Origin: Vampirovibrio chlorellavorus
GTDB taxonomy: Bacteria; Cyanobacteriota; Vampirovibrionia; Vampirovibrionales; Vampirovibrionaceae
NCBI RefSeq assembly: GCF_003149375.1
Contig: NZ_QFWH01000006.1
Coordinates: forward strand, 62,001-126,000
Direction: 5' to 3'
Length of the DNA stretch: 64,000 bases
In this document: one piece after another, positions 1-64,000 of the stretch
Numbering within the stretch: the first letter of the stretch is position 1
Layout: the number at the start of each line of letters is the position of its first letter
Made by a program: the position numbers and the translations under genes
Notes under the pieces: model-generated
Databases searched by the model: none
Told to the model about the DNA's origin: nothing
The model's input: only the letters and a program-made list of their open reading frames with translations

Positions 1-1141
1 TTTTGCCAATGCCCCACAGCCGACGAATGGCGCTGATGCTGACCAGCCGGAGGCCGGTGTAAACCAGAATGGCGGCCAGGCTGGCGGTCGGAATTAATTG
101 CAGCAGATGGGGGAAAAAGCTGACCAGGCCCAGTAGCCAGACGCCGTGCAAAATGGCGGACAAGCGGGTTTGGGCGCCAGCATGCACGTTGGCGGAACTG
201 CGCACGATGACCCCGGTCATGGGCAAGGCTCCCACCAGGCCACACAGGGTATTGCCCACCCCCTGGGCTATCATTTCCTTATCGTAATGGGCCCGGGGAC
301 CGTCCTGCATGTGATCCACGGCGGTCACGCTGAGCATGGTCTCGGCGCTGGCCACAATGGCGATGGTCAGCACCCACACCCACACTTGCGGGTCTGTCAG
401 CAGAGCGACACTGTGAAGGGTGGGCAGGGTAAGGGCGCTCAGAATACTGCCCGGCAGCTCCACATAGCGAATGGGTAAATTCACCCACTGGGCGATGACC
501 ACACCCGCCATGACCGCCATCAGGCTGGCCGGGATCAATTTTACCTTGGCGGGCAGTAGATTCCACAGGGTAATGACCGCAAAAGAAATGAACCCAATCA
601 GGGCCGCCCAGTGGTGGGTGGCGTTTTCCTGAGGAAACAGTCCTTTGGTTACGGTTTGTGGAATGGACAAAATGTTGGTTAGCCCGTTGCTTTCTGGTGT
701 TACGTCCAGCATGACGTGAATCTGGCTGCCCACGATTAAGACCCCGATGCCAGCCAGCATGCCCTGAATGACCGCAGGCGATATGGCTCGAAACCATTGA
801 CCCAATTTCAGGAATCCGGCCAGTGATTGCAAAAGCCCTGCCAGTATGAGGATCAGGCCCAGCCCCTGCATTTGATAGTCGGTGATAATTTCGGCCACCA
901 GGGCCACCAGTCCAGCCGCCGGGCCACTGACTTGCAGGGGAGAACCGGCCAGCCAGCCCACCACGATCCCCCCGATGATACCGGTAATCAGCCCGGTCAT
1001 GGGTGGGGCGCCCGAGGCAATGGCAATCCCCAGACACAAGGGCAGGGCCACCAAAAACACCACAACCGAGGCCAGAAGATCTTTAGGCCAGGTGGAAGAC
1101 AAGTAGGGTGAGCCGGACAGTTTTTTGAGTACAATGCTCAC
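1..1141 (-). CDS. SulP-family inorganic anion transporter, C-terminus cut by window edge
   Basis: Inner-membrane anion transporter of the SulP family (sulfate, bicarbonate or similar anions). The open frame starts at a GTG (1139-1141) five bases after GAAGGGG and runs without a stop to base 2, giving about 380 residues. The N-terminus carries the family pattern: a hydrophobic helix with VVVFLVALPLCLGIAIASG, then the GSPLQVSGPAAGLVALVAEI segment typical of SulP helices 2-3. The rest is almost continuous membrane helices, with VASAETMLSVTAVDHMQDG near residue 285 and MTGVIVRSSANVHAGAQTR near 325. The STAS domain, if present, lies outside the window. It is divergent from PEP carboxylase, which consumes bicarbonate, so a bicarbonate role (BicA-like) is an attractive inference, but the sequence does not show the substrate. 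Confidence 0.85.
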   Translation of the reverse strand, partial: MSIVLKKLSGSPYLSSTWPKDLLASVVVFLVALPLCLGIAIASGAPPMTGLITGIIGGIVVGWLAGSPLQVSGPAAGLVALVAEIITDYQMQGLGLILILAGLLQSLAGFLKLGQWFRAISPAVIQGMLAGIGVLIVGSQIHVMLDVTPESNGLTNILSIPQTVTKGLFPQENATHHWAALIGFISFAVITLWNLLPAKVKLIPASLMAVMAGVVIAQWVNLPIRYVELPGSILSALTLPTLHSVALLTDPQVWVWVLTIAIVASAETMLSVTAVDHMQDGPRAHYDKEMIAQGVGNTLCGLVGALPMTGVIVRSSANVHAGAQTRLSAILHGVWLLGLVSFFPHLLQLIPTASLAAILVYTGLRLVSISAIRRLWGIGK

Positions 1142-1218
1142 TTTGACCCCTTCTTCTTTTAAAACGCTGTTCCGGGATGTTTTTTAAAAAAAGTATAACA
1201 TTTTCTGATTTTTGAAAG

Positions 1219-1247
1219 TTTCAACTGGGCCGTGATTTTGCTATGAT
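1219..1247 (+). promoter_or_regulatory. Putative promoter of ppc (extended -10)
   Basis: TGCTATGAT (1239-1247) is an extended -10 box. A weak -35 candidate TTTCAA lies 17 bases upstream. The predicted start of transcription falls at or within a base or two of the ATG at 1254, which has no Shine-Dalgarno sequence, so the mRNA may be leaderless. Confidence 0.45.
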
Positions 1248-1253
1248 GCCGCC

Positions 1254-4200
1254 ATGGGCATTCTTGATAATCCAACCACTGCTTTTCTATCCCAGCGGGA
1301 TTTATACTTGCGCATTCGGCGGCAATTGCCCATTCTGGACAATTTAGCGGTGGCCCCCACTGCGGATGGGGAGGTTTCCGGCAACTTTGAAAAAGCCGTT
1401 CCCACCAAGACCGGCGATGCCCTGACCGATGATGTGCGCCTGCTGGGCGCTTTGCTGGGTCTGATTATTTGCGAGCATGAGGGCGAGGATTTTTACCGTT
1501 TCATTGAAACCCTGCGCCAGTCCTCCAAGGAGGCCCGCCGTCAGTCCGGTCAAATCGGGGTAGAGCGCATTCACCGAATTATTGAGGACGAGTTGCTGGG
1601 CAAGGACGATCTTTCCCAGCGGGCCCAGTTGCACAAGGCGGTGGCTGCTTTTCGACTCTTCCTGCTGCTGGCCGGTATCGCCGAGGAATACCACCAGAGC
1701 GAAAAGTTTAATACGGCCAATCAGGAGCCCTCTCAGGGCATTCTGGCTGCTATTCGTAAGGCCAAAGACGCCCAGCTGCCTTTATCTCACCTGCAAGACA
1801 CCATAGCCAGGCTGGACGCCCGTCTGGTGATCACGGCCCATCCCACTAAAATTCTGCGACAAACCATCCTGCATCACCAGAAGGATATTTTCTACATTTT
1901 GCAGGCCATGCACGCCCCCAGTGTTTCCCCGTTTCAGCAGCAACAGCTCCTGATGCAGCTCAGTGAAAAAATAGAGGTCTTGTGGGCTACCCAGTTCAGC
2001 CGCTGGACCAAGCCGGAGCCTAGCGAGGAAATCAGCCGGGTGCTGAGCTACTTGACCCATACCTTATATAAGACCTTGCCCAGTGTGCATCAGAAACTGC
2101 ATCAGGCCATCCACTTCTACTATCCGGAATCCGACAGTCTTTCCGCCGAACCGGTGATGACACTGGGCAGCTGGGTGGGTGGGGACATGGACGGAAATCC
2201 CTTTGTGAATCCGGAGGTGTTTTCAGACGCCTTATTACGCCAGCATCGGGCCATATTGGGCCGTTACGTGGATGACTTGAGAGGCACCCTGAATCAGATC
2301 AGCCACGCCTGGCACCGGGTGGGCGTCAATGAGGCCTTGAGAACCTCTATTTTGAATGATCTGGAGGGGCTGCGGCTGGCCCGGCTGGAAGTGCGCAATT
2401 ACCCCGAGCAAATGGAGCGGGAACCCTACCGGCTGAAGCTGAATTTAATGGCCCTGCGTCTGGAGCGCACCCTGAACCGCAACGTGTTCTTGTCCTCGGA
2501 TCAGGATTTGAGCGCGCCATTTATTTATCCCAGCAGTCAGGCCCTGCTGGCCGATTTTGATCTGGTGTGCCAAAGTCTGACCGAAAAGGGCTATCACCGC
2601 TCGGTGCAGGTGCGACTGGATAAACTGCGCCAGACCGTGCGCATTTTTGGTTTCCACTTTGCCTCGATTGATTTGCGGGAAGAGAGCAGCCATATCAACC
2701 GCACGGCCCAGGCCATCCTGACCGCGGCCAGAGTCGATCCGGCGCTTCCTATGGAAACCGCTTTGACCGCAGAAATTCTCTCCCCCAAAGTGGTGAATAC
2801 CCAGCACTGGGAAAGCGAGGCCCTTCCTTATTCCCCTCAGGAGCGCCAGTACATCCAGCGCCTGCTGGGCATGCTGAATACCGCCAATAAGGCCCGTCGC
2901 TTTATCAGCCCCAACGCCTGCCAGAATCTGGTGCTGACCATGGCCTCTTCCCCGCTGGACTTGTATTCGGCCCTGCTGGTGATGAAAACCCAGGGCTTGT
3001 TCTACCCGGTGCTAACGGCTCCCGGTGAGGCGGAGCGCTACGAAAGCCATATGGACATTGTGCCCTTGTTTGAGACCATTCCCGACTTGCAGAACGCCGT
3101 GGGCATTATGCGGGCGGTGTTCGCCAATCCCGCTTACCGGGCGCATCTGGCCTGCCGGGGCAATCGGCAGATGATCATGGTTGGGTACTCCGACAGCAAC
3201 AAGGACGGCGGATACTTCACCAGCAACTGGAGTATCTACAAGGCCCAGCAAGCCCTGTGGGCCGTGGCCGAAGAGGCCGGGGTGGAATTGCGATTTTTCC
3301 ATGGCCGGGGCGGTAATCTGGGCCGGGGCGGCGGACCTGCCCAGCGGGCCATTCAGGCCTTGCCGCCTCACACGGTGCGCTACGGGCAGGATCTGACCGA
3401 GCAGGGCGAAGTACTGTCCCGGTTTTACAACGTGCCGGAAACCGCCCAGGCCCGCTGCGAAAGTTTGCTGAACGCCATTATCCAGAAAAATATCGACACT
3501 GAGGACAGGGCTGCGGCAGGGAACGCCAGTACTCAGGCGTCCCGCTGGGAAGCTCTGGCTGAGCAGTTATCGGGTTACGCGCGCAGTAAGTACAACAGTC
3601 TGGTTCACGAAAATCCCCATTTTATTGAATACTTTGAGCAGGTGACCCCCAAGGAAGTGGAGCTGGTTAAAATCGGTTCCCGGCCCAGTCACCGGCGCAA
3701 TATACAGAGTGTCAGCGATTTACGGGCCATTCCCTGGGTGTTCCGCTGGTTCCAGTCCCGACAGATTATTCCGGGCTGGTATGGTCTGGGTACGGCATTG
3801 TCCCGCTTTGTGGCCGAGAACCCCGCCGAAAATACCGCCGTGCTGCAACAAACCTATCAGCAGTGGCATTTCCTGAAAAGTATTCTGGAAAACAGTGAAA
3901 TCATTCTGCGGCAAACCGATCTCAGCATTGCCCGCTATTATTGCAGTCTGGCTCAGGATCAACCCAACACGCTAGCCATACTGGCGGATATTGAAGCCGA
4001 ATACGACCTTACCCTGCGCATGATTCGGGAAATTAGCGGGCGACCCCTCTTGAGTGAGCCGGAATCCCAGTTTTTGAAGCGTTCCATCGAGCTGAAAGAA
4101 CCGTATCTGGATCCGCTGAATTACATTCAGGTGCGCTTGTTGTCCAAGTATCGCCAATTGGGTGTGGATGAGCCCAATAGCCCCATGCTGGAAGCCTATC

Positions 4201-4259
4201 ACCGGGTGATTGTTTCCAGCATTGAAGGCGTGGCCACCGGCCTGGGCACCAGCGGATAA
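1254..4259 (+). CDS. ppc: Phosphoenolpyruvate carboxylase
   Basis: Anaplerotic enzyme making oxaloacetate from PEP and bicarbonate in the cytoplasm. All family blocks are in order: the catalytic-His block TAHPTK (His196), GSWVGGDMDGNPFV (about 306-319), VGYSDSNKDGGYF (about 643-655), FFHGRGGNLGRGGGP and RAIPWVFRWFQ, ending in a C-terminal Gly. At 1001 residues it is somewhat longer than the usual 880-950. Two block residues differ from the E. coli type: HPTK instead of HPTE and GGDMDGNP instead of GGDRDGNP. The ATG at 1254 has no ribosome binding site but sits directly after a -10 box. It stands alone on this strand, divergent from the SulP transporter. Confidence 0.97.
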   Translation: MGILDNPTTAFLSQRDLYLRIRRQLPILDNLAVAPTADGEVSGNFEKAVPTKTGDALTDDVRLLGALLGLIICEHEGEDFYRFIETLRQSSKEARRQSGQIGVERIHRIIEDELLGKDDLSQRAQLHKAVAAFRLFLLLAGIAEEYHQSEKFNTANQEPSQGILAAIRKAKDAQLPLSHLQDTIARLDARLVITAHPTKILRQTILHHQKDIFYILQAMHAPSVSPFQQQQLLMQLSEKIEVLWATQFSRWTKPEPSEEISRVLSYLTHTLYKTLPSVHQKLHQAIHFYYPESDSLSAEPVMTLGSWVGGDMDGNPFVNPEVFSDALLRQHRAILGRYVDDLRGTLNQISHAWHRVGVNEALRTSILNDLEGLRLARLEVRNYPEQMEREPYRLKLNLMALRLERTLNRNVFLSSDQDLSAPFIYPSSQALLADFDLVCQSLTEKGYHRSVQVRLDKLRQTVRIFGFHFASIDLREESSHINRTAQAILTAARVDPALPMETALTAEILSPKVVNTQHWESEALPYSPQERQYIQRLLGMLNTANKARRFISPNACQNLVLTMASSPLDLYSALLVMKTQGLFYPVLTAPGEAERYESHMDIVPLFETIPDLQNAVGIMRAVFANPAYRAHLACRGNRQMIMVGYSDSNKDGGYFTSNWSIYKAQQALWAVAEEAGVELRFFHGRGGNLGRGGGPAQRAIQALPPHTVRYGQDLTEQGEVLSRFYNVPETAQARCESLLNAIIQKNIDTEDRAAAGNASTQASRWEALAEQLSGYARSKYNSLVHENPHFIEYFEQVTPKEVELVKIGSRPSHRRNIQSVSDLRAIPWVFRWFQSRQIIPGWYGLGTALSRFVAENPAENTAVLQQTYQQWHFLKSILENSEIILRQTDLSIARYYCSLAQDQPNTLAILADIEAEYDLTLRMIREISGRPLLSEPESQFLKRSIELKEPYLDPLNYIQVRLLSKYRQLGVDEPNSPMLEAYHRVIVSSIEGVATGLGTSG

Positions 4260-4373
4260 TCTGTCTATGGTGGTGTTGGGGTACTTGAGGCTGTATTCTT
4301 TCCCGCAAGGATAGTCTGGCTTCCTGTGGTTTTAGGCGTGGAAAACTTGCTTCTTGCATACGGAACAATCATA

Positions 4374-4402
4374 TTCTCAGGGCGTTCAAAAAGGCCTAGA
4401 AT
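4374..4402 (+). promoter_or_regulatory. Putative sigma70-type promoter for the DUF1611 operon
   Basis: TTCTCA (4374-4379) and TAGAAT (4397-4402) are separated by 17 bases. They lie about 45 bases upstream of the first gene of the DUF1611/epimerase/DUF486 cluster. Confidence 0.4.
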
Positions 4403-4446
4403 AAAAGCTGAGGCCGATTAAAAAATCCCCGAGAGCGAGTTTGAGC

Positions 4447-5619
4447 ATGGCAAGTTTCAGCGTGGAAAATTTGGACGGTGCGGCCAGTTTTCCCAACCCC
4501 GGCAGTACGCCTTTAGTGATCCTGTCCGAAGGTTGCTTTGGGCAATCTCAGTCCAAGCTGGCCTTGGGCGTTATTCGCTACGGACAATGGCCCATTACTT
4601 CGGTCCTCGATAGCACTCAGGCCGGTCACACCGTGCGAGACATCACCCGCCTGCCCTGCGACGCCCCCATTGTGGCCACCCTGGAGGAGGCGCTGGCCCT
4701 TGGCCCCAAAGCCCTGTTGATTGGCACGGCCCCACCGGGCGGGCAACTGCCCCCGGCCTGGAAAGCGATTTTAAAAGCAGCCATTGAAAACGGCTTACAC
4801 ATTATTAATGGCTTGCATTTTTTCCTGAAAGAAGAGCCCGATCTGGTGAGTCTGGCCCAGCAGCATGGCATTACGCTGTGGGATGTGCGGGACCCGGCGG
4901 CTTATGGTCGGCATCGCTTTCAGGAGATCAACCACCAGCACCCTCGGCCGGAGCATTTAAAAGTAATCACCATGGTGGGCGCCGATTGCGCCGTGGGTAA
5001 AATGCACACCGCCCTCGAATTGTGCCATCAGGCCCGTCAGCAGGGGGCCTCCAGTGGATTTGTGGCCACTGGGCAAACCGGCATCCTCATTGCCGGACGC
5101 GGGGTCCCGCTGGATCGGGTCATTGGGGATTTTATGGCCGGTGGCATAGAACGCTGTATTCAGGATGAAATTGCCAGCCTGACCCCCACCGGCAAGCAAA
5201 ACTCTTCGCATTACCTGTTTGTGGAAGGGCAAGGCTCTTTGCTGCATCCGGCCTATTCCGGGGTGACCCTGTCCCTGCTGCATGGGTCTAATCCGGATGC
5301 CATGATTTTATGTACGCAGGCTGGACAAACCCACATTCGCAACTACCCGCAGGTGGCTATGCCCCCGGCCCGGGAACTGATTCAGCTCTATGAAACAGCG
5401 GCAAGCTGGGTGCGTCCCGCTGGACAGCCCAAAGCCCGGGTGGCAGGCATTGCCGTGAATACTTCCGCCCTGTCTGAGGAGGAAGCCGAGCGTCATCTGC
5501 ATCAACTTCGACTGGAAACGGGCCTACCGGCCACCGACCCGGTGCGCTACGGCGTACAACACCTGTTGGAGGCGCTGGCCGTGATTCCGGTACAAAACAC
5601 CGCCGATTCGCTGGCCTGA
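4447..5619 (+). CDS. DUF1611 family protein, D-glutamate N-acetyltransferase-like (DgcN type)
   Basis: Member of the DUF1611 family. A family member called DgcN acetylates D-glutamate in D-Glu/D-Gln catabolism. Seen here: an N-terminal Rossmann-like half (residues 1-165) with the LLIGTAPPGG segment, then a P-loop-like half beginning VGADCAVGKMHTALEL (about 177-192), followed by FVATGQTGILIAGRGVPLD and VEGQGSLLHPAYSG, all typical of the family. ATG 4447 is preferred over the TTG two codons earlier. The next gene is an enolase-superfamily epimerase 47 bases downstream, the same order as dgcN-dgcA, which supports a D-glutamate role. A dipeptide or other acyl substrate remains possible. Confidence 0.82.
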   Translation: MASFSVENLDGAASFPNPGSTPLVILSEGCFGQSQSKLALGVIRYGQWPITSVLDSTQAGHTVRDITRLPCDAPIVATLEEALALGPKALLIGTAPPGGQLPPAWKAILKAAIENGLHIINGLHFFLKEEPDLVSLAQQHGITLWDVRDPAAYGRHRFQEINHQHPRPEHLKVITMVGADCAVGKMHTALELCHQARQQGASSGFVATGQTGILIAGRGVPLDRVIGDFMAGGIERCIQDEIASLTPTGKQNSSHYLFVEGQGSLLHPAYSGVTLSLLHGSNPDAMILCTQAGQTHIRNYPQVAMPPARELIQLYETAASWVRPAGQPKARVAGIAVNTSALSEEEAERHLHQLRLETGLPATDPVRYGVQHLLEALAVIPVQNTADSLA

Positions 5620-5666
5620 CCCATTCACTTTTCTGATCTGGCACACAACCACAAGGATGTAATCTC

Positions 5667-6728
5667 GTGCAAATTCACTATCAAAGGCTCACCCTGCCCT
5701 ATGAGTTTACCTTTACCATTTCCCGGCAATCCAACGCCGAAAGCACCACGGTGATTGTGACGCTCCATGCCGACCACGAGGGGAAAACCTATCAGGGGCA
5801 GGGGGAAGCGGTTCCTTCCAGCTTCTACGGGGAAGATGCCGAGTCCGTGTGCCGCTTTTATGACCAGCTGAATGGCGACGGTGTTTTGAGCGATTTAAGC
5901 CCGTTTGAAATTCAAAAACTACAGGCCCGCTTTGAGAAAATTCCCGGGAATTTAGCCGCCAAATCGGCCATTGATCAGGCTTTTTACGATCTGCAAGGCA
6001 AAATTCTAAACCTGCCGGTGTGGAAGCTGTGGGGACTGGATGCGACCCAAGCTCCCAAAAGCTCCTACACCATTGGCATTGCCGATCTGGATACCGTCAA
6101 ACGGAAAACCGAAATCGCCCTGTCCCGGGGCTACGATGTGTTAAAGGTCAAGCTGGGTTCGCCTCAGGATGCCCCGCTGTTTGAGGCCATTCGGGCCCTG
6201 GCCCCCCATCCTCAGGTCACGTTGCGGGTGGATGCCAACGCCGCCTGGGAGGTCCAGGATTTTCTCAACATCGCCCCCCTGCTGAGTGAAAACCATGTGG
6301 AGTTTGTAGAAGAGCCCCTCAAGCTGACCTGCACCGATGCGGATTATGAGCGCCTGAAGGCGGAAAGCCCCTTGCCCCTGATGGCCGATGAAAGCTGCCA
6401 CACTCTGAAAGATATTCCCCGCTGCGCCCGGTATTTTCATGCCATTAACTTAAAGCACACCAAAACCGGGGGACTGACGGAGGCCCTGCGCATGATCCAT
6501 GCGGCCCGGGCCCACAATTTGCGCATTATGCTGGGCGGCTTCGGGGAAAGTTCCCTGTCGGTGACTGCCTTTGCCCAACTCAGCCCCTTGGTGGATTACT
6601 GCGATTTGGACGGGGCCCTGCTGATGGGCGAAGATCCCTATGAAGGGATTGTGTTTGAAGGCAGCCGGTTTTACCTGCCCCATCGCCCCGGGCTGGGCGT
6701 GATTCCCCGCATTCCGGTGACCGGCTGA
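5667..6728 (+). CDS. Enolase-superfamily epimerase (L-Ala-D/L-Glu epimerase or N-acyl-D-Glu racemase, DgcA-like)
   Basis: Muconate-lactonizing/mandelate-racemase type barrel enzyme of 353 residues. The catalytic pattern is complete: the KVK acid/base pair in VLKVKLG (about 160-166), metal ligands in RVDANAAW, VEEPL and MADES, and the opposite-face lysine in INLKHTKTGG. This arrangement is that of dipeptide epimerases and of DgcA, which racemises N-acetyl-D-glutamate. The start is GTG 5667, because the upstream ATG is followed at once by TAA; AAGGA lies 9 bases before it. It follows the DUF1611 gene and its stop overlaps the next start (TGATG), so the three genes form an operon. Confidence 0.88.
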   Translation: MQIHYQRLTLPYEFTFTISRQSNAESTTVIVTLHADHEGKTYQGQGEAVPSSFYGEDAESVCRFYDQLNGDGVLSDLSPFEIQKLQARFEKIPGNLAAKSAIDQAFYDLQGKILNLPVWKLWGLDATQAPKSSYTIGIADLDTVKRKTEIALSRGYDVLKVKLGSPQDAPLFEAIRALAPHPQVTLRVDANAAWEVQDFLNIAPLLSENHVEFVEEPLKLTCTDADYERLKAESPLPLMADESCHTLKDIPRCARYFHAINLKHTKTGGLTEALRMIHAARAHNLRIMLGGFGESSLSVTAFAQLSPLVDYCDLDGALLMGEDPYEGIVFEGSRFYLPHRPGLGVIPRIPVTG

Positions 6729-7054
6729 TGTGGCCGATTGTGTTGCTGACCCTGTCCAACGTGTTTATGACCTTTGCCTGGTACGGACACCTCAAGTTTC
6801 GTAGTTCGCCCCTGTGGATCGTCATTCTGGTGAGCTGGGGCATCGCCTTTTTTGAGTATTGCCTGCAAGTGCCCGCCAACCGCATGGGGTACGGGCAGTT
6901 CAGCGGGGCCCAGTTGAAAGTGATGCAGGAAGTGATCACGCTGGTGGTGTTCGCCCTGTTTTCGGTGTTTTACCTGAAGGAAGCCTTCAAGTGGAACTAC
7001 GTGGTGGGCTTTGTCCTGATTGTGCTGGCCGTGTTCGTGGTATTTCGGGAATAA
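6728..7054 (+). CDS. DUF486 family small membrane protein (DMT-like)
   Basis: Protein of 108 residues with four predicted membrane helices (about 2-20, 28-47, 66-86, 88-106). The FAWYGHLKF and AFFEYCLQVPANRMGYGQ segments are characteristic of the DUF486 group of drug/metabolite-transporter-like proteins. Its ATG overlaps the epimerase stop by one base, so translation is probably coupled. It could export or import a metabolite linked to the two upstream enzymes, but no substrate can be read from the sequence. Confidence 0.85.
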   Translation: MWPIVLLTLSNVFMTFAWYGHLKFRSSPLWIVILVSWGIAFFEYCLQVPANRMGYGQFSGAQLKVMQEVITLVVFALFSVFYLKEAFKWNYVVGFVLIVLAVFVVFRE

Positions 7055-7100
7055 TTCCGCAGTAAGCGGCAATAAGCATTGACAAAGCTGCCTGAGGGCA

Positions 7101-7128
7101 ATAAAAAAGCCCTTCCATCAGAAGGGCT
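7101..7128 (-). terminator. Intrinsic terminator of putative small RNA, copy 1
   Basis: Perfect 8-bp stem AGCCCTTC/GAAGGGCT with a 5-base loop, followed on the minus strand by six T residues. It sits directly 3' (minus strand) of repeat copy 1. It may also end the DUF486 operon on the plus strand, but that side has no T-run. Confidence 0.75.
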
Positions 7129-7164
7129 ACGAGTGGTAAAGCGTGGAAAGTACGTTTGAGCTAT
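7128..7164 (-). repeat. 37-bp repeat, copy 1 (body of a putative small RNA)
   Basis: Identical over 37 bases to 7306-7342. Similarity continues loosely on the upstream (minus-strand) side as TTAAACC. On the minus strand both copies run straight into a terminator hairpin whose stem sequence differs between copies while pairing is kept. No open frame explains the conservation. The most economical reading is two copies of a short terminated RNA; their promoters are not clear. Confidence 0.7.
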
Positions 7165-7270
7165 CGGTTTAATTAATGGTGATATCAACATCATAATGAG
7201 GACCCCGGGGATGCGAATATCACCCGGGCGGCTAGAGATACCACCCCACCTGGCTAGGGCGATTTTTTTA

Positions 7271-7306
7271 AAAAGAAAAACCCTTTACAGAAGACCTGCA
7301 AAGGGT
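7271..7306 (-). terminator. Intrinsic terminator of putative small RNA, copy 2
   Basis: Stem ACCCTTT/AAAGGGT (7280-7286 with 7300-7306), extended inside by CAG/CTG across one mismatch, followed on the minus strand by GGGTTTTTC. It directly follows repeat copy 2. Confidence 0.7.
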
Positions 7307-7342
7307 ACGAGTGGTAAAGCGTGGAAAGTACGTTTGAGCTAT
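7306..7342 (-). repeat. 37-bp repeat, copy 2 (body of a putative small RNA)
   Basis: Exact copy of 7128-7164, 178 bases away in the same orientation, again abutting a terminator hairpin on the minus strand. The flank upstream on the minus strand is very AT-rich (7343-7400). Confidence 0.7.
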
Positions 7343-7400
7343 AGGGTTTAAACTTGTTTCAATAAATATATATTATGTTTTTTTAACCATTTGTTATATT

Positions 7401-7505
7401 GCCCGTGTGTGTACATTTTTTGCTTCAGTCCGGTTAGCCACACGGGCAGTCCCGACTGCTCCGGGTAGTAACTGATCGGGAAGGGGCGTTCCTCGGGACG
7501 CCGGC
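7401..7505 (+). other. Three consecutive hairpins upstream of thrB, possible structured RNA
   Basis: GCCCGTGTG (7401-7409) pairs with CACACGGGC (7439-7447). It is followed by TCCCGA/TCGGGA and GGCGT/ACGCC hairpins before position 7505. A -10-like TATATT lies at 7395-7400. This could be a leader of thrB or a separate small RNA on either strand. I do not recognise a known riboswitch or T-box signature in it. The remaining gap to 7593 holds -35/-10-like sequences (TTGACC at 7541, TACACT at 7534) but no clear pair. Confidence 0.4.
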
Positions 7506-7593
7506 CCTATCCGCTTGTCCGGTGTGTTTGCGCTACACTGTTGACCTACAGTGTTGCAGTCTGCTAATCGTTGGCTTATAAGGATTCATCGGT

Positions 7594-8517
7594 ATGTTTA
7601 CGGTTCGCGTTCCCGCCACCATCGCCAATTTGGGGCCGGGCTTTGACAGTTTTGGCATGGCTGTTTCCCTGTACAATGGCTTCGAGTTTCAGCAAGCCCA
7701 GCGGGATGGGCTGACCTTTTCTCCGGATGGGGCCGCCGATGTGTCCGCCTTGCAGCGGGCCAGCGATTCGGCTGCTGGGGCGGTGGGTCAAAACCTGCTG
7801 TTTGTGGCCATGGATCGGCTGTTTGAAAAAGCGGGGCAATCCCGTCCCCCATTGCAGGTGCGGATTACTGCCGATATCCCGGTGGCCCGTGGCTTGGGGA
7901 GTAGTTCCACGGCGGTGGTGGCCGGACTCATCGCTGCCAATCACCTGTTGAATCAACGCTTTGAAATGCCCGAGCTGCTGGCTGTGGCCGTGTCCCTTGA
8001 AGGGCATCCCGATAACGTGGCCCCGGCCCTGCTGGGTGGGGTGGTACTGTATGATGAACGGCCCTATCCCCTGCCTTGGCCCTTGGAGTGGCGGGTGCTG
8101 ACCGTCAGCCCCGATTATGAGGTTCTCACCGAGGAAGCCCGTCGCATTTTACCGTCTTCCGTGGCCATGGCGGATGCCATTTTCAACTTGCGCAAGGCCA
8201 GTACGCTGACCTATGCCCTGTTGCGGGAAGACCCCGATGCCTTCCGGGCCAGTTTGCAAGACCGCTTGCACCAGCCCTATCGTCGGCAGTTAATCGCCGA
8301 GTACGATGCCATTGAGCGTTTGGTGATGGCCGATGGGGCCTTGGGGATGATTATCAGTGGTTCTGGGTCGACCATGGCCATTTTTTACCCCACCGTCATC
8401 CACGCGTTTCTGCTGGAGAAGCTGCAAGGGCTGATTCAGGCTGAAGGTTGGTCGATGACGATCAACGATTTGACCGTGGACACCGAAGGCGCCCAGTTGA
8501 TGGCTCCGGCTCTCTAG
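7594..8517 (+). CDS. thrB: Homoserine kinase
   Basis: GHMP-family kinase that phosphorylates homoserine in threonine synthesis. The N-terminus VRVPATIANLGPGFDSFGMA is the homoserine-kinase signature. The ATP-binding GHMP motif PVARGLGSSSTAVVAG is at about residues 94-109, and GMIISGSGSTMAIF near 250 matches the third GHMP motif. The 307-residue length is normal. ATG 7594 follows TAAGGA by nine bases. It converges on hom-thrC, so all three threonine-branch enzymes are clustered though not in one operon. Confidence 0.96.
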   Translation: MFTVRVPATIANLGPGFDSFGMAVSLYNGFEFQQAQRDGLTFSPDGAADVSALQRASDSAAGAVGQNLLFVAMDRLFEKAGQSRPPLQVRITADIPVARGLGSSSTAVVAGLIAANHLLNQRFEMPELLAVAVSLEGHPDNVAPALLGGVVLYDERPYPLPWPLEWRVLTVSPDYEVLTEEARRILPSSVAMADAIFNLRKASTLTYALLREDPDAFRASLQDRLHQPYRRQLIAEYDAIERLVMADGALGMIISGSGSTMAIFYPTVIHAFLLEKLQGLIQAEGWSMTINDLTVDTEGAQLMAPAL

Positions 8518-8666
8518 ATTTCGCCGAAATTAATTTGAGGTGAGGGGGGCTTTTCCATTCCTTTTTGTAAGACGGCGTGCGCAGCGCAAGCCGATAGGAA
8601 GCGCTTGGGGCCATCGTGCCCAGCTTTCTTTGGGGACGCCGGGGCGTGAGAGGGATTCTCTGGGTT

Positions 8667-9734
8667 TTAGAGTCCGAAGAAGGCGGCCACTTGCTCGGAA
8701 TCGGCAGGCAGTTGGGCCCGTTGGGGGTGGCCGTACTCAATGGCCGAGTCGGGGTCTTTCAGGCCGTTGCCGGTCAACACGCATACAATGGTGCTGTGGG
8801 CCTGCACTTGGGATAACGTTGCGGCCTTTAACAAGCCGGCCACGCTGGCCGCGCTGGAAGGTTCGCACAGAACGCCTTCCCGGCTGGCCAAAAACTGGTA
8901 AGCGGCCACAATTTGCGGATCGCTCACAGAATCAATGCGCCCCCCGGAGTCATCCCGGGCCGCTTCGGCCAGTTGCCAGCTGGCCGGGTTGCCAATGCGG
9001 ATGGCGGTGGCCAGTGTTTCCGGTTTTTCGATTTTATGACCCAGCACAATGGGGGCAGCTCCGGCCGCCTGATACCCGCACATGCGGGGGCGCTTGGAGG
9101 AAAGGCCCTTATCAGCGTATTCCTTAAAGCCCATCCAGTAGGCGGAAATATTTCCGGCGTTGCCCACCGGGATGTACAAATCGTCGGGCGCGTCGCCCAG
9201 CGTGTCGCATAACTCAAAAGCGCCCGATTTTTGGCCTTGCAACCGGTAGGGGTTGATGGAGTTTACCACGCACACTTTGCCGGTTTCGCCCAGAGCCCGC
9301 ACGATGTCCAGGGCCTGATCGAAGTTGCCGTCAATTTCCACAATGGCCGCCCCGTACATAATGGCCTGAGACAACTTGCCCAAAGCCACTTTGCCACCGG
9401 GCAGGATGATCAGGGTTTTCAGTCCTGCCCGAGCCCCGTAGGCAGCCGCGGCAGCGCTGGTATTGCCGGTGCTGGCGCAGATGATGTGAGTATGGCCATC
9501 GGCCACCGCCTGGGATACGGCATAGGTCATGCCCCGGTCCTTAAAGCTGCCGGTGGGATTCAGTCCTTCAAACTTTAAAAAAACCTGCACGCCCGGCTGA
9601 CCGGATAAACGACTCACTTCCGCCGAGAGTTTGGGGGCGGGAATGAGCGGGGTGTTGCCTTCGTTCAGGCTGATGATGGGAAAATCGGCGGGGAAATCGT
9701 AAAAATTTCGGTAACGCTCTAATATGCCAGCCAT
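8667..9734 (-). CDS. thrC: Threonine synthase
   Basis: PLP enzyme turning O-phosphohomoserine into threonine. Of 355 residues, it is the short type found in many bacteria. The PLP lysine is Lys65 in TGSFKDRGM. The glycine-rich phosphate loop is PVGNAGNISAYWMG, and a C-terminal serine-containing VLTGNGLKDP segment matches the family. Its ATG overlaps the hom stop codon by one base (TAATG), so it is translationally coupled to hom. Confidence 0.96.
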   Translation of the reverse strand: MAGILERYRNFYDFPADFPIISLNEGNTPLIPAPKLSAEVSRLSGQPGVQVFLKFEGLNPTGSFKDRGMTYAVSQAVADGHTHIICASTGNTSAAAAAYGARAGLKTLIILPGGKVALGKLSQAIMYGAAIVEIDGNFDQALDIVRALGETGKVCVVNSINPYRLQGQKSGAFELCDTLGDAPDDLYIPVGNAGNISAYWMGFKEYADKGLSSKRPRMCGYQAAGAAPIVLGHKIEKPETLATAIRIGNPASWQLAEAARDDSGGRIDSVSDPQIVAAYQFLASREGVLCEPSSAASVAGLLKAATLSQVQAHSTIVCVLTGNGLKDPDSAIEYGHPQRAQLPADSEQVAAFFGL

Positions 9735-11065
9735 TACAGAACCCTCAACAGGCAGCCGATATCCCGGGTGCTTTCCTGCGCCCGAATGGCGGAAAGGGCC
9801 TGATTCATCTGATCTTCCCGCACGGCTTGGGTGAGCAGCACAATGGATGCCGTCCCATCGGGATTGATACCCTTTTGCATGACCGATTCCAGAGAAACCC
9901 CGGCGTCGCCGCAGGCATTGCCCAAATGCCCGATGACTTTGGGCTTGTCCTTGGTGTTCAGGCGCAGATAGTACTTGTTCACCGTTTCTCCCACCGGTTG
10001 CAGCTGGGCCGGAATGGCCGGATCGATGACCATGGAGGGAATGGGCTCATTGCCTTTCAGCAAGCCGGTGGCAATGGCCAGAATATCGGCGGCCACGGCG
10101 CTGGCCGTGGGCATTTCTCCGGCGCCCCGACCGTAAAACATCACATCGCCCACGGCATCCCCTTTCACGAAGATGGCGTTGAACTCATTTTGCACGTTGG
10201 ACAGGGGGTGATGGTTGGGAATGAGCATGGGGTGAACCCGAATGTCCAGACGGCCATCGTCGGTCATCTTGGCCAGACCAATCAGCTTGATGACATAGCC
10301 CAGTTCTCGGGCGTTTTCAATGTCTTCGGCGGTAATGTGGGTAATGCCCTCCCGATGGATGGCCAGTGGGTCCACCACTTGCTTGAAGGCAATGAGAGAC
10401 AGCACCGAAATTTTGTAGCCCACATCAAAGCCTTCCACGTCATTGGTGGGGTCGGCTTCGGCAAAGCCTTTGGCCTGGGCTTCTTGCAGGGCCTGCTCAA
10501 AACTCCAGCCCTGCTGGGTCATTTTGGTCAGGATGTAGTTGGTGGTGCCATTCAAAATACCGGCGATTTCCTGGATGCGGTTGGCCCCCAGTGAGAGCTT
10601 CAGGGGCATGATGATGGGAATACCACCGGCCACGGCCCCTTCAAACAAAAGGCGCACGTTGTGCTGGCGGGCCAGCTCAAACAGTTCGGGGCCGTGCTTG
10701 GCGATGAGTTCCTTGTTGGCGGTGACCACGTGCTTGCCATTTCGGATGGCCGCCGTTACCAGATCCCTGGCCAATTCCGCCCCGCCCATCAGTTCCACAA
10801 TGACCTGCGTTTCCGGATCATTGACCACCGCATGGGGGTCTTGAGACAAGAGATCCAAATCCAGATCATCAATGGTGCGGGTCTTGCTGGCGTCTTTCAC
10901 CGCAATCTTCTGGAAAAAAATCTCGGGCTGATCCCGAAAAATTTTGAATACGCCTGAACCCACAGTACCGAGGCCAATCATGCCAATCACCACTTTGGGG
11001 GAAACGCTGGAGGAGAGGGGCAGGCCGCTTGCGTTCGGCACGGCTTGACTGGACGAGGGGGACAT
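9734..11065 (-). CDS. hom: Homoserine dehydrogenase
   Basis: NAD(P)-dependent reduction of aspartate semialdehyde to homoserine. The Rossmann motif IGMIGLGTVGSGV is at about 26-38. The catalytic core shows EGAVAGGIPII, LNGTTNYILTKM and FAEADPTNDVEGFDVGYK. A C-terminal ACT domain (about 360-443, GDAGVSLESVMQKG) suggests feedback control by threonine, as in other members with this domain. The start ATG has AAAGGAG ten bases upstream; a Ser/Pro-rich tail of about 22 residues precedes the Rossmann fold. First gene of the hom-thrC pair. Confidence 0.97.
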   Translation of the reverse strand: MSPSSSQAVPNASGLPLSSSVSPKVVIGMIGLGTVGSGVFKIFRDQPEIFFQKIAVKDASKTRTIDDLDLDLLSQDPHAVVNDPETQVIVELMGGAELARDLVTAAIRNGKHVVTANKELIAKHGPELFELARQHNVRLLFEGAVAGGIPIIMPLKLSLGANRIQEIAGILNGTTNYILTKMTQQGWSFEQALQEAQAKGFAEADPTNDVEGFDVGYKISVLSLIAFKQVVDPLAIHREGITHITAEDIENARELGYVIKLIGLAKMTDDGRLDIRVHPMLIPNHHPLSNVQNEFNAIFVKGDAVGDVMFYGRGAGEMPTASAVAADILAIATGLLKGNEPIPSMVIDPAIPAQLQPVGETVNKYYLRLNTKDKPKVIGHLGNACGDAGVSLESVMQKGINPDGTASIVLLTQAVREDQMNQALSAIRAQESTRDIGCLLRVL

Positions 11066-11272
11066 GGGTGGAAACTCCTTTGGGTAGAATCAACGGCAAA
11101 GCGAGAGGGCAAAGCGCGAATAAAAAAAGAGTGAATCATAAAACGAAAACGCCATTATCCTAGCACAAGGGCCGTGCCTGATCAGCACGACCCCCGGTAT
11201 TTGGAAACAAACACACCCTTGCCACCGAAACCATCCCCATTGGCCGCTCCCCGCCGGAGTTCCTTTCCCGCT

Positions 11273-11479
11273 TTATTTCAGCAGAGACTGGGCCTGATAG
11301 CCTACCATCTGCACCAGATCGTGCAGGATGGCCGGGGTGGACCGGTTGCGATAGTTAATGGCGAATGAAGCATACGAAAGCGATTGCTTCGGTTTGGGCG
11401 GCGCTTTGGCCGCTACCCGCAAGTAGGGGTTTCCAGGAGCCTGATTTTGCCGTCCTCTCTGTTGAGTTTGTTGTTGCAT
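11273..11479 (-). CDS. Small hypothetical protein
   Basis: Sixty-eight residues from ATG 11479, with GGAAGGA nine bases upstream. The N-terminus is Gln/Arg-rich and basic (MQQQTQQRGRQNQAP), followed by a segment that could form one amphipathic helix (PAILHDLVQMVGYQAQSLLK). I do not recognise a family. It stands alone between hom and the deoxyribosyltransferase-like gene. The frame could be chance; the ribosome binding site and ordered composition are the only support. Confidence 0.4.
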   Translation of the reverse strand: MQQQTQQRGRQNQAPGNPYLRVAAKAPPKPKQSLSYASFAINYRNRSTPAILHDLVQMVGYQAQSLLK

Positions 11480-11786
11480 CCGTCCACATCCTTCCCACAG
11501 CATCACACACGCAATGTACCCTGATGACTTCAATGAAATGGTCTTGGGGTTTGGTCCAGCCGTGCTTTTGAATCTCGTCTACGCCCTCAGCGAACGTTGA
11601 GATTCGACGCGATGGCTCGCATTGCTCTCACACACGGTATTCCTACCCAAGTACAGCCTACTTTTTAATAAAAACAATCAATCGCTCAAAATTGCCTGCC
11701 CGAGATCACTGCCCCGGATCAACTGTCCGCTATTGAAATGACCCAGCGCATTTTCAAGGGGAGGGCTTTCCGCTAAACTGACAACT
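11480..11786. other. Intergenic stretch without recognised gene
   Basis: About 300 bases of mixed composition. Apart from the promoter-like sequence at its right end I see no repeat, RNA gene or credible frame. Confidence 0.5.
11751..11779 (+). promoter_or_regulatory. Putative promoter of the deoxyribosyltransferase-like gene
   Basis: TTTTCA (11751-11756), 17 bases, then TAAACT (11774-11779). Only seven bases separate the -10 box from ATG 11787 and no ribosome binding site precedes the ATG, so a leaderless mRNA is likely. Confidence 0.45.
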
Positions 11787-12308
11787 ATGTTAAGTTCCAC
11801 TGAATTGGTTTACCTTGCCGCCCCTTTTGACACCCCCGAGCAACGCGCTTTTAATCAGCGGGTGGCAAAGCTGGTGCGCTCCTACAACTACCCGCTGTTC
11901 ATGCCGGAGCAAATTCGTCCGGAGTTGGCTGAAAACGGGGCTCTGGAGCATTGGCAACCGGCGGCTGATCTGGTTTTGACCGGTAACGCCGCCGAAGATC
12001 TGGACATTTTGTACACGGAAGCCTGTCTGGACGCCATTAACCGGGCCAACCTGATGATTGCCATATACTACGGCGAGGAATTTGACCCCCTAACCGCCTT
12101 CGAGGTGGGCTACGCTCTGGGCCGTCGGGTGAACGTGGTGGCCGTGCAAAACATTCTGGTCCCGGAACTGGCCCGTTGCGGCACGCTGAATCGGCTGAGT
12201 TCCCCGCAGTTTTGTTCCCGCATTGTGGTGGCTCCGCACGATGACGAGCGCTTCCCGGATCGCCTGATCCCCATCCTGAATCGCTTTTTCACCCCGCACA
12301 AGCTGTAG
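11787..12308 (+). CDS. Nucleoside 2-deoxyribosyltransferase-like protein
   Basis: Protein of 173 residues with the fold pattern of the nucleoside 2-deoxyribosyltransferase family: an N-terminal beta strand and glycine-poor loop VYLAAPF, an acidic DLDILYTEACLDAINRANLM segment, then IAIYYGEEFDPLTAFEVGYA, where the Glu of AFEVGYA corresponds to the catalytic glutamate. The family transfers deoxyribose between bases or hydrolyses nucleotides. Members of this length are also annotated as hypothetical NDT-like enzymes in stress or phage contexts, so the exact substrate is open. It is a single-gene unit. Confidence 0.75.
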   Translation: MLSSTELVYLAAPFDTPEQRAFNQRVAKLVRSYNYPLFMPEQIRPELAENGALEHWQPAADLVLTGNAAEDLDILYTEACLDAINRANLMIAIYYGEEFDPLTAFEVGYALGRRVNVVAVQNILVPELARCGTLNRLSSPQFCSRIVVAPHDDERFPDRLIPILNRFFTPHKL

Positions 12309-12394
12309 GTTTAATATTGAGTGGCGTCATCTTTTGACGTGGGATTTGCCATTCTCACTTTGTTTGCAAAAATGCCTCTTATGACAACATTATT

Positions 12395-12423
12395 CTGGAT
12401 TCCCGCCTCCGCGGGAATGACAG
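12395..12423. repeat. Palindromic intergenic repeat, copy A
   Basis: A 29-base element built on ATTCCCGC/GCGGGAAT arms around CTCC. Copies B and C at 51640-51666 and 51981-52009 differ by one base in the loop. It has the look of a dispersed extragenic palindromic repeat. Confidence 0.8.
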
Positions 12424-12482
12424 GTTGAAGCGGGAATAGTAAATTGCGGGATGATCCCGATAAGTTCAAATCAGCCGCTTGC

Positions 12483-13358
12483 CTAAAGCCCCAGTTGCCG
12501 GGCGATAAGCCAATCTCGCACCCGATCGGGAAGCATGCTCAGCAGTCGGCGAATTTGAACCGACAAGCCCAGCGGGTACCGTGTTTTGGCCCGAGGGGCG
12601 CTGAGGGCGTGATAGACCGCTTGGGCCACCACGTCGGCTTCGATGCTGTGGGCAGCCGCCTTTTGGGAGGCGGCTTTCACGTGGTCCATGACCTGCCCGT
12701 ATAACTTGGTATAGTCGGGCGGGTAATGGCTTTCTGCGGTTTTGGCGGTTTGCAGCGATTTGGCCCAGATGGGGGTGTGGATGTTGCCGGGTTCAATCAG
12801 GGCTACCTGAATTCCCCAGGGTTTGAGTTCGACACGCAAGGCGTCTGAAAGGGCAGCCAGTCCCAACTTGGAGACCGAGTAGGGGCATAGAAAGGGCAGG
12901 GTCATAATCCCCGCCACGGAACCGATATTGACGATCCGCCCCTGACTTTGACGAAGCAACGGCAAACATTGCCGGGTTAAGGTCACCGGGCCGATTAAAT
13001 TGACGTCCAGTTGGTGCCGCCAATCCGCTAGAGACACAAATTCCAGCGGGCCGCTGATAACCACCCCGGCGTTGTTCACCAGCCCGTTCAGACCAGCGCC
13101 GTTTAATGCTTCAGTGATGACGTTGACGGCCTTCTCAATACTGCTTTGGCTGGTTAATTCCAGCGGCACCGGGGTGATGCCCGGGTGCCTCGTTGCCAGT
13201 TTGTCGGCGTCCGGGGGGTGACGGTACCCCGCAAAGACCCGGTAGCCTTTTTCGGCCAGAAAGGCGGCGCAACGCAGGCCAATGCCGCTGCTGGCCCCGC
13301 TGATCAGTACCGAGGGTGTTGGGGCTTGCTCAGGCGGGGCGGACTGCGATAAGGACAT
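12483..13358 (-). CDS. SDR-family NAD(P)-dependent oxidoreductase
   Basis: Classical short-chain dehydrogenase of 291 residues. Seen: cofactor motif ISGASSGIGLR (about 19-29), NNAG (about 92-95), the catalytic serine in NIGSVAGIM and the YSVSK catalytic Tyr/Lys pair. The RPxGL-like tail and basic C-terminus resemble retinol-dehydrogenase-like SDRs. The substrate cannot be told. It is alone on its strand; a CGGAG..CTCCG palindrome overlaps the region before the ATG and may affect translation. Confidence 0.9.
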   Translation of the reverse strand: MSLSQSAPPEQAPTPSVLISGASSGIGLRCAAFLAEKGYRVFAGYRHPPDADKLATRHPGITPVPLELTSQSSIEKAVNVITEALNGAGLNGLVNNAGVVISGPLEFVSLADWRHQLDVNLIGPVTLTRQCLPLLRQSQGRIVNIGSVAGIMTLPFLCPYSVSKLGLAALSDALRVELKPWGIQVALIEPGNIHTPIWAKSLQTAKTAESHYPPDYTKLYGQVMDHVKAASQKAAAHSIEADVVAQAVYHALSAPRAKTRYPLGLSVQIRRLLSMLPDRVRDWLIARQLGL

Positions 13359-13577
13359 GGGGCGGAGTTACTCCGGTTTGCGCTTGGCCATAGGGCTCCA
13401 GCCATTTCAGGGTCTTTCTGGAGGGTCGTGCTGGCACACGGATTATAGCGGTATTTTAAGCGAATTGGCTAATTTAGATGGCAACGTCTTTATGCTTAAC
13501 TAACGCATACTGTCATTCGGGCGTTTTGTCTTTTTACAGACAACTTCCGCTGGCTTTAGGCCAATTGTATTTAAGCC

Positions 13578-16500
13578 ATGCACGATCAATCAGATTCGGG
13601 ATTTGAATTTTACTCAGAATCAGCTGGCCGCCCGGTTGAGCCGGATGGTGCTATTTCCCTGAAGGAGGACGTTTCCGCCTTGCGGCGTCAGGCGGAGCTT
13701 CAGGGGCGATTTCAGGCGGTTTATAGCCGCTTAAGTAGTGAAGTGGCACAAGCGTTGCCACTGGCCGTGCTGTTGGAGCAGGTAACGCACGATGTGTGCT
13801 GGGCCCTGAGCCTGCCGTGCGCGCGCATTCTGGAACTGGCCGACCAGCAGGGCTGGATCTTGCGGGCCAATCAGGGGTGGAACCATCATCCAGTGGATGA
13901 ACTGCTTCCCTCCGGTTTTGGCCGATGGGCCAGTTATGCCATGTCGACACGCCCTGAGCAGCCTGTGGTTTTTCCGGAAGTTTTAAATGCGGAGCCCCCC
14001 GATTTTGGCCAGCCCGATTACCAGGACTTTGCCTGTGGTGTGGCGGTGCGGATAGCAGGGCCGGGCCGGGGCTTTGGCGTTCTGGAAGTGGCGGGCCATG
14101 AACCCCGGGTGTTCGATGGTGTTGAATTGGCCTGTTTGCAGACCCTTGGCAATTGGCTGGGCATTTTAATTGAACGAAAAACCCTGGCCACCGAGATGCT
14201 GGAGGTGGACGATCGGATGCGGCTGATGATGACGGCCAGCCGAGACGGGATTTGGGAATGGGATCTGCGAACCAGTGAAGTCTATTGGAACGATCGTCTG
14301 TATGACATGCTGGGTTTGGAAAAACAGCAAAAGGCCTTGCGCCTTGAGGATGTGGAGTCGTTGTATCATCCGGATGACGTGGCTTTTTTACGCGCCTTTG
14401 CCCAGGTGAGCCTGAGTGAGCAAAAGTTGTATGAGTTTGAAATGCGGATGCGGCACGCTAGTGGCGCTTACCGTCTGTTGTATGTCCGGGCCAGCGTGAT
14501 TCCCAGACGGGATGGCGGCCTGCCCCGAGTGGTGGGTCTGGTTTCCGATATCACGGAATTAAAGGACGTGCGCCAGCAGGTGGTGGAAAGCGAGTCCCGT
14601 TTCGAGATTCTGGCCAACGCCACGCCTGCGTTCATTGTGCTGACCGATACCCATGGCAACGCCGTCTATTACAACCGCACCTGTCAGGAGTTCGCCAACG
14701 AGTCCAATCAGGAACTGGTGGAAAAGGGCTGGATGCGGTTTGTTTATCCTTCGGAGCTACCAACCGTCAAGGAAATTTACAGCGCCGCCATTCCCAGACA
14801 ACAGCCGTTTACCTTCGAGTATCGGGCGGTTCGTCCCGATGGCGCCGTTCGTTTTCTCCGAAACAACGGGGTTCCCCGGTTTCAGCCGGATGGTCAGTTT
14901 GTGGGGTATATTTTACTGGCCATTGACGCCACCGAGGAGCGTCAATCCAGCTTGCGCATGCAGCGGGTGATGGACGCCAATTTAATTGGCATCCTTTACA
15001 CGGAAATGGACGGCACCGTGGTGGATTTTAACCAGGCTTTCGAGCAGATGACCGGCTTTACTCGGGATGATCTTGCCAAAGGGTTGAATATGTGGCGTAT
15101 CACACCGCCGGAGTACATTGATTTCAGCCATGATATGGTGACGGCGTTAAAGGCCACCGGGATATACCGGGCATTCGAGAAGCAGTATTTGCGTAAAGAC
15201 GGCAGCCGGATGGATGCGCTGGTCACGGTGGCCACGCTGGGGGAGGGGGATAACGCTTCGGCTGTGGTGCTGATTATGGATATTTCTCAGCAAAAGCAGG
15301 CCCAGCGGGATTTGCAAAAGAATCTGGAACGGGAACGGCTGAACCGTAACATTCTGGAACTGGCGTCTCAGGCCCGGGATGTACATTGGGTCATCGATCA
15401 GGCCATCCGTTTGGTGGGGCAGCAAATGCAGGCCGATCGGGCCCTGATGGTTTACTACAAGCCTCATCCGGAAGGGGCTGGCACGGCGATGGAGGTGTCC
15501 TATCAGTATCGAACGTCGGATGATGTTGTGCCTTTCCTGGCTTCGGATTTTTCATCGGCATTGGCGGAATTGACCCGGCTTTATCTCACGGATTGTCTGA
15601 AAGCGCTTCCCACCCCCATTACCTCGGTAGACGGGTTCCTGGACTGCATCGCCCAGTGTTTGAAAGATGCCCCGGTCCCCGGGGAGCAGACCCAGGCCGC
15701 CTTGTCCGAGTTGAAATCGCTGTTGCTGGAACGGTATCACATTCGATCCTATTTTCGGTTGCCGGTGCGTTATTTGGGCAAGGTGTACGGCGCTTTGAAC
15801 GTCCAGCATTGCTCCAGTGACCATTTCTGGTCAGAAGACGATCTGGCCGCCCTGCACGATGTGGCCAATTATCTGGGTCTGGTGTTTTACCAGCTGGACT
15901 TGCACCAGCAAGAGCAGAAAGTGCTGGAGGAGCTGGAAAAAAGCTACAAGCTCATACACATTATCAGCGACGCCCAAAGCCAGTTTATCGGGGCGCAGGA
16001 TAACCGTCAGGTCTTTAAAAACCTGCTGAACCGATTGCTGGAGTATACCAACAGTGAGTATGGGTTTATCGGGGAGGTGTTTACGGACAGTGAGGGGCAG
16101 CCCTACCTGAAAACCGATTTCTTGACCGATATTTCCTGGAACGAGGAAACCAACCGTCTCTATCAGCAAAGTCTGGAGAACGGCATGGAATTCCATAACC
16201 TCAGGACCCTGTTTGGTGCGGTTATGGTGACTGGGCAAGTGGTGATTGCCAACGATCCCGCCCACGATGCTCGGCGAGGGGGCTTGCCTCACGGACACCC
16301 CCCCTTGAACGCATTTATGGGGCTGCCCATTTACAAGGGAGAGCAGTTGATTGGCATGGTGGGTCTGGCCAATCGCCCGCAGGGATACGCGGCGGATTTG
16401 GCCGATAACCTGGAACCCTACCTGGCGGCTTGCGCCAATCTGATTCTGGCGGTTCGCAGTGAAGCCCTGCGGGATCGCTTGACCCGGGAACTGAAATTGA

Positions 16501-17228
16501 GCGAGCAGGCCCTGAAAAATTACTCGGCCCGACTGGAATTTAGCAACAAGGAGCTGGAGCAGTTCGCCACGGTGGCCTCTCACGATTTGCAGGCCCCGTT
16601 GCGCAAGGTCATGCTCTTTGGGGATTATCTAAAACAGTCTCTGGCCGATCGGCTGGATGAGGAAAGCCTCGATTACCTGAATCGCATGCAGCGGGCCAGC
16701 GCCAAAATGCAAACCCTGATCAATGACTTGCTGGCCTTGTCCCGCATCAGTCGCAAGGGAAAGCCCTTTGTGCCGGTGAATTTAAAGCAGGTGGCTGAAG
16801 AGGTGGTTTCCGATCTGGAAGGGCTGATTCGGGAAAGCGACGGGAAAGTGATGCTGGGGCCAATGATGACCATTGACGCCGACGGGGTGCAGATGCAGCA
16901 GATTCTACAAAACCTGATGGGGAACGCGCTTAAGTTTCATCGACCGGGAGTGCCGCCGGTAATCGAGGTGTCCGCCGTGCCCATTAACGATCAGTTCTGT
17001 GAGATTCGGGTGCAGGATAACGGGATTGGCTTTGAGGAAAAGTATCTGGACCGTATTTTTACCCTGTTTGAGCGTTTGCACGGTGATCAGGATTATGGGG
17101 GCGGCTCCGGCCTGGGGTTGGCCATTGTCAAAAAAATCGTGGATCGCCACCATGGCCAGGTGACGGCGCACAGTCAGGTGGGCGTTGGCACCACGTTTAT
17201 TGTGACTTTACCCATTCATCAAGATTAG
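13578..17228 (+). CDS. Soluble multi-PAS/GAF sensor histidine kinase
   Basis: A 1216-residue kinase with no membrane helix. Domains in order: GAF (about 33-190), PAS (208-335), PAS (341-460), PAS (462-585), GAF (590-790), GAF (795-960), a short coiled coil, HisKA with phospho-acceptor His1002 in [14 protein letters not shown], and HATPase with [10 protein letters not shown] (Asn1112, Asn1116), DNGIGF and [11 protein letters not shown]. The H-box belongs to the phytochrome/cyanobacterial SHDLQxPLR type. No conserved bilin cysteine is evident in the first GAF. No response regulator lies nearby, so it is an orphan kinase. ATG 13578 lacks a ribosome binding site. Confidence 0.95.
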
Positions 17229-17323
17229 GTCATCAAAATTAGGGCACCCAAATCAGGCGCTGCACAGCATCTGGCGATACGCGTGTTTCAGTGAAAGTCT
17301 GAAAGACGCAGGGGGGAGCCCCT

Positions 17324-17986
17324 TTATTTTGGGAGGGCCCGCACGTAGGGGTTGTGGCGCATTTCATCGCCCAGCACGGTGGAGGGGCCATGGCCGGTGA
17401 TGACCTTGGCGCTTTCGTTCAGGGTGTACAGTTGCGACTGGATGGAACGCTCAATGGTGGGGTAATCGCCGCCCCATAAATCGGTTCGCCCAATGGCCCC
17501 TTTAAACAGGGTGTCCCCGGCAATCAGCAGGTTGTTGTCCTCAAACCAGAAACTCATGGAGCCGGGGGTGTGTCCCGGGGTGAACAGGGCTTGCCCGGTG
17601 ACGCTGCCCGCCTGTAAGGGCTCCTCATGCTCCAGCCAGTGCTGCGGCTCGGGAACCGGTTCAAAGGGAACGCCAAAGCGGCTGCACTGCATTTCCAGAT
17701 GTTGCCACAGGGGCTTGTCTGCCTGGTGCAGGCAAAGCGGGGCGCCGGTTTGCTCATGGATTTGCCCGGCGGCCAAAAAGTGATCGAAGTGGGCGTGGGT
17801 GTGGATAATGCGGGTCACCCGCAAGCTGGCCTCGTTTAAAACGCTCATAATGCGTTCCGGGCTGCCGCCTGGGTCCACTACAATGGCCTCCCCACTGACT
17901 GGATCGCCAATAATGGTACAGTTGCATTGCAAGGGGCCAACCGGAAAGGTTTTGATAAAGGCGGCGGGCGTGGCGCTGGGGGTCAT
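17324..17986 (-). CDS. MBL-fold metallo-hydrolase (glyoxalase II-like)
   Basis: Zinc hydrolase of 220 residues. Metal-binding motif THAHFDH is at about residues 62-68, with further ligands in GHTPGSMSFW, AGDTLFKGAIGRTDLWGGD and the C-terminal GHGPSTVLGDEM. The short form without the glyoxalase C-terminal domain matches the YcbL/GloB-like group that cleaves thioesters. It converges with the histidine kinase gene. No substrate can be assigned from the sequence. Confidence 0.9.
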   Translation of the reverse strand: MTPSATPAAFIKTFPVGPLQCNCTIIGDPVSGEAIVVDPGGSPERIMSVLNEASLRVTRIIHTHAHFDHFLAAGQIHEQTGAPLCLHQADKPLWQHLEMQCSRFGVPFEPVPEPQHWLEHEEPLQAGSVTGQALFTPGHTPGSMSFWFEDNNLLIAGDTLFKGAIGRTDLWGGDYPTIERSIQSQLYTLNESAKVITGHGPSTVLGDEMRHNPYVRALPK

Positions 17987-18428
17987 GATCCTGAAGTTCC
18001 TTGGCTTACTAGGGATTACTGGGGAGGGGTTCTGGGGGGACTGGGTATCAGCTTGCCCTGACTTTTTCCTGAGATTGCTATTCAGTGGGATTGCTATTCA
18101 GGATAATGAAGGCTGATGCTTTTGGCAAATCGGATGTTCAGGAGTCGGGGCCTTGAAATGTGCGGTTCAGTCCGTATAGTGTTACTTGTCTGATAGGTTG
18201 AATGATGGGTAAGTCAAGTCAGGTTCGGGAATCTGGCGGGCGCGTTTTTTTATCGGAGTAGCCGAAATCAGGGGGCGCTACGGGGCTCGGAATGGCTTAC
18301 AATAGAGGTACATCCAATGGATGCTTTGCTGAATGAGTGCGGGTTTAAGCGCAGCAGGCATTTTTGAATCGTTTCAGGAACCAGCCGCCTTTTGAGTTTG
18401 GGCGGACGTTATAGATTAAGGAGGCAGC
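17987..18428. other. Intergenic stretch between divergent genes
   Basis: A short imperfect tandem repeat of GATTGCTATTCAG occurs at about 18072-18105. A -10-like TACAATAG lies at 18298, about 125 bases before the acyl-CoA dehydrogenase start, without a convincing -35 box. No credible coding frame. Confidence 0.5.
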
Positions 18429-19598
18429 ATGGCCCTTACCGTAGACGTCAGTGAGGACAAATGGGGTTTAACCGAGCAACAACGCATGATTCGCGATATG
18501 GTTCGGGACTATGCCGTCAGCAGCGTGGAGCCACGTGCCGCAGAAATTGACAGGAACTGCCGGTTCCCGGTGGAAACTTTTCAGGAAATGGCTGAAATGG
18601 GTCTGCTGGGCCTGCCGGTGGAGGAGCAGTACGGCGGGGCCGGGGCGGATTATCTCAGTTACGCCATTGCCGTGGAAGAGCTGGCCCGGGTCTGTGCTTC
18701 CACAGCCTTGGGGGTGGCGGCGCATACCTCTCTGGTGGTGATGCCCATTTACCTGTTTGGGAATGAGGCCCAGAAGCACAAGTATTTACCCGATTTATGC
18801 TCGGGGAAGCGGCTGGGCGCTTACGGCCTGACCGAGCCCAACGCCGGGTCGGACTCCGGGGGAACGGAAACCACCGCCGTAAAGCAGGGCGATCATTATG
18901 TGCTAAACGGCACCAAAATTTTTATTACCAACGCCAACTACGCGGAAACCTTCATTGCCACCGCCGTGACTGAAAAAGGGGTTGGCACCAAAGGCATTAG
19001 CGCCTTTATCTTCGAGAAGGACACACCGGGATTTTCGCTGGGGGCCAAGGACGAGAAGCTGGGCATGCGGGGTTCCGACTGGGGGACGCTGCAATTTGAT
19101 AACGCCCGGATTCCGGCGGAAAACTTGCTGGGCGAAGAGGGCAAAGGCTTCAAGTACTTTATGCAAACCCTGGACAATGGACGCATTTCCATTGGGGCCC
19201 TGGCCGTGGGCATTGCTCAAGGGGCGTTGGACAAAGCCCTGCGGTACGCCAGGGAACGCAAGCAATTTGGCAAGGCCATCGCCGAGTTTCAGGCCATACA
19301 GTTTATGCTGGCCAATATGGCCGTGGAAATTGAGGCGGCCCGCTTGCTGGTTTACAACGCCGGGCGCCTGAAACTGGCCGGATTACCCTTCACCAAGGAG
19401 GCCAGTATGGCCAAGCTGTACGCTTCCGAGGTGGCTTCCCGGGCGGCCAACGCGGCCATTCAGATTCACGGCGGCTATGGCTACACCAAGGACTTCCCTG
19501 TGGAGCGCTACTTGCGGGATGCCAAGCTGTGCGAAATCGGGGAGGGTACTTCCGAAATTCAGCGCATTGTGATTGCTCGCAACATCCTGAACGGCTAA
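18429..19598 (+). CDS. Acyl-CoA dehydrogenase
   Basis: FAD enzyme of fatty-acid or branched-chain acyl-CoA beta-oxidation, 389 residues. Family features: [24 protein letters not shown], the [17 protein letters not shown] and [15 protein letters not shown] helices, [20 protein letters not shown], and the catalytic glutamate in [11 protein letters not shown] near the C-terminus, placed as in short/medium-chain enzymes. ATG follows AAGGAGGCAGC, a strong ribosome binding site. It is monocistronic; the CoA-transferase genes at 58853-60330 may serve related catabolism. Confidence 0.95.
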
Positions 19599-19694
19599 TC
19601 CAAAGAAGGACTGTGTCTGTTCCCTGAAAGTTTTGCAGGCAGATAGCGTGTTTTTATTTTCTTTTCCGTGTTCCGGTTGTAACTGCATCGAGGA

Positions 19695-20075
19695 TCAAGG
19701 CTTGGTTCGCTTCTGTGTTTTAGAGGATCGGTTAGTCGCTGCTACCGGACTCTTATCGCCAACACCGGCCACGGAACCGGCAATGCCGTTATTGGGATAG
19801 GGATTCAGGCCTGTGGCATTGATGCCAAGATTACTCCCGGGCGCTGTGACAGGGGGACTGGCGGGCGGCTTGGGAATGCCCGGCGATGAAGGAGATGAGG
19901 AACGATTCCCCAAATTGCCGCTGACTTTGCCAATTTTGTTAGTGATAGACTGGAACTGCCCACTGAGTTGAGAGCCCAGGCTTTGCAGGGCGGCAAGACA
20001 CACACAGACCACGCAGGCCAGTATCAGGCCATATTCGGTGAGGCTGACTCCGGATTTTGCGACAGAGCGTGACAT
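19695..20075 (-). CDS. Flp-type pilin-like protein with proline/asparagine-rich tail (copy 1)
   Basis: Protein of 126 residues. The N-terminus fits a Tad/Flp prepilin: a short basic leader ending in Gly, then VSLTEYGLILACVVCVCLAA with Glu at +5 and Tyr at +6, followed by LQSLGSQLSGQFQSI. Flp pilins are the subunits of Tad pili, cleaved by a prepilin peptidase. Most Flp pilins end soon after this helix; here about 70 residues rich in Pro, Gly, Asn and Ser follow. AGGAAA lies eight bases before the ATG. Nearly identical at DNA level to the next gene upstream. Confidence 0.8.
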   Translation of the reverse strand: MSRSVAKSGVSLTEYGLILACVVCVCLAALQSLGSQLSGQFQSITNKIGKVSGNLGNRSSSPSSPGIPKPPASPPVTAPGSNLGINATGLNPYPNNGIAGSVAGVGDKSPVAATNRSSKTQKRTKP

Positions 20076-20200
20076 GTGGGTTTCCTGCTTGTTTGGCTGG
20101 ATGGGGGAGGACTCCGGGGAAGAGTATTGGATGACGATTCATTTGGGGAGGTTCATTTGAAGGGGCCGTACTTTGCTGTGTAAAGCCTTTAAGGCGGGAC

Positions 20201-20596
20201 TTATGGAGAAGAACCGTTACTGGTTCCCGTTGGAGGCTTGCCATTTTTAATTTTTAGGGGGCCGGTCACGCCGCCAGCAGGGTTATTCTTGTCAGTACCG
20301 GCCACGGAACCGGCAATGCCGTTATTGGGATAGGGACTCAGGGCTTCGGCATTGATGCCAAGATTACCCCCGGGCGCTGTGACAGGGGGACTGGCGGGCG
20401 GATTGGGAATGCTTGGCGATGAAGGATTTCCCAAATTGCCGCTGACTTTCCCAATTTTGTCAGTGATAGACTGGAACTGCCCACTGAGTTGAGAGCCCAG
20501 GCTTTGCAGGGCGGCAAGACACACACAGACCACGCAGGCCAGTATCAGGCCATATTCGGTTAGACTGACACCAGGGTGTGCGGAGCGTTTTGGCAT
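20201..20596 (-). CDS. Flp-type pilin-like protein with proline/asparagine-rich tail (copy 2)
   Basis: Protein of 131 residues and a recent tandem duplicate of 19695-20075. The mature N-terminus (VSLTEYGLILACVVCVCLAA) and most of the linker are the same. The two diverge mainly in the leader and the last 25 residues, where this copy has KIKNGKPPTGTSNGSSP. It carries the same prepilin cleavage pattern (Gly before V-S-L-T-E-Y). Its ribosome binding site is AAAAGG. It probably encodes an alternative subunit of the same pilus. Confidence 0.8.
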   Translation of the reverse strand: MPKRSAHPGVSLTEYGLILACVVCVCLAALQSLGSQLSGQFQSITDKIGKVSGNLGNPSSPSIPNPPASPPVTAPGGNLGINAEALSPYPNNGIAGSVAGTDKNNPAGGVTGPLKIKNGKPPTGTSNGSSP

Positions 20597-20707
20597 GAGT
20601 GGGCCTTTTGGTTGACCGTTTGGGTACTTACGGTGGTAAAGGTTTTGAGAAGGTGCGGTGTTTTCTCGGGTTGGTGCGGGTCTTGGGGAAGACCCGATCT
20701 GGGTTGA

Positions 20708-21256
20708 CTAACCCTCGGGTGGTTGTCCTCCGGGGGCTGGGTCGGCAAAGCTGCCGCCTTGACCAGCTTCTTGGGGGGGCACTTCTCCAAAGTCTGAGTC
20801 ATCTGCGATCTGGGTCTCTCGGAAGTCCGCTGTCGAGACGGGTACATTCAATTTTCCGGGGTTGGCGTTGTTCGGGGACGATGGGGTTGTGGGCGGGCGT
20901 GGACGGTCATCACTGACTACCTGGCCGTTGCCCACGGTACCCGCAACGATCGTAGTCGGTTGTCCATCGATTATGCCTATGGTTGTCGGCGGATCGGTCA
21001 ATAGGGACGGAGAGGTCACAGCTGCAGGGGCGTTGCTGTCTGGCTGTCCACCGCCTTCCGCGGCCGATGAAGCGCTCCCGGCTTTGCCCAGAGGGGCCAG
21101 TAAACTCATGGTTCCCATGCTGTCCACCTTCTTGAGATTGCCACTCATGGCAGAGCCTAGCGACTGGATGCCATAGATGGAGACCCCGGCCACCAGGGTC
21201 AGCAGGATAGCGTATTCGGCGATGGTGCTGCCCTGTTGGGCGCTGGCATTTGACAT
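20708..21256 (-). CDS. Third Flp-like prepilin with long variable tail
   Basis: Protein of 182 residues, more diverged from the two downstream copies. It has a Gln-Gln-Gly leader end, then STIAEYAILLTLVAGVSIYG with Glu at +5, and QSLGSAMSGNLKKV. The remaining 130 residues are low-complexity (Pro, Ala, Gly, Asp). The three genes lie head to tail with good ribosome binding sites and gaps of 111-125 bases, so they are probably one unit. Assembly genes (TadA/B/C, RcpA) are not in the window; a TadG-like gene is at 34021. Confidence 0.7.
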   Translation of the reverse strand: MSNASAQQGSTIAEYAILLTLVAGVSIYGIQSLGSAMSGNLKKVDSMGTMSLLAPLGKAGSASSAAEGGGQPDSNAPAAVTSPSLLTDPPTTIGIIDGQPTTIVAGTVGNGQVVSDDRPRPPTTPSSPNNANPGKLNVPVSTADFRETQIADDSDFGEVPPQEAGQGGSFADPAPGGQPPEG

Positions 21257-21490
21257 CAGGCAATCCTTTTAGGGTTAGACTTGGGTCACACGGGCTGTTG
21301 ACGGACTTGAACGGGTGGAGGTGCCATCTATTCTGGCGTTGAGTCCGGGGAGATCTTGGGTAGGCCTGAATCGGCGAATAACGCCATAAGTGGGCCTTTC
21401 CGTTTTCGACAAAAGGAAAGTTGGTCTTCTCCTCTGGGAATCGACGAATCCCGGGAGAACTGAAGGGTTTGTTGCGAAATGTGATGCTTT

Positions 21491-22303
21491 TTACTGGAGC
21501 GGGGGGCCCTGTTTTTTGGCGAGAAACATTTTTTTAAGGGCTGGATCGACCTTGATGTTCTGGGTGGCCAGATGAAATTTCCCCATGTGGCTTAAAATAT
21601 CGTGCTGGCTTTGCAACACGGCAGGATTTTCCGGTGGGGGCGGGGGAATGAAATCGATTTTTTTACCATCCGCCTCGCTACGCCCTTCCAGATGATCCAG
21701 CACCTGATGCAGGGTAAAGGGTTCTTTTAGCTTGAATTTGCGACCCACAGCCAGGTAATCGAAAGCCGGGGGCAGTTTATACAGGGTCTTCAGGGTGTCA
21801 ATGTCCCGCTGGGAAATATTAACCACCCCGTATTGATGCGGCACGTACATAATGTCATCGCCTGCGTCGCTGTGGCCAATGAGCCCCAGGGCGTGGGCAA
21901 TTTCGTGCAGAATGGTGTGCTTGACCTCGTCCATGTCATTGTATTGGCCGTGTACCAGCCCGTCGGAGATGCCGATTTTAATTTCCGCCGAATAAAGCAG
22001 GGATTGCTGGTTGACCAGATATTGGCAATGCCCCAGGGACTTGCGATCCACCCGTCGCCAGCTCACATCAATCTGCGAACCATCCAGCTGGGCCACCTGC
22101 TGAAAGCGCACTCTCCCCTCTGAGACTTTACTCCACAGCTCAAAGGCGTCGAAAACCATTTGGTTGTAGGCGTAGGACTCGTTTTGCTTGGATTTTTCGT
22201 ACCAGCGGAAAGGGGCCACATACACTTTCAGGGGCATGGCCGAATCCGGCCAACGCACCGTTAAGCCATCCTTCAGGCACTGATCCAGATACGTTCTTTC
22301 CAT
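21491..22303 (-). CDS. Matrixin-type zinc metalloprotease
   Basis: Protein of 270 residues with the extended zinc motif HEIAHALGLIGH (His133, Glu134, His137, His144) and a Met-turn methionine in DIMY (about 152), defining a metzincin of the matrixin group. The N-terminal part (25-115) has the beta-strand pattern of the catalytic domain. There is no signal peptide or pro-domain cysteine switch, so either it acts inside the cell or it is exported by another route. The ATG lies six bases after a TATAAT box. It is downstream of the pilin cluster on the same strand. Confidence 0.85.
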   Translation of the reverse strand: MERTYLDQCLKDGLTVRWPDSAMPLKVYVAPFRWYEKSKQNESYAYNQMVFDAFELWSKVSEGRVRFQQVAQLDGSQIDVSWRRVDRKSLGHCQYLVNQQSLLYSAEIKIGISDGLVHGQYNDMDEVKHTILHEIAHALGLIGHSDAGDDIMYVPHQYGVVNISQRDIDTLKTLYKLPPAFDYLAVGRKFKLKEPFTLHQVLDHLEGRSEADGKKIDFIPPPPPENPAVLQSQHDILSHMGKFHLATQNIKVDPALKKMFLAKKQGPPLQ

Positions 22304-22309
22304 ATACCC

Positions 22310-22315
22310 ATTATA
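22310..22315 (-). promoter_or_regulatory. TATAAT -10 box of the metalloprotease gene
   Basis: A consensus -10 hexamer on the minus strand ends six bases before the ATG at 22303. No good -35 box. The position implies an mRNA with almost no leader. Confidence 0.4.
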
Positions 22316-22451
22316 GGGCTGCGGGGTCTGGCTTGGTAGCCTTTTGCCACAGTTTTTGGAATTCTGGAAAATTCTGTCTAAAGTGGCATACCAGCCAATC
22401 GCCTTATGCCAGCCTCTGGCCCTTTCCCGGAAGATCCGGCAAAATAAAGTA

Positions 22452-22907
22452 ATGAAAGTTTATTGCCTGATTCGATCCCAGACCTTGCCCATTCCCGTGG
22501 ATGTGGCCTGGGCCTTTTTCGCCAATCCGTCCAGCGTGGGGCAAATCACCCCGGACTGGGTTCACTTGCGAGATGAGAGCTATGAGTTGCCCCGAACAAT
22601 TTATCCCGGCCTGCTCAGGCTCTATCAGCTTCAGCCGTTTGGTTTGCTGAAGTTCCGGTGGCTGTCTGAAATTACGCACGTTGAAACGATGGCTTACTTT
22701 GTGGAATCGCAAAAGCTGGGGCCGTTCGCCTTTTGGCAGCACAAGCACTTTATAGAGGCTGTTCCCCAAGGCGTGGAAATCCGGGAGGTGATTCACTACG
22801 CCCTGCCCGGGGGGCTGGGTGCTGGCTTGCTGGCCTTGTTGGTGCGCTCTCAACTGGAGCGCCTGTGGGATTACCGAGAACAGATGCTGGACGAGTTTTT
22901 TGGCTAG
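22452..22907 (+). CDS. SRPBCC-family ligand-binding protein
   Basis: Protein of 151 residues with the START/SRPBCC pattern. The N-terminal strand and helix PIPVDVAWAFFANPSSVGQI is typical for cyclase/dehydrase-like members, and the ends LRSQLERLWDYREQMLDEFFG forms the long C-terminal helix. Such proteins bind hydrophobic ligands in a deep pocket; no ligand can be assigned. ATG 22452 is chosen because it starts the fold directly, though the ribosome binding site is weak. It is divergent from the metalloprotease gene. Confidence 0.8.
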   Translation: MKVYCLIRSQTLPIPVDVAWAFFANPSSVGQITPDWVHLRDESYELPRTIYPGLLRLYQLQPFGLLKFRWLSEITHVETMAYFVESQKLGPFAFWQHKHFIEAVPQGVEIREVIHYALPGGLGAGLLALLVRSQLERLWDYREQMLDEFFG

Positions 22908-23037
22908 TGTCTGGACTATCAGCTTTTTTAACACTGTTCTAGTGACAAGCGCAACCTCGTTTGGAAGTGCTATCCGGATGGAGCCGCCTTGGAAGCGTAC
23001 CGAGTTTGTTGTTTGACCTTTGGCGCGGTCTTGTTTA

Positions 23038-23071
23038 CCCAAAAGCCGAGCATTCGCTCTCGGCTCTTGGG
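23038..23071. terminator. Possible bidirectional terminator hairpin
   Basis: A 13-bp stem (12 pairs) CCCAAAAGCCGAG/CTCGGCTCTTGGG with an 8-base loop lies between the SRPBCC gene and the convergent EF-hand-like gene. The T-tracts on both sides are poor. Confidence 0.45.
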
Positions 23072-23116
23072 TTGGTTTAAAGTTTGATCGCTATAAAGAC
23101 CATTTTAAGGGAGGGT

Positions 23117-23533
23117 TTAGTCTTCATCCGGTTCAGGTTGTGCTTCAGAATCAGGTTTTGCTTCAGAATCAGGTTTTGGGAGATCCTCCGCTGATGATTC
23201 ACTGGAAGAAGCCTCGGTTTCTGGAGATAGAAACTTTGCAAATTCCTTCTCGTCGACATAGCCATCATCAACGCCCAATACATCGATTTGTTCGAATTGA
23301 TCGGCAAAGGCCTGGCCATCCTTAAAGCGGTTCTTGATTTCTTGTGGAATTTGGTCACCGGCTTGAGCCAACAGTGCATCGTATGCTTCTTGGGATTCGG
23401 CTTTGTTCACCTTTCCATCCTTGGTCCCTGAGAGCATATTTTCCAGTCGACCAATAAAACCAGCACTACCGTTTTTGACTCTTTGAATCTGATTATTGAG
23501 AATCCCAATATTGATATTGTTGGGCATTACCAT
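23117..23533 (-). CDS. EF-hand-like small protein with acidic repeat tail
   Basis: Protein of 138 residues from ATG 23533 (AGGAG 11 bases upstream). Two degenerate EF-hand loops can be seen: SGTKDGKVNKAE (about 36-47), with acidic and Gly positions but Ser at position 1, and VLGVDDGYVDEKEF (about 87-100), which has an irregular start. The pair is spaced like an EF-hand pair and may bind calcium weakly or serve only as a structure. The C-terminus is Glu/Ser/Pro-rich and carries a tandem KPDSEA repeat. No signal peptide. Confidence 0.65.
   Translation of the reverse strand: MVMPNNINIGILNNQIQRVKNGSAGFIGRLENMLSGTKDGKVNKAESQEAYDALLAQAGDQIPQEIKNRFKDGQAFADQFEQIDVLGVDDGYVDEKEFAKFLSPETEASSSESSAEDLPKPDSEAKPDSEAQPEPDED
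23143..23178. repeat. Two exact 18-bp tandem units inside the EF-hand-like gene
   Basis: CTTCAGAATCAGGTTTTG occurs twice head to tail (23143-23160, 23161-23178), with a degenerate third unit to the left. It encodes KPDSEA and could vary in copy number. Confidence 0.85.
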
Positions 23534-23824
23534 ATGATAATTCTCTCCTATATTGCGCAATGTAATGGTTATAAAGTTATAAAATAATAAAAACAGTTAT
23601 ATGTGAAACATTGCCAATGTTTACAAGGGAAGGACAAGGGGGAGATGTTATATAATTTGGATTGGTAATGGATAAGGCGTTTTCAAATCATTAAGCATGA
23701 GCTAAAATAAAACAATTATTGATACACGGTGCTTTGACGAGCGCAAGTATTTAATGGCGACCGCGAATTGTATCAGTTTTATTGAATTGAATTCTGCTAT
23801 CCGTTTTGGCGAGGTGTTGAGCAA

Positions 23825-24013
23825 ATGGTTGTTGACATCAATGATTTGGCGTTCAACAGTAACATCTTCGGTTCTGATGACCTTTTAGAGGCAAAGCGGC
23901 TTTTTGAGTGGGCGCTCTCGTACGAGCGCAAAGGTCTGGCCCCGGCTGCTGACGCCTTGCGGGATGAAGGTCGCAAGGCCTACGAACGGTATCTGGAAAG
24001 GCACCCGGAATAA
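23825..24013 (+). CDS. Small hypothetical helical protein
   Basis: Sixty-two residues from ATG 23825 with GAGGTG nine bases upstream. After a short N-terminus, residues 18-60 form two likely helices (LLEAKRLFEWALSYERKG and ADALRDEGRKAYERYLERHP) resembling a half TPR or MIT hairpin. I do not recognise a family. It ends 19 bases before the stop of pyrH on the opposite strand. The AT-rich 260 bases upstream contain no other frame. Confidence 0.55.
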   Translation: MVVDINDLAFNSNIFGSDDLLEAKRLFEWALSYERKGLAPAADALRDEGRKAYERYLERHPE

Positions 24014-24032
24014 GGAACCCCGGAATTGGGAA

Positions 24033-24812
24033 TCAAGAGGCCCCGCCGATGTAGGTGCCGATCTTTTCCCCTTGCAAAATCTGGCTGATGGCCCCTTGCT
24101 GGTTGAAGTCAAAAACCAGAATGGGCAACCGGGTTTCCTTGCACAAGGTCACTGCGGTCTGGTCCATGACCTTCAGGTCTTTCATCAGCACGTCATCATA
24201 GGTTAGGGTGTCAAATTTAATGGCATCCGGGTTGGTTTTGGGGTCTTTATCGTAAACGCCGTCCACCCCGTTTTTAGCCATCATAATCACATCCGCGCCA
24301 ATTTCGGCGGCCCGCAGGGCGGAAGTGGTATCGGTGGAGAAGAACGGGTTGCCGGTACCGCCCGCAAAAATGACCACGCGGCCTTTTTCCAGGTGACGAA
24401 CGGCTTTGAGGCGAATGTAAGGCTCCGCGATGCGATCCATGCCGATAGCGCTCATGACCCGAACCTGCATGCCCTTGGATTTCACCGTTTCCTGCAAGAT
24501 CAGCGAGTTCATAATCGTGGCCAGCATGCCCACGTAGTCGGCTGCGGCCCGGTCCATGCCCAGCTTGGTGGAGTTTTGCACGCCCCGGAAAATATTACCG
24601 CCGCCCACCACCACGGCCACATCACACCCGAGGGACGCCGCTTCCACGATCTCGTCCGCCACCAGGCTGATGACTTCCGGCTTAATGCCAAAGCCCTGAT
24701 CGCCCATCAGCGCTTCGCCACTGATTTTTAAGAGAATACGCTTGTATTTGATGCTGTGGGCGGGTGGGGTTGGTTGGGTCATGGTCAAGGTCTCAATATC
24801 GGTCAGGGTCAT
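24033..24812 (-). CDS. pyrH: UMP kinase
   Basis: Hexameric bacterial UMP kinase of the amino-acid-kinase fold, making UDP from UMP. Seen: [14 protein letters not shown] at the N-terminus, [30 protein letters not shown]-like core with [32 protein letters not shown] and [20 protein letters not shown]. An N-terminal extension of about 20 residues precedes the fold, and a start at the second Met is possible. It follows tsf, as in many bacteria, but a strong terminator lies between, so it may have its own promoter. frr is not downstream here. Confidence 0.95.
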
Positions 24813-24869
24813 GGGCTGTCACACTCGTTGGTCTTAAAGTTACAAAAAAATGAAGCTTATTTTCTGAAA

Positions 24870-24901
24870 AAAACCCCTCCCTGGAATGGGAGGGGTTTTT
24901 T
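24870..24901. terminator. Strong intrinsic terminator after tsf (bidirectional)
   Basis: Perfect 8-bp GC-rich stem CCCCTCCC/GGGAGGGG with A-run and T-run on either side and a 6-base loop. On the minus strand it stands ten bases after the tsf stop codon. Confidence 0.85.
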
Positions 24902-24911
24902 AAAAGGAGCT

Positions 24912-25850
24912 TTACACGCGGGCGGCGGCTGCCACTTCCTCGGCAAAGTTGGTTTCTTTTTTCTCAATGCCTTCGCCCAGCGCATAGCGGGTAAAGCGAA
25001 CCACCGAGACTTCCGGATCGCCCAGCTCAGTGGCGCGGGCCTTGATCACATCATCCACGGACTGGGAAGGATCCTTGACGAACGGTTGTTCAATCAGGCA
25101 GCGTTGACCCAGAATTTTGGAAACACGGCCTTCCACAATCTTGCGGCGGATCTCTTCGGGTTTGTTGGCCAAGTCTTCCTTGCCCATTTCCACCCGGGTT
25201 TCTTCCTCCACCACAGCCGGATCAATGTCGGCACGGGTCACAAACTCCGGTGCGGCGCTGGCGATTTGCATGGCCACATCTTTCAGCAGTTGCTTGAAGG
25301 CTTCATTTCCGGCGGTTTCCGGCTTGCTGGCCTGAATTTCTACCAGAACACCCACCCGACCACCGGTGTGAATATAGGAGTGAACGGCCCCGTGGCCTTC
25401 GCGCTGGTAACGCACAAAGCGACGAATGCTCAGGTTTTCCCGAATGGCGGCGATTTTCTCGGTTACGTACTGTTGTACGGTGCTGCCAGCCAGGGCTTTG
25501 CTGGGTTGGGTCAACAGGGCTTCCACCGATGCGGGGGCCTCTTCCAGCACTTGCTGGTTGACTTCCCCGACCATGGCCAAAAAGGCTTCACCCTTGGCCA
25601 CAAAATCGGTCTCACAGTTGACTTCAACCATGGCGCCGGCTTTTCCGTCCGCGGAGATCAAAGAAGCCACTTGGCCTTCAGCGGCGGTACGGCCACTTTT
25701 CTTTTCAGCGGTGGCAATACCCTTTTGCCGCAGGAGTTCCGCGGCCTTGTCCATATCGCCGCCTGCTTCCACCAGCGCCTTTTTGGCATCCATCATGCCG
25801 GCTCCGGTTTTTTCACGCAGTTCTTTTACTTGCGATGCTGTAATTTCCAT
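24912..25850 (-). CDS. tsf: Translation elongation factor Ts
   Basis: Nucleotide exchange factor for EF-Tu, 312 residues. The N-terminal UBA-like signature VKELREKTGAGMMDAKKAL (about 9-27) and the core signature VEVNCETDFVAKGEAF (about 77-92) are both present. The C-terminal half has the usual dimerisation domain, and the length is that of full-size bacterial EF-Ts rather than the short cyanobacterial type. AAGGA lies 11 bases before the ATG. Second gene of the rpsB-tsf unit. Confidence 0.97.
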   Translation of the reverse strand: MEITASQVKELREKTGAGMMDAKKALVEAGGDMDKAAELLRQKGIATAEKKSGRTAAEGQVASLISADGKAGAMVEVNCETDFVAKGEAFLAMVGEVNQQVLEEAPASVEALLTQPSKALAGSTVQQYVTEKIAAIRENLSIRRFVRYQREGHGAVHSYIHTGGRVGVLVEIQASKPETAGNEAFKQLLKDVAMQIASAAPEFVTRADIDPAVVEEETRVEMGKEDLANKPEEIRRKIVEGRVSKILGQRCLIEQPFVKDPSQSVDDVIKARATELGDPEVSVVRFTRYALGEGIEKKETNFAEEVAAAARV

Positions 25851-25956
25851 TTGGGATTGATTCCTTTTTTAAAATCAATATTTAAAATCAATGTTTAAAT
25901 GAATGATTTGAATATGACGGTGGTTGCCTCAGACGCCATCAAGCGCCGAGCCTGCC

Positions 25957-26778
25957 TTAACCTTCCTGGTTTGCGGCAGCGACCACTTCACGTTCTTCGG
26001 CCTTCACGGTATCAGCAGACTGTTCACCAGACATTTCCTCAACGCTGACCGCAGTACCGGCCTGACCGCTGCGCATTCTGTTCACGTGATCTTCACGGCT
26101 GGCGTTGCCTTCGATGATGGCATCGGCCATCTTCTTGCAGATCAGGCGGATGGAGCGGGTGGCGTCATCGTTGCTGGGAATCACGTATTTAATATTGTCG
26201 GGGCTGCAGTTGGTGTCCACCATGCTGACAATGGGGATGCCGATTTTGGTGGCTTCCTGCACAGCAATGGACTCACGGCGCTGATCAACCACGAACAGAA
26301 CGTCGGGCATGCCACGCATTTCTTTAATACCGCCCAAGGAGCGTTCCAGTTTGCTGAGCTGACGGGTCAGTACAGCCACTTCTTTTTTGCCAAGGCGCTC
26401 GAAGTGACCGTTATCCCGCATTTCTTCCAGTTCACGCAACTTGTTGATTCGGGTGCGGATGGTTTCAAAGTTGGTCAAGGTACCGCCCAACCAGCGTTTG
26501 TTGATAAAGTAGGCGCCGCAACGGGTGGATTCTTCTTCCACGATGTCGGAAGCCTGACGCTTGGTGCCCACGAACACGATTTTCTTGCCCTGGGCGGCGG
26601 ATTTCTTCATGAACTCATAGGCCTGATCCAGAAGTTGGCTGGTTTTGGTTAAATCGATGATGTAAATACCGTTGCGCTCGCCCCAGATGTAGGGTTTCAT
26701 TTTGGGGTTCCAGCGGTGAACCTGGTGGCCGAAGTGGACGCCGGCTTCCAGCAACTCTTGTAGGGATGCGACTGGCAT
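25957..26778 (-). CDS. rpsB: 30S ribosomal protein S2
   Basis: Small-subunit protein of 273 residues. Typical sequence: [70 protein letters not shown] and [31 protein letters not shown]. An acidic C-terminal tail of about 40 residues extends beyond the usual end. The start is ATG 26778 (MPVASLQE), with AAAGGAG upstream, rather than the longer frame. First gene of the rpsB-tsf operon. Confidence 0.97.
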
Positions 26779-26919
26779 ATGTAGTTCTTTCTCCTTTAAT
26801 AATGGTTTCACGTGGGTGATACAGACAATACCAAACTAAGCGGCAATATTTGCAGCGCTCTGCTCTCTTCAGTGAATAAAAAATCAGTGAGGGACGAGTT
26901 TGCAAAAGATGCTCAAATA

Positions 26920-26947
26920 ATCTTACACACTGAAACATTTTCTACAA
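26920..26947 (-). promoter_or_regulatory. Putative promoter of rpsB-tsf
   Basis: On the minus strand TTGTAG (26942-26947), 16 bases, TAAGAT (26920-26925), giving a leader of about 135 bases before rpsB. S2 operons are often self-regulated through such leaders, but I could not recognise the known structure. Confidence 0.4.
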
Positions 26948-27044
26948 GCAACGGGTTCCACAAACAACAGGGAACGGTGCCGGTAGTGCCGAGTGTGTCC
27001 GACGTCACTCTATCTTACAGAAGCCTGCGGCTTGCCTTCAACCT

Positions 27045-28211
27045 TTAATTATTGGTGGCTTGCACAGCTTTCTTGCCGCGTCCGCTTTTTTTATCGGTCA
27101 CCATGGCGTCGGTCAGGGCGATTTTGGCCAGCGGCTCCCGGCTATACTGCTTAAAGAAGACCAGTTTGTGGGCGGTCTTGATGTTGTCCACATTGAAAGT
27201 AATGTTGCTGGTGACATGCGTATTGGGCGTGATTTTACTGAACCACATGCCGGTATCGCCAAACGGGGAGGGGTAGAACAGGTTGCCGTATTCGTCCTCC
27301 AGCCCGATTTCAAAGGTGGAGAAGGTGTTTTCGGTGTGATTGGTCACATCCAGGGTCAAATTGATCTCGGTGGGCTCCCCAAAGGGGTCCTTGTCAAAGC
27401 GAAGGCCCAGCACTTTGACTTTCAGGCCTTCCAGGGCGTAGTTTTCAGCGGAGGCGTCCGGCATATTCATGGTGGGCAAGTGTAAATCTTCGGCCAGCTT
27501 CACCCGGATTTCAGCACCGGGCTGAATCATGGCGCTTTTGCCTTTGGTCAGCATGGCGGCAGTCAACCCGATGGTGCCACCGACAGCAGCACCCCCGGCC
27601 AGGGCATAGCCATTGGAGGCCGCCACGGCCGCCAGACCGCCGTATTTGAGTACCATGACCGCACCGGCAATGCCCCCTACGGCGGTAAAGCCGGAGGCCC
27701 GACCTACCACCTTGGCGGCGGCCTTTAATTTGGGGTCTCGGGTGGTGTTTTTGCCCTCAATGGAAATCTCCCGGCCATCCGGGGTAATCATGTAATCAAA
27801 CTTGGTGCTGATGTAGCCGTTGCGGCCCGCCCGCTTGGGGCCTTCCATTTCTTCAACCAGCCCATGCACGATGGTGCCCTTGGGAATGACCACCTTGCCG
27901 TCCACGGTGTAGTCCTTGCTGACTTTCCCGAAAAACTCGTCCCCTTCCACGCTGACCCCGGTGGTCACGGCGGTGGAAATCACCATATCCAGCGTGCTGC
28001 CGAGAGGGATGTCCTTGATGTCGTCTTCATTTACGGTGGGGGTGTTGTTTCGCTTGTTGGTCTGAATGACATTTCCCTTCAGTACGGTGGAACCGGCCTG
28101 CTGGGCGAAGGACAGTCCAGTCACCGGCGTCTGTCCAAGCAGCAGGGTACCCAGCAGCAGGCTTGCGGCGATTTGCTTGATTGCAGGACAGGGCTGATGA
28201 TGATGGGTCAT
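27045..28211 (-). CDS. Secreted protein with TrbI-like beta domain and glycine-zipper segment
   Basis: Protein of 388 residues. A signal peptide spans about 1-37 (QIAASLLLGTLLLGQTPVTG). Residues 55-160 show the pattern VVIPKGTIVHGLVEEMEGPKR...GYISTKFDYMITPDGREI, which recurs in VirB10/TrbI-like and other envelope proteins. Residues 175-225 are Gly/Ala-rich and could form a membrane-associated glycine zipper. The last 110 residues look like a beta-sandwich (INLTLDVTNHTENTFSTFEI), comparable to DUF4352-like domains. The role is unknown, probably periplasmic or outer-membrane. It is monocistronic. Confidence 0.65.
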   Translation of the reverse strand: MTHHHQPCPAIKQIAASLLLGTLLLGQTPVTGLSFAQQAGSTVLKGNVIQTNKRNNTPTVNEDDIKDIPLGSTLDMVISTAVTTGVSVEGDEFFGKVSKDYTVDGKVVIPKGTIVHGLVEEMEGPKRAGRNGYISTKFDYMITPDGREISIEGKNTTRDPKLKAAAKVVGRASGFTAVGGIAGAVMVLKYGGLAAVAASNGYALAGGAAVGGTIGLTAAMLTKGKSAMIQPGAEIRVKLAEDLHLPTMNMPDASAENYALEGLKVKVLGLRFDKDPFGEPTEINLTLDVTNHTENTFSTFEIGLEDEYGNLFYPSPFGDTGMWFSKITPNTHVTSNITFNVDNIKTAHKLVFFKQYSREPLAKIALTDAMVTDKKSGRGKKAVQATNN

Positions 28212-28691
28212 TCGACTAAACTCCGAATTTCAGGCTGGTGCAATATAGATGAGGAAAATGCAATCCGGTTCCTTTTTTCGTCATTCGCACCGCTGGGTTT
28301 TAGCGATAAAAATCATAAAACCAAACGCTCTTTTCAGTTTACCTGACCGCAAGGGCCTCGGCTATCCCCTGAATGCCTGAGGCGTAGTGTTTACGCTTGA
28401 GCTTGCAAGAAATGCCCGAGGGTCTGTTGGGGCTTAGAGGGGCTGTACACCCCTTCTCAGGGAGGGACGCCTTGCAAGTGGCGGTTTGATTCTGGATTGC
28501 TTGTGTAAAAAACTTTACCAATGCCTTTTTGTCGTAGATGATTTTTCTGGTAAGATGCGATGGCTTTGTGTGGCAAGTACCCTTGAGATGTGTCCTTTTA
28601 TGAACGGGGCTGACAGGATGAGTGGTACAGATCTGGCTGAACGCAAGGCACCGCGTGGCATTGAACGTGAATGAAGGATGACCATCCCCTT
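28212..28691. other. Long intergenic region with a paired palindrome structure
   Basis: The self-complementary octamer CTTGCAAG occurs at 28402-28409 and 28471-28478, and the two copies can pair to enclose about 61 bases. Inside, AGAGGGG and CCCCTTCT form a hairpin. It is upstream of transaldolase but also upstream of that gene's likely promoter, so it may be a separate small RNA. I do not recognise a known RNA family. Confidence 0.35.
28529..28556 (+). promoter_or_regulatory. Putative promoter of the transaldolase gene
   Basis: TTGTCG (28529-28534), 16 bases, TAAGAT (28551-28556) preceded by TGG as an extended -10. The leader to ATG 28692 would be about 130 bases. Confidence 0.5.
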
Positions 28692-29354
28692 ATGCAACTT
28701 TTTGTGGATACCGCTGATCTGAAAGAAATTCGGGAAGCCGCCTCATTGGGCGTCATTTCCGGGGTGACCACCAACCCTAGCCTGCTGGCCAAAAATGGCA
28801 GCGGCGATGTCAAAAGCGTCATCCGGGAAATTTGCGAGCTGGTGCCGGATGGCCCGGTGAGCATGGAAGTGATCGGGGAGTCCGCTGAGCAGATGATTAA
28901 AGAGGGCAAGGAGTTTGCCACCTGGGCTTCCAATGTCTATGTAAAGGTTCCCTTTTGCGTGGAAGGCATGAAGGCCGTGAAGTGGTTCTCCCAGGAAGGC
29001 ATTCACACCAACGTGACCCTGGTGTTTTCCACCAATCAGGTGTTATTGGCGGCCAATGCCGGCGCCACCCTGATCAGCACCTTCGTGGGCCGTCTGGATG
29101 ACATTGGCTTTGATGGCACCCAAATCATTGCGGAATCGGTGGATCTGATGCGCCAGCACGGGTTTTCCAGCAAGATATTGGCGGCCAGCATTCGTCACCC
29201 ATTGCATGTGACTCAGGCTGCCGCCGCCGGTGCCGATATCGCCACCATCCCCTTTAAAGTGATCAAGCAAATGTATGAACACCCGCTGACCGAGAAGGGC
29301 ATGAGCCTGTTCAAGGCGGATTGGGAAAAGTTGAACGCGAAATTGGCTGTTTAA
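28692..29354 (+). CDS. tal: Transaldolase, small (TalC/fructose-6-phosphate aldolase-like) type
   Basis: Class I aldolase of 220 residues acting in the non-oxidative pentose phosphate pathway. The Schiff-base lysine is in VYVKVPFC. Other family motifs are LFVDTADLKEIREA at the start, SGVTTNPSLLAK, GATLISTFVGRLDDIG and ASIRHPLHV. The C-terminal HPLTEKGMSLFKADW is typical of the group. ATG 28692 is chosen over an ATG seven codons earlier because it gives the standard N-terminus and has AAGGATG upstream. Confidence 0.93.
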   Translation: MQLFVDTADLKEIREAASLGVISGVTTNPSLLAKNGSGDVKSVIREICELVPDGPVSMEVIGESAEQMIKEGKEFATWASNVYVKVPFCVEGMKAVKWFSQEGIHTNVTLVFSTNQVLLAANAGATLISTFVGRLDDIGFDGTQIIAESVDLMRQHGFSSKILAASIRHPLHVTQAAAAGADIATIPFKVIKQMYEHPLTEKGMSLFKADWEKLNAKLAV

Positions 29355-29742
29355 TGGCTGACTAGAAGGTTTAGATGGGAACTGCGTAAGCGGTTCCTGG
29401 ATGATTTCCCCGGATTGGCGGGAATGTTTTTATCGAAGGAGCGTATACGTCAGAGAGTTCGAGATCAGTTGCAGACGGTTAGCCGGTTAAGGCGAAGTTC
29501 AAGCTGTCAAGTCATCCAAAACTGAATAGATACATACACTTTGGGTGAGTACAAAGTTATGTAAAATTGCGTTTAATTTTGTTACAGGATAAACGCAAAA
29601 AATCCTCTATCCGTATAATGGAGATGAGAGGAATGTACTGGTATGTTTAAAGTAGTCATCATCCATTAACCGCTGCCATTCCTGTTTTACGTAAGAAAGT
29701 ACTGCAACCTCTGTTCCTTCTATAACAATAGGTGTGTGTCGG
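29355..29742. other. AT-rich intergenic region with a TATAAT inside an inverted repeat
   Basis: TATAAT at 29614-29619 is flanked by TCCTCT and AGAGGA arms, which resembles an operator over a promoter, though no -35 box is evident. A second -10-like TATAAC is at 29721. No credible coding frame. Confidence 0.35.
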
Positions 29743-29976
29743 ATGGAAACAACGACCCAAGAACTATTGGTGACGGAAAATTTGCGCGTCACCCACAAAA
29801 TTGGCCTTTTAAACAAGTACGTGCAAAAGGCCAAAAAAGTGGCCATCAACGCCATTGATCCCATTTATGCCGACAACAACGAAATCCGGGGTTTTAATGT
29901 CCGCCTGGAAGGCCCACCCCGGCACATGAGCTACCTGAACCGCCTGTTGTCGGACGCCAACCTGAAGGTTAGCTGA
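29743..29976 (+). CDS. Small hypothetical protein
   Basis: Seventy-seven residues from ATG 29743. The sequence is a mixed alpha/beta pattern: a helix (VTHKIGLLNKYVQKAKKVA), then INAIDPIYADNNEIRGFNVRLE, and a terminal helix (YLNRLLSDANLKVS). The composition is that of a real soluble protein and codon use matches the neighbours. I do not recognise a family. It precedes the CBS-DUF1385 gene by 144 bases. Confidence 0.55.
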   Translation: METTTQELLVTENLRVTHKIGLLNKYVQKAKKVAINAIDPIYADNNEIRGFNVRLEGPPRHMSYLNRLLSDANLKVS

Positions 29977-30120
29977 GCCCGCGACTGCCGGGTAAGCGGC
30001 TGTCAGCGACCAGCGGGTGATTCCGGCTTGGCCTGCCATTGTTCCTGTGGCGGCTCTGAGGGGGATTCCCACTATCGGTTTATTTTATAATGAGAGCAAG
30101 CTACCGATTGAAGGCCTCTC

Positions 30121-31302
30121 ATGCATATCCCGTCTGGCGTTGAGTCCCTGGACATACTGAAAACGCAACACGCACGTCTGGGCGTTGAGGTTGTCGCGGA
30201 GACCAAACCCGCTTTGCCGGTGACGGCCCCCTTGTCAGAGGTACTGCGATGTCTGGCGGTCAGTGGTTTTGTGGTGCTGCTGGGTGCCAGGCGTCAGGTG
30301 GTGGGGGGTATCGCCAGCGGGCAAATTCTGGATGCGCAAAGTTTACCGAAAGATTGGCTGAGTCAGGCCTACCGACAGGAGCCGGAGGCTTTTGCGGTTT
30401 CTTGCCTGCTACTCGACGCCAGCATTGGGGGGGTGGCCGACTTGATAGAACAGACCGGGTTGCCGTTTGTTCCGCTTGTAGACGCCAAAGGTCGTTACAC
30501 GGGTCAGTGCGCCAGTGCCGATCGGCTGTCCCGACTGGCCCGTAAGACCTTGCGACCCGCTCGGGTGGGGGGACTGGCCACCCCGTTGGGGGTGTACATG
30601 ACCAGTGGCTATTACAACGTGGGGGCTGGTTGGCCCGGGTTGTTGGCCACAGGGGCTTTGTTCGGGGGGCTGGCCCGCCTGATGGACGGGGTGGGCCTGA
30701 TTGTCTACAGCGCCCTTGTGGCCCTGTTCCCTCAAGTGTTGGGGTTGCCCGGTCAGGAGCAGGCCCTGTTGCAAATGGGATTGTTGCTGACCACCTTGCT
30801 GGTTCTACTGCGGTTAAGCCCGTTGGCCGGTTTGCATGCCGCCGAGCATATGACCATCAACGCTTTGGAGCGTGATTTATCCCTGACCGATGCGGTGGTT
30901 CGCCAGCAGCCCCGGGAGCATCGCCGTTGCGGAACGAATTTGTTGATGCTGCTGGGGGGGATGCAATTGCTGGGTCTGGCTGTTTACATGGGAGCGACCC
31001 GGCTGAACCCGGTGGGGCTGCTTTTGTATACGGCACTCTGGGCTTGGCTGGTGTTTTCCTATTGGCGTCCGGCGGGCTTGTGGTTGCAACGGCACTTTAC
31101 CACCAAACCGCCCAGTGAGGCCCAGTTGCGCAGCGGCTTGAAGGCCGGGCAGGAATTGCTGACCCGGTTTTCCGAACGACCCCATGGGGACCCGGGCTTC
31201 TGGCGACGGTTGTGGGGGGCGGGCTTTTTCCAGATGTTGATGGCCTTTGTCGTGGCCTTTTGGTTGGTGGATTTCTTGATGGGCCAGTGGCGCTGGTTTT
31301 AG
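30121..31302 (+). CDS. CBS-pair protein fused to a DUF1385 (YqhQ-like) membrane domain
   Basis: Protein of 393 residues. Residues 25-140 read as a divergent CBS-domain pair: VTAPLSEVLRCLAVSGFVVL, then VADLIEQTGLPFVPLVDAKG with GRYTG. From 146 it is DUF1385-like: RVGGLATPLGVYMTSG, then membrane helices (about 172-210, 218-237), LHAAEHMTINALE (239-250), HRRCGTNLLML (267-277), more helices and a C-terminal helix. The conserved His/Glu and Cys of DUF1385 suggest metal binding. CBS pairs sense adenosine nucleotides in other proteins. The enzyme function of DUF1385 is not established. AAGG precedes the ATG by seven bases. Confidence 0.75.
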   Translation: MHIPSGVESLDILKTQHARLGVEVVAETKPALPVTAPLSEVLRCLAVSGFVVLLGARRQVVGGIASGQILDAQSLPKDWLSQAYRQEPEAFAVSCLLLDASIGGVADLIEQTGLPFVPLVDAKGRYTGQCASADRLSRLARKTLRPARVGGLATPLGVYMTSGYYNVGAGWPGLLATGALFGGLARLMDGVGLIVYSALVALFPQVLGLPGQEQALLQMGLLLTTLLVLLRLSPLAGLHAAEHMTINALERDLSLTDAVVRQQPREHRRCGTNLLMLLGGMQLLGLAVYMGATRLNPVGLLLYTALWAWLVFSYWRPAGLWLQRHFTTKPPSEAQLRSGLKAGQELLTRFSERPHGDPGFWRRLWGAGFFQMLMAFVVAFWLVDFLMGQWRWF

Positions 31303-31570
31303 GAAGAGGAACCCTGATATCATCCGCCTTTTGGCCTTGCCTGCATTGGATGGGCAGGGCGCACGGAATTTAAAGGGGATTTCAGCGCTTGAATTTGGTA
31401 GAATAAATCCAGTCCGTCAATCCTGCCTGCCTGATTTCCGGAGCGTTCTGAGGCAGGGATTGCCTCCTGAGGCCTTGTGTTTCCCCGCGGCTCAGGAGTG
31501 ACGGGACTCCGGCTTGAATATCCGGCGTGAATAAAGGTTCTGATTTGAAAAGAAGAGGCCCCCGCAGTCC

Positions 31571-32686
31571 ATGTACGAATTAATGGCTATTCCGGATCTG
31601 TCCAAGATCGGCTCCATCCTGACCATGTTGATTTTCATCAGCGTGCTGATCATCGCCCATGAGATGGGGCATTTTTTCGTGGCCCGCAAGTGCGGCATCA
31701 AGGTGGAACGCTTCGGGTTCGGCTTGCCCTTTGGGCCCACCCTGTGGTCTAAAAAAATCGGAGAGGTTGAGTACTGTATTCACGCCTGCCTGTTTGGCGG
31801 CTATGTCTCTTTTCCCGATGATGACCCGGAGAATCCGTTGCCTCCCGACTCTCCCCAGCGTTTTGAGAACCAACCCCTGCTGTCCCGCTTTGCGGTGATG
31901 GTGGCCGGTGTGACGGTGAACGCCATTTTGGGCTGGGCGCTGATGTTTTTTGTGTTTATGAACTGGGGCTATCCCAGCGGGGAAGCCGAGCGTAAAGTGA
32001 TGGTGGCTGGGGTGACCAGCGAAAGCGCTCCGGCGGCCCAGGCCGGTTTTCGCAAGGGCGATGAGCTGAAAAAGATTCAGGATGCGCCCATTCAGGGTAA
32101 AGACTATCGCGCCATGACCTACAATGTGCAAGCCATGTTCAAAAAACAGGCCAGTCAAACCATCCCGGTGGAGGTGCTGCGGAATGGCCAGCCGGTGGTT
32201 TTGTCCGTGACTCCCAGCGCCAAGGGCACCATTGGCATTCAGTTGGCCGCGGTGCAGCGTTACGATGCCATTCACAACCCGGTCGATGGCGCCATTCGGA
32301 CCACGGGTTTTCTGGGTAATGTCATTGGTAAGCAGTTTGAGGCCTTTGGCAAGTTGTTTACCGGCCAAATGCCGTTAAAAGAACTGGCGGGTCCCATCCG
32401 CATCGTGAAAGAAGGCGCCAGCATGATTGATCAGAACGGGGTGCAAACCGGCCTGATGCTGACCGCCATTATCAGCACCATTTTGGCGGTGATGAACCTG
32501 TTGCCGATTCCGGCGTTGGATGGCGGGCACATCTTTTTCCTGCTGATTGAGGCCCTGAAGGGCTCTCCGGTCAAACAGGAACTGCGGGAGCGGTTTACCC
32601 AGGCTGGCTTTATGGGCTTGCTGGCCCTTATTGTGTTTATTTTGGGGAATGATATTTACAATACATTCATCAATCCAAATACATAA
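31571..32686 (+). CDS. rseP: Site-2 intramembrane metalloprotease (RseP/M50 family)
   Basis: Inner-membrane zinc protease that cleaves membrane-bound substrates such as anti-sigma factors and signal-peptide remnants. The zinc motif HEMGH (His30, Glu31, His34) lies in the first membrane helix. A central PDZ domain spans about 140-215 (SAPAAQAGFRKGDELKKIQ). The third zinc ligand region NLLPIPALDGGH is near residue 315, followed by the last helix. The 371-residue length is usual for single-PDZ members. A start at the ATG four codons later is also possible. It does not adjoin the usual dxr/bamA partners. Confidence 0.95.
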   Translation: MYELMAIPDLSKIGSILTMLIFISVLIIAHEMGHFFVARKCGIKVERFGFGLPFGPTLWSKKIGEVEYCIHACLFGGYVSFPDDDPENPLPPDSPQRFENQPLLSRFAVMVAGVTVNAILGWALMFFVFMNWGYPSGEAERKVMVAGVTSESAPAAQAGFRKGDELKKIQDAPIQGKDYRAMTYNVQAMFKKQASQTIPVEVLRNGQPVVLSVTPSAKGTIGIQLAAVQRYDAIHNPVDGAIRTTGFLGNVIGKQFEAFGKLFTGQMPLKELAGPIRIVKEGASMIDQNGVQTGLMLTAIISTILAVMNLLPIPALDGGHIFFLLIEALKGSPVKQELRERFTQAGFMGLLALIVFILGNDIYNTFINPNT

Positions 32687-32778
32687 TGAACCCAGCACCG
32701 GCCCTGCCGAACACAGGCCTGTCAAATTCCGACTCGGGCTCAGGACTCCTTCACCCAGAGGATATGACAAGTGTAATA

Positions 32779-32808
32779 TTTACAGGCTGAGCAGCTCCGA
32801 GATACAAT
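32779..32808 (+). promoter_or_regulatory. Putative promoter of the MerR-like gene
   Basis: TTTACA (32779-32784), 18 bases, TACAAT (32803-32808). The leader to TTG 32849 would be about 35 bases. Confidence 0.6.
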
Positions 32809-32848
32809 AGGGGCTGTGGGATGCCATCAAGATATAGGGGACACCAGA

Positions 32849-33955
32849 TTGTACACCGTTGATACCGCTTTAGAGTCGTTGCGAAAATACGATATACAAG
32901 AGGGTGATCTGTTGACCTGGGAACGGGAACTGAGTCTTGAAATTCCGGTGGATGAGTACGGTCGCAAGCAGTACAGTCCCCATCACGTCAACCTGTTCAA
33001 GAACATCAAAAAGCACATTGCCCTGGGTAGAACCATTGAAGAGATTCGGCAGCTGATTAGCCTGCCCCCGCTGGAAAATTCCAGGCCCCGGGCGGTGCGC
33101 CCCACGGCTGCAGGACAAACGGGATCGCAAGCCACGCTGCCCGCCGGTGCTTCACCGCCTGAATCCGCTGCGACCAGCAGTAACCCTGTGACCTCCGCGG
33201 CCAAGGTGATTCAGAAATCGCCATACGCCGCCGTGCCCAAGCGACCCAATGTCGGGGGAGCCTCCGCCGCCGGGGGGGCTGCCAACGTGGTTAATCTGGT
33301 TCACAAGCTGAACAAGGAAAAAGACCAGCTCTACAAAAAGCTGCTGGAAACCGAGAAGCTCAATTCGCACCTGTACAGCGCCAACAGCCTGTTCCACAAG
33401 AAAGTGCGGGATTTGACCCTGCAAATTCAGAAGCAGCGTGAGAACTTTAACGAGAACGAGAAATTCAAGTTACTGGATGATAAAGCCCGCCTGCAGAAGC
33501 AGTTGATTGACGCTGAAAAGCTCAGCCAGTACAAGCAGGAAGAGATTTTGCGCCAGAAAATGCGCAACGATGATTTGCAGTTGCAAATCCGGCAGCGGGA
33601 CGAAAAAATTCAGGCCATGCAGACGGCCTTTGATGCCGATAAATTTTGCGGGGACTGGATGGAATCCGGTACGCTGGCGGAAGTGGTTTACGATAATTTT
33701 GGCATCAACATCGAGCCGGAACGGGTGCGTCTGTTCCGCATTTCCGAGCGACCTTCCCGGATTTATGGCCCCATGGCGGTGATCAACACCAGCTACCAGT
33801 ACGAAACCAACAATTTGTGGAAGCGGGAAGAGACCCTGATGGTTTCCTACATGGATGAGCAGACCCTGGAAGGGGAGCTGGTGGCCGAATACATTCTGGA
33901 CGGGGTGCCGGTGGCCAAGGCCCTGTACCGGGTGACTTGCCGACGCAGCCAGTAG
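32849..33955 (+). CDS. MerR-like helix-turn-helix protein with coiled coil
   Basis: Protein of 368 residues if started at TTG 32849, which has AGGGGA seven bases upstream. The N-terminus (LYTVDTALESLRKYDIQEGD...HHVNLFKNIKKHIALG...IEEIRQLI) fits a divergent MerR winged helix. A Pro/Ala/Ser linker (about 75-140) leads to a long coiled coil (about 145-265, rich in Lys, Glu, Gln), then a 110-residue C-terminal domain (DADKFCGDWMESGTLAEVVY...) I do not recognise. A small-molecule-binding domain typical of MerR is absent. It could be a DNA-associated structural or division protein rather than a regulator. Confidence 0.6.
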   Translation: MYTVDTALESLRKYDIQEGDLLTWERELSLEIPVDEYGRKQYSPHHVNLFKNIKKHIALGRTIEEIRQLISLPPLENSRPRAVRPTAAGQTGSQATLPAGASPPESAATSSNPVTSAAKVIQKSPYAAVPKRPNVGGASAAGGAANVVNLVHKLNKEKDQLYKKLLETEKLNSHLYSANSLFHKKVRDLTLQIQKQRENFNENEKFKLLDDKARLQKQLIDAEKLSQYKQEEILRQKMRNDDLQLQIRQRDEKIQAMQTAFDADKFCGDWMESGTLAEVVYDNFGINIEPERVRLFRISERPSRIYGPMAVINTSYQYETNNLWKREETLMVSYMDEQTLEGELVAEYILDGVPVAKALYRVTCRRSQ

Positions 33956-34020
33956 GGCGGCACGCCGGGACAGGCCTTCAGGCAATCCGAAAATTGGATT
34001 GGCAAGGTTGCCCGCAGGAT

Positions 34021-35124
34021 TTACAGGGCCGCCAGCCTGATTTTTACCACGGAGCCGCCGGGGGTGGTCGTTCCGCCATTGTTGCTGTTACCGGTGGTGC
34101 AGCCGGTTTTGCAGGTGTACCGGTCAAAACGACCTTCGATGTAACGGCTGGCGGCGGACCCATTGGCTTTGTATCCGGTGATTTTAAAGCCCACAAATCC
34201 ACTGACATTCACGGACGTGTTGGAGCCGCCCCCCGACCAGCTGTCATACAGTGGCAAGGGAAAAAGGGTGCCGTTGCTGATGAGTTTGTCCAATTCGTTG
34301 CTGGCACTGGAAATAAAGTTACCGGGGCTGCTGCTGTAGCACTCGCCCACGTTGACGCTTCCTGGAAAGCCAGTGGCTAGCCAGTCCCGAATGGTGCTGC
34401 TGCCGACGGCATCCGGGCTACAGTTACGCAGGTCGGCAAAGCCCCAGTTCCCGGAGCCCATGGCGGGACATCCCGCCTGATTTTGCACGCCATCCACTTC
34501 CACGTGATCCCCGTAAATGCGCACCACGTTATTGCTGGGGATGCCATCCTGCATGGCCCGGTTGAATTGTGCCTCGCACACGTACATGGGGCGTAATCCG
34601 CCATTGGTGATGCCGTTGACGGTTTGGTCAATGAGGGCCACCGAACTGGCTTCGGTGTCCATGTGGTTGACCCCGAACATGTTGGCGAAAAAGGTGGGCA
34701 GCGGATCGTTCACGCTTCCCTGTCGGCGTTTTACGGTGACCCGAACCGCGTTGTATCCGCCGGTGGCACTGTAGTCAGGATTGGTGCTGGGCGTGCCAAA
34801 GGTGGCAGCCTTGTACTGCTTGCTAACCGGATCGATGAAGCCAAAGGCCACGTCCTCGCTGGCTAGTGTCAGGGCCGCGTTGTTGGCCTGAACCAGATCA
34901 ACCGCCACGGCTTCGGCGTCGTCTCGCTTGGCGGTCGGATCGACTTCAATGCTCCGGTACAGTTCGGTGGTGGCAGCCAGTGCGGCGCTATCGGCGCTGG
35001 TTTGCAGCTGGTTTTGGGCCGCGAAGTAGTAGGCCATGTCCACACCCAGGGCGGCGAACATCAGGGAGATGATAATCAGCCCCACCAATTGAATGGTGAA
35101 ATTACCGCTTAAACTTGCACGCAT
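34021..35124 (-). CDS. TadG-like pilus assembly / pseudopilin-type protein
   Basis: Protein of 367 residues from ATG 35124, where GGAAG lies eight bases upstream. The N-terminus shows a basic stretch, Gly-Asn-Phe, then a membrane helix (IQLVGLIIISLMFAALGVDM) followed by AYYFAAQNQLQTSADSAALA, the hallmark of TadG/TadE-like proteins. The C-terminal 300 residues are presumably periplasmic, with six or more cysteines and Gly/Ser/Asn-rich loops; a von Willebrand A domain is not evident. It probably belongs with the Flp-like pilins at 19695-21256. Divergent from the AAA ATPase. Confidence 0.75.
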   Translation of the reverse strand: MRASLSGNFTIQLVGLIIISLMFAALGVDMAYYFAAQNQLQTSADSAALAATTELYRSIEVDPTAKRDDAEAVAVDLVQANNAALTLASEDVAFGFIDPVSKQYKAATFGTPSTNPDYSATGGYNAVRVTVKRRQGSVNDPLPTFFANMFGVNHMDTEASSVALIDQTVNGITNGGLRPMYVCEAQFNRAMQDGIPSNNVVRIYGDHVEVDGVQNQAGCPAMGSGNWGFADLRNCSPDAVGSSTIRDWLATGFPGSVNVGECYSSSPGNFISSASNELDKLISNGTLFPLPLYDSWSGGGSNTSVNVSGFVGFKITGYKANGSAASRYIEGRFDRYTCKTGCTTGNSNNGGTTTPGGSVVKIRLAAL

Positions 35125-35371
35125 TCGCTTCACTTCCATTGATGTCTTCACTAACTGCTGTCTTCAATAACCAAACTTGCTCACTGAACTCAAACATAGA
35201 CGCTATGTATCAAGTACCTCAGAACGGCGGTTTTAAAACGAGCGCTTTCGGATTCCGTGGCAATTGTTTACGAAATAAATCGTAAGGCTTGGTTTCCGAT
35301 TAGGCGAATGTGGGTACTGTTTTTCTAAGTGCTGTTAGCTTTTGGAAAAAAGTCGTAAAGGAATGAGCTGA

Positions 35372-36697
35372 ATGTCTTCGATTCTCGATCAGTATCAGGT
35401 CGCCATGGACAATGCCGCCGCCAGGCAGGCCCAGCCACCGGTAAACCGCTTTGTGCCCGCGGTACCCAAAACGCTGTCGGAAACCGGTCTGGTGCAGGTG
35501 GTGGTGGAAGAGCTAATCTTGAAAATCATGCTGGCCAAAGGGGCCATGACCGGTCGAGAGCTGGCGACGGATCTTTGCCTGCATTTTTCGCTGGTGGAAA
35601 GCATTCTGGCCGACTTGAAAAGCCGTCTGCTGGTCATGCACAAGAACAGTTCCAACATGGGAGACTTCCTCTATATCCTGAGCGAAGTGGGGCAGGAAAA
35701 GGCCATTATGGCCCGGGAGATTTCCGCCTACGCCGGGGCCGCCCCGGTGCCGTTTCAGGATTATCTGGCTTCAGTCAGTGCCCAGGCCATTCGCCATGAA
35801 AAGCCGGATTACGCCGTTCTGGCCGAGGCCTTTAAAGACCTGATTTTTGATGAGACCCTGTTTGATACCATTGGCCCGGCCATCAACTCCGGGCGAGGGT
35901 TGTTTTTGTATGGCGAACCCGGAAACGGGAAAACCACCATCGCCGAAAAACTGGCCCTGTGCTTTAACCACGACATTTTTATTCCCAAGGCCCTGTTTGT
36001 GGAAGGGCAGATTCTGCAGTTGTTCGATCCCCAAAACCACGATCCGGTGCCCGGAGACAACGCCCTCATCGCCAAGTACGACCAGCGCTGGATTGAGATT
36101 AAGCGTCCGGCGGTCATGGTGGGCGGGGAACTGATGATGGACGCCCTGGAGATTAAGTACAACCCTGTATTGAGGGTTTCGGAAGCGCCTCTGCAAATGA
36201 AGGCCAATGGCGGGGTGTTCCTCATTGATGACTTTGGGCGGCAGCGGATCAGCCACATTGACCTGTTAAACCGGTGGATCGTTCCCCTGGAAAAGCGGGT
36301 GGACTTTCTGGTGTTGCCCAACGGCCAGAAAATTGAAGTGCCCTTTGATGAGTTGATCATCTTCTCCACCAACCTGGACCCCAGGTCTCTGGTGGATGAC
36401 GCATTCTTGCGGCGGATTCCCTATAAAATTCATGTGAAAGACCCGGATGAAACCCAGTTCAAGCAGATTTTCCAGATGCTGTGCCACAAGTACCAGATTG
36501 CCTATGATGAAGCCCAGGTCGATCGGCTGATTGAGAAGCATTACCGGGGCAAGCGTCCGTTTCGGGGGTGCCAGCCCCGGGATTTGCTGGAGCAGGTTTT
36601 GAATGCCGCCTCCTACCAAAAAACGCCTCCGGTGCTGACGGAGGCCATGCTGGATATGGCCTGCCGGAACTATTTCGCGGCCATGGGCAACGAGTAG
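35372..36697 (+). CDS. AAA-family ATPase with N-terminal winged-helix-like domain
   Basis: Protein of 441 residues. The first 120 residues contain a possible winged helix (MTGRELATDLCLHFSLVESI). The P-loop is GEPGNGKTT (181-189); Walker B is FLIDDFGR near 290, with sensor-like STNLDP at about 336 and an arginine in DDAFLRRIPYKI. The C-terminal lid domain follows. ATPases of this type are annotated as having chaperone or remodelling activity and are often near pilus genes; here it is divergent from the TadG-like gene. Its substrate is unknown. AAAGGA lies nine bases before the ATG. Confidence 0.8.
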   Translation: MSSILDQYQVAMDNAAARQAQPPVNRFVPAVPKTLSETGLVQVVVEELILKIMLAKGAMTGRELATDLCLHFSLVESILADLKSRLLVMHKNSSNMGDFLYILSEVGQEKAIMAREISAYAGAAPVPFQDYLASVSAQAIRHEKPDYAVLAEAFKDLIFDETLFDTIGPAINSGRGLFLYGEPGNGKTTIAEKLALCFNHDIFIPKALFVEGQILQLFDPQNHDPVPGDNALIAKYDQRWIEIKRPAVMVGGELMMDALEIKYNPVLRVSEAPLQMKANGGVFLIDDFGRQRISHIDLLNRWIVPLEKRVDFLVLPNGQKIEVPFDELIIFSTNLDPRSLVDDAFLRRIPYKIHVKDPDETQFKQIFQMLCHKYQIAYDEAQVDRLIEKHYRGKRPFRGCQPRDLLEQVLNAASYQKTPPVLTEAMLDMACRNYFAAMGNE

Positions 36698-36933
36698 TCA
36701 TACCCCTGGGATTGCATTTTTTCTAGACCGCTGGCTAATGGCCCGGGGAAATTTGCGGTGTTATTTTTGTATGAATTGGGTATAAATGCCATTGTTTTTT
36801 AGCAATGGCGATCAATAAGTCCGGGCCCGATGGGTTCTGGTTCAGCCTTGTGGTCGGGTCTTGGTCTTTCTCCCCTGATTCAACAACACCCCCCTTTTTC
36901 AAAGGTCCCGCATCCCCTTATGGAGGAGCCGTT

Positions 36934-37308
36934 ATGGTTAGCATATACGCGAAGGTCGTTGGTGCCTTGTTGTTTATCGTCGGGATATTGGGCGGCATTC
37001 CGGCCTTTGCCCCCGATGGCATGTTATTTGGCGTTTTTATGGTGGATACCGTTCACAACCTGTTTCACCTGATTTCCGGGCTGGTGCTGCTGGCTGCCGG
37101 GTTTGGGGTGCAATGGGAGGTTTCACGGCGTTTGGTGCTGGGGTTTGCCATCGTCTATGGCCTGCTGACCCTGGCTGGCTTCTTGAGCCCCACGGGCCGG
37201 GTGCTGGGCATGCAGTTTAATATGGCCGACAATGTGCTGCACCTGACCTTAACCGCCACCGCCCTGATGTTTGCCTTGCCGGTGCAACGGTACCCGACCC
37301 GGTTGTAG
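36934..37308 (+). CDS. DUF4383-family membrane protein
   Basis: Protein of 124 residues with four membrane helices (about 5-23, 38-57, 66-86, 100-117). The VDTVHNLFHLISGLVLLAAG and NMADNVLHLTLTATAL segments repeat the N-x-x-H pattern that defines DUF4383. Function is unknown. ATG 36934 follows GGAGGAG by six bases, a strong site, and is preferred over the longer frame. Confidence 0.85.
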   Translation: MVSIYAKVVGALLFIVGILGGIPAFAPDGMLFGVFMVDTVHNLFHLISGLVLLAAGFGVQWEVSRRLVLGFAIVYGLLTLAGFLSPTGRVLGMQFNMADNVLHLTLTATALMFALPVQRYPTRL

Positions 37309-37438
37309 GCGATCCTCCGTAAACTTGAGAGGGCGCTTCGCCCACTGAGCCCGTCTGTGCCAAGCCGCTGATGCTGTGCTACAGTATGCCTTGCAACCCG
37401 GTTTGTTTTATAAAAGCACAAGAGAGCGGGCAGACGGC

Positions 37439-38092
37439 ATGAATCCACACAACCACGCGCAAGGCAGTTCGCCAGACAATTCACCGGAAAAGAGACCCGG
37501 CCCGGAAAATAAACCCGAAAAACTCCCTTCCGGGGTGAATCCGGTGCATGGGGTGCCTTATAAAAGTCCCCGGGGCCTGTACCAAATGGTGGTGGAAATC
37601 CCGGCCGGAACCACCGAGAAATGGCAAACTGACCCGGAAACCGGTCTGTTTTATCACGATGCCATTGAGGGGGTGCCCCGTCGCATTAACTTTTTGCCTT
37701 ATCCCATGAACTACGGTTTTATTCCGCAAACGCTGTTGCCCAAGGACAAGGGGGGAGACGGCGACCCTATGGATGTGATCACTCTGGCCCCGGCCCGGGA
37801 ACGGGGCACTTTGGATGAAGTTCGCCTGATTGGGGCCTTGCAACTCTCGGATCGGGGGGAGCAGGACACCAAGATGATCGGCCTGCTGAATGGCGGCCCC
37901 TTTGAGGCCGTGCAGGATATTCAGGATTTACTGATGCGCTATCCCGGGGCCGTGGAGATCATTCGCCTGTGGTTTGAAGGCTACAAAGGGCCGGGCTCCT
38001 TCCTGTTTCAGGGCTACCTGAACCATTATCAGGCCAGCGATCTGGTGGAACTGGCCCATCGGGAATGGCAACGCCTGTATCCCTCGCCCTGA
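37439..38092 (+). CDS. ppa: Inorganic pyrophosphatase (family I)
   Basis: Soluble enzyme that hydrolyses pyrophosphate from biosynthetic reactions. The metal-binding signature DGDPMDVITL is at about 104-113, with YPMNYGFIPQT before it. At 217 residues it is longer than the usual 170-180 because of a hydrophilic, Pro-rich N-terminal extension of about 35 residues that looks disordered. The ATG at 37439 has a weak Shine-Dalgarno-like GAGAGCGGG about ten bases upstream. Confidence 0.92.
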   Translation: MNPHNHAQGSSPDNSPEKRPGPENKPEKLPSGVNPVHGVPYKSPRGLYQMVVEIPAGTTEKWQTDPETGLFYHDAIEGVPRRINFLPYPMNYGFIPQTLLPKDKGGDGDPMDVITLAPARERGTLDEVRLIGALQLSDRGEQDTKMIGLLNGGPFEAVQDIQDLLMRYPGAVEIIRLWFEGYKGPGSFLFQGYLNHYQASDLVELAHREWQRLYPSP

Positions 38093-38186
38093 GTTTAACG
38101 AACTCGGGATAATAATGGCCGTTAGTCATTGGCTCCTGTGGGAGCTTGCCGTGGGATACCGCAGGCTTGACCCGGTACGGACTGGC

Positions 38187-39479
38187 CTAATTGGGTTGGC
38201 TACTCGGGGCGTTTCCCGGTTCAGCCGAAAGTTCTGTTGACTCACTGCCCTGCCTGGATTGGGTGAGTTGTAACGGCTGAAGCAACTGATTTTTGGGAGC
38301 CGGTTGGGCGGCCACGTGATCGTAAATCAGTCGGGAGGCCCGATGGAAGAGATCCCGCACGCTGTAATCGTTGTAAGGGCGCTCTACCTGAATGGACAGG
38401 TAGTACCGGCGGCCATCCGGCAGGTACACGGTGCCTGAATCTCCCAGAGAAGTGGCCACATCGCCGGTTTTATGGGCCACCCGGGCTTCCCGGGGCAGCG
38501 ACCAGACCATGAGGTGTCGGTTATGGGTGCTTTCCAGAATGGCCGTGCCGTTGATGCGGGATAGTTCCGAGATGAGCGGGCCGGAATCGATGTTGTAGAG
38601 AATATTGACCATCTCGTAAGGGGAAATGGTGTTGGTGCCGCTGAGATCGGGCAACCAGTTGCGGATGCGGGTATGCACCAGCCCCAGATTGGCCAGCTTT
38701 TGGTTCACCGCTTCCGTACCGCCCAGGTAATGAATCATCATGTTGGTGCAGGTGTTATCGCTGATGCGAATCATCTGCCCGGCCACGTCGTTGGCGGTCA
38801 GCTCCTTGCCCGAGTCCTTGAATTGCAGGTCGCCTGACCCTCCCGCCCGGTGATACTCTGCGTAGAGGAGCGGGGTGTCGATGGTCATAACGTTGCGATC
38901 CACGCTCATCAGGTATTGCAGCAGCAAGGGCAGTTTGATCACGCTGGCCGCGGCCACCGGCTCGAAGCCGTTGATATCCACATAGCTGCGATCCTGGGGA
39001 TTATAGAAGTATAGGTGGGTTTTAAAGCGATCCGAGGGGTAGGCGGCCACAATGCTTTCCAATTGGGCCTTCAGGGCCGTATCCTCAGCCACGGGCATGA
39101 CCGGTAACAGTTGCTCTTGCAGGGAGCCCACCGAGGGATGGCTGAGCAGGGTGTAATCCAGGTTGTGGTAGTACAACAGGCTGGGTGTTTTGAGCAGCCC
39201 AAAATCCCGGTTCATGTAGGCATCAAAGGCGCTGGTATCGCTCGATTTTTGAGAAAAACCGGATAGCTTGGGCATCTCGGGCAAGGCTTCCAGGCTTTGC
39301 GCCATTACATTGGGGATGATCTGGGGAATGATTTGCAGAGCGCCCCAGATGCCGCCCCCGATTAAGGCCAGCAACATCAGGGCTGCCAGTACCAGAATGG
39401 CCAGACGCTGTTGCTTTTGTTTTTGGTAGTGGTACCTGCGGGCCGCAAGTGATCGGGGGGGATGATTTTTTCGTGACAT
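38187..39479 (-). CDS. Membrane-anchored class A beta-lactamase-like serine hydrolase
   Basis: Protein of 430 residues from ATG 39479, with AAAGGG eight bases upstream. An N-terminal signal anchor (about 26-48, LAILVLAALMLLALIGG) is followed by a linker and a beta-lactamase fold from about 130. Active-site motifs are in order: SVIK (SxxK), SDN in MIRISDNTCTNM, and KTG in VAHKTGD. The class A Glu166 equivalent is not obvious, so it is more likely a DD-peptidase or esterase of this fold than a resistance enzyme. The C-terminus is Gln/Ser-rich. Confidence 0.85.
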   Translation of the reverse strand: MSRKNHPPRSLAARRYHYQKQKQQRLAILVLAALMLLALIGGGIWGALQIIPQIIPNVMAQSLEALPEMPKLSGFSQKSSDTSAFDAYMNRDFGLLKTPSLLYYHNLDYTLLSHPSVGSLQEQLLPVMPVAEDTALKAQLESIVAAYPSDRFKTHLYFYNPQDRSYVDINGFEPVAAASVIKLPLLLQYLMSVDRNVMTIDTPLLYAEYHRAGGSGDLQFKDSGKELTANDVAGQMIRISDNTCTNMMIHYLGGTEAVNQKLANLGLVHTRIRNWLPDLSGTNTISPYEMVNILYNIDSGPLISELSRINGTAILESTHNRHLMVWSLPREARVAHKTGDVATSLGDSGTVYLPDGRRYYLSIQVERPYNDYSVRDLFHRASRLIYDHVAAQPAPKNQLLQPLQLTQSRQGSESTELSAEPGNAPSSQPN

Positions 39480-39682
39480 AGAATGACCCTTTACGGGATG
39501 ACTCAGGTTTGGCGCTCTCACTCTGCACTCTCTGACAAAATACGCTGACAAAATCACTCGGTAACACGTCATTTTTTGGGGCGTTCACCCAGCTGGAACT
39601 CAGTCGGAACTGGTTCTGGGCGGGAAGCAGACCCAAGAGGGCTTACTTCGGGGTGGCTGGAGCCCCAACGACGCGTGAGCCT

Positions 39683-39712
39683 ATTGTAACGTTTTTTGAG
39701 CCGGAGGAACAA
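39683..39712 (-). promoter_or_regulatory. Putative promoter of the serine hydrolase gene
   Basis: On the minus strand TTGTTC (39707-39712), 18 bases, TACAAT (39683-39688). The leader would be about 195 bases, which I cannot interpret further. Confidence 0.5.
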
Positions 39713-39819
39713 CCCATGACTTTGTACAGCAGGGGGGGGGTACCGAAAAGGGTGACTGGCAAAGGCGGTACGGGGTTTGTGGACTTGTTTCTGGATTGCT
39801 TCAATTAACATATAAAAAT

Positions 39820-39883
39820 ATTAGAATTTACTAATAAAATGATGTATACTGTTAATGACACTCGGCAATCGGTATCATTGCCG
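39820..39883 (+). promoter_or_regulatory. Control region of the ArsR-family gene: -10 box and two palindromes
   Basis: ATTAG-N6-CTAAT (39820-39835) overlaps the -35 position of a TATACT -10 box (39845-39850). Downstream of the start point lies the perfect CGGCAAT-N7-ATTGCCG palindrome (39863-39883). Both are likely operators, and autorepression by the ArsR protein is typical of the family. Confidence 0.5.
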
Positions 39884-39937
39884 GATTGCTGTTCGGTTTA
39901 GTGTTTTAGTGTCATCAAGCCAATGGGGATAGCGTCT

Positions 39938-40228
39938 ATGAACCCAGCGCCCGCCTCCTCGGAGAAAGTGTGTCGACGGCTCAAAGCCCTTAGTCACCCC
40001 ATCCGCCTGGGGATACTGAATGTGCTGCGCTCCGGCGAAAAAAATGTCTATCAACTGGAGGCCCTGATGGGCACCACCCAGTCCAATATTTCCCAACACC
40101 TGGCCCAACTGAGAGACAAGGACATTTTGACCACCCGCAAGCAAGCCAATCAGGTCTTTTATTCCGTAGCCGATCCCCGCACCCTGAATCTGCTGGATTT
40201 ATTGCAAGAGTTGTATGGCAGGCTTTAA
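39938..40228 (+). CDS. ArsR-family winged-helix transcriptional regulator
   Basis: Small dimeric repressor of 96 residues. Winged-helix pattern: VCRRLKALSHPIRLGILNVL, then QLEALMGTTQSNISQHLAQLR as recognition helix and DKDILTTRKQANQVFYSV as the wing. No CxC metal motif is present, so it may not sense arsenic or zinc; only one Cys (near the N-terminus) is seen. ATG 39938 is preferred to an ATG five codons earlier. No resistance or transporter gene follows it; a terminator lies 120 bases downstream, so it is a single-gene unit. Confidence 0.9.
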   Translation: MNPAPASSEKVCRRLKALSHPIRLGILNVLRSGEKNVYQLEALMGTTQSNISQHLAQLRDKDILTTRKQANQVFYSVADPRTLNLLDLLQELYGRL

Positions 40229-40347
40229 GGTTTTTCACCGGGTGATTTGGAAATTCAGACTTCCGTAAGAAAGCCGTGGGCAGTGGTTAGACCGTAGGAT
40301 TTGCTGCCCATCAGATCAATTGAAATTAGATGAATAGAAATCAAAAA

Positions 40348-40383
40348 GGCGACACCCGTAGAGAAGGTGCCGCCCTTTTTTTA
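40348..40383 (+). terminator. Intrinsic terminator after the ArsR gene
   Basis: GGCGACACC/GGTGCCGCC stem with one mismatch and a 9-base loop, followed by seven T residues. The A-run on the left side would also let it end the convergent SpeD-like operon. Confidence 0.8.
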
Positions 40384-40432
40384 GAGACTGACCGCCTTCA
40401 ATGGATGGACTCTTTACGGACAGTCTCCGGGA

Positions 40433-40927
40433 TCATTCCCTATCCGGGAGGGGAAGGCCGCGGGTGGGGGGGGCTCCGGGCGTTCCCCGGGGGAAGTATC
40501 GGCCCCGTTCGGCGTAGTGTAGTTCCCAGTGGTTCACCTCAAAGGCCTTCAATACAAACTGAACCGCCGCATCCACCGCAAAGGGCTTGCAACTGAACAG
40601 GTCGAAAAAGAAGTAATCTTTTTCTGTGAAGGAGTGAAAGGACAGGTGGGATTCGGCGATGACCACCATGCCGGTGACCCCCCGATCTTCGGGTACCAGC
40701 CCGGCGTAGGGGAACACATAGGGCTGGGTGATGGCGGTCATGCCCACCTGGGCCGGTAAGGTCTTGAGGACCTCGAACACGTAGGCCACATCCCCGATTT
40801 TACCGGGATGGCACTGCCTGCAATCCAGCATCAGGTGGGGGCCAAACCCGACAGAACCGGTCGCTGCCGGATGCCACCCTTCGGCCATGGCGGGAGATGT
40901 TTGAGAGACGGAAATGATTGGGGTCAT
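40433..40927 (-). CDS. Second AdoMet-decarboxylase-family (SpeD) paralogue, possibly altered specificity
   Basis: Protein of 164 residues. The pyruvoyl-forming core is VVIAESHLSFHSFTEKDYFF, with the serine of ESH (Ser93), His98 and Cys113 kept, so self-cleavage is plausible. The canonical HTWPE strand is HSFTE here, and the N-terminal half differs strongly from normal SpeD (MTPIISVSQTS...). Members of this family have been converted to ornithine or arginine decarboxylases in some bacteria, which would make this pair a compact polyamine pathway. Its ATG overlaps the speD stop by four bases (ATGA). The tail is Pro/Gly-rich. Confidence 0.75.
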   Translation of the reverse strand: MTPIISVSQTSPAMAEGWHPAATGSVGFGPHLMLDCRQCHPGKIGDVAYVFEVLKTLPAQVGMTAITQPYVFPYAGLVPEDRGVTGMVVIAESHLSFHSFTEKDYFFFDLFSCKPFAVDAAVQFVLKAFEVNHWELHYAERGRYFPRGTPGAPPTRGLPLPDRE

Positions 40928-41358
40928 GCGAAAGTCCCTCCTTTCAGGATGGCCGTATCGAGGTCTGGGTTCTGGGGCGTATGCTTCAGGGCCAGCGACC
41001 GAATAGATGCCAGATTGCCCCGCAGAATCTGCTGAACCTCCGTTTGCCGGGCGTCCAGCATCAGCCGCAGATGCTCATAGGCCACCAGCGGTTCAATATG
41101 GGCCCCACAGGTGTACAGATCCACCGAGGCGTAGCCATGTTCCGGCCAGGTGTGAATGGCCAGATGTGATTCGGCGATGACCACCACCCCGCTGACACCC
41201 CAGGGTTGAAAGCGATGGAAGGTGGATTGCACGATGGTGGCCCCGCAGGCCAGGGCGGCGGCGTTCATGTGGGTTTCAATGGCGGTAACGGAATCCAGCG
41301 TTTCCGGCTGACAACCGTAAAATTCCACCAGCAGATGACGACCCAGAATATCAGTCAT
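40924..41358 (-). CDS. speD: S-adenosylmethionine decarboxylase proenzyme
   Basis: Pyruvoyl enzyme giving decarboxylated AdoMet for spermidine synthesis. The canonical core VVVIAESHLAIHTWPEHGYA contains the processing serine (Ser64), His69, and Cys84 in DLYTCG. The start is ATG 41358 (MTDILGRHLLVEFYG), with AAAGGA ten bases upstream. The protein is 144 residues, slightly longer than the usual class 1B size. It is coupled to a second SpeD-like gene; speE is not in the window. Confidence 0.95.
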   Translation of the reverse strand: MTDILGRHLLVEFYGCQPETLDSVTAIETHMNAAALACGATIVQSTFHRFQPWGVSGVVVIAESHLAIHTWPEHGYASVDLYTCGAHIEPLVAYEHLRLMLDARQTEVQQILRGNLASIRSLALKHTPQNPDLDTAILKGGTFA

Positions 41359-41478
41359 GGGCAAATTCCTTTTTGATTCAAAGGCATACACAGCAATGAG
41401 CTTCCCTGACGCCATGAACCATGCAGGGTCTGTGGCATTGGCCTGTCAGACGTCTGAGTCTGAGGTCAGGGCCGTGGC

Positions 41479-41754
41479 TCAGCAGGCCACGGGCAGGCCT
41501 CGTGTGGCCGACTCGTCTGCCGCAGTTTTGCCAGAATCAAACAGAAAGCGCAGCAAGAATGTTTTGAAAAAACGATTGGCCCCTTCTTGGGCGAATACGG
41601 CGCTTAAAAATTCCAGTTGATGGAGCTGGGCCCGGCTTTTGCGCTTGGCCTTGTCCTGTGGCACGTAAAAACGATAGGCGGGCTCGGGGGGCTGGCCATG
41701 GCGGATAGCGCTCGCTGAAGCGGGGATGTTGAAAACAGCAAAGTGTCTAGCCAT
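41479..41754 (-). CDS. Small hypothetical protein upstream of speD
   Basis: Ninety-one residues from ATG 41754, with GAGGG about ten bases upstream. It reads MARHFAVFNIPASASA... and later SRAQLHQLEFLSAVFAQEGA and FFKTFLLRFLFDSG, which could form helices. I do not recognise a family. It lies 120 bases before speD on the same strand and just downstream of the inverted-repeat element. Overlapping frames also exist, so it may be spurious. Confidence 0.4.
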   Translation of the reverse strand: MARHFAVFNIPASASAIRHGQPPEPAYRFYVPQDKAKRKSRAQLHQLEFLSAVFAQEGANRFFKTFLLRFLFDSGKTAADESATRGLPVAC

Positions 41755-41884
41755 CGCCTGAAAACCCTCACGAGATTGCACAGTGCCAAAACGCCATTCC
41801 ACATCATGACGTGCGGTGAACTTTATGTTCCATTAAGAAACGGCTCAAATGAACGAGCCAACTTTAAGAACTTTGTATGGGGTT

Positions 41885-42034
41885 AAAATTAGGCAAGGCT
41901 GCCTTCACAAGACGTTTGTAAAACTACGCTCAGCTCAAACAAACTGTGGAACTGCTTTTGGCAAGGTGGCCCAGCATCTATCCGCTGTACTCAAACAGTA
42001 CAAACCTGTTGTGAAGGCAGCCTTACCTAAAATT
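41885..42034. mobile_element. 150-bp inverted-repeat element (MITE-like or large hairpin)
   Basis: Arms of 36 bases, 41885-41920 and 41999-42034, match as inverted repeats at 31 of 36 positions, with an uninterrupted 16-base core GGCTGCCTTCACAA plus neighbours. The 78-base centre has no frame. The right arm covers the stop codon of the alpha/beta hydrolase gene. No clear target-site duplication. Alternatives are a very stable RNA hairpin at the 3' end of that gene or a pair of operator sites. Confidence 0.55.
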
Positions 42035-43034
42035 AAGTGGCCTGTGTGCTGGTCAGACCGGGCCGAATCATGCGCTCGATGTATTCAAACACCTCATGAT
42101 TCAGGGCAATGGTCAGGTGATCAATATCCGGGTTGTCCAGAATCAGGTTGTTGATTTGGCAGGGCATGTCGGAGGCCGCTTCGAGTAGGCCTTTGCGGAA
42201 ATGCACCATGAAGTCCCACACCGTAATCAGGCTGTGGTAAGCCACCTCGGTGGAGGTGCGCACCATGTTCAGATTCCAGTGAATCAACTCGTCAAACACT
42301 TTGGGCACTGGTTTGCCGGGATTGCGGGGAATCCACAGGTTTTTCAGCTCCTGCACCCCTTCGGCGCCCAAAAAGCCCGTGCCTAACGAAACCAGATTGG
42401 CCACGGAACCTGCCTGCATGGCCTGAGTCTGCAGCCAGTAATGGGCAATCACCCCGCCCAGACAATGACCCACCACGTTCACCTTGGTGGCGTCGCACTT
42501 TTTCTTCAGCAGATTTAATTCTTCTTCCAGCTTGGCCGCCGCTGTGGCCACGTCCGCCAACCCGTTTTCGGGCAGGGACATGACTTCCACCGGGTAGCCC
42601 TTGGCTGAAAAATAGGCGTGCATTTCCCGGAAAAATACGGGCGGGGTATTCAGGCCCGGTACAATCAGCAAGGGTGTTTTCTGACTGGTGAATCCCGCTT
42701 CCGGAACCCGGGGCAGCTCATTCAGGGCAAAGCAGCCTTGTCGGTTCAGGGCGTAGTAATCCTGTCGGGCCAGTTTGCCCAGTTTGCCCAGGCGTTTTAT
42801 GGCGTGGTAATAGCTCATCATAAAGGCCATCAGGTTATTGATGTGCCGCCGCTGACTGGGGCTGATGAAGTCGCTGTTGAAGTAATCCTGAATGTTGCGG
42901 ATTTCCATCTCGGACAGACGCCGGTGGATGGGATTGAGCTTCATGATGGCCGCGGCCACCATGGCTCCGGCGGTGGAGTACATCCAGGGGATGGGTTTAT
43001 GTTTGAAAGCGCTACTTTTAGACAAGAGACTCAC
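42033..43034 (-). CDS. Alpha/beta hydrolase with PHA-synthase-like cysteine nucleophile
   Basis: Protein of 333 residues. The N-terminal 95 residues are mostly helical; then TPLLIVPGLNTPPVFF starts the alpha/beta fold. The nucleophile elbow is NVVGHCLGGVIAHYW, i.e. G-x-C-x-G-G, as in polyhydroxyalkanoate synthases rather than the G-x-S-x-G of lipases. The acid/His region is near the C-terminus (DNPDIDHLTIALNHEVFEYI). It is shorter than PhaC and lacks other PhaC blocks, so it may be an acyltransferase or a thiol-based lipase-like enzyme. Start GTG 43034. Confidence 0.75.
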   Translation of the reverse strand: MSLLSKSSAFKHKPIPWMYSTAGAMVAAAIMKLNPIHRRLSEMEIRNIQDYFNSDFISPSQRRHINNLMAFMMSYYHAIKRLGKLGKLARQDYYALNRQGCFALNELPRVPEAGFTSQKTPLLIVPGLNTPPVFFREMHAYFSAKGYPVEVMSLPENGLADVATAAAKLEEELNLLKKKCDATKVNVVGHCLGGVIAHYWLQTQAMQAGSVANLVSLGTGFLGAEGVQELKNLWIPRNPGKPVPKVFDELIHWNLNMVRTSTEVAYHSLITVWDFMVHFRKGLLEAASDMPCQINNLILDNPDIDHLTIALNHEVFEYIERMIRPGLTSTQAT

Positions 43035-43141
43035 CTGAACTGTTTTTGAGAATACACATAAGGCTAATCATACCACCCGACCGGCCATAATAAATCCATT
43101 GCTTCGCAATTCCCGAATCAAATACAGAGAATATTGGATTT

Positions 43142-44758
43142 TCAGAGATTGGTTTGCTTGCTGAAGATAAACCAGTCATGGGTTTGAACCTGATGGGGGT
43201 ACATGGATTTTAAGTAGTCTTTGGCGGTTTGCAAGCCCCGTTCGTTGTTGGCCCGGTGCCGAAACAGCCACACCCGCTGGTAGGGTTTGAACAGCTCAGG
43301 GGCTGGCAAGGGCACCGGCTGTCCCTGATACCGGCTGATCCAGTAGACCATGGGCTGTTGCGGACGGGTCGGCTGAAGGTAAAAGGCGGCCAAATTTGGA
43401 GCCCCTAGCGGGCCGTTCACAAAAATCAAATCGGCGGGTTTTGCCTGAGACAGAAAATACCCCATTTTTTCCCGGATATGATCATCCTTGTTATGCTCAT
43501 CCCGAAAGGGGGAGGGAGAAGCCACGCTGGCTAGGGCCACCAGTGCCATGCCGCCCAGAAGGGTCATCGCCAGAAAGCGTCCCCGGTTGGTGGGAGGCGT
43601 TGTATTGGCGTGGCGGGGCGTGATCCAGAGTCGAGCCAGCGCCAGGCCCACTATCAGGCCCATGGCCGGGGAAATCAGCATGGCGTAGCGATCGATGATG
43701 GCAATGTGGGTGTGCTTCCAAAAATCGTAAGCGATTTGCAGGAGCAACGGAATCCACAGCCAGCTCAGCAGGTATCCGCTTGCGCTAAAACTGAAGCGGG
43801 CCTTCTCTGCCTTGTGGGATCGATAGGCCAGCACTAACAGTAGCAGGGTGATGGGAATGTAAATGAGGCGACTCAACCGGTTATCCCCGGCCACCACCAC
43901 CAGCGGCTGCCAGAAGGGCACGCTGAGATAGCGAGTCCAGCCCACCAACCCCTTGGCGAAGTGATACTCCTCGTTCACCCCTTGTTGTTGCAACTGGTAG
44001 ACCGGGGCCCACCACAGGGCAATGGCCCCCAAAGCCACCACAGCGGGCAGGGCACCCATCAAGCGCTTCCACTGTTGTGTCCGCCAGCCGAACATAAGGG
44101 CAAACAGGGCCTGAAAGCCCAGAAAAAAGACGAACATGTAATGGCTCAGCATGCCCCCGCTGACGGCCAGCGCATAGAGCCAGCCCCACAGGGCGGGGCG
44201 TTTCCCAAAGAGAATTTGCCAAAAGGCCAGACCGGCCCAACCGGCCCAGAACAGGCTGAGGGCGTACATGCGGCCCTCTTGCCCGTAGTAAATCTGGAAG
44301 GGTAGCAGGGCGGTGACCAAAGCACACAGGTATCCGGCCTGACGCCCCCCCAGGGCTTTACCCAGTCCAAACACGGGCAGGATGAGCAAGGCGGACCACA
44401 CGGCGGAAAAACTGCGCAAGCCCACCGCGTTGTTGCCGAACCAGTCCAGCCACGGGTTGAGCAACAGGTAATAAAGCGGCATATGCACATTAATTTTCAG
44501 CAGGGCCAGCAGACGATCCACATTCATGGGCTGCCAGCTGAGGAAGTGCTGGTAAAACTCGTTGGCGCTGTGGATGGCTGGATGGAGCTGGGTGGGATAC
44601 AGGTGGGTGTTGGTCACCATCAGGGAGTAAATTTCATCAATCCACAGGCTGGTGGCATCCAGATTGAAGAGCCGAAGCCCCAGGGCCAGCAGGCAAATGA
44701 GGCTGACGGTCAGGGGTTCACTCTGATAAAATTTTTCCAAGAGCGGGGGGCGGGCCAT
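43142..44758 (-). CDS. GT39/ArnT-like membrane glycosyltransferase
   Basis: Polytopic inner-membrane protein of 538 residues with about ten to twelve helices. The first periplasmic loop carries LWIDEIYSLMVT, the acidic motif found in ArnT/protein-mannosyltransferase-type (GT-C fold) enzymes that use polyprenyl-phosphate sugars. The C-terminal soluble part (about 430-538) has YWISRYQGQPVPLP and YQRVWLFRH. Start ATG 44758, with AAAGGA eight bases upstream, is preferred over a 27-codon longer frame. Donor and acceptor are unknown. Same strand as the SLH-GerMN gene upstream. Confidence 0.82.
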   Translation of the reverse strand: MARPPLLEKFYQSEPLTVSLICLLALGLRLFNLDATSLWIDEIYSLMVTNTHLYPTQLHPAIHSANEFYQHFLSWQPMNVDRLLALLKINVHMPLYYLLLNPWLDWFGNNAVGLRSFSAVWSALLILPVFGLGKALGGRQAGYLCALVTALLPFQIYYGQEGRMYALSLFWAGWAGLAFWQILFGKRPALWGWLYALAVSGGMLSHYMFVFFLGFQALFALMFGWRTQQWKRLMGALPAVVALGAIALWWAPVYQLQQQGVNEEYHFAKGLVGWTRYLSVPFWQPLVVVAGDNRLSRLIYIPITLLLLVLAYRSHKAEKARFSFSASGYLLSWLWIPLLLQIAYDFWKHTHIAIIDRYAMLISPAMGLIVGLALARLWITPRHANTTPPTNRGRFLAMTLLGGMALVALASVASPSPFRDEHNKDDHIREKMGYFLSQAKPADLIFVNGPLGAPNLAAFYLQPTRPQQPMVYWISRYQGQPVPLPAPELFKPYQRVWLFRHRANNERGLQTAKDYLKSMYPHQVQTHDWFIFSKQTNL

Positions 44759-44896
44759 AATCGGTTCCTTTAACACTGTTGCGGTTATACCAGAAATAAC
44801 CGTGGCAAGCCTAGGGGTAAGCCCGTTCCGCCGGGTCAAGGAAAAGGCCCCATACTAGCGCATGGAGCCGGAAATCAAGATATTGGGATTATTGGG

Positions 44897-46498
44897 TTAT
44901 GGTGAAATCCAGAGAATCTTGTCTTTGGGGTTTTTAACGGAGACCTTGACCCGTTGAATACCCGAAAATTGCTTCAGGGTGCGCCGAAGCTGCTCATCCA
45001 GCCGGGCGGGCACGCTGCTGTTGCTGAACTGAAAATCCCCCGGGGCGTAGAGCTGCACAGTGGCCAGCCCACTTTCATTCAGGCTGAATTTATCCAGCCG
45101 CAAGCGTTTCAGGTCGGCATCCATGAAATACCCATCTCGCTTTTCCGCATCGATAGGCCCACCCAGAATGGCCTCAATCGCCTGACGGGGAGTCCTGCCG
45201 GTCAGTCCCTCCCGGGCCACCGCCTCGCCCAGCATCAGGCTGGGATCGCTGACCAGATTGGCCAGATTGGGGAAGTATAACTTCAATTCAGCAGGTGTTT
45301 TTGCGGCTTCAGCGGTTGTATCTGATGCTGCTTCGGTGTCAGGGATAGCATTCGCTGTTGTGTCTGATTTCACTTTGGCTTCAGGGAGCGCATTCCCGGT
45401 CGCTTCGGCAGCCGGGGACGCCTCGGCAGGATGCTTGGCCTCGGGGTGGATTTCTAACACCGGGGAGGCCGTTTTATCCGGGGTGAAAACCGCCACCGGA
45501 TGACAGGTCTGCACCACCAGAATGGGATCCTCCGCCGTTCCACGCACGGCGTCCAGATTTCCGGTGACTCGTACGGCTTGCCCGATTTGCCAGTTTGCTT
45601 GCTCCGCCCGGCTTAGCCCTTGAATGTCCAGACGAAACCGCTTGCCATCGGCCCGAACCAGTTGCCAGGCATTAGCCTCCCCTCCGGCGGCCAATTGGCC
45701 CACCACGTTGGCGGCTGGCAGGGCTTCTTCCATAGGGATTTGCTGGGTCAGGGCTGTCGGGGCGCTGACTGAAGCAGGCGTATGCGGCGCTGATAAGGCC
45801 GCCGTGTTCGGCGGGGTGGTTTGGATCGGTCGATCGGCTTGTAAGGCTTTGGCCACACAGGCGGCCACACTGGCTCGGGTGGCCGGGATGTTGGGAGACA
45901 GCCGGGTTTTGGAACGCTCGCTCAGGGTGAGCCCACTGGCGATGGCTTGGGCCACGGGTACTCTGGCCCACTCGGGCAACTGATCCTGATCCTGGTAGGC
46001 CGCCAGAATCTGGTTGGCCTGCTCGCTCTCCACGGTGGCGGGCTGGAGTTTACCCAGACTGGCGTACAGCTCTCCCATGGTTAGAATCTGGTTGGGCTGG
46101 AATTGTTGCTGGGTGACGCCGCTCAGCCAACCCTGACTGACCACGGTTTGGATGGCCTGGGCCGCCCAGTGATGTTTGGGAACATCGGAAAAACGCTGAG
46201 CCGTTGTGGGCATCGTTTTTTGAGGCAATGCCCTGGCTAAAATACTGGCGAATTCAGCGCGGGTGATGGCCCGATAGGGATAAAAGCGCTGTTCCTTGCC
46301 TTCGCTGAATATGTCCCGTTCACTCAGGAGCTGAATGGCCGATTTGGCCCAGAAATCATCCGGAATATCCCGCCACTGGGATTCGGCCCGCAAGGGTTGT
46401 GCACCGGAACACACGATGGCAAAGGTCAATAACCCACACAAGGCCAGTTTTCGGTATTCAGGGCGGGGGCTTTGGAAGGCTGGATAGCTGCCGTTCAT
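44897..46498 (-). CDS. SLH-domain envelope protein with OB-like and GerMN domains
   Basis: Protein of 533 residues with a signal peptide (about 16-39). Three SLH repeats follow: WRDIPDDFWAKSAIQLLSER (from 42), RFSDVPKHHWAAQAIQTVVS and the degenerate third WARVPVAQAIASGLTLSER; they bind secondary cell-wall polymers or pyruvylated glycans. A small OB-like domain (about 265-350) and an Ala/Glu/Thr-rich linker lead to a C-terminal GerMN-like domain (about 405-510, LKLYFPN...REGLTGRTPRQAIEAILGGP). The mix suggests an envelope-anchoring protein like those in Cyanobacteria relatives. The start codon has only a weak ribosome binding site. Confidence 0.85.
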   Translation of the reverse strand: MNGSYPAFQSPRPEYRKLALCGLLTFAIVCSGAQPLRAESQWRDIPDDFWAKSAIQLLSERDIFSEGKEQRFYPYRAITRAEFASILARALPQKTMPTTAQRFSDVPKHHWAAQAIQTVVSQGWLSGVTQQQFQPNQILTMGELYASLGKLQPATVESEQANQILAAYQDQDQLPEWARVPVAQAIASGLTLSERSKTRLSPNIPATRASVAACVAKALQADRPIQTTPPNTAALSAPHTPASVSAPTALTQQIPMEEALPAANVVGQLAAGGEANAWQLVRADGKRFRLDIQGLSRAEQANWQIGQAVRVTGNLDAVRGTAEDPILVVQTCHPVAVFTPDKTASPVLEIHPEAKHPAEASPAAEATGNALPEAKVKSDTTANAIPDTEAASDTTAEAAKTPAELKLYFPNLANLVSDPSLMLGEAVAREGLTGRTPRQAIEAILGGPIDAEKRDGYFMDADLKRLRLDKFSLNESGLATVQLYAPGDFQFSNSSVPARLDEQLRRTLKQFSGIQRVKVSVKNPKDKILWISP

Positions 46499-46622
46499 GA
46501 TGCCTGTTGCGATTGCGCTTGATAGTAATGGGCCTAGTATTGGCTAAAGTTGAGCCAGTCACAATTAGCCAACCAGCTAATTGCTGGGTTTAAGTGATGA
46601 GGAACGTATTTTGGATAGTCTC

Positions 46623-47318
46623 TTAATTCACGTGGCGGGTGATTTTTTTGATGGCCATTTCCGCGCGCTTGTTAATCGTGGGGTCCTGGCTGGCCCGTTG
46701 CTGCTGAAGCAATTCCAGCACCTCCGGCGGACCAAAGCCGATTTCTCCCAAAGCCCAGATGGCCAGGGCGATCACTTCGGGGTTGCTATCGGTGCGAATG
46801 ACTTCCACCAGGGTGGGTACCGCTTCCGTGTAGCGCAGGGTTCCCAGTTGCCAGGCGGCGATGCAGCGGGCGTCTTCCGCATGGCTGGTTTTCAGCAGGT
46901 TGATGAGATGAGGCACCACAGGCTTGCCGATTTGTCCCAAGGCTTCCGCCGCGGAGGCAAAGACGGCGTTGTCCTGATCCTTCAGGGCATTCAGCAGAAT
47001 GGGAATGGTTTCCTCACGACCCGTCATGCCCAGCGCCTGGACGGCGTAGTTTTTAACCGTATTGTCTTCATTGTGGGCCATTTGCTTGAGTACGTCGAAA
47101 GCCCGGTCACCGCCCACTTTCCCCAGTGCCAGCGCGGCTGCGCTCCGGACATCCGGTTCCTCTTCCGAATCGTTTAAAATTTCCTCCAGCACGGGGAGGC
47201 ATTTGGGCTCGAATTTTTCCAACATATAAAGGATGGCATTCATTCGGCTGGATGGCGGATATGATTTTTGCTTTAAAATACTTATAGCAGTTTCAATGGG
47301 CGAGATATCATCCGGCAT
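46623..47318 (-). CDS. HEAT-repeat protein
   Basis: Protein of 231 residues made of about five HEAT/PBS-lyase-type repeats, each with the pattern D-x-x-V/A-R-x-x-A-A-x-A-L-G-x-[VIL]-G, for example EPDVRSAAALALGKVGGDRA, VKNYAVQALGMTG and VFASAAEALGQIG. Such proteins are scaffolds; some attach or detach bilins in Cyanobacteria, but nothing here points to that. The start ATG 47318 has GAAGG nine bases upstream. Divergent from the GHL10 gene, same strand as the SLH-GerMN gene. Confidence 0.88.
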   Translation of the reverse strand: MPDDISPIETAISILKQKSYPPSSRMNAILYMLEKFEPKCLPVLEEILNDSEEEPDVRSAAALALGKVGGDRAFDVLKQMAHNEDNTVKNYAVQALGMTGREETIPILLNALKDQDNAVFASAAEALGQIGKPVVPHLINLLKTSHAEDARCIAAWQLGTLRYTEAVPTLVEVIRTDSNPEVIALAIWALGEIGFGPPEVLELLQQQRASQDPTINKRAEMAIKKITRHVN

Positions 47319-47410
47319 GTGAGCAAACCTTCTGGAAATCGATTTCAAACTCTTGGGGCACCGTGGTTTCGGCAACGCATTGTTTTTGTCTGGCGCAGGT
47401 TGAAGAGAAA

Positions 47411-50400
47411 GTGAAGCATCCTTTGAACATAACGCAAGCATCTGGTTGGCGCAATCGCCAGAGTCAAGGCCGTTCTTTTATTCTAGTACTCTTGATGCTG
47501 GCATTTCAACTGAGCGGATGGGGGCAGTTAGAAGCATGGGCCGCGCAGCGGCTTCCGGTGTACGATGCGGAACCCTCTTCGGCAGGGGGCGGGCAGGGCA
47601 GGGTCTTGAAATCACTGGAGGATATCGGCTACCAGCCCCATCGGGTGAAGGGCGACGATTTCCTGTTTTCCATCAGTCCAGGAAGCGCCCCTTATGTGTT
47701 GGTTCCCCTGAGCGGGCAGTTGGATGCTTCTGCCCTGGCCATGCTGAACCGTTACTTACAGGCCGGGGGGCATCTGGTGCTGTTTCCGGGGCAGTTGCCG
47801 TTGTCCCCGTCCGCACAGCGACTGGTGGAGATGGTGGGACTGACCTTGACAGGCTCGGAAGCGATTGCGGATGAGCAGCCTCTGTTCTGGAGTGGGACCT
47901 CTCAGTCCAGTGACGATGTGCTGCGAGCGGGCAGTCGTTTGCTGCGTTTGCAACCCAGCGTAGGGCAGTCGGTTCTGGCCACCTGGGGAGAGCGGTATCC
48001 GGCGCTCATTACCACCGCAAAAGGGGCCTTGCTCAACTGGCCATCCGGGCAGCGATTGTCCCGGCCTTCCCTGATGATGGCCCTGGCCAAGGCCATGCCC
48101 CTGGCCCCGCCGGATTCGGTGGTACTCAAGACCGGTAAAAAGGGAGTTCCGGGACGAGCGGCCTATCCGCTTCAGCCAGCGGCCTTTATCAATGGCCCTT
48201 TGTCCCCTCAGGAAAAAGAACAGCCTATGGCCGCCAGTCAGCTTGCCGATCCCAAGGGCGCTGCCTCTGATCCTGCATCCAGAGCGATATTGACCCTGAG
48301 TCCGCCGCCCGCCGGGTCAACCGCCTCAAACACCCTAAACACCCCGTTGTCGGCCCAGTCGCAAACCACTGCTGCCGTTCCTCCCCAGGCCGCTCTTGCC
48401 GTGGCCGAGTCTCTGGCGGTGGCGGAAGAAACCCCGGAGCGGTTTATGGCCACGCTGCCCAGCGCCCTGCGAGACAGTTTATTTCACAGCCAGGCACCAT
48501 CCGGAAAAGCCCTTGAAATCGCCCAGGCGGAAGCCAAATCCACTACCAAGGCCGGTGCTGCCGCTCAAACCCCGGACGCCGAAGCTGAGGTGCTGGACAA
48601 CATTCTGGGACGGCCTGAACAAGGCGCTCCCCCGGCTGCCACGGGCACCCCGGCGGGGAGCGGGGCAAAAGCGGGCGAGCCGGGCCAGCCTCAAAAGCGT
48701 TTCAGTTTTTTGGACCCGGAAGCCGCTTCCGTTATTGCGCCGGAATTTGATTACGGAACCTACTCCTACAATCTGCGGGTGCTGGATGATTATCGCCGGC
48801 GCATTCACGAGGCCACCGAGACGGCCAAGCAACTGTCCATGGAGATCCCGGATGAGAAAATCCGCAAGCTGCTGTGGGAGGCCCATCAGAACAAACGCAA
48901 ATTCGAGTCGCTGTATCTGAACGGGCAGACCCAGGCGGGTCTGGACGCCTACGCCGAAGCTCGTCGTCTGACCCTGAAAGCGCTGGCCCTGACCAGTGAT
49001 TCCCCTCGGGTGGAAGGGCGGGCCATTTGGCTGGATCGGGGCACCATTGTCAATGCCCAAAACCCGGAGGGTCTGAAAAAAGTCATTCAGAAACTGCATC
49101 AGGCGGGCATTAATATCGTTTACTTCGAGACCGTGAACGCCGGTTTTCCCATTTACCCCAGCGCCATTTTAAAGAGTAACCCGCTCATTCAGGATTGGGA
49201 CCCTCTGAAAGTCGCTGTGGAAGAGGGGCATCGCCTGGGCATGGAAGTACATGCCTGGGTGTGGGCCTTTGCCGTGGGTAACCGTCGGCACAACCCTCTC
49301 ATTAACCAGCCGGTCACTTACCCGGGGCCCATGCTGTCGGAAGCCGGCCTGATGAGTGAGGCCCTGCGCAATAGTGGCGGTGGGCTGGAGGTGGATGGTC
49401 GTCAGCATGAATTCTGGCTGGACCCGGCCAGCGAGAAGGGCCGTGCTTTCCTGTTGAGCGTCTACCGGGAGATCGTCAGCCGTTACGAGGTGGATGGCCT
49501 GCAACTGGATTACATTCGCTACCCCTTCCAGACCGCTGGCACCCGCATGGGCTATGATGCCGTCGGTCGGGACCGCTTCTACCGGGCCACCGGGCAAACG
49601 CTGGACAATCTGGATGACTACACCGCCAAGCTCTGGATCGCCTGGAAGACCTATCAGGTCAGTTCCTTTGTGCAGCAGGTCTCCAGCACCCTGCGCGGGC
49701 TCAGGCCCGCTATCAAGATTTCGGCGGCGGTGTTCCCCATGCGCCGGGAAAGCCGCATTGTGACCATTCAGCAAGACTGGGAAACCTGGATTGAAAATGG
49801 CTGGGTAGACACCTTGAGTCCCATGTCCTACACCACGGATCCGGAGCGCTTGCAGGGTATGTTCGACTATGTGCAGTCCTCCCCCCAGAAGCGCTCCCTG
49901 ATTTATCCAGGGATTGCCCTGCACCGTCTGGATGGTGGGCAGTTGGTGCAGCATGTGGAAGCCTTGCGGGAGCGCGGGGGATTGGGCGTGACCCTATTTG
50001 CTGGCGCCCATCTGGACTCGGAGAAAATCGAAGTGCTGGGCAATGGCCCCTTTAAGGCCGCCAACAGCCTGCCGCCCCATCGGGATGTGATTAAATCCCT
50101 GCAGTTGATTCTGGACGATTATCATCAAAAATTCAGCATGCTCCAGTCCAGGGGAGCGCTGGCCAATCTGCCTGTCCCACAAGTCCAGACTATTGAAAGC
50201 GGCCTTTCGCAGTTGGCAATGCAGTTGCGGACTCTGGCTCCCTTTAAAAATCCGGCCACCATGCCGCCCGATCATCTGATGGCAGCCCAGCAGGCCCTGA
50301 GTGGGCTGCAAACGGCCACTGATGCCTGGGTGCAGGCGGAAACGGAGAATCGCTACCGGGCCCGTTACTTCAATCACAAGGTTCAATTGCTGAGCGAGTT

Positions 50401-50506
50401 ATTGGGTTACGTGGTTGATAAAAGCACCCCGACGGCCAAGGCTTTTCGTCCTGCCTCCCGGGATGGTCTGAGTCAGGCCCCATCGGCCACCGCCCCCAAA
50501 GACTAG
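47411..50506 (+). CDS. Secreted GHL10 (glycoside-hydrolase-like family 10) protein
   Basis: Protein of about 1031 residues starting at GTG 47411. A signal peptide includes FILVLLMLAFQLSGWG. An N-terminal domain (about 55-200) has the GATase-like pattern VLVPLSGQLDASALAMLNRY and GGHLVLFPGQLP. A long Ala/Pro/Thr-rich linker (about 255-440) follows, then a short coiled coil. The GHL10 barrel (about 535-875) has EGRAIWLDRGTIVN, LHQAGINIVYFETVN, EVHAWVWAFAVGN and VDGLQLDYIRYPFQ. The C-terminal 150 residues are helical. The barrel family acts on envelope or matrix glycans; the substrate is unknown. Confidence 0.85.
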   Translation: MKHPLNITQASGWRNRQSQGRSFILVLLMLAFQLSGWGQLEAWAAQRLPVYDAEPSSAGGGQGRVLKSLEDIGYQPHRVKGDDFLFSISPGSAPYVLVPLSGQLDASALAMLNRYLQAGGHLVLFPGQLPLSPSAQRLVEMVGLTLTGSEAIADEQPLFWSGTSQSSDDVLRAGSRLLRLQPSVGQSVLATWGERYPALITTAKGALLNWPSGQRLSRPSLMMALAKAMPLAPPDSVVLKTGKKGVPGRAAYPLQPAAFINGPLSPQEKEQPMAASQLADPKGAASDPASRAILTLSPPPAGSTASNTLNTPLSAQSQTTAAVPPQAALAVAESLAVAEETPERFMATLPSALRDSLFHSQAPSGKALEIAQAEAKSTTKAGAAAQTPDAEAEVLDNILGRPEQGAPPAATGTPAGSGAKAGEPGQPQKRFSFLDPEAASVIAPEFDYGTYSYNLRVLDDYRRRIHEATETAKQLSMEIPDEKIRKLLWEAHQNKRKFESLYLNGQTQAGLDAYAEARRLTLKALALTSDSPRVEGRAIWLDRGTIVNAQNPEGLKKVIQKLHQAGINIVYFETVNAGFPIYPSAILKSNPLIQDWDPLKVAVEEGHRLGMEVHAWVWAFAVGNRRHNPLINQPVTYPGPMLSEAGLMSEALRNSGGGLEVDGRQHEFWLDPASEKGRAFLLSVYREIVSRYEVDGLQLDYIRYPFQTAGTRMGYDAVGRDRFYRATGQTLDNLDDYTAKLWIAWKTYQVSSFVQQVSSTLRGLRPAIKISAAVFPMRRESRIVTIQQDWETWIENGWVDTLSPMSYTTDPERLQGMFDYVQSSPQKRSLIYPGIALHRLDGGQLVQHVEALRERGGLGVTLFAGAHLDSEKIEVLGNGPFKAANSLPPHRDVIKSLQLILDDYHQKFSMLQSRGALANLPVPQVQTIESGLSQLAMQLRTLAPFKNPATMPPDHLMAAQQALSGLQTATDAWVQAETENRYRARYFNHKVQLLSELLGYVVDKSTPTAKAFRPASRDGLSQAPSATAPKD

Positions 50507-50598
50507 CCGACTCATTCCTTGCAAGCAGATACCCAACCTATGAAAGCGGGAGATCTAACAAGGCCTCCCGCTTTCGGTATGGATTCTGGAAAAAATGG

Positions 50599-51498
50599 TT
50601 AGGCCAGTGCGGGAGCGCCCAGCTTCTTGGCGATGGTTTCGCCCATTTCAGCGGGGCTGACCACCACGGTGATGCCAGCGGCTTCCAGCGCCTTCATTTT
50701 TTCGGCGGCGGTGCCTTTGCCCCCGGAGATGATGGCGCCAGCGTGGCCCATACGCTTTCCGGTGGGGGCGGTTTGCCCGGCGATGAAGCACACGATGGGT
50801 TTGGTGACATGCTTCTTGGCGAATTCAGCCGCTTCTTCCTCAGCGGTGCCGCCAATTTCACCAATCATCATGATGGCCTTGGTTTCAGGATCCGCTTCAA
50901 ACAAAGTCAGGGCATCAATGAAGTTGGTGCCGTTGATGGGGTCCCCACCAATGCCAATGCAGGTGGATTGCCCGATGCCACGCTGGGTCAGCTGGTCCAC
51001 GGCCTCATACGTCAGGGTGCCGGAGCGGGAGACCACGCCCACTGGGCCTTTTTTGTGAATGGGGCCGGGCATAATGCCAATTTTAGCCAGCTCCGGAGAA
51101 ATGACGCCGGGGCAGTTGGGGCCAATCAGGCGGGTGTTGGGGTAATCGCGCATGAACTGCTTGACCTTCATCATGTCGTTCACCGGAATGCCCTCGGTGA
51201 TGCAGATGACCAGCTCGATACCAGCGGCGGTGGCTTCCATGACCGCATCAGCAGCGAATGGCGGGGGCACGAAAATCATGGTGGCGTTGGCTCCGGTGGC
51301 TTCACGGGCTTCACGCACGGTGTTGAACACGGGGATTTGCTTGCCGTCCAGTTCCACGCTGGTGCCGCCCTTGCCGGGGGTGACGCCGCCCACTAAGTTG
51401 GTGCCGTATTTCATGCAGCCTTCCGCGTGGAAAGAGCCTTCTTTTCCGGTAATGCCCTGTACGAGTAATTTGGTATTTTTATCAACTAAAACTGCCAT
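50599..51498 (-). CDS. sucD: Succinyl-CoA synthetase alpha subunit
   Basis: TCA-cycle ligase subunit with CoA-binding and phosphohistidine sites, 299 residues. Seen: [61 protein letters not shown], and the phosphorylated histidine in [17 protein letters not shown]. Start ATG 51498, with AAGGAA ten bases upstream. The beta-subunit gene sucC lies upstream on the same strand but is separated by 580 bases carrying a GIY-YIG gene, so co-transcription may be disturbed. Confidence 0.97.
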
Positions 51499-51525
51499 CG
51501 ATTTGCTTTCCTTCTGGTTCAAAAG

Positions 51526-51975
51526 TCATGGGCTTATAGATTGGATTGTTGTTCTGGAGTCATTGAGCATGGCGTTGTTGAGCAACTCGGGCTTTCGGTT
51601 TGTGTCTGTCCTGTCATTCTCATCATTTTCGTCATTTCCGTCATTCCCGCGAAGGCGGGAATCCAGAGTTTCAGGCTGTCCAGAAAGCGTCATATAGAGA
51701 TCGTCCCACTGTGGGTTAAGGGACTCAATCAATTTTAGTTTCCACCGGCGATTCCATTTTTTTATACGCTTTTCTCGTAGGAGCGCATTTTCAATGGAAT
51801 CGTGGGTTTCAAACCATACCAGTTGCTGCACTTCATAGTCACTGGAAAACCCCGGCATTATTTTTGCCTTGTGTTCATAGACACGACGCAAAAGGTCAGA
51901 AGTCACACCAGTGTAGAGGGTGCCATTTCTGGTACTCGCTAGAATATAGCAATAGTATTGGTTTACTTGACGCAT
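51526..51975 (-). CDS. GIY-YIG nuclease-domain protein with repeat-derived tail
   Basis: Protein of 149 residues from ATG 51975, just after repeat copy C, whose AGGA may act as ribosome binding site. Residues 1-90 are the GIY-YIG domain (YCYILASTRNGTLYTGVTSD, with LLRRVYEHK and the catalytic Glu in SIENALLREKRIKKW), like the small UvrC-N/UPF0213-type proteins of about 90-100 residues. The last 50 residues read through repeat copy B (LDSRLRGNDG) and Asp/Asn-rich triplets, so that tail is probably not ancestral. It lies between sucC and sucD on the same strand. Confidence 0.8.
   Translation of the reverse strand: MRQVNQYYCYILASTRNGTLYTGVTSDLLRRVYEHKAKIMPGFSSDYEVQQLVWFETHDSIENALLREKRIKKWNRRWKLKLIESLNPQWDDLYMTLSGQPETLDSRLRGNDGNDENDENDRTDTNRKPELLNNAMLNDSRTTIQSISP
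51640..51666. repeat. Palindromic intergenic repeat, copy B
   Basis: Arms TTCCCGC/GCGGGAA with loop GAAG, inverted relative to copies A and C. It lies in the 3' part of the GIY-YIG frame. Beside it are imperfect TCATTYYCR 9-mers (about 51613-51640). Confidence 0.85.
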
Positions 51976-51980
51976 TTTTC

Positions 51981-52009
51981 CTGGATTCCCGCCTTCGCGG
52001 GAATGACAG
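51981..52009. repeat. Palindromic intergenic repeat, copy C
   Basis: Same element as copy A with one loop difference, in inverted orientation to copy B and ending five bases before the GIY-YIG ATG. Copies B and C bracket about 315 bases. Confidence 0.85.
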
Positions 52010-52079
52010 ACCGGAGAAGGACAGACCGTTTTGGGTCCGAAAGTGTGCAGTCGGCCATTCAACACCATCACCGCTTGCG

Positions 52080-53258
52080 CTAGGCCACGGGTTGCTTCAG
52101 GAAGCTGGCGACTTTGCTGGCGGCGGCTTCCAGGGTTTCCTCCACGGCGTACTGAATGCCGGAATCCGCCAGGATCTGTTTGCCCAAGTCCACGTTGGTG
52201 CCTTTCATCCGGATGACCAACGGCAAGCGCATTTCCAGCTTGCGAGCGGCTTTCACCACCCCTTCGGCCAGTTTGTCGCACCGCAGAATGCCGCCGAAGA
52301 TGTTGATAAAAACCACTTCCACGGTTTCATCGGACAACAGAATGCGGAAGGCGTTTTCCAGCGCTTCATCGGTGGCGCTGCCGCCCACATCCAGGAAGTT
52401 GGCCGGTGCGGCGCCATACTGCTTGATGATGTCCATGGTGGCCATCGCCAGACCGGCCCCGTTGACCAGACAGCCCACGTTGCCTTCCAGCTTAATGTAG
52501 TTCAGGTTGTAGCGAGAGGCTTCCACTTCCAGCGGATCTTCCTCGTCCAAATCCCGGTAGGACACGATGTCCGGGTGGCGGAACAGGGCGTTGGAATCGA
52601 AGTCCACTTTGGCATCCAGAGCAAACACCCGGTTGTCGGTGGTGACTACCAGCGGGTTGATTTCCACCATGGCGCAATCGGCTTCGATAAAGACTTTGTA
52701 CAGGTTGGTGATCAGCTTCAGAGCGTCTTTCATGCCTTCTGCCGGAATATTCAGGGCGTAGGCGATTTTGCGGGCCTGATAGGGCTGCAAGCCAATAACC
52801 GGGTGAATGAATTCCTTAATAATGCGCTCGGGGTTTTTTTCAGCGACTTCCTCAATGTCCATACCGCCGTCCTGAGAGGCCATAATCACCGGGCGAGCGG
52901 TGGCCCGATCCAGCACGATGCTGATGTAGAGTTCACGGGCAATAGAGGAGGCTTCTTCCACCAGCACGGATTTGACTTTTTTGCCTTCCGGGCCGGTCTG
53001 GTGGGTGACCAGCTGCATGCCGATGATTTGCTTGGCCGCTTCCCGCACGCCATCCAAAGAATCCACCACTTTCACGCCGCCGCCTTTGCCCCGGCCACCG
53101 GCGTGGATTTGGGCCTTCACTACGTAGCGGTTGTCCTTGGTTTTCAAAATCTGGGCCACTTGCACGGCTTCATCGGGGGTAAAGGCTACTTGCCCTTCCG
53201 GAACCGGAATGTTGTACTTACGGAACAGCTCTTTGGCTTGGTACTCGTGGATTTTCAT
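52080..53258 (-). CDS. sucC: Succinyl-CoA synthetase beta subunit
   Basis: ATP-grasp subunit of the TCA-cycle ligase, 392 residues. Sequence features: MKIHEYQAKELFRKYNIPVP, the nucleotide-binding VKAQIHAGGRGKGGGVKV, VEINPLVVT, LDVGGSATDEAL and VFINIFGGILRCD. Start ATG 53258, with AGAGGT upstream, gives the exact family N-terminus. Together with sucD it makes the heterotetramer; a nuclease gene interrupts the pair. Confidence 0.97.
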   Translation of the reverse strand: MKIHEYQAKELFRKYNIPVPEGQVAFTPDEAVQVAQILKTKDNRYVVKAQIHAGGRGKGGGVKVVDSLDGVREAAKQIIGMQLVTHQTGPEGKKVKSVLVEEASSIARELYISIVLDRATARPVIMASQDGGMDIEEVAEKNPERIIKEFIHPVIGLQPYQARKIAYALNIPAEGMKDALKLITNLYKVFIEADCAMVEINPLVVTTDNRVFALDAKVDFDSNALFRHPDIVSYRDLDEEDPLEVEASRYNLNYIKLEGNVGCLVNGAGLAMATMDIIKQYGAAPANFLDVGGSATDEALENAFRILLSDETVEVVFINIFGGILRCDKLAEGVVKAARKLEMRLPLVIRMKGTNVDLGKQILADSGIQYAVEETLEAAASKVASFLKQPVA

Positions 53259-53315
53259 CGGTCGACCTCTATCTATACGGAAAAATAAAAACACGCTGGG
53301 GAAAATCAGGTGAAA

Positions 53316-53342
53316 ACGGGTAAGCCGGAAAGGCTTACCCGT
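53316..53342 (-). terminator. Possible terminator of the DUF1292 gene
   Basis: Perfect 11-bp stem ACGGGTAAGCC/GGCTTACCCGT with a 5-base loop, followed on the minus strand by only four T residues. It lies between the DUF1292 gene and sucC. Confidence 0.5.
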
Positions 53343-53350
53343 AATGATGC

Positions 53351-53737
53351 TTAGTTCTCGTTGTTTTCGGTGAAGTCGGTGACATCTATCTCCACGTCAC
53401 CTTCTTCATCATCCATGTTGTCAATGAAGGCCACCACTTTTTCAAATTCGGCCTCGTCCTCAATGGCTTCATACACTTCCTGGCCATCTTCGTAGCTAAT
53501 GCGCATGACCACCACTTCTTCCTCGTACCCCTCTTCGGACTCAGCGCCTTCTTCGGCCTCTTCGTCCAGCTCATCGGGCTGGTTGCCCTTGTAAATCAGC
53601 AGGGCGTACTCCTGGCCGTCCACTTCCAGTTCGCTGACTTTTTCAAACACGTGAACCTGTCCGTCCTCATCGGTGGTTTCGATGATGTCGGTTTCGATGT
53701 AGCTGCTGTTTTCCGTGTGACGTCCGTTTTCGATCAT
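53351..53737 (-). CDS. DUF1292-family acidic protein
   Basis: Protein of 128 residues, very acidic. The pattern IIETTDEDGQVHVFEKVSEL, EYALLIYKG and VVVMRISYEDGQEVYEAIED is that of DUF1292 (YrzB-like) proteins found next to the ruvX/udk genes in Firmicutes; function unknown. A Glu-rich loop of about 20 residues interrupts the domain. AAGGA lies ten bases before the ATG. It precedes sucC on the same strand and may share a transcript with the helicase upstream. Confidence 0.85.
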   Translation of the reverse strand: MIENGRHTENSSYIETDIIETTDEDGQVHVFEKVSELEVDGQEYALLIYKGNQPDELDEEAEEGAESEEGYEEEVVVMRISYEDGQEVYEAIEDEAEFEKVVAFIDNMDDEEGDVEIDVTDFTENNEN

Positions 53738-53942
53738 GCCAAGAGTCCTTTTTACTTGATGGGGTTGGAGGGGGCTGGCTTTTGGGCTTGAGTCGCTTGT
53801 CTCTGAGCCGGGGCCAAATAAAACTCCCTGAATGAGCCAGAGTTTACCACAAAGACGCCTGATTCGCCGGAGAGGCCAAGCTGTTTTTTTGACCCCTGTG
53901 ATGCGTCAGGGACGGGGCTGTTCTGGGCCGGGGGGATACTTG

Positions 53943-55955
53943 CTAGAACAGGATGGCGTCATCGGCGCTCAGGGCCAGGGGATCGCCAGAGGGCTCCAAA
54001 ACGCCCGAGGCGCCAAACAGCCAATCGGGCACATCGGCCAGCCGGGAAACGGTTTGCACGGAAGGCAAACTGCGCTGAATGATTTTGCCGTAGCCCTTTT
54101 GCCGAATGCGAGGATCCAGAATGGCCACCAGTCCTTTGTCCGTGCCGGTGCGAATCAGTCGGCCAAACCCCTGCTTGAGCTTAATGACCGCCTGCGGCAG
54201 CACGTACTGTCCAAACCAGTCATCGCCCCTGGCCTTAATGTAATCCACCACCGCTTGGTTGACCGGATCTCCGGGGGGAGAGAAGGGGATCTTGTCCATA
54301 ATCACGCAACTCAGGGATTCTCCCGGCACGTCAATGCCCTCCCAAAAGGTAGAAGTGGCGAAAATGACGCTGTTGGGCGTTTCTTTAAACCAGTCAATCA
54401 GGCGGTTTCTGGGCATTTCCCCTTGCACCTTGCAGGGAAAGGGCAGTCGCGGAATCAGGGCCTCGCTGATGCGGCGCATGGCCTGATTGCTGGTGAACAG
54501 CACAAAGGCCCGCCCTTGAGAAAGGGCCAGAATATCAGCGATTTCCTCGGTGATGCCGATGTTGAATAAATCGCTGTTGGGATCGGGCAAATGCGACGGC
54601 AGGTACAGGACGCACTGATCCTCATAGCGGAAGGGGCTGGGAAGCACCAGATCCTCGGATTTGGCGATGCCCAGATCCTTTTGAATGAACTGCAGGTTGT
54701 TGTTCACCGCCAGGGTGGCGCTGGTGAGGATGCCGATTTTTTCCTGCCATAGCTGGGTGCCCATAATGTCGGCGATGTTCAGAGGGGTGGATTTCAGCTC
54801 GTAATACAGTCGTTCCTTGTCCACTTCCACCCAGTTGACTCGTTGCTTGGCGAAGGGATCTTCTTCTAGAAAGAACTCCCAACGGGCAATGAGGCCTTGC
54901 AATTGCTTGATCAGCTTTTCCCGCTGGGCTTTGGCCTTATCCATATCCAGCTCGGATTCAAACAAATCGGGGCGAATGATGGAGAGCTGCTTGACGTCCA
55001 TGCCCACCAGCCACTGCTCCAGATCCTGCAGGATTTGAATGTGTTTTTTAACGATGTAGAGAAATAGTTCATCCGGGTACAGGCGAAAAACGCTGTTTTC
55101 GGCTCGAAACAGCCACTCAAAAATGGCCGCTTCCGATTCCATAATCAGGTGGTGAAAATGCTCTGGCAGGGGTTGCAAACGGCGATGAATTTTCTGCAGC
55201 AGCTTTTGGGTGGCGAACTTACCGATACGCACGGTAAAGGCCCCCAGCGCGTAGTGCTTGATCTGGTGGGCCTCATCGAAAATGACCACCTGATGCGGGG
55301 GAAGCAGGCTCTGGGCCGCTGATAAATCCTGTAGGTACAAGGCGTGGTTGACGATCAGCACATCGGCCTGATCCAGATCCTCCCGGGCTTGCCGGTAGGG
55401 GTTCTGATCGTAGAAGCGGCAGCGCCGTCCCAGGCAGTCTTCGGAATCCGAGCGGATTTCCTTCCACAGTTCCTGCGGGATGGAAAATTCCAGTTCGGCG
55501 ATGTCCCCGCTCCAGCCCCGTAGTAATTCTGCTTTCAGGTAGTTCAGGTGCAGAAATTCCGAGGAGTTGGTCTTGACCTGCCGTTCCACTTCCGTCAGTT
55601 TCTGGATGCACAGGTAATTGCCCCGCCCTTTGACCAGCTTGACCTTGAGTTGATCCAGCCCGGCCGCTTTGGCCAAAAAGGGAATGTCCTTTTGCAGCAG
55701 TTGCTCCTGTAGGGCGATGGTTGCCGTGGAAATGGCCACCGGTACTTTTTTGCCCTCCCCATCCAGTTTTTCCTGAAACAGGGCCGGGATCAGATAGCCA
55801 AACGATTTGCCGGAGCCGGTACCCGCTTCCACCACCAGGGTTTGTTTCAGTTCAATACTCTGAGCCACCCGGGACACCATCATTTCCTGGGCCTTGCGGG
55901 GCTCGTAGTTATCAAACTGCCTTAAAATCTCAAAATATTTTTCCAGAATGTTCAT
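53943..55955 (-). CDS. DinG/XPD-family ATP-dependent helicase
   Basis: Superfamily 2 helicase of 670 residues acting in DNA repair. Motif I is EAGTGSGKS (43-51), motif II DEAH in VVIFDEAHQIKHYA, and the C-terminal motifs include TSTFWEGIDVPGE and VIKLKQGFGRLIRTGTDKG. The iron-sulfur region has Cys116, Cys174 and Cys179, but the fourth ligand position of E. coli DinG (here residue 185) is Asn, so a normal 4Fe-4S cluster may be absent. Start ATG 55955 has no strong ribosome binding site. Confidence 0.9.
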   Translation of the reverse strand: MNILEKYFEILRQFDNYEPRKAQEMMVSRVAQSIELKQTLVVEAGTGSGKSFGYLIPALFQEKLDGEGKKVPVAISTATIALQEQLLQKDIPFLAKAAGLDQLKVKLVKGRGNYLCIQKLTEVERQVKTNSSEFLHLNYLKAELLRGWSGDIAELEFSIPQELWKEIRSDSEDCLGRRCRFYDQNPYRQAREDLDQADVLIVNHALYLQDLSAAQSLLPPHQVVIFDEAHQIKHYALGAFTVRIGKFATQKLLQKIHRRLQPLPEHFHHLIMESEAAIFEWLFRAENSVFRLYPDELFLYIVKKHIQILQDLEQWLVGMDVKQLSIIRPDLFESELDMDKAKAQREKLIKQLQGLIARWEFFLEEDPFAKQRVNWVEVDKERLYYELKSTPLNIADIMGTQLWQEKIGILTSATLAVNNNLQFIQKDLGIAKSEDLVLPSPFRYEDQCVLYLPSHLPDPNSDLFNIGITEEIADILALSQGRAFVLFTSNQAMRRISEALIPRLPFPCKVQGEMPRNRLIDWFKETPNSVIFATSTFWEGIDVPGESLSCVIMDKIPFSPPGDPVNQAVVDYIKARGDDWFGQYVLPQAVIKLKQGFGRLIRTGTDKGLVAILDPRIRQKGYGKIIQRSLPSVQTVSRLADVPDWLFGASGVLEPSGDPLALSADDAILF

Positions 55956-56328
55956 GGAGCGGGTGGGGCAAGTTTCTCATGAGTCAATGGCGCTGCAAAT
56001 CGGGATCTTGCAGTCTCGAAAAAACATTCGTATTGCTAACCATAGCACTTTTGACCGCCCTTGTCTTGCCTTTTTCAGAGCGTCCTCCAGTTCAGATGAT
56101 CGTCCATCCGGTGGGCATCCACCCGGCAAGTGGCAGGCCGGGAGAGGCCACTGCGGCCTTCTGGGGCCGGATGTTCCGCCAATCAGGCCGGTCGGTTCTT
56201 CCTCCCGCTGGCAAAAAGGGCTACAATGACAGAGAACAGTCATCCGCCGGGAAGCGGGCGGAGACTGCCCCGTGAGTTGAGGTTGGGACTTTGCCCAGTA
56301 TTCGCCCAGAAGAGCCCCCCAAATAGCC

Positions 56329-57339
56329 ATGATTCAGGCCCATCCTATTACGATAGAGACTGTGGATGCCTTGCGGGGCCTTTACCAGCGCTTTTGCCAA
56401 AAGGCCATTTCGGAGTACCGGTGGGCCCATGAGCCCATTGCCTTTGAGGCGCTGGCGCAAGCGTTGTCCCATAACCTTCTGCAGGGCTACTGGGTAGAGG
56501 ATACGGCCAATCCTGAACCCATTGCCCTGATGCTGTATCGGCTGGAAGAACACCGGGCCATTGAGATCAACCTGATTTATGTGGAAGTGGATGACCTGAA
56601 AACGGTCACCGACCGGCTGATTCGCCGCTTTATCGCCGATCACCGGGAAACCGAGGGCTGGGACGTGGTTAGCTACGCCATGTTGGGCCCCCAGGGCGCT
56701 TTGGTTAGGACGCTGCCCTGGTATGGATTCAAACCCATCGGGCAGGCCCAGTTCTGTCTGGATTTGACCGACAGCATCAGCTTGCAGATTTTTCAGCAGC
56801 AGGGCTTTGAACCGCTGGAGGCTGGCTACCGGCTGGATTGCTGGCAGCCGCAGTATGCAGGCGCCGTGGCCGAGTGCATTCATGAGGCCTTTCAGAATGC
56901 CGTGGACAGCCTGTGGGACCCACGCTTCCGCACACTGGCCGGGGCCCGCAAGGTGGTGGGCCTGATGAGCGCCGGAATGATGGGCCCGCTTCTGTCCCGT
57001 TGCACCAGTATTCTGCTGCGGGATGAACAGCCAGTGGGCTTCTGTTTTTTACTGCAGGACAGCCTGATGGAGGCCCATATTCCGCTGATTGGCATTAAGC
57101 CCGCCGAACGTCGGAAAAAGCTGGGCAGCCTGTTGCTGAAAGATTGTATCGTGCGTACCGTGCAGGACATGGTGTCCGAGCAAAACAGTATTTTGAGAAT
57201 CAAGGCCACCACGGACACGGACAATATCCGGGCCATTAAAATGTATCGGCGCATGGGTTTTCGAGAAGAGTACAACTATCCGCATGTGTATTTGACACGG
57301 GAAAAACTGCGGGCGTTTCAACCCGGAAAGTGGTGTTAG
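56329..57339 (+). CDS. Tandem GNAT-family acetyltransferase
   Basis: Protein of 336 residues with two GNAT-like halves. The C-terminal half (about 165-325) is the clearer one: IPLIGIKPAERRKKLGSLLL is the acetyl-CoA-binding motif A, and TTDTDNIRAIKMYRRMGFRE the end of the fold. The N-terminal half (1-150) has a weaker pattern (IEINLIYVEVDDLKTVTDRL and VVSYAMLGPQGALVRTLPWY). The next gene, a PRMT-like fusion, starts 12 bases after its stop, so they are surely one operon. Substrate unknown; a protein or peptide is suggested only by the context. Confidence 0.8.
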   Translation: MIQAHPITIETVDALRGLYQRFCQKAISEYRWAHEPIAFEALAQALSHNLLQGYWVEDTANPEPIALMLYRLEEHRAIEINLIYVEVDDLKTVTDRLIRRFIADHRETEGWDVVSYAMLGPQGALVRTLPWYGFKPIGQAQFCLDLTDSISLQIFQQQGFEPLEAGYRLDCWQPQYAGAVAECIHEAFQNAVDSLWDPRFRTLAGARKVVGLMSAGMMGPLLSRCTSILLRDEQPVGFCFLLQDSLMEAHIPLIGIKPAERRKKLGSLLLKDCIVRTVQDMVSEQNSILRIKATTDTDNIRAIKMYRRMGFREEYNYPHVYLTREKLRAFQPGKWC

Positions 57340-57350
57340 AGAGGCGAATC

Positions 57351-58556
57351 ATGGGTCAATTTCAGGATTTAACAACCAGGGTCAAACTGAACCCGGAAAC
57401 CTACTTCAAGTACGATGGCGGCGAGCATATTCTGCTGAAAAACATTCACTCCGACGATGGGTTGAGCATCAAGTACGACATCATGCTCATTTTGTATGAG
57501 TTAATCCACTGGAAGAGCGTGGGGGAGCTGATTGCCCCCTGGCCGCCGGATGATCAGGAGAAGATCAAGACCCATCTGGAAACCCTGTACGCCAGCCGCA
57601 TTGTCATCACCGATGAAGCGGAGGCCGCCGTGGCCTCGGAAAGCGGATTGTCCGAGACGCTGGGCAAAAACATTCACATCAACGTGGAAAATCACCATGT
57701 CATGCTGCGGGACTTTGTGCGCATGGCCGCTTATCGTCGGGCCATTGAACGGGCAGTGACCCCGGAGACGGTGGCCCTGGACCTGGGCTGTGGCTCGGGG
57801 GTGCTGTCCTTTTTTGCGGCCAAAGCGGGCGCTCGTAAAATTTTCGCCATTGAGCGCCGCTCTGACATTATTTATCTGGCCGAGCAACTGGCCAACGCCA
57901 ACGGGCTGGCCTCCCAAATCGAGTTTGTGGAAGGCGCATCCAGTCATATCAGCGAGGAGCGCTTGCAGCCCAAGCCCAACCTGCTGGTGGCCGAAATTCT
58001 GGCCAATGGCATTCTGGAAGAGAACGTGCTGGAGTTCACCATTGATGCCCGGCGTCGTTTTCTAGCGCCGGGGGCCCGCATGATTCCTTGCGGGCTGGAT
58101 ATTTACTTCTTTGGCTTTGATTGCGGCTTGCATCAAAGCCGCTGGGAGGAAGTAGAGGAGTTCAAGGACCTTTACGGCATCGACTTTACCCTGCTGGGGC
58201 ATGTGCTTTGCGGCAAGGCCACCATGCGTCTGGATCGCTTCAATACGGCCCTGCACAAGGCGGTGACTGATCCGGTACTGGTGCAGGCCATCGACTTTAT
58301 GACGCTTGAAAACCCGGCCTTTGTCAGCCGGTTTAAGCTGGTGGCCAAAGAGGACGGTCAGATCACCAGTTTCTGCGGTTATTTCAAAGCGCATCTGGAC
58401 GCGGAGACGGTGCTAACCAATTCTCCGTGGGCCCCGCCCACCCACTGGACGCATCTCATTTATACCCTGCCCGCTGCTCGTTCCGTGAAACGAGGCGATG
58501 TGCTTCAGTTGGAGCTGATTTACGACGGGGCTATGCGGCTGCAATTACTGGATTGA
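57351..58556 (+). CDS. PqqD-like domain fused to a protein-arginine-methyltransferase-like enzyme
   Basis: Protein of 401 residues. Residues 10-88 have a winged-helix pattern similar to PqqD/RRE domains, the peptide-binding modules of RiPP enzymes. From 114 the sequence is PRMT-like: HHVMLRDFVRMAAYRRAI, the AdoMet motif VALDLGCGSGVLSFFAAKAG (141-160), acidic post-I IFAIERR, the double-E loop E215-x8-E224 in LLVAEILANGILEE, and the THW loop at 364-366. The double-E and THW loops are what separate PRMTs from other methyltransferases. Start ATG 57351, with GAGAGG seven bases upstream. Operon with the GNAT gene. Confidence 0.8.
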   Translation: MGQFQDLTTRVKLNPETYFKYDGGEHILLKNIHSDDGLSIKYDIMLILYELIHWKSVGELIAPWPPDDQEKIKTHLETLYASRIVITDEAEAAVASESGLSETLGKNIHINVENHHVMLRDFVRMAAYRRAIERAVTPETVALDLGCGSGVLSFFAAKAGARKIFAIERRSDIIYLAEQLANANGLASQIEFVEGASSHISEERLQPKPNLLVAEILANGILEENVLEFTIDARRRFLAPGARMIPCGLDIYFFGFDCGLHQSRWEEVEEFKDLYGIDFTLLGHVLCGKATMRLDRFNTALHKAVTDPVLVQAIDFMTLENPAFVSRFKLVAKEDGQITSFCGYFKAHLDAETVLTNSPWAPPTHWTHLIYTLPAARSVKRGDVLQLELIYDGAMRLQLLD

Positions 58557-58852
58557 GCATAGGGGTGGACTTGCGCTGCCCCGCTGGTCTGATTTGGGTG
58601 TCTCTGTCTGGGTCTCTCTCTCTTCTGCCCCTGACGTAAACAGGGGAAAAAGACTGGTATTTTGGGCGGTGTTTGCCTACAATAGCCATAGTGAATCAGA
58701 ATTAAACAGTCTGATTTCCGGCTGATTTCCGGGAGACATGGCCTTAGGGGCTTCCGATCCGCAGGCCGAGGGGCTTGAGCCAAAATTGCTCAAATGGGAT
58801 TAGCGCAAGCGAAAATTGCTTATTAAGGGAAATAGCTCGAGGGAGGAAGATC

Positions 58853-59575
58853 GTGGCGGTACTACAACCCCGATCCGGGAAGGGTTTTCACAAAGTGGTG
58901 GCCTCTTATGAGGAAGCGCTGGCTGGATTTCAGGACGGTTTAACCGTGATGGTGGGGGGCTTTGGCCTCTGTGGCATCCCGGAAGGCCTGATTCAGGCTG
59001 TTTATCAATCCGGGGTGAAAGGGCTGACCTGTATTTCCAACAACGCCGGGGTGGATGGCTTTGGCTTGGGCCTGTGGCTGCAAAAGCGCCAGATTGCCAC
59101 CATGATCGCCTCCTATGTCGGCGAGAATGCCCTGTTTGAGGAGTTGTTTCTGTCGGGCGAGATGAAGGTGGTTTTAACCCCGCAGGGCACCCTGGCGGAA
59201 AAAATCCGGGCCGGTGGGGCGGGCATTCCCGCTTTTTACACGGCCACCGGGGTGGGAACGCTGGTGGCGGAAGGCAAGGAAACCCGAACTTTTGAGGGGC
59301 GCCAGTACGTGCTGGAACCGTCCCTGACCGCGGATTTTTCACTGGTGAAAGCCTGGCGGGCCGACACCATGGGCAATCTGGTGTATCGCAAAACGGCCAT
59401 GAACTTCAATCCCATGATGGCTACCGCCGGGAAAATCACGGTGGCGGAAGTCGAGGAGATTGTGCCAGCAGGCACCCTGGACCCCGAGCATATTCATACC
59501 CCCGGCATCTACGTGGATCGGGTCATTCAGGGGCGCTTTGAGAAGCGCATTGAGCAGCGCACCGTCCGGCATTAG
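58853..59575 (+). CDS. scoA: 3-oxoacid CoA-transferase subunit A
   Basis: Alpha subunit of a succinyl-CoA:acetoacetate-type CoA-transferase, 240 residues. The glycine loop [18 protein letters not shown] is the family signature, with [30 protein letters not shown] and [27 protein letters not shown]. The start is GTG 58853, six bases after GGGAGGAAG, not the longer frame. Upstream is a -10-like TACAATAG at 58678. It is followed by subunit B after 86 bases. It activates acetoacetate or similar acids for catabolism. Confidence 0.95.
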
Positions 59576-59661
59576 TATTGCTGCATCGTCCATCAGCGGC
59601 GCATGTCGCTCCGATCCAACGGTTTTTATCAGATTCATGAATGAATGAGGGCTTGAAACGC

Positions 59662-60330
59662 ATGTCTATTACCGGGGCCTTAACCCGCGATCAAATTGCC
59701 CAGCGCATTGCCCAGGAGCTGCGGGATGGGTATTACGTCAATTTGGGCATTGGCATTCCCACGCTGGTGGCCAATTACATTCCACATGATATTGAAGTCC
59801 TGTTTCAGTCGGAAAACGGCCTGCTGGGCATGGGGCCTTTCCCCACGGAGGCCGAAGTCGACGCGGATCTGATCAACGCGGGCAAGCAGACCGTCACCGC
59901 GGTGACCGGGGCCTGCTATTTCTCGTCCGCCGATAGTTTTGCCATGATTCGCGGAGGGCATGTGGATTTAACCGTGCTGGGGGCCTTCGAGGTGGATGAA
60001 GCGGGCAGTATGGCGTCCTGGATGATCCCCGGCAAGCTGGTGAAAGGCATGGGTGGGGCCATGGATCTGGTGGCTGGCGCCGATAATATCATCGTGGCAA
60101 TGGCCCACGCCAATAAGGCCGGAGAATCCAAGATTCTGAAGCGCTGTAACCTGCCTTTAACCGGGGTACACTGCGTAAAAAAAGTGGTGACCGACCTGGC
60201 GGTGCTGGAGTTGATTGAGGGGCGCTTTCATTTGCTGGAACGGGCCCCGGGAGTCAGTGTGGATGAAATTCAGCGCCTGACCGAGGCGGAGCTGGTCATT
60301 CCACAGCGTGTGCCGGAAATGGCACTCTAG
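59662..60330 (+). CDS. scoB: 3-oxoacid CoA-transferase subunit B
   Basis: Beta subunit of 222 residues. It has YYVNLGIGIPTLVANYIP, the catalytic glutamate in QSENGLLGMGPFP (Glu about 52), GACYFSSADSFAMIRGGH and DLTVLGAFEVDEAGSMASW. ATG 59662 has GAGGG ten bases before it; an in-frame ATG seven codons earlier is possible. Forms the heterodimeric transferase with scoA. Confidence 0.95.
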   Translation: MSITGALTRDQIAQRIAQELRDGYYVNLGIGIPTLVANYIPHDIEVLFQSENGLLGMGPFPTEAEVDADLINAGKQTVTAVTGACYFSSADSFAMIRGGHVDLTVLGAFEVDEAGSMASWMIPGKLVKGMGGAMDLVAGADNIIVAMAHANKAGESKILKRCNLPLTGVHCVKKVVTDLAVLELIEGRFHLLERAPGVSVDEIQRLTEAELVIPQRVPEMAL

Positions 60331-60403
60331 GGGTTGGCCGCTTTGTCAAATGGCAAAAGGCTTTGCTGTAATGAAAAGTTACTAAATTGCCTGCACCAGG
60401 CCA

Positions 60404-60433
60404 TTGATTTTTAGGCCTTCATTTCACTATACT
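60404..60433 (+). promoter_or_regulatory. Putative promoter of the BlaI-type regulator gene
   Basis: TTGATT (60404-60409), 18 bases, TATACT (60428-60433). The rest of the 330-base gap downstream of scoB shows no gene; the leader to ATG 60661 would be about 220 bases. No TACA/TGTA operator typical of BlaI was seen. Confidence 0.55.
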
Positions 60434-60660
60434 AATTCAACGGCCTTACAAGCTCAGGCTTTTGAGGATATACTCGTCTCTCATAAAGCAGTGCCTTCAT
60501 TCCAGTCGAAAGGCCATCTGGGTTTTTAAGTGACGTGAGGCTTTTAGAGGCGCTTTACCCGAGTCGCCCGAATTGGCGAGCATGGACTCGAGATTTTTGT
60601 GAGAGCAATGCAGTTATCAGTTCACCAGAGATATGGATGTTTCGGAGGAAGATTGAAGGG

Positions 60661-61071
60661 ATGGACTTAAAACAGGGCGATCTGGAAAACATCATTCTCA
60701 ACGCGCTCTGGGATTTAGAGAGCGATGGCAGTGAACGCATTTTCGTGGGTGATATTCAGGAAAAAATCAAATCTCCCAGCAAAAAGTGGGCCTACACTAC
60801 CGTCAAAACGGTCCTGGATCGTCTGGTGGACAAGGATATTGCCGTCAGAGAGAAGGACGGTAAAAAATATTTGTACCGTTCCGTGGTGGATCGGGATGAG
60901 GCCGGTATTTTGGCCTTGAAAAAAGTGGTTCGGCAGTACTTTAAAAACGACGTGAATGAACTGGTCAGTTGCCTGAACAAGCTGGACAGTCTGGATGCTC
61001 AGGCGCTGGCGGAACGAAAGGTCGCTTCCGGGCAACTGGAAGATACCCGCAAGGGATTGGCGGCCCGCTAA
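60661..61071 (+). CDS. BlaI/MecI-family transcriptional repressor
   Basis: Protein of 136 residues with the BlaI winged helix: DLENIILNALWDLESDGSER, VGDIQEKIK and the recognition region WAYTTVKTVLDRLVDKDIAV, followed by KDGKKYLYRSVV as the wing. The C-terminal helices form the dimer. No BlaR/MecR sensor gene or beta-lactamase is adjacent, although a beta-lactamase-fold gene lies at 38187. Start ATG 60661 after GGAGGAAG. Relatives (CopY) are copper-responsive but need a Cys pattern not present here. Confidence 0.88.
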   Translation: MDLKQGDLENIILNALWDLESDGSERIFVGDIQEKIKSPSKKWAYTTVKTVLDRLVDKDIAVREKDGKKYLYRSVVDRDEAGILALKKVVRQYFKNDVNELVSCLNKLDSLDAQALAERKVASGQLEDTRKGLAAR

Positions 61072-61221
61072 GCACCGCTCTGGCTTGTTTTTTTCAGAAG
61101 GGTGCCCACATAATCCTGAATTGTATGCAGAGCCCTCTATCTGGGGCACGCTCACCGGGGCATTCTCTCCGAGGCACTTGATGGGGTGAACGCTGTTTTA
61201 CGTTGGCGCCAAGGCCACGCT

Positions 61222-62448
61222 TCAAGGCTGACTGGGCGTCCAGAGGCCCTGTGGCAAGGTCCACTGTTGTTGATCCTGCCGGTTGGCTGTTTCTTGCCAG
61301 ATGTTTTGCTTGGAGGCTCCCGGTGGGCAGTTCAGTGCCCCATCGCAATCATCCGGTGGTTTAATGTCCCGGAAATGCCTGATGACATCGCTGACCCCTG
61401 CCGGTGGGGAATCAGTGGGGGCAGGCCCCAGTTTCACATCGCCCACGGCGTCCAGCCAGGGAGGGGCGCTCAACACGTTGCGGCGGGCGTCGTAGGTGTA
61501 CTTTTCTTTTCCGGTCAGCCGGGCTAACGTGCGTGGTTTGCCAAAAAAGGGCTTTAGCAGAATGCGTCCTTCTGCGTCGGGCTGCCAGTTGCCCACCCAG
61601 CGGCCGGTGGACGTTTCGTTATCAATCAGCAGGCCCTTGGGGTGCAGATAATATTGCCGGGCCCGGGTTGCTCCGCCGTTGCGGCTGGTGTCCACCCGAA
61701 CATCCAGCCGTGCATTCCCGGTGGATTGCTTGAGCCGGGGTAGCAAGCGACGCAGGTAGTGGGCCTCCTGCTCCACGGGTTGCCGATTGGACACGTTGGT
61801 GGCCAAGCCGTCGGCCTGAGCAATGTTGGCCTCAATCAGGGCCTGAGCCATGCGCTGGATGTCCTCATCCCCGTAATCGAACCAGCCGCTGTGGCCGGCT
61901 TCCAGATACACTTTGGCCCCGGCCTGCTGATAGAGCGGAATCAGCTTGCGGAGGATGCGCACCCGATCCGCGTAAATAGCGGCTGCTTCTGCGCTGTTGT
62001 CCTGATCTCGCCGGTATTGAACGGCCAAGGGCAGGCTATCGGGCTCCAGATAAACAATGGGGGCAATGCCGGTGGCCTTGTGAAATTGGGCCATGAGGGC
62101 CGCGTTTTTCTGATTGTCCGCCCAGTAGTCCTCATAGCTGTCGAAGCCCCCTTCGGAGGCCTGCCCCAGATCCCGCAATGGGATGGCGTAAATGACCAGC
62201 TCCGGGATTTGTCGGGCTTTGGCTGCCGCTTGCAACGTTTTTTGCAGCAGGGGCAGGTTGGTGCCTACGGCATCGTAGCGATCCAGCCAGATGGCGTGGG
62301 CCCGCCCAAAGCGTTTATAGCTATTGCTCCAGTGGGGAACCAGTTGACCGTTGGGCCGCGGCCATTCCGACCAGGTCCAGCCCAGTACCAGAAAAAGAAA
62401 GGCCCCACTCAGAATGAACAGTACTGGCTTCATGGCCCGAACGCTCAT
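61222..62448 (-). CDS. Membrane-anchored GH6-like glycoside hydrolase
   Basis: Protein of 408 residues with an N-terminal signal anchor (about 6-26). The body matches glycoside hydrolase family 6: VIYAIPLRDLGQASEGGF (about 84-101), VYLEPDSLPLAVQY with the acidic EPD motif, AKVYLEAGHSGW, ADGLATNVSNR, RVDTSRNGG and a C-terminal DDCDGALNCPPG that parallels the end of GH6 enzymes. GH6 members cut beta-1,4-glucan chains from the non-reducing end or inside. Its ATG overlaps the stop of the DUF212 gene by four bases (ATGA). Confidence 0.85.
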   Translation of the reverse strand: MSVRAMKPVLFILSGAFLFLVLGWTWSEWPRPNGQLVPHWSNSYKRFGRAHAIWLDRYDAVGTNLPLLQKTLQAAAKARQIPELVIYAIPLRDLGQASEGGFDSYEDYWADNQKNAALMAQFHKATGIAPIVYLEPDSLPLAVQYRRDQDNSAEAAAIYADRVRILRKLIPLYQQAGAKVYLEAGHSGWFDYGDEDIQRMAQALIEANIAQADGLATNVSNRQPVEQEAHYLRRLLPRLKQSTGNARLDVRVDTSRNGGATRARQYYLHPKGLLIDNETSTGRWVGNWQPDAEGRILLKPFFGKPRTLARLTGKEKYTYDARRNVLSAPPWLDAVGDVKLGPAPTDSPPAGVSDVIRHFRDIKPPDDCDGALNCPPGASKQNIWQETANRQDQQQWTLPQGLWTPSQP

Positions 62449-62903
62449 GGCCCGCCCAGCTGCATGCGGTAAACATAGGCCACCAAAACCCCATACAGGG
62501 CCCCGGCGATGACTTCCACCGGGGTGTGACCCAGCAATTCCCGCAGCCGATCCGGCACCTGATCGGGGCGATGTACATATAGATCTTCGGTAATGCGGTT
62601 GAGGATACCGGCCATTTTTCCGGCGGCCCGGCGCAATCCGGCGGCATCGTACATCACAATGGCGGCCAGGGTAAAGGCCACCGCGAAAGTGGTCGAACGA
62701 TACCCGTCAATCAGGCCCACGCTGGTGGCCACGCTGGCCACCAGGGCGCTGTGGGAGCTGGGCATGCCGCCGGTGTGAACCAGCAAGCGAAAATCCACCG
62801 GTTTGCGACACACAAAGTTGATCAGGCATTTGAGCAGTTGGGCGCTAATGGCTGCGGTGAGGCCCACCAAAATCACTTCCAGACTGGTACCGCCCATGCT
62901 CAT
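62445..62903 (-). CDS. DUF212 (divergent PAP2-like) membrane protein
   Basis: Protein of 152 residues with the DUF212 pattern: AQLLKCLINFVCRKP, then TGGMPSSHSALVASVATSVG (the phosphatase-like PSSHSA), TTFAVAFTLAAIVMYDAAGLRRAAG and LGHTPVEVIAGALYG. About four membrane helices. The family is a divergent relative of acid-phosphatase-type vanadium haloperoxidases. Start ATG 62903 is preferred over a GTG seven codons earlier. It is translationally coupled to the GH6-like gene, perhaps by chance of compaction. Confidence 0.88.
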   Translation of the reverse strand: MSMGGTSLEVILVGLTAAISAQLLKCLINFVCRKPVDFRLLVHTGGMPSSHSALVASVATSVGLIDGYRSTTFAVAFTLAAIVMYDAAGLRRAAGKMAGILNRITEDLYVHRPDQVPDRLRELLGHTPVEVIAGALYGVLVAYVYRMQLGGP

Positions 62904-63044
62904 GACTGACTTCCAATACGACACTGCATCATCAAATTACTTTTGTGGAACCTCTTTGTGACCAACGGCGTGGTGTTCTGAATCCTGGATAGTTAAGCTG
63001 GAGACTATAGCTGGAGATTTTACTTGAGATTTTAAATTAGCCAA

Positions 63045-63983
63045 TTAGTGCAGCCGGTCGGCAATGAATGCCACCAGCGTTTTAAGATTGGTACTATCAT
63101 ACCCCGGCGGCATGCCTGCTGTCTCCTCCAGCAAGGTCAGGGCGTCCTGAGTGAGTTGGGCTGCCTGCTGACGAGAGGCCTCTATCCCGAAAAAGGCCGG
63201 GTACGTGGCTTTTTGTTGCAGCTGATCCTTTCCCGCCGTCTTGCCCAGGGTTTCGGAACTGGAAGCAATGTCCAGCAGATCGTCCACAATCTGGAAGGCC
63301 AGACCCAGTTTTTCACCCAATTGGGTAAAGCGCGCTACCACGGTGTCGTCGGCCCCGGCCAGTCTGGCTCCGGCCCGCAGACTGAAGCGGAACAGGGCCC
63401 CGGTCTTGAAGGTGTGAATGTACTCCAGAATTTCGGGGGTGAAGGGTTGGCCCTCGTACAGAATATCCACGAATTGCCCGTTGACCAGTCCCTGAACGCT
63501 GGTTACGTCGGAAAAATCGCCGATGACAGACAGGAGTTGCCGGGGTGTGGCTTTTTCATTCAGCCGCGTTTCCTTGGCAATCAGGCCAAAGGCAAGGGCA
63601 ATCAGGGCATCCCCGGCCAGCACGGCGGTGGATTCCCCAAAGGCTTTATGCACACTGGGTTTCCCCCGGCGCATATCATCATTGTCCATGCAGGGCAAAT
63701 CATCATGGATCAGGCTTTGGGCGTGAACCATCTCAATGGCGCATGCCGTGGGCAGAATACTTTCGACATCTCCGCCACAGGCCTTGCAGGCTTCCAAAGC
63801 CAGCACAGAGCGGATGCGTTTCCCTCCGTCCAAGGTGCCGTAGCGCATGGCGTCCCACAAACCGTTGGCCTGTGAGGAACGGTCGTAAGCCCGCTTATCC
63901 AGGGCCCGTTCAAGCGCCTGATTGATTCGTTCTATGCTGTCGCTGAACAGGCTTTCGTAGCTTTGGTTGGCTGGGGGCGTCAT
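63045..63983 (-). CDS. ispA: Geranylgeranyl/farnesyl diphosphate synthase
   Basis: Trans-prenyltransferase of 312 residues. First Asp-rich motif DDLPCMDNDDMRRG is at about 93-106, the second DDLLD near 240 followed by LGKTAGKD, and GGKRIRSVLALE before the first. Residues before the first motif (AQSLIHD) give a medium to long chain product, but the exact length (C15 or C20) cannot be fixed by eye. It is complete in the window; the ATG at 63983 is 17 bases from the edge, so the promoter is not visible. It feeds carotenoid, quinone or undecaprenyl synthesis. Confidence 0.93.
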   Translation of the reverse strand: MTPPANQSYESLFSDSIERINQALERALDKRAYDRSSQANGLWDAMRYGTLDGGKRIRSVLALEACKACGGDVESILPTACAIEMVHAQSLIHDDLPCMDNDDMRRGKPSVHKAFGESTAVLAGDALIALAFGLIAKETRLNEKATPRQLLSVIGDFSDVTSVQGLVNGQFVDILYEGQPFTPEILEYIHTFKTGALFRFSLRAGARLAGADDTVVARFTQLGEKLGLAFQIVDDLLDIASSSETLGKTAGKDQLQQKATYPAFFGIEASRQQAAQLTQDALTLLEETAGMPPGYDSTNLKTLVAFIADRLH

Positions 63984-64000
63984 GGGCTGAGACGTTTGTG

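Follow-up and report, generated by a model that had tools for sequence, protein, structure and literature searches.

Candidate sibling small RNAs of Vampirovibrio with a conserved core antisense to the predicted ribosome-binding site of a putatively secreted metalloprotease

Known sibling RNAs and the duplicated unit beside thrB

Small RNAs (sRNAs) of sibling design have been reviewed (PMC4211561), and several described systems bear closely on the locus reported here. The csRNAs of Streptococcus, which depend on CiaR, base-pair around the start of comC, and their effects are additive (PMC4507080, PMC4211561). OmrA/OmrB of the enterobacteria need Hfq, and the mRNA for the outer-membrane protease OmpT is among their targets (PMC4211561), while for LhrC1-5 of Listeria, Hfq was reported as not needed on the lapB target (PMC4132741).

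We analysed a 64,000-nt stretch of the Vampirovibrio chlorellavorus genome (contig NZ_QFWH01000006.1, positions 62,001 to 126,000; hereafter the window), in which two units lie on the minus strand between a DMT_6/DUF486 small membrane protein gene (6728-7054, plus strand), towards which they converge, and thrB (7594-8517, plus strand), which encodes a homoserine kinase of the GHMP kinase type and is divergent from them. As an initial sequence-only reading had described, an identical 37-nt block is present in both, at 7306-7342 in unit 1, nearest thrB, and at 7128-7164 in unit 2, with starts 178 bases apart, and each block runs directly into a terminator-like hairpin and T-run (7306-7280 and 7128-7108). 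Both copies are built alike, from a GGGNRATA element through a -10-like box, a leader and the block to the terminator, and judging from the -10-like boxes, unit 1 would start near 7363 and end near 7270, while unit 2 would span about 7183-7098. Searching the window with 32 nt of the block gives two matches at up to three mismatches, against a chance expectation of 0.00 (100 shuffles). The further claim that no frame covers the blocks is not strictly true, as a 51-aa frame (plus strand, 7196-7351) and a 65-aa frame (minus strand, 6997-7194) overlap them; both have the look of accidental frames. Folded alone, the block is mostly unpaired in most copies, and the stable element is the terminator.

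Comparison with the described systems reveals both shared and distinct features. Like the csRNAs, the units comprise several near-identical genes, some in tandem, with a common promoter signal (PMC4507080, PMC4211561) and pairing, here predicted, around an mRNA translation start (PMC4507080); unlike them, they belong to another phylum, apparently differ in sequence, carry the GGGNRATA element where the csRNAs have the CiaR regulator, and have one conserved target predicted. OmrA/B, too, are arranged in tandem and share a conserved pairing region, but in them it is the 5' and 3' ends that are conserved (PMC4211561), whereas the block here stands just before the terminator, and the Hfq that they need was not found here. 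LhrC is also multi-copy, with CU-rich pairing sites, but presents three redundant UCCC-type sites on a folded RNA (PMC4132741), in contrast to the one long core predicted here to form 14-15 contiguous pairs. No Rfam family was found at gathering score in the 64 kb, and a search of 541 bases against Rfam release 15 (E <=10) gave eight hits, all far below threshold, the best being a weak resemblance to SpF51 (E 0.94; 18.5 bits, threshold 50). As no Rfam family reached threshold, the units probably form a new, separate family of the sibling sRNA kind.

Promoter-like elements, terminators and conservation in the genus

The promoter-like element of unit 1 (7370-7404, minus strand) combines GGGCAATA at 7404-7397 with the -10-like TAATAT at 7375-7370, and that of unit 2 (7190-7225, minus strand) combines GGGTGATA at 7225-7218 with TATGAT at 7195-7190. 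Among the eight units found in the genus, the GGGNRATA element lies 21-22 nt ahead of the -10-like box in seven, and the whole motif lies 60-62 nt upstream of the block in seven of eight copies, as well as before a ninth, ectopic copy. Within the window this pattern matches at the two units and nowhere else, and a slightly different pattern has six matches in 464 kb, two of which are the units. The GGGNRATA element is a probable binding site of a regulator or sigma factor.

The predicted intrinsic terminators occupy 7270-7306 in unit 1 (stem 7306-7280, 12 pairs) and 7098-7128 in unit 2 (stem 7128-7108, nine pairs), both on the minus strand and both followed by a T-rich tail, and are the two best among five terminator-like sites in 6700-7700 (shuffle mean 1.4). 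Their sequences differ, and covariation between the two hairpins had been proposed. The proposal was weak from two copies, and is borne out with eight, as far as the terminator is concerned and for the terminator only, because stem pairing is kept over eight copies from four genomes: 88.3% of stem cells are paired, compared with 27-69% when partners are shifted by 1-3 columns, and both sides have changed in six cells (eight copies), where shuffling gives a mean of 2.3 and attains six in 3 of 500 trials.

The block adjoins thrB in all four genus genomes that hold this place, twice in the present genome (G000), twice in G004, three times in G003 and once in G001, with thrB the same neighbour in the latter three; in the fifth genus genome (G002, 76% complete), no unit was found and thrB is also absent. 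The block is preserved at 37/37 in both G004 copies and in G001, whereas the G003 units stand at 37/37, 35/37 and one diverged copy (G003_3). Averaged over seven of the eight copies, excluding G003_3, ungapped pairwise identity reaches 0.98 for the block but falls to 0.54 for the 25-nt leader, 0.44 for the following 37 nt, and 0.24 at -150 to -114. The features of sibling sRNAs are accordingly present at the sequence level, namely at least two near-identical intergenic genes per genome (G001, with one, apart), each with its own promoter-like element and intrinsic terminator, and complementarity to the translation start of a distant mRNA in five of five genus genomes.

Across 84,980 species genomes, the exact 19-nt core was found in five stretches, all from Vampirovibrio and including V. 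chlorellavorus NCIMB 11383. At up to two mismatches, it occurs in 15 of 382 genomes of the class, comprising the five genus genomes and ten others; the latter have one two-mismatch site each, most resembling coding sequence, and no hairpin with T-run is visible after any of the ten. DNA searches for homologues returned only chance-like matches outside the genus (E >= 0.0097), and the covariance model R1 reached a best E of 0.07 there. G003 also has two incomplete copies elsewhere: the ectopic one (L024; G003:C193, minus strand, core at 1736 of the reverse complement) retains the promoter-like element and has a different, longer 3' part, and the other (L025:1928-1964; G003:C146) carries the core at 19/19 immediately at a small gene's stop codon, lacking the promoter-like element and any clear promoter or terminator.

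The initial proposal, that the locus holds a small regulatory RNA in duplicate with conserved seed and intrinsic terminator, is therefore supported as the best reading of these comparative data, because the block and promoter-like element are conserved, the terminators are variable, and the units are standalone, intergenic and kept in the genus.

Complementarity to a metalloprotease start site

By its sequence, the core ACUUUCCACGCUUUA is antisense to the predicted ribosome-binding site of the mRNA for an M10 (matrixin-type) metalloprotease that is putatively secreted. Its 15-nt centre ACTTTCCACGCTTTA, the same at 7315-7329 in unit 1 and 7137-7151 in unit 2 (both minus strand), is the full complement of that site. 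The antisense site lies at about -28 to -6 from the protease start, in the same orientation and position in five of five genus genomes; it reads TGCTAAAGCGTGGAAAGT in G000, G002 and G004 or TGGCAAAGCGTGGAAAGT in G001 and G003, and ends 6-7 bases ahead of the ATG. In the present genome it falls outside the window, 3.6 kb ahead of its start (G000:C6:58362-58379, with the ATG at 58386). The protease frame spans 251-327 aa in the five genomes and carries HExxHxxGxxH; Pfam Peptidase_M10 (matrixin) was found in each of the four genomes scanned (G000, G004, G001, G003), and the N-terminus reads by eye like a signal peptide, consistent with putative secretion. If the box TTGTTT-17-AATAAT/CATAAT is the promoter, then the protease leader would be about 35 nt long.

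The block would form 15 (G000, G002, G004) or 14 (G001, G003) contiguous Watson-Crick pairs with the target, with more pairs on both sides that extend the helix to about 20 pairs with single mismatches. Over a 65-nt target region, the predicted duplex scores -32.6 to -35.9 kcal/mol, compared with a mean of -13.1 (sd 4.3, best -23.7) for 65 ORF starts in the window, and of 2000 shuffled cores, those reaching the observed energy number 0 in G000, 0 in G004, 0 in G001, 2 in G003 and 1 in G002. The reverse-complemented block also scores -28.6 in G000 and -24.7 in G002, but stays at -17 to -18.5 in G001, G003 and G004. Elsewhere in 464 kb of this genome, window included, no perfect antisense match to the block exceeds 12 nt. 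The target drifts among species with pairing kept and a single mismatch relocated (TGCTAAAG versus TGGCAAAG), while the core is constant in all intact copies, so that compensatory sRNA-target changes cannot be scored. Nor does energy alone amount to proof or single out the protease: with a lenient score that takes the best start per ORF (771 ORFs in 464 kb; mean -17.0, sd 4.7), five ORFs score -30 or below, and one of the 771, atpG (-33.2), attains the protease range. The atpG match was rejected as a target and looks like chance, because its site lies over the end of an apparent atpA frame and no such site was seen among matches of up to three mismatches in the other genus genomes. What singles out the protease is its conservation in five species, together with the length of the perfect match.

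On this evidence, we consider it likely that the units are sibling sRNA genes whose core pairs with the protease leader and ribosome-binding site, blocking translation initiation. Two minus-strand promoters would yield two sRNAs of about 85-95 nt, each with its own terminator, and the shared, mostly unstructured block would serve as the base-pairing region. The core would form its 14-15 contiguous pairs over the leader and ribosome-binding site of the protease mRNA, such that initiation is blocked and the mRNA probably destabilised; having two copies would raise the dose, and the differing leaders could bring in separate inputs. As the core is near-perfectly complementary to the ribosome-binding site, the sRNAs probably switch the protease off. 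We infer transcription, the start sites, secretion of the protease, pairing in vivo, the repressive sign and a role in predation. A search for Hfq (PF17209) found it in none of five genus genomes, and was positive in 5 of 14 named control genomes; the sRNAs probably act independently of Hfq, with which a core of 14-15 bp could dispense. The units do not resemble a cis-encoded antisense RNA, a possibility that was rejected since the target is not overlapped on the opposite strand and lies about 11 kb (G000) or 12 kb (G004) from the units, or on another contig (G001, G003).

Of the competing explanations, the one that survives best is that these are sibling sRNAs with another main target, reached through other mRNAs or through the 5' half of the block, and that the protease match is minor or a by-product. 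The 5' half, UAGCUCAA, is invariant in eight of eight copies and pairs weakly with the protease mRNA; within it the 8-nt TAGCTCAA is equally unchanged and is without a known partner, and target scoring covered 464 kb of the 2.79 Mb of the own genome. Moreover, the core has a 16-nt antisense match in G003 that overlaps the start of a fliE-like gene (GTG, by eye; L080:1750-1767, G003:C195); this match was not seen in other genus genomes. Against this, among the GCGTGGAAAG-N-ATG sites listed from the five genomes, that of the protease alone is present in all five, and it covers the ribosome-binding site at a constant distance each time. We therefore regard a main target elsewhere as unlikely. A further 19 candidate sites were rejected; those common to several species either fell inside reading frames (e.g. 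L161/L162 and L168/L169) or, at L163-L167 (G000, G002, G004), lay for the most part beyond any frame, with no evident start. The L163-L167 sequences resemble parts of the block. Starts of M10 paralogues were also tried as targets, with some start positions misassigned.

It is considerably less probable that the shared stretch is a DNA operator, at which one regulator binds the sRNA region and the protease leader alike. Such an operator might be suggested by the position of the stretch, just downstream of both inferred promoters, but the stretch is not palindromic, keeps one orientation to the terminator in eight of eight units and is reversed at the protease (five of five), reaches the terminator hairpin in every unit, and spans 37 nt in the units where the protease retains only about 22. 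Least credible is a mobile or repeat element devoid of regulatory function, which the additional G003 copies, two of them away from thrB, might suggest, but against which the own genome holds two units only, the same place is kept in four of four genomes, the copies have the block, the promoter-like element and the position of the terminator in common while their surroundings differ, and no match to the block was found in plasmid, phage or viral collections. The sequence-only reading had named a genome-wide mobile repeat as the outcome that would overturn it, and the core, at up to two mismatches, occurs just three times in this genome, once in each unit and once, antisense, at the protease.

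A second family and regulation in a predator

Elsewhere in the order, the covariance model scored weakly in a sister family (G012, E 0.07; G014, E 0.4). There, an 18-nt block, CCCTTTATCTCTTCGCTT, occurs at up to one mismatch in eight copies in G014, two in G010 and one in G012, and by eye stands shortly before a hairpin and T-run in 11 of 11 copies, within a conserved stretch ATCTCC..CTCTTC..CCTTTATCTCTTCGCTT that precedes the terminator (loci L145, L147, L183, L194, L196, L206 and L211-L214). Beyond CGCTTTAC, present in some copies, and a position ahead of the terminator, the two families have little in common; the sister-family set hints at a second multi-copy sRNA-like family, either diverged or independent. 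Its best match is in G014, where the reverse complement of the sister block, with 1-2 changes, lies at a purine-rich site before a 22-codon frame (L215:1107-1123; duplex with that leader, -33.0), a hint that L215 may be a target or sponge of this second family. G014 also encodes the nearest protease outside the genus, 47% identical and with a related leader. No sRNA matching that leader was found, its complement occurring only at the leader itself, and two three-mismatch hits to it (G010, G016) have no obvious hairpin around them; as a target of the sister-family sRNA, the G014 protease ranks fourth of 49 starts, which is not convincing.

Vampirovibrio is a predator that destroys Chlorella cultures (PMC4913114), and V. 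chlorellavorus encodes 106-108 proteases or peptidases, proteases being named among the proteins that may take part in ingesting the prey (Soo et al. 2015, PMC4451040). No regulator of the ingestion proteases appears in the portion of that account available to us, and titles and opening lines of abstracts yielded nothing relevant on small RNAs of Vampirovibrio or Melainabacteria, or on a Vampirovibrio transcriptome. The protease predicted as target here may be a predation enzyme. More broadly, and as a tentative suggestion that we would not favour on present evidence, the Vampirovibrionales, which are predatory cyanobacteria that do not photosynthesise, may rely on multi-copy sRNAs with long cores antisense to ribosome-binding sites, in two families that each track their own targets: that of Vampirovibrio, a type genus in which no Hfq was found, would be aimed at a secreted metalloprotease of predation, and the sister-family set would reach up to eight copies. 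The units beside thrB offer a concrete candidate riboregulator, with its predicted target, in Vampirovibrio, and with a core of 14-15 bp and no apparent Hfq chaperone they are also a naturally occurring example of what may be Hfq-independent sRNA control.

Follow-up and report, generated by a model that had tools for sequence, protein, structure and literature searches.

The 64,000-nucleotide window analysed here, taken from a genome of 2.79 Mb in 14 contigs, contains a gene (57351..58556, + strand) whose 401 aa product joins an N-terminal winged helix of RRE-like predicted fold to a PRMT-type arginine methyltransferase. The fusion is real and, to our knowledge and in the literature searched, undescribed; no papers were found that deal with an RRE together with an arginine methyltransferase, or with arginine methyltransferase in Vampirovibrio. 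The protein is best read as an arginine methyltransferase that is guided by its RRE-like domain to some conserved protein of the cell, a function which we consider fairly probable.

The ORF of the original prediction proved to be genuine: it starts with an ATG at 57351, ends with a stop codon at 58556 and is preceded, as read from the sequence, by a ribosome-binding-like AGAGG motif just 5' of the ATG. This motif lies in the intergenic gap (57340..57350, + strand) that separates the gene from that of a GNAT-family acetyltransferase (56329..57339, + strand; 336 aa) and that measures 11 nt rather than the 12 bases first reported, the GNAT stop codon ending at 57339. The closest named relative of the fusion protein, with 95% identity, is found in Vampirovibrio chlorellavorus NCIMB 11383.

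The PRMT catalytic part

Residues ca. 111-395 are a PRMT-type methyltransferase, and this assignment is strongly supported. The 60 best PDB sequence matches of the protein are exclusively PRMTs, with yeast Hmt1/PRMT1 reached at 1e-29 over residues 114-390, and a profile built from 11 relatives reaches 3e-44 against PDB PRMTs. In Pfam, PRMT_C (PF22528) is matched with an E-value of 5e-11 and 43.3 bits, for a curated cut-off of 27. The full-length AlphaFold2 model (pLDDT 88, pTM 0.71) has PRMTs as all of its top 50 PDB fold matches, with E-values of ca. 4e-28 to 6e-25. This part comprises a SAM-binding Rossmann domain (57681..58088, + strand), which carries DLGCGSG at 144-150, E168 and the double-E loop E215-x8-E224, followed by the PRMT β-barrel (58089..58553, + strand) with its THW loop (T364-H365-W366) and dimerisation-arm helices at 264-287, both the barrel and the arm being indicated by PF22528, by the strands and helices of the model and by the PRMT fold matches. 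The helix pattern of PRMTs is also present as H115/M118/D121/R124.

In an alignment of 11 relatives (46-95% identity), N114, H115, M118, D121 and R124 are invariant, as are D144, L145, G146, G148 and G150 of SAM motif I, the acidic E168, both residues of the double-E loop and the three of the THW loop; only C147 and S149 of the SAM loop vary. The conserved residues are those which, from the alignment with Hmt1, we take to be the SAM-binding, double-E, His-Asp and THW residues of PRMT1. The AdoMet, double-E, THW and helix motifs on which the original prediction relied are thus all present and, save for these two positions, invariant, and the PRMT identity that it proposed is borne out by sequence, profile and fold matches alike. 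The αX YFxxY motif, a feature of type I PRMTs which the whole superfamily need not carry, is absent, positions 105 and 109 being G and H when aligned around H115, and V226 occupies the position of M155 of PRMT1, so that the sequence does not predict whether monomethylarginine or symmetric or asymmetric dimethylarginine would be formed. As the αX motif is not conserved here, substrate binding may differ from that of eukaryotic PRMTs.

The identity that had been set against PRMT for the C-terminal part, namely PrmA, was rejected. The Pfam PrmA model clears its cut-off with 43.1 bits, vs 43.3 for PRMT_C, but it spans residues 131-223 only and its similarity is limited to the shared SAM-binding part, whereas PRMT matches run from end to end of the C-terminus. 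The NCBIfam prmA model (TIGR00406) gives 35 bits for a cut-off of 183, and a PrmA-like protein of 312 aa, identified by eye from its sequence, is encoded separately in the genome (L002, 970-1908).

Relatives of the protein encoded by plasmids match its catalytic part only, with 22-37% identity, and no viral relatives were found. The plasmid matches H1, H4, H5, H6, H9 and H10 are PRMT-like and annotated as "50S ribosomal protein L11 methyltransferase", a label which, for bacterial PRMT-like proteins, is probably a systematic misannotation. Further PRMT-like proteins from Rokubacteria, Acidobacteria, Cyanobacteria and others (L088, L091, L095, L097, L101, L102, L107, L108, L113, L156 and L159) show changes in the double-E/THW loops and end in a small conserved domain (LCDGRRALGEIEREVHRRHPxLF is an example) that resembles a helical winged-helix remnant, while L110 and L114, from proteobacterial/Myxococcota MAGs, carry C-terminal TPR-like repeats. 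Two Myxococcota PRMTs, L092 and L093, cluster with yeast Hmt1 (95/96), the former bearing the eukaryote-like motifs SEWMG and PPTHWQQ, and may have a bearing on how eukaryotic PRMTs originated or on gene transfer.

The N-terminal RRE-like domain

When residues 1-100 were modelled alone with AlphaFold2 (mean pLDDT 83), a winged helix (residues ca. 9-87; 57375..57611, + strand) was predicted in the order βββ-ααα, with strands at 10-13, 17-21 and 26-31, a short fourth strand (38-41) ahead of the first helix, and helices at 42-50, 57-61 and 66-81. The predicted model thus has the order by which a 2025 study strictly defines RiPP recognition elements (RREs), in which the peptide cleft lies between α3 and β3 (PMC12710340). 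Foldseek matched 847 PDB chains to this model at E<=10; RREs and ribosomal oxygenases make up most of the top 50, with no ArsR/MarR fold among them. The best matches correspond to the RREs of TigE, PbtF, LynD/TruD-type heterocyclases, TbiB1, MadB/NisB, MccB and PqqD, along with NO66 and YcfD chains, these two being ribosomal oxygenases. Probabilities are mostly 0.9-1.0 and E-values modest, from 2e-3 at best to 0.3, and Foldseek alone gives high false-positive rates on this small type of domain (PMC12710340).

At the sequence level, neither PF05402 (PqqD) nor any other RRE profile of Pfam/NCBIfam matched the N-terminus of any of 11 members, three of which gave a weak ArsR profile match (E 0.003). 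No second copy of the domain was found elsewhere in the genome. The N-terminal domain appears RRE-like by its predicted fold, and membership of the PqqD sequence family was rejected as no PF05402 match was reported. Of the PqqD/RRE-like N-terminus originally put forward, the RRE fold is therefore retained as a prediction and the PqqD family is not; the best structural matches are almost all to RREs and to NO66/YcfD, and not to the winged helices of transcription factors. The domain is joined to the catalytic part by a presumably flexible linker (residues 88-110; 57612..57680, + strand), within which the full-length model has low pLDDT at 91-99.

A scan of the phylum returned 13 distant PRMT-like matches outside the order, all of which align from residue 97 or later, so that none covers the RRE-like domain. 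In other bacterial PRMT-like proteins no equivalent N-terminal domain was seen, with the possible exception of that of a Silvanigrella MAG (L117, 5201-6433), whose N-terminal extension resembles the RRE-like layout in a collinear, weak alignment (P 0.02).

Distribution, inheritance and the GNAT gene

The PRMT gene was found in 12 of the 18 genomes of the order Vampirovibrionales. All genomes of families f1 and f2 carry it, save for two whose completeness is 76-78%, and it is absent from all four f3 genomes. The two f1/f2 genomes concerned are also devoid of the GNAT gene, a joint absence that fits a single missing stretch in incomplete assemblies. Eleven copies are complete, matching over their full length with the N-terminal domain kept, and the remaining one is truncated where its contig stops. 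Each domain is under purifying selection and the protein is strongly constrained, with dN/dS values, for the window compared with V. chlorellavorus NCIMB 11383, of 0.040 for the whole protein and of 0.065, 0.032 and 0.041 for the RRE-like domain, the methyltransferase domain and the barrel, respectively; the corresponding mean column agreements are 0.64, 0.73 and 0.60.

The fusion forms a monophyletic clade (100/100) which divides along two families, in which it is vertically inherited. This clade branches among bacterial PRMTs and apart from the two eukaryotic sequences in the tree, which argues against acquisition of the gene from the algal host. Outside the clade, a Cloacimonadota PRMT comes closest, with modest support (88/82); this protein (L085, 6001-6951) has a SEC-C-like zinc motif, GRNDLCPCNSGKKYKKCC, at its C-terminal end.

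The gene located upstream had been described as a double GNAT gene. Its C-terminal half does contain a GNAT domain (PF00583, E 4e-10 at residues 228-311), recognisable only within residues ca. 220-325 and with PDB profile matches only at 220-327, but its N-terminal half has no assignable similarity and is not alike the C-terminal one, and no internal duplication was detected, so that a second GNAT domain was not retained. GNAT and PRMT are the sole pair of neighbours adjoining in every locus in which the flank is present. This adjacency, conserved in related genomes, supports the operon that had been proposed, and the two genes are probably co-transcribed. The GNAT gene also occurs without PRMT in families f3 and f6, the f6 homologue (L067-L073) being directly 3' of the ribE-ribBA riboflavin genes, which indicates that the pairing is secondary and that an obligate two-enzyme system is unlikely. 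GNAT is older than its pairing with PRMT and, while not obligately tied to it, may function in the same pathway.

Two other features were observed in this region. A DUF1292 gene (53351..53737, - strand) has a counterpart close to the GNAT-PRMT pair in 7 of 12 loci, this one included, and in two f2 loci the gene and the pair are directly divergent; a GIY-YIG-type nuclease-like ORF (51526..52281, - strand) has flanks that carry repeats of the PAKAGIQ/SREGGNP type.

Possible substrates and comparison with known systems

As an RRE-guided arginine methyltransferase, this bona fide bacterial member of the PRMT superfamily would be a class I, SAM-dependent enzyme, probably dimeric, whose N-terminal winged helix would dock a protein or peptide substrate away from the catalytic pocket, with the β3/α3 cleft binding a recognition strand of that substrate. 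The linker, of ca. 20 residues, would let the target arginine reach the pocket of double-E and THW loops, where SAM would donate a methyl group to a guanidine nitrogen. Rather than a RiPP precursor, the substrate would be a conserved protein of the cell, such as one belonging to the translation apparatus, as favoured by the vertical presence of the gene in two families and by the lack of a local precursor. RG-repeat proteins are the usual substrates of PRMTs; in this genome they are not above chance, with 5 matches vs 9 in a reversed-pattern control, and they were rejected as candidates. The broader proposal, that an RRE-type domain guides a bacterial PRMT either to a specific cellular protein or to an unlinked small precursor, is a plausible but tentative one.

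The system that had been proposed from the outset, in which acetylation and arginine methylation would modify a RiPP-like substrate, is not supported: the GNAT gene is the older of the two and is found without PRMT in two families, neither a precursor nor another RiPP gene was found nearby, and the pair shows the vertical inheritance of a housekeeping gene. In a related form, the RRE-like domain would bind the leader of an unlinked precursor, with PRMT methylating an arginine and GNAT acetylating the peptide. The best fold matches of the N-terminus are indeed RiPP leader-binding domains, precursors can sit away from the enzyme gene and a SPASM-domain protein is encoded in the genome, so that a RiPP system is possible, but it is less likely than a conserved cellular protein as substrate and, taken by itself, rather unlikely. 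No conserved short ORF flanks the GNAT-PRMT pair, in line with the original remark that no precursor was obvious in the operon, and a local precursor was rejected on this ground; neither a PqqD domain nor a YcaO protein occurs in the order. The SPASM-domain protein is unlinked to PRMT and, while present in most f1/f2 genomes, is missing in two that carry PRMT (G005 and G008), for which reason it was rejected as a partner. GNAT is the only neighbour conserved throughout, and the near-universal presence of the fusion in two families is unlike the patchy occurrence of RiPP clusters. Fusions of RRE-like folds to JmjC enzymes that modify proteins, with no precursor encoded nearby, have been described (PMC12710340) and, with the likeness to NO66/YcfD, indicate that the RRE fold is used outside classical RiPP clusters.

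It is quite unlikely that free L-arginine or another guanidino small molecule is methylated, with the N-terminal domain as a structural relic or dimer element. A bacterial arginine-guanidino methyltransferase of this kind exists in SznE/StzE, which makes Nω-methyl-L-arginine (PMC11705231), and BmdC, which holds a relic RRE-like domain without leader role (PMC8795117), keeps the relic explanation alive, but here the domain is kept in 11 of 11 complete copies, with the dN/dS of 0.065 given above, and no biosynthetic cluster was seen around the gene. Winged helices often bind nucleic acid, and the weak ArsR match of three of the 11 N-termini would agree with a domain that binds RNA or DNA, in an enzyme that methylates nucleic acid or a residue other than arginine; with invariant double-E and THW loops, which make up the arginine-guanidine pocket, and with ArsR/MarR folds missing from the top 50 Foldseek matches, this is very unlikely. 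Finally, V. chlorellavorus is a predator of Chlorella, and the closest named relative of the protein belongs to this species, as might be expected of a PRMT acquired from algae and delivered into Chlorella, where it would methylate host proteins. Such an effector is scarcely credible for a clade that stands apart from the two eukaryotic sequences, has a Cloacimonadota protein as nearest outsider (with the modest support mentioned), follows family lines and is spread over two families; inspection by eye revealed no targeting signal.

Protein arginine methylation by PRMTs has been studied nearly entirely in eukaryotes, and the fusion offers a tractable system for what bacterial PRMTs do and for where the PRMT family arose. 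It also allows one to ask whether protein modification outside RiPP pathways makes use of the RRE fold, as the likeness to NO66 and YcfD suggests. If RRE-guided methylation of a specific cellular protein or of an unlinked small precursor is true, it would represent a prokaryotic counterpart of eukaryotic arginine methylation having its own substrate recognition, by a type of domain hitherto known chiefly from the biosynthesis of peptide natural products.

With type I PRMTs (PRMT1/Hmt1, PRMT3, CARM1) and PRMT7, the protein shares the Rossmann and β-barrel domains, PRMT_C, the double-E and THW loops and the H/M/D/R helix, but it is bacterial and has 21-24% identity with them in fold alignments. 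It further differs from type I enzymes by the absence of αX YFxxY and by V226 at the M155 position, and from eukaryotic PRMTs in general by the RRE-like domain that replaces their N-terminal domains. The catalytic core is shared with other PRMT-like proteins of bacteria, for which 50S L11 methyltransferase is a frequent annotation, but no RRE-like N-terminus was seen in these except perhaps in L117. SznE/StzE, likened here by description and not by sequence, is a bacterial methyltransferase that acts on an arginine guanidine, as is presumed for the present protein, but its substrate is a free amino acid and its gene lies inside a natural-product cluster (PMC11705231). The N-terminal domain resembles the RREs of PqqD, TigE, PbtF, LynD and MccB in its predicted βββ-ααα order, with Foldseek probabilities near 1.0, and differs from them in having no profile-level sequence similarity, no RiPP genes or precursor nearby and a PRMT as fusion partner. 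Lastly, the JmjC enzymes NO66 and YcfD, which according to their PDB titles modify ribosomal proteins, likewise associate a protein-modifying enzyme with the same kind of winged helix; their catalytic fold is unrelated and they hydroxylate, whereas the PRMT described here would methylate.
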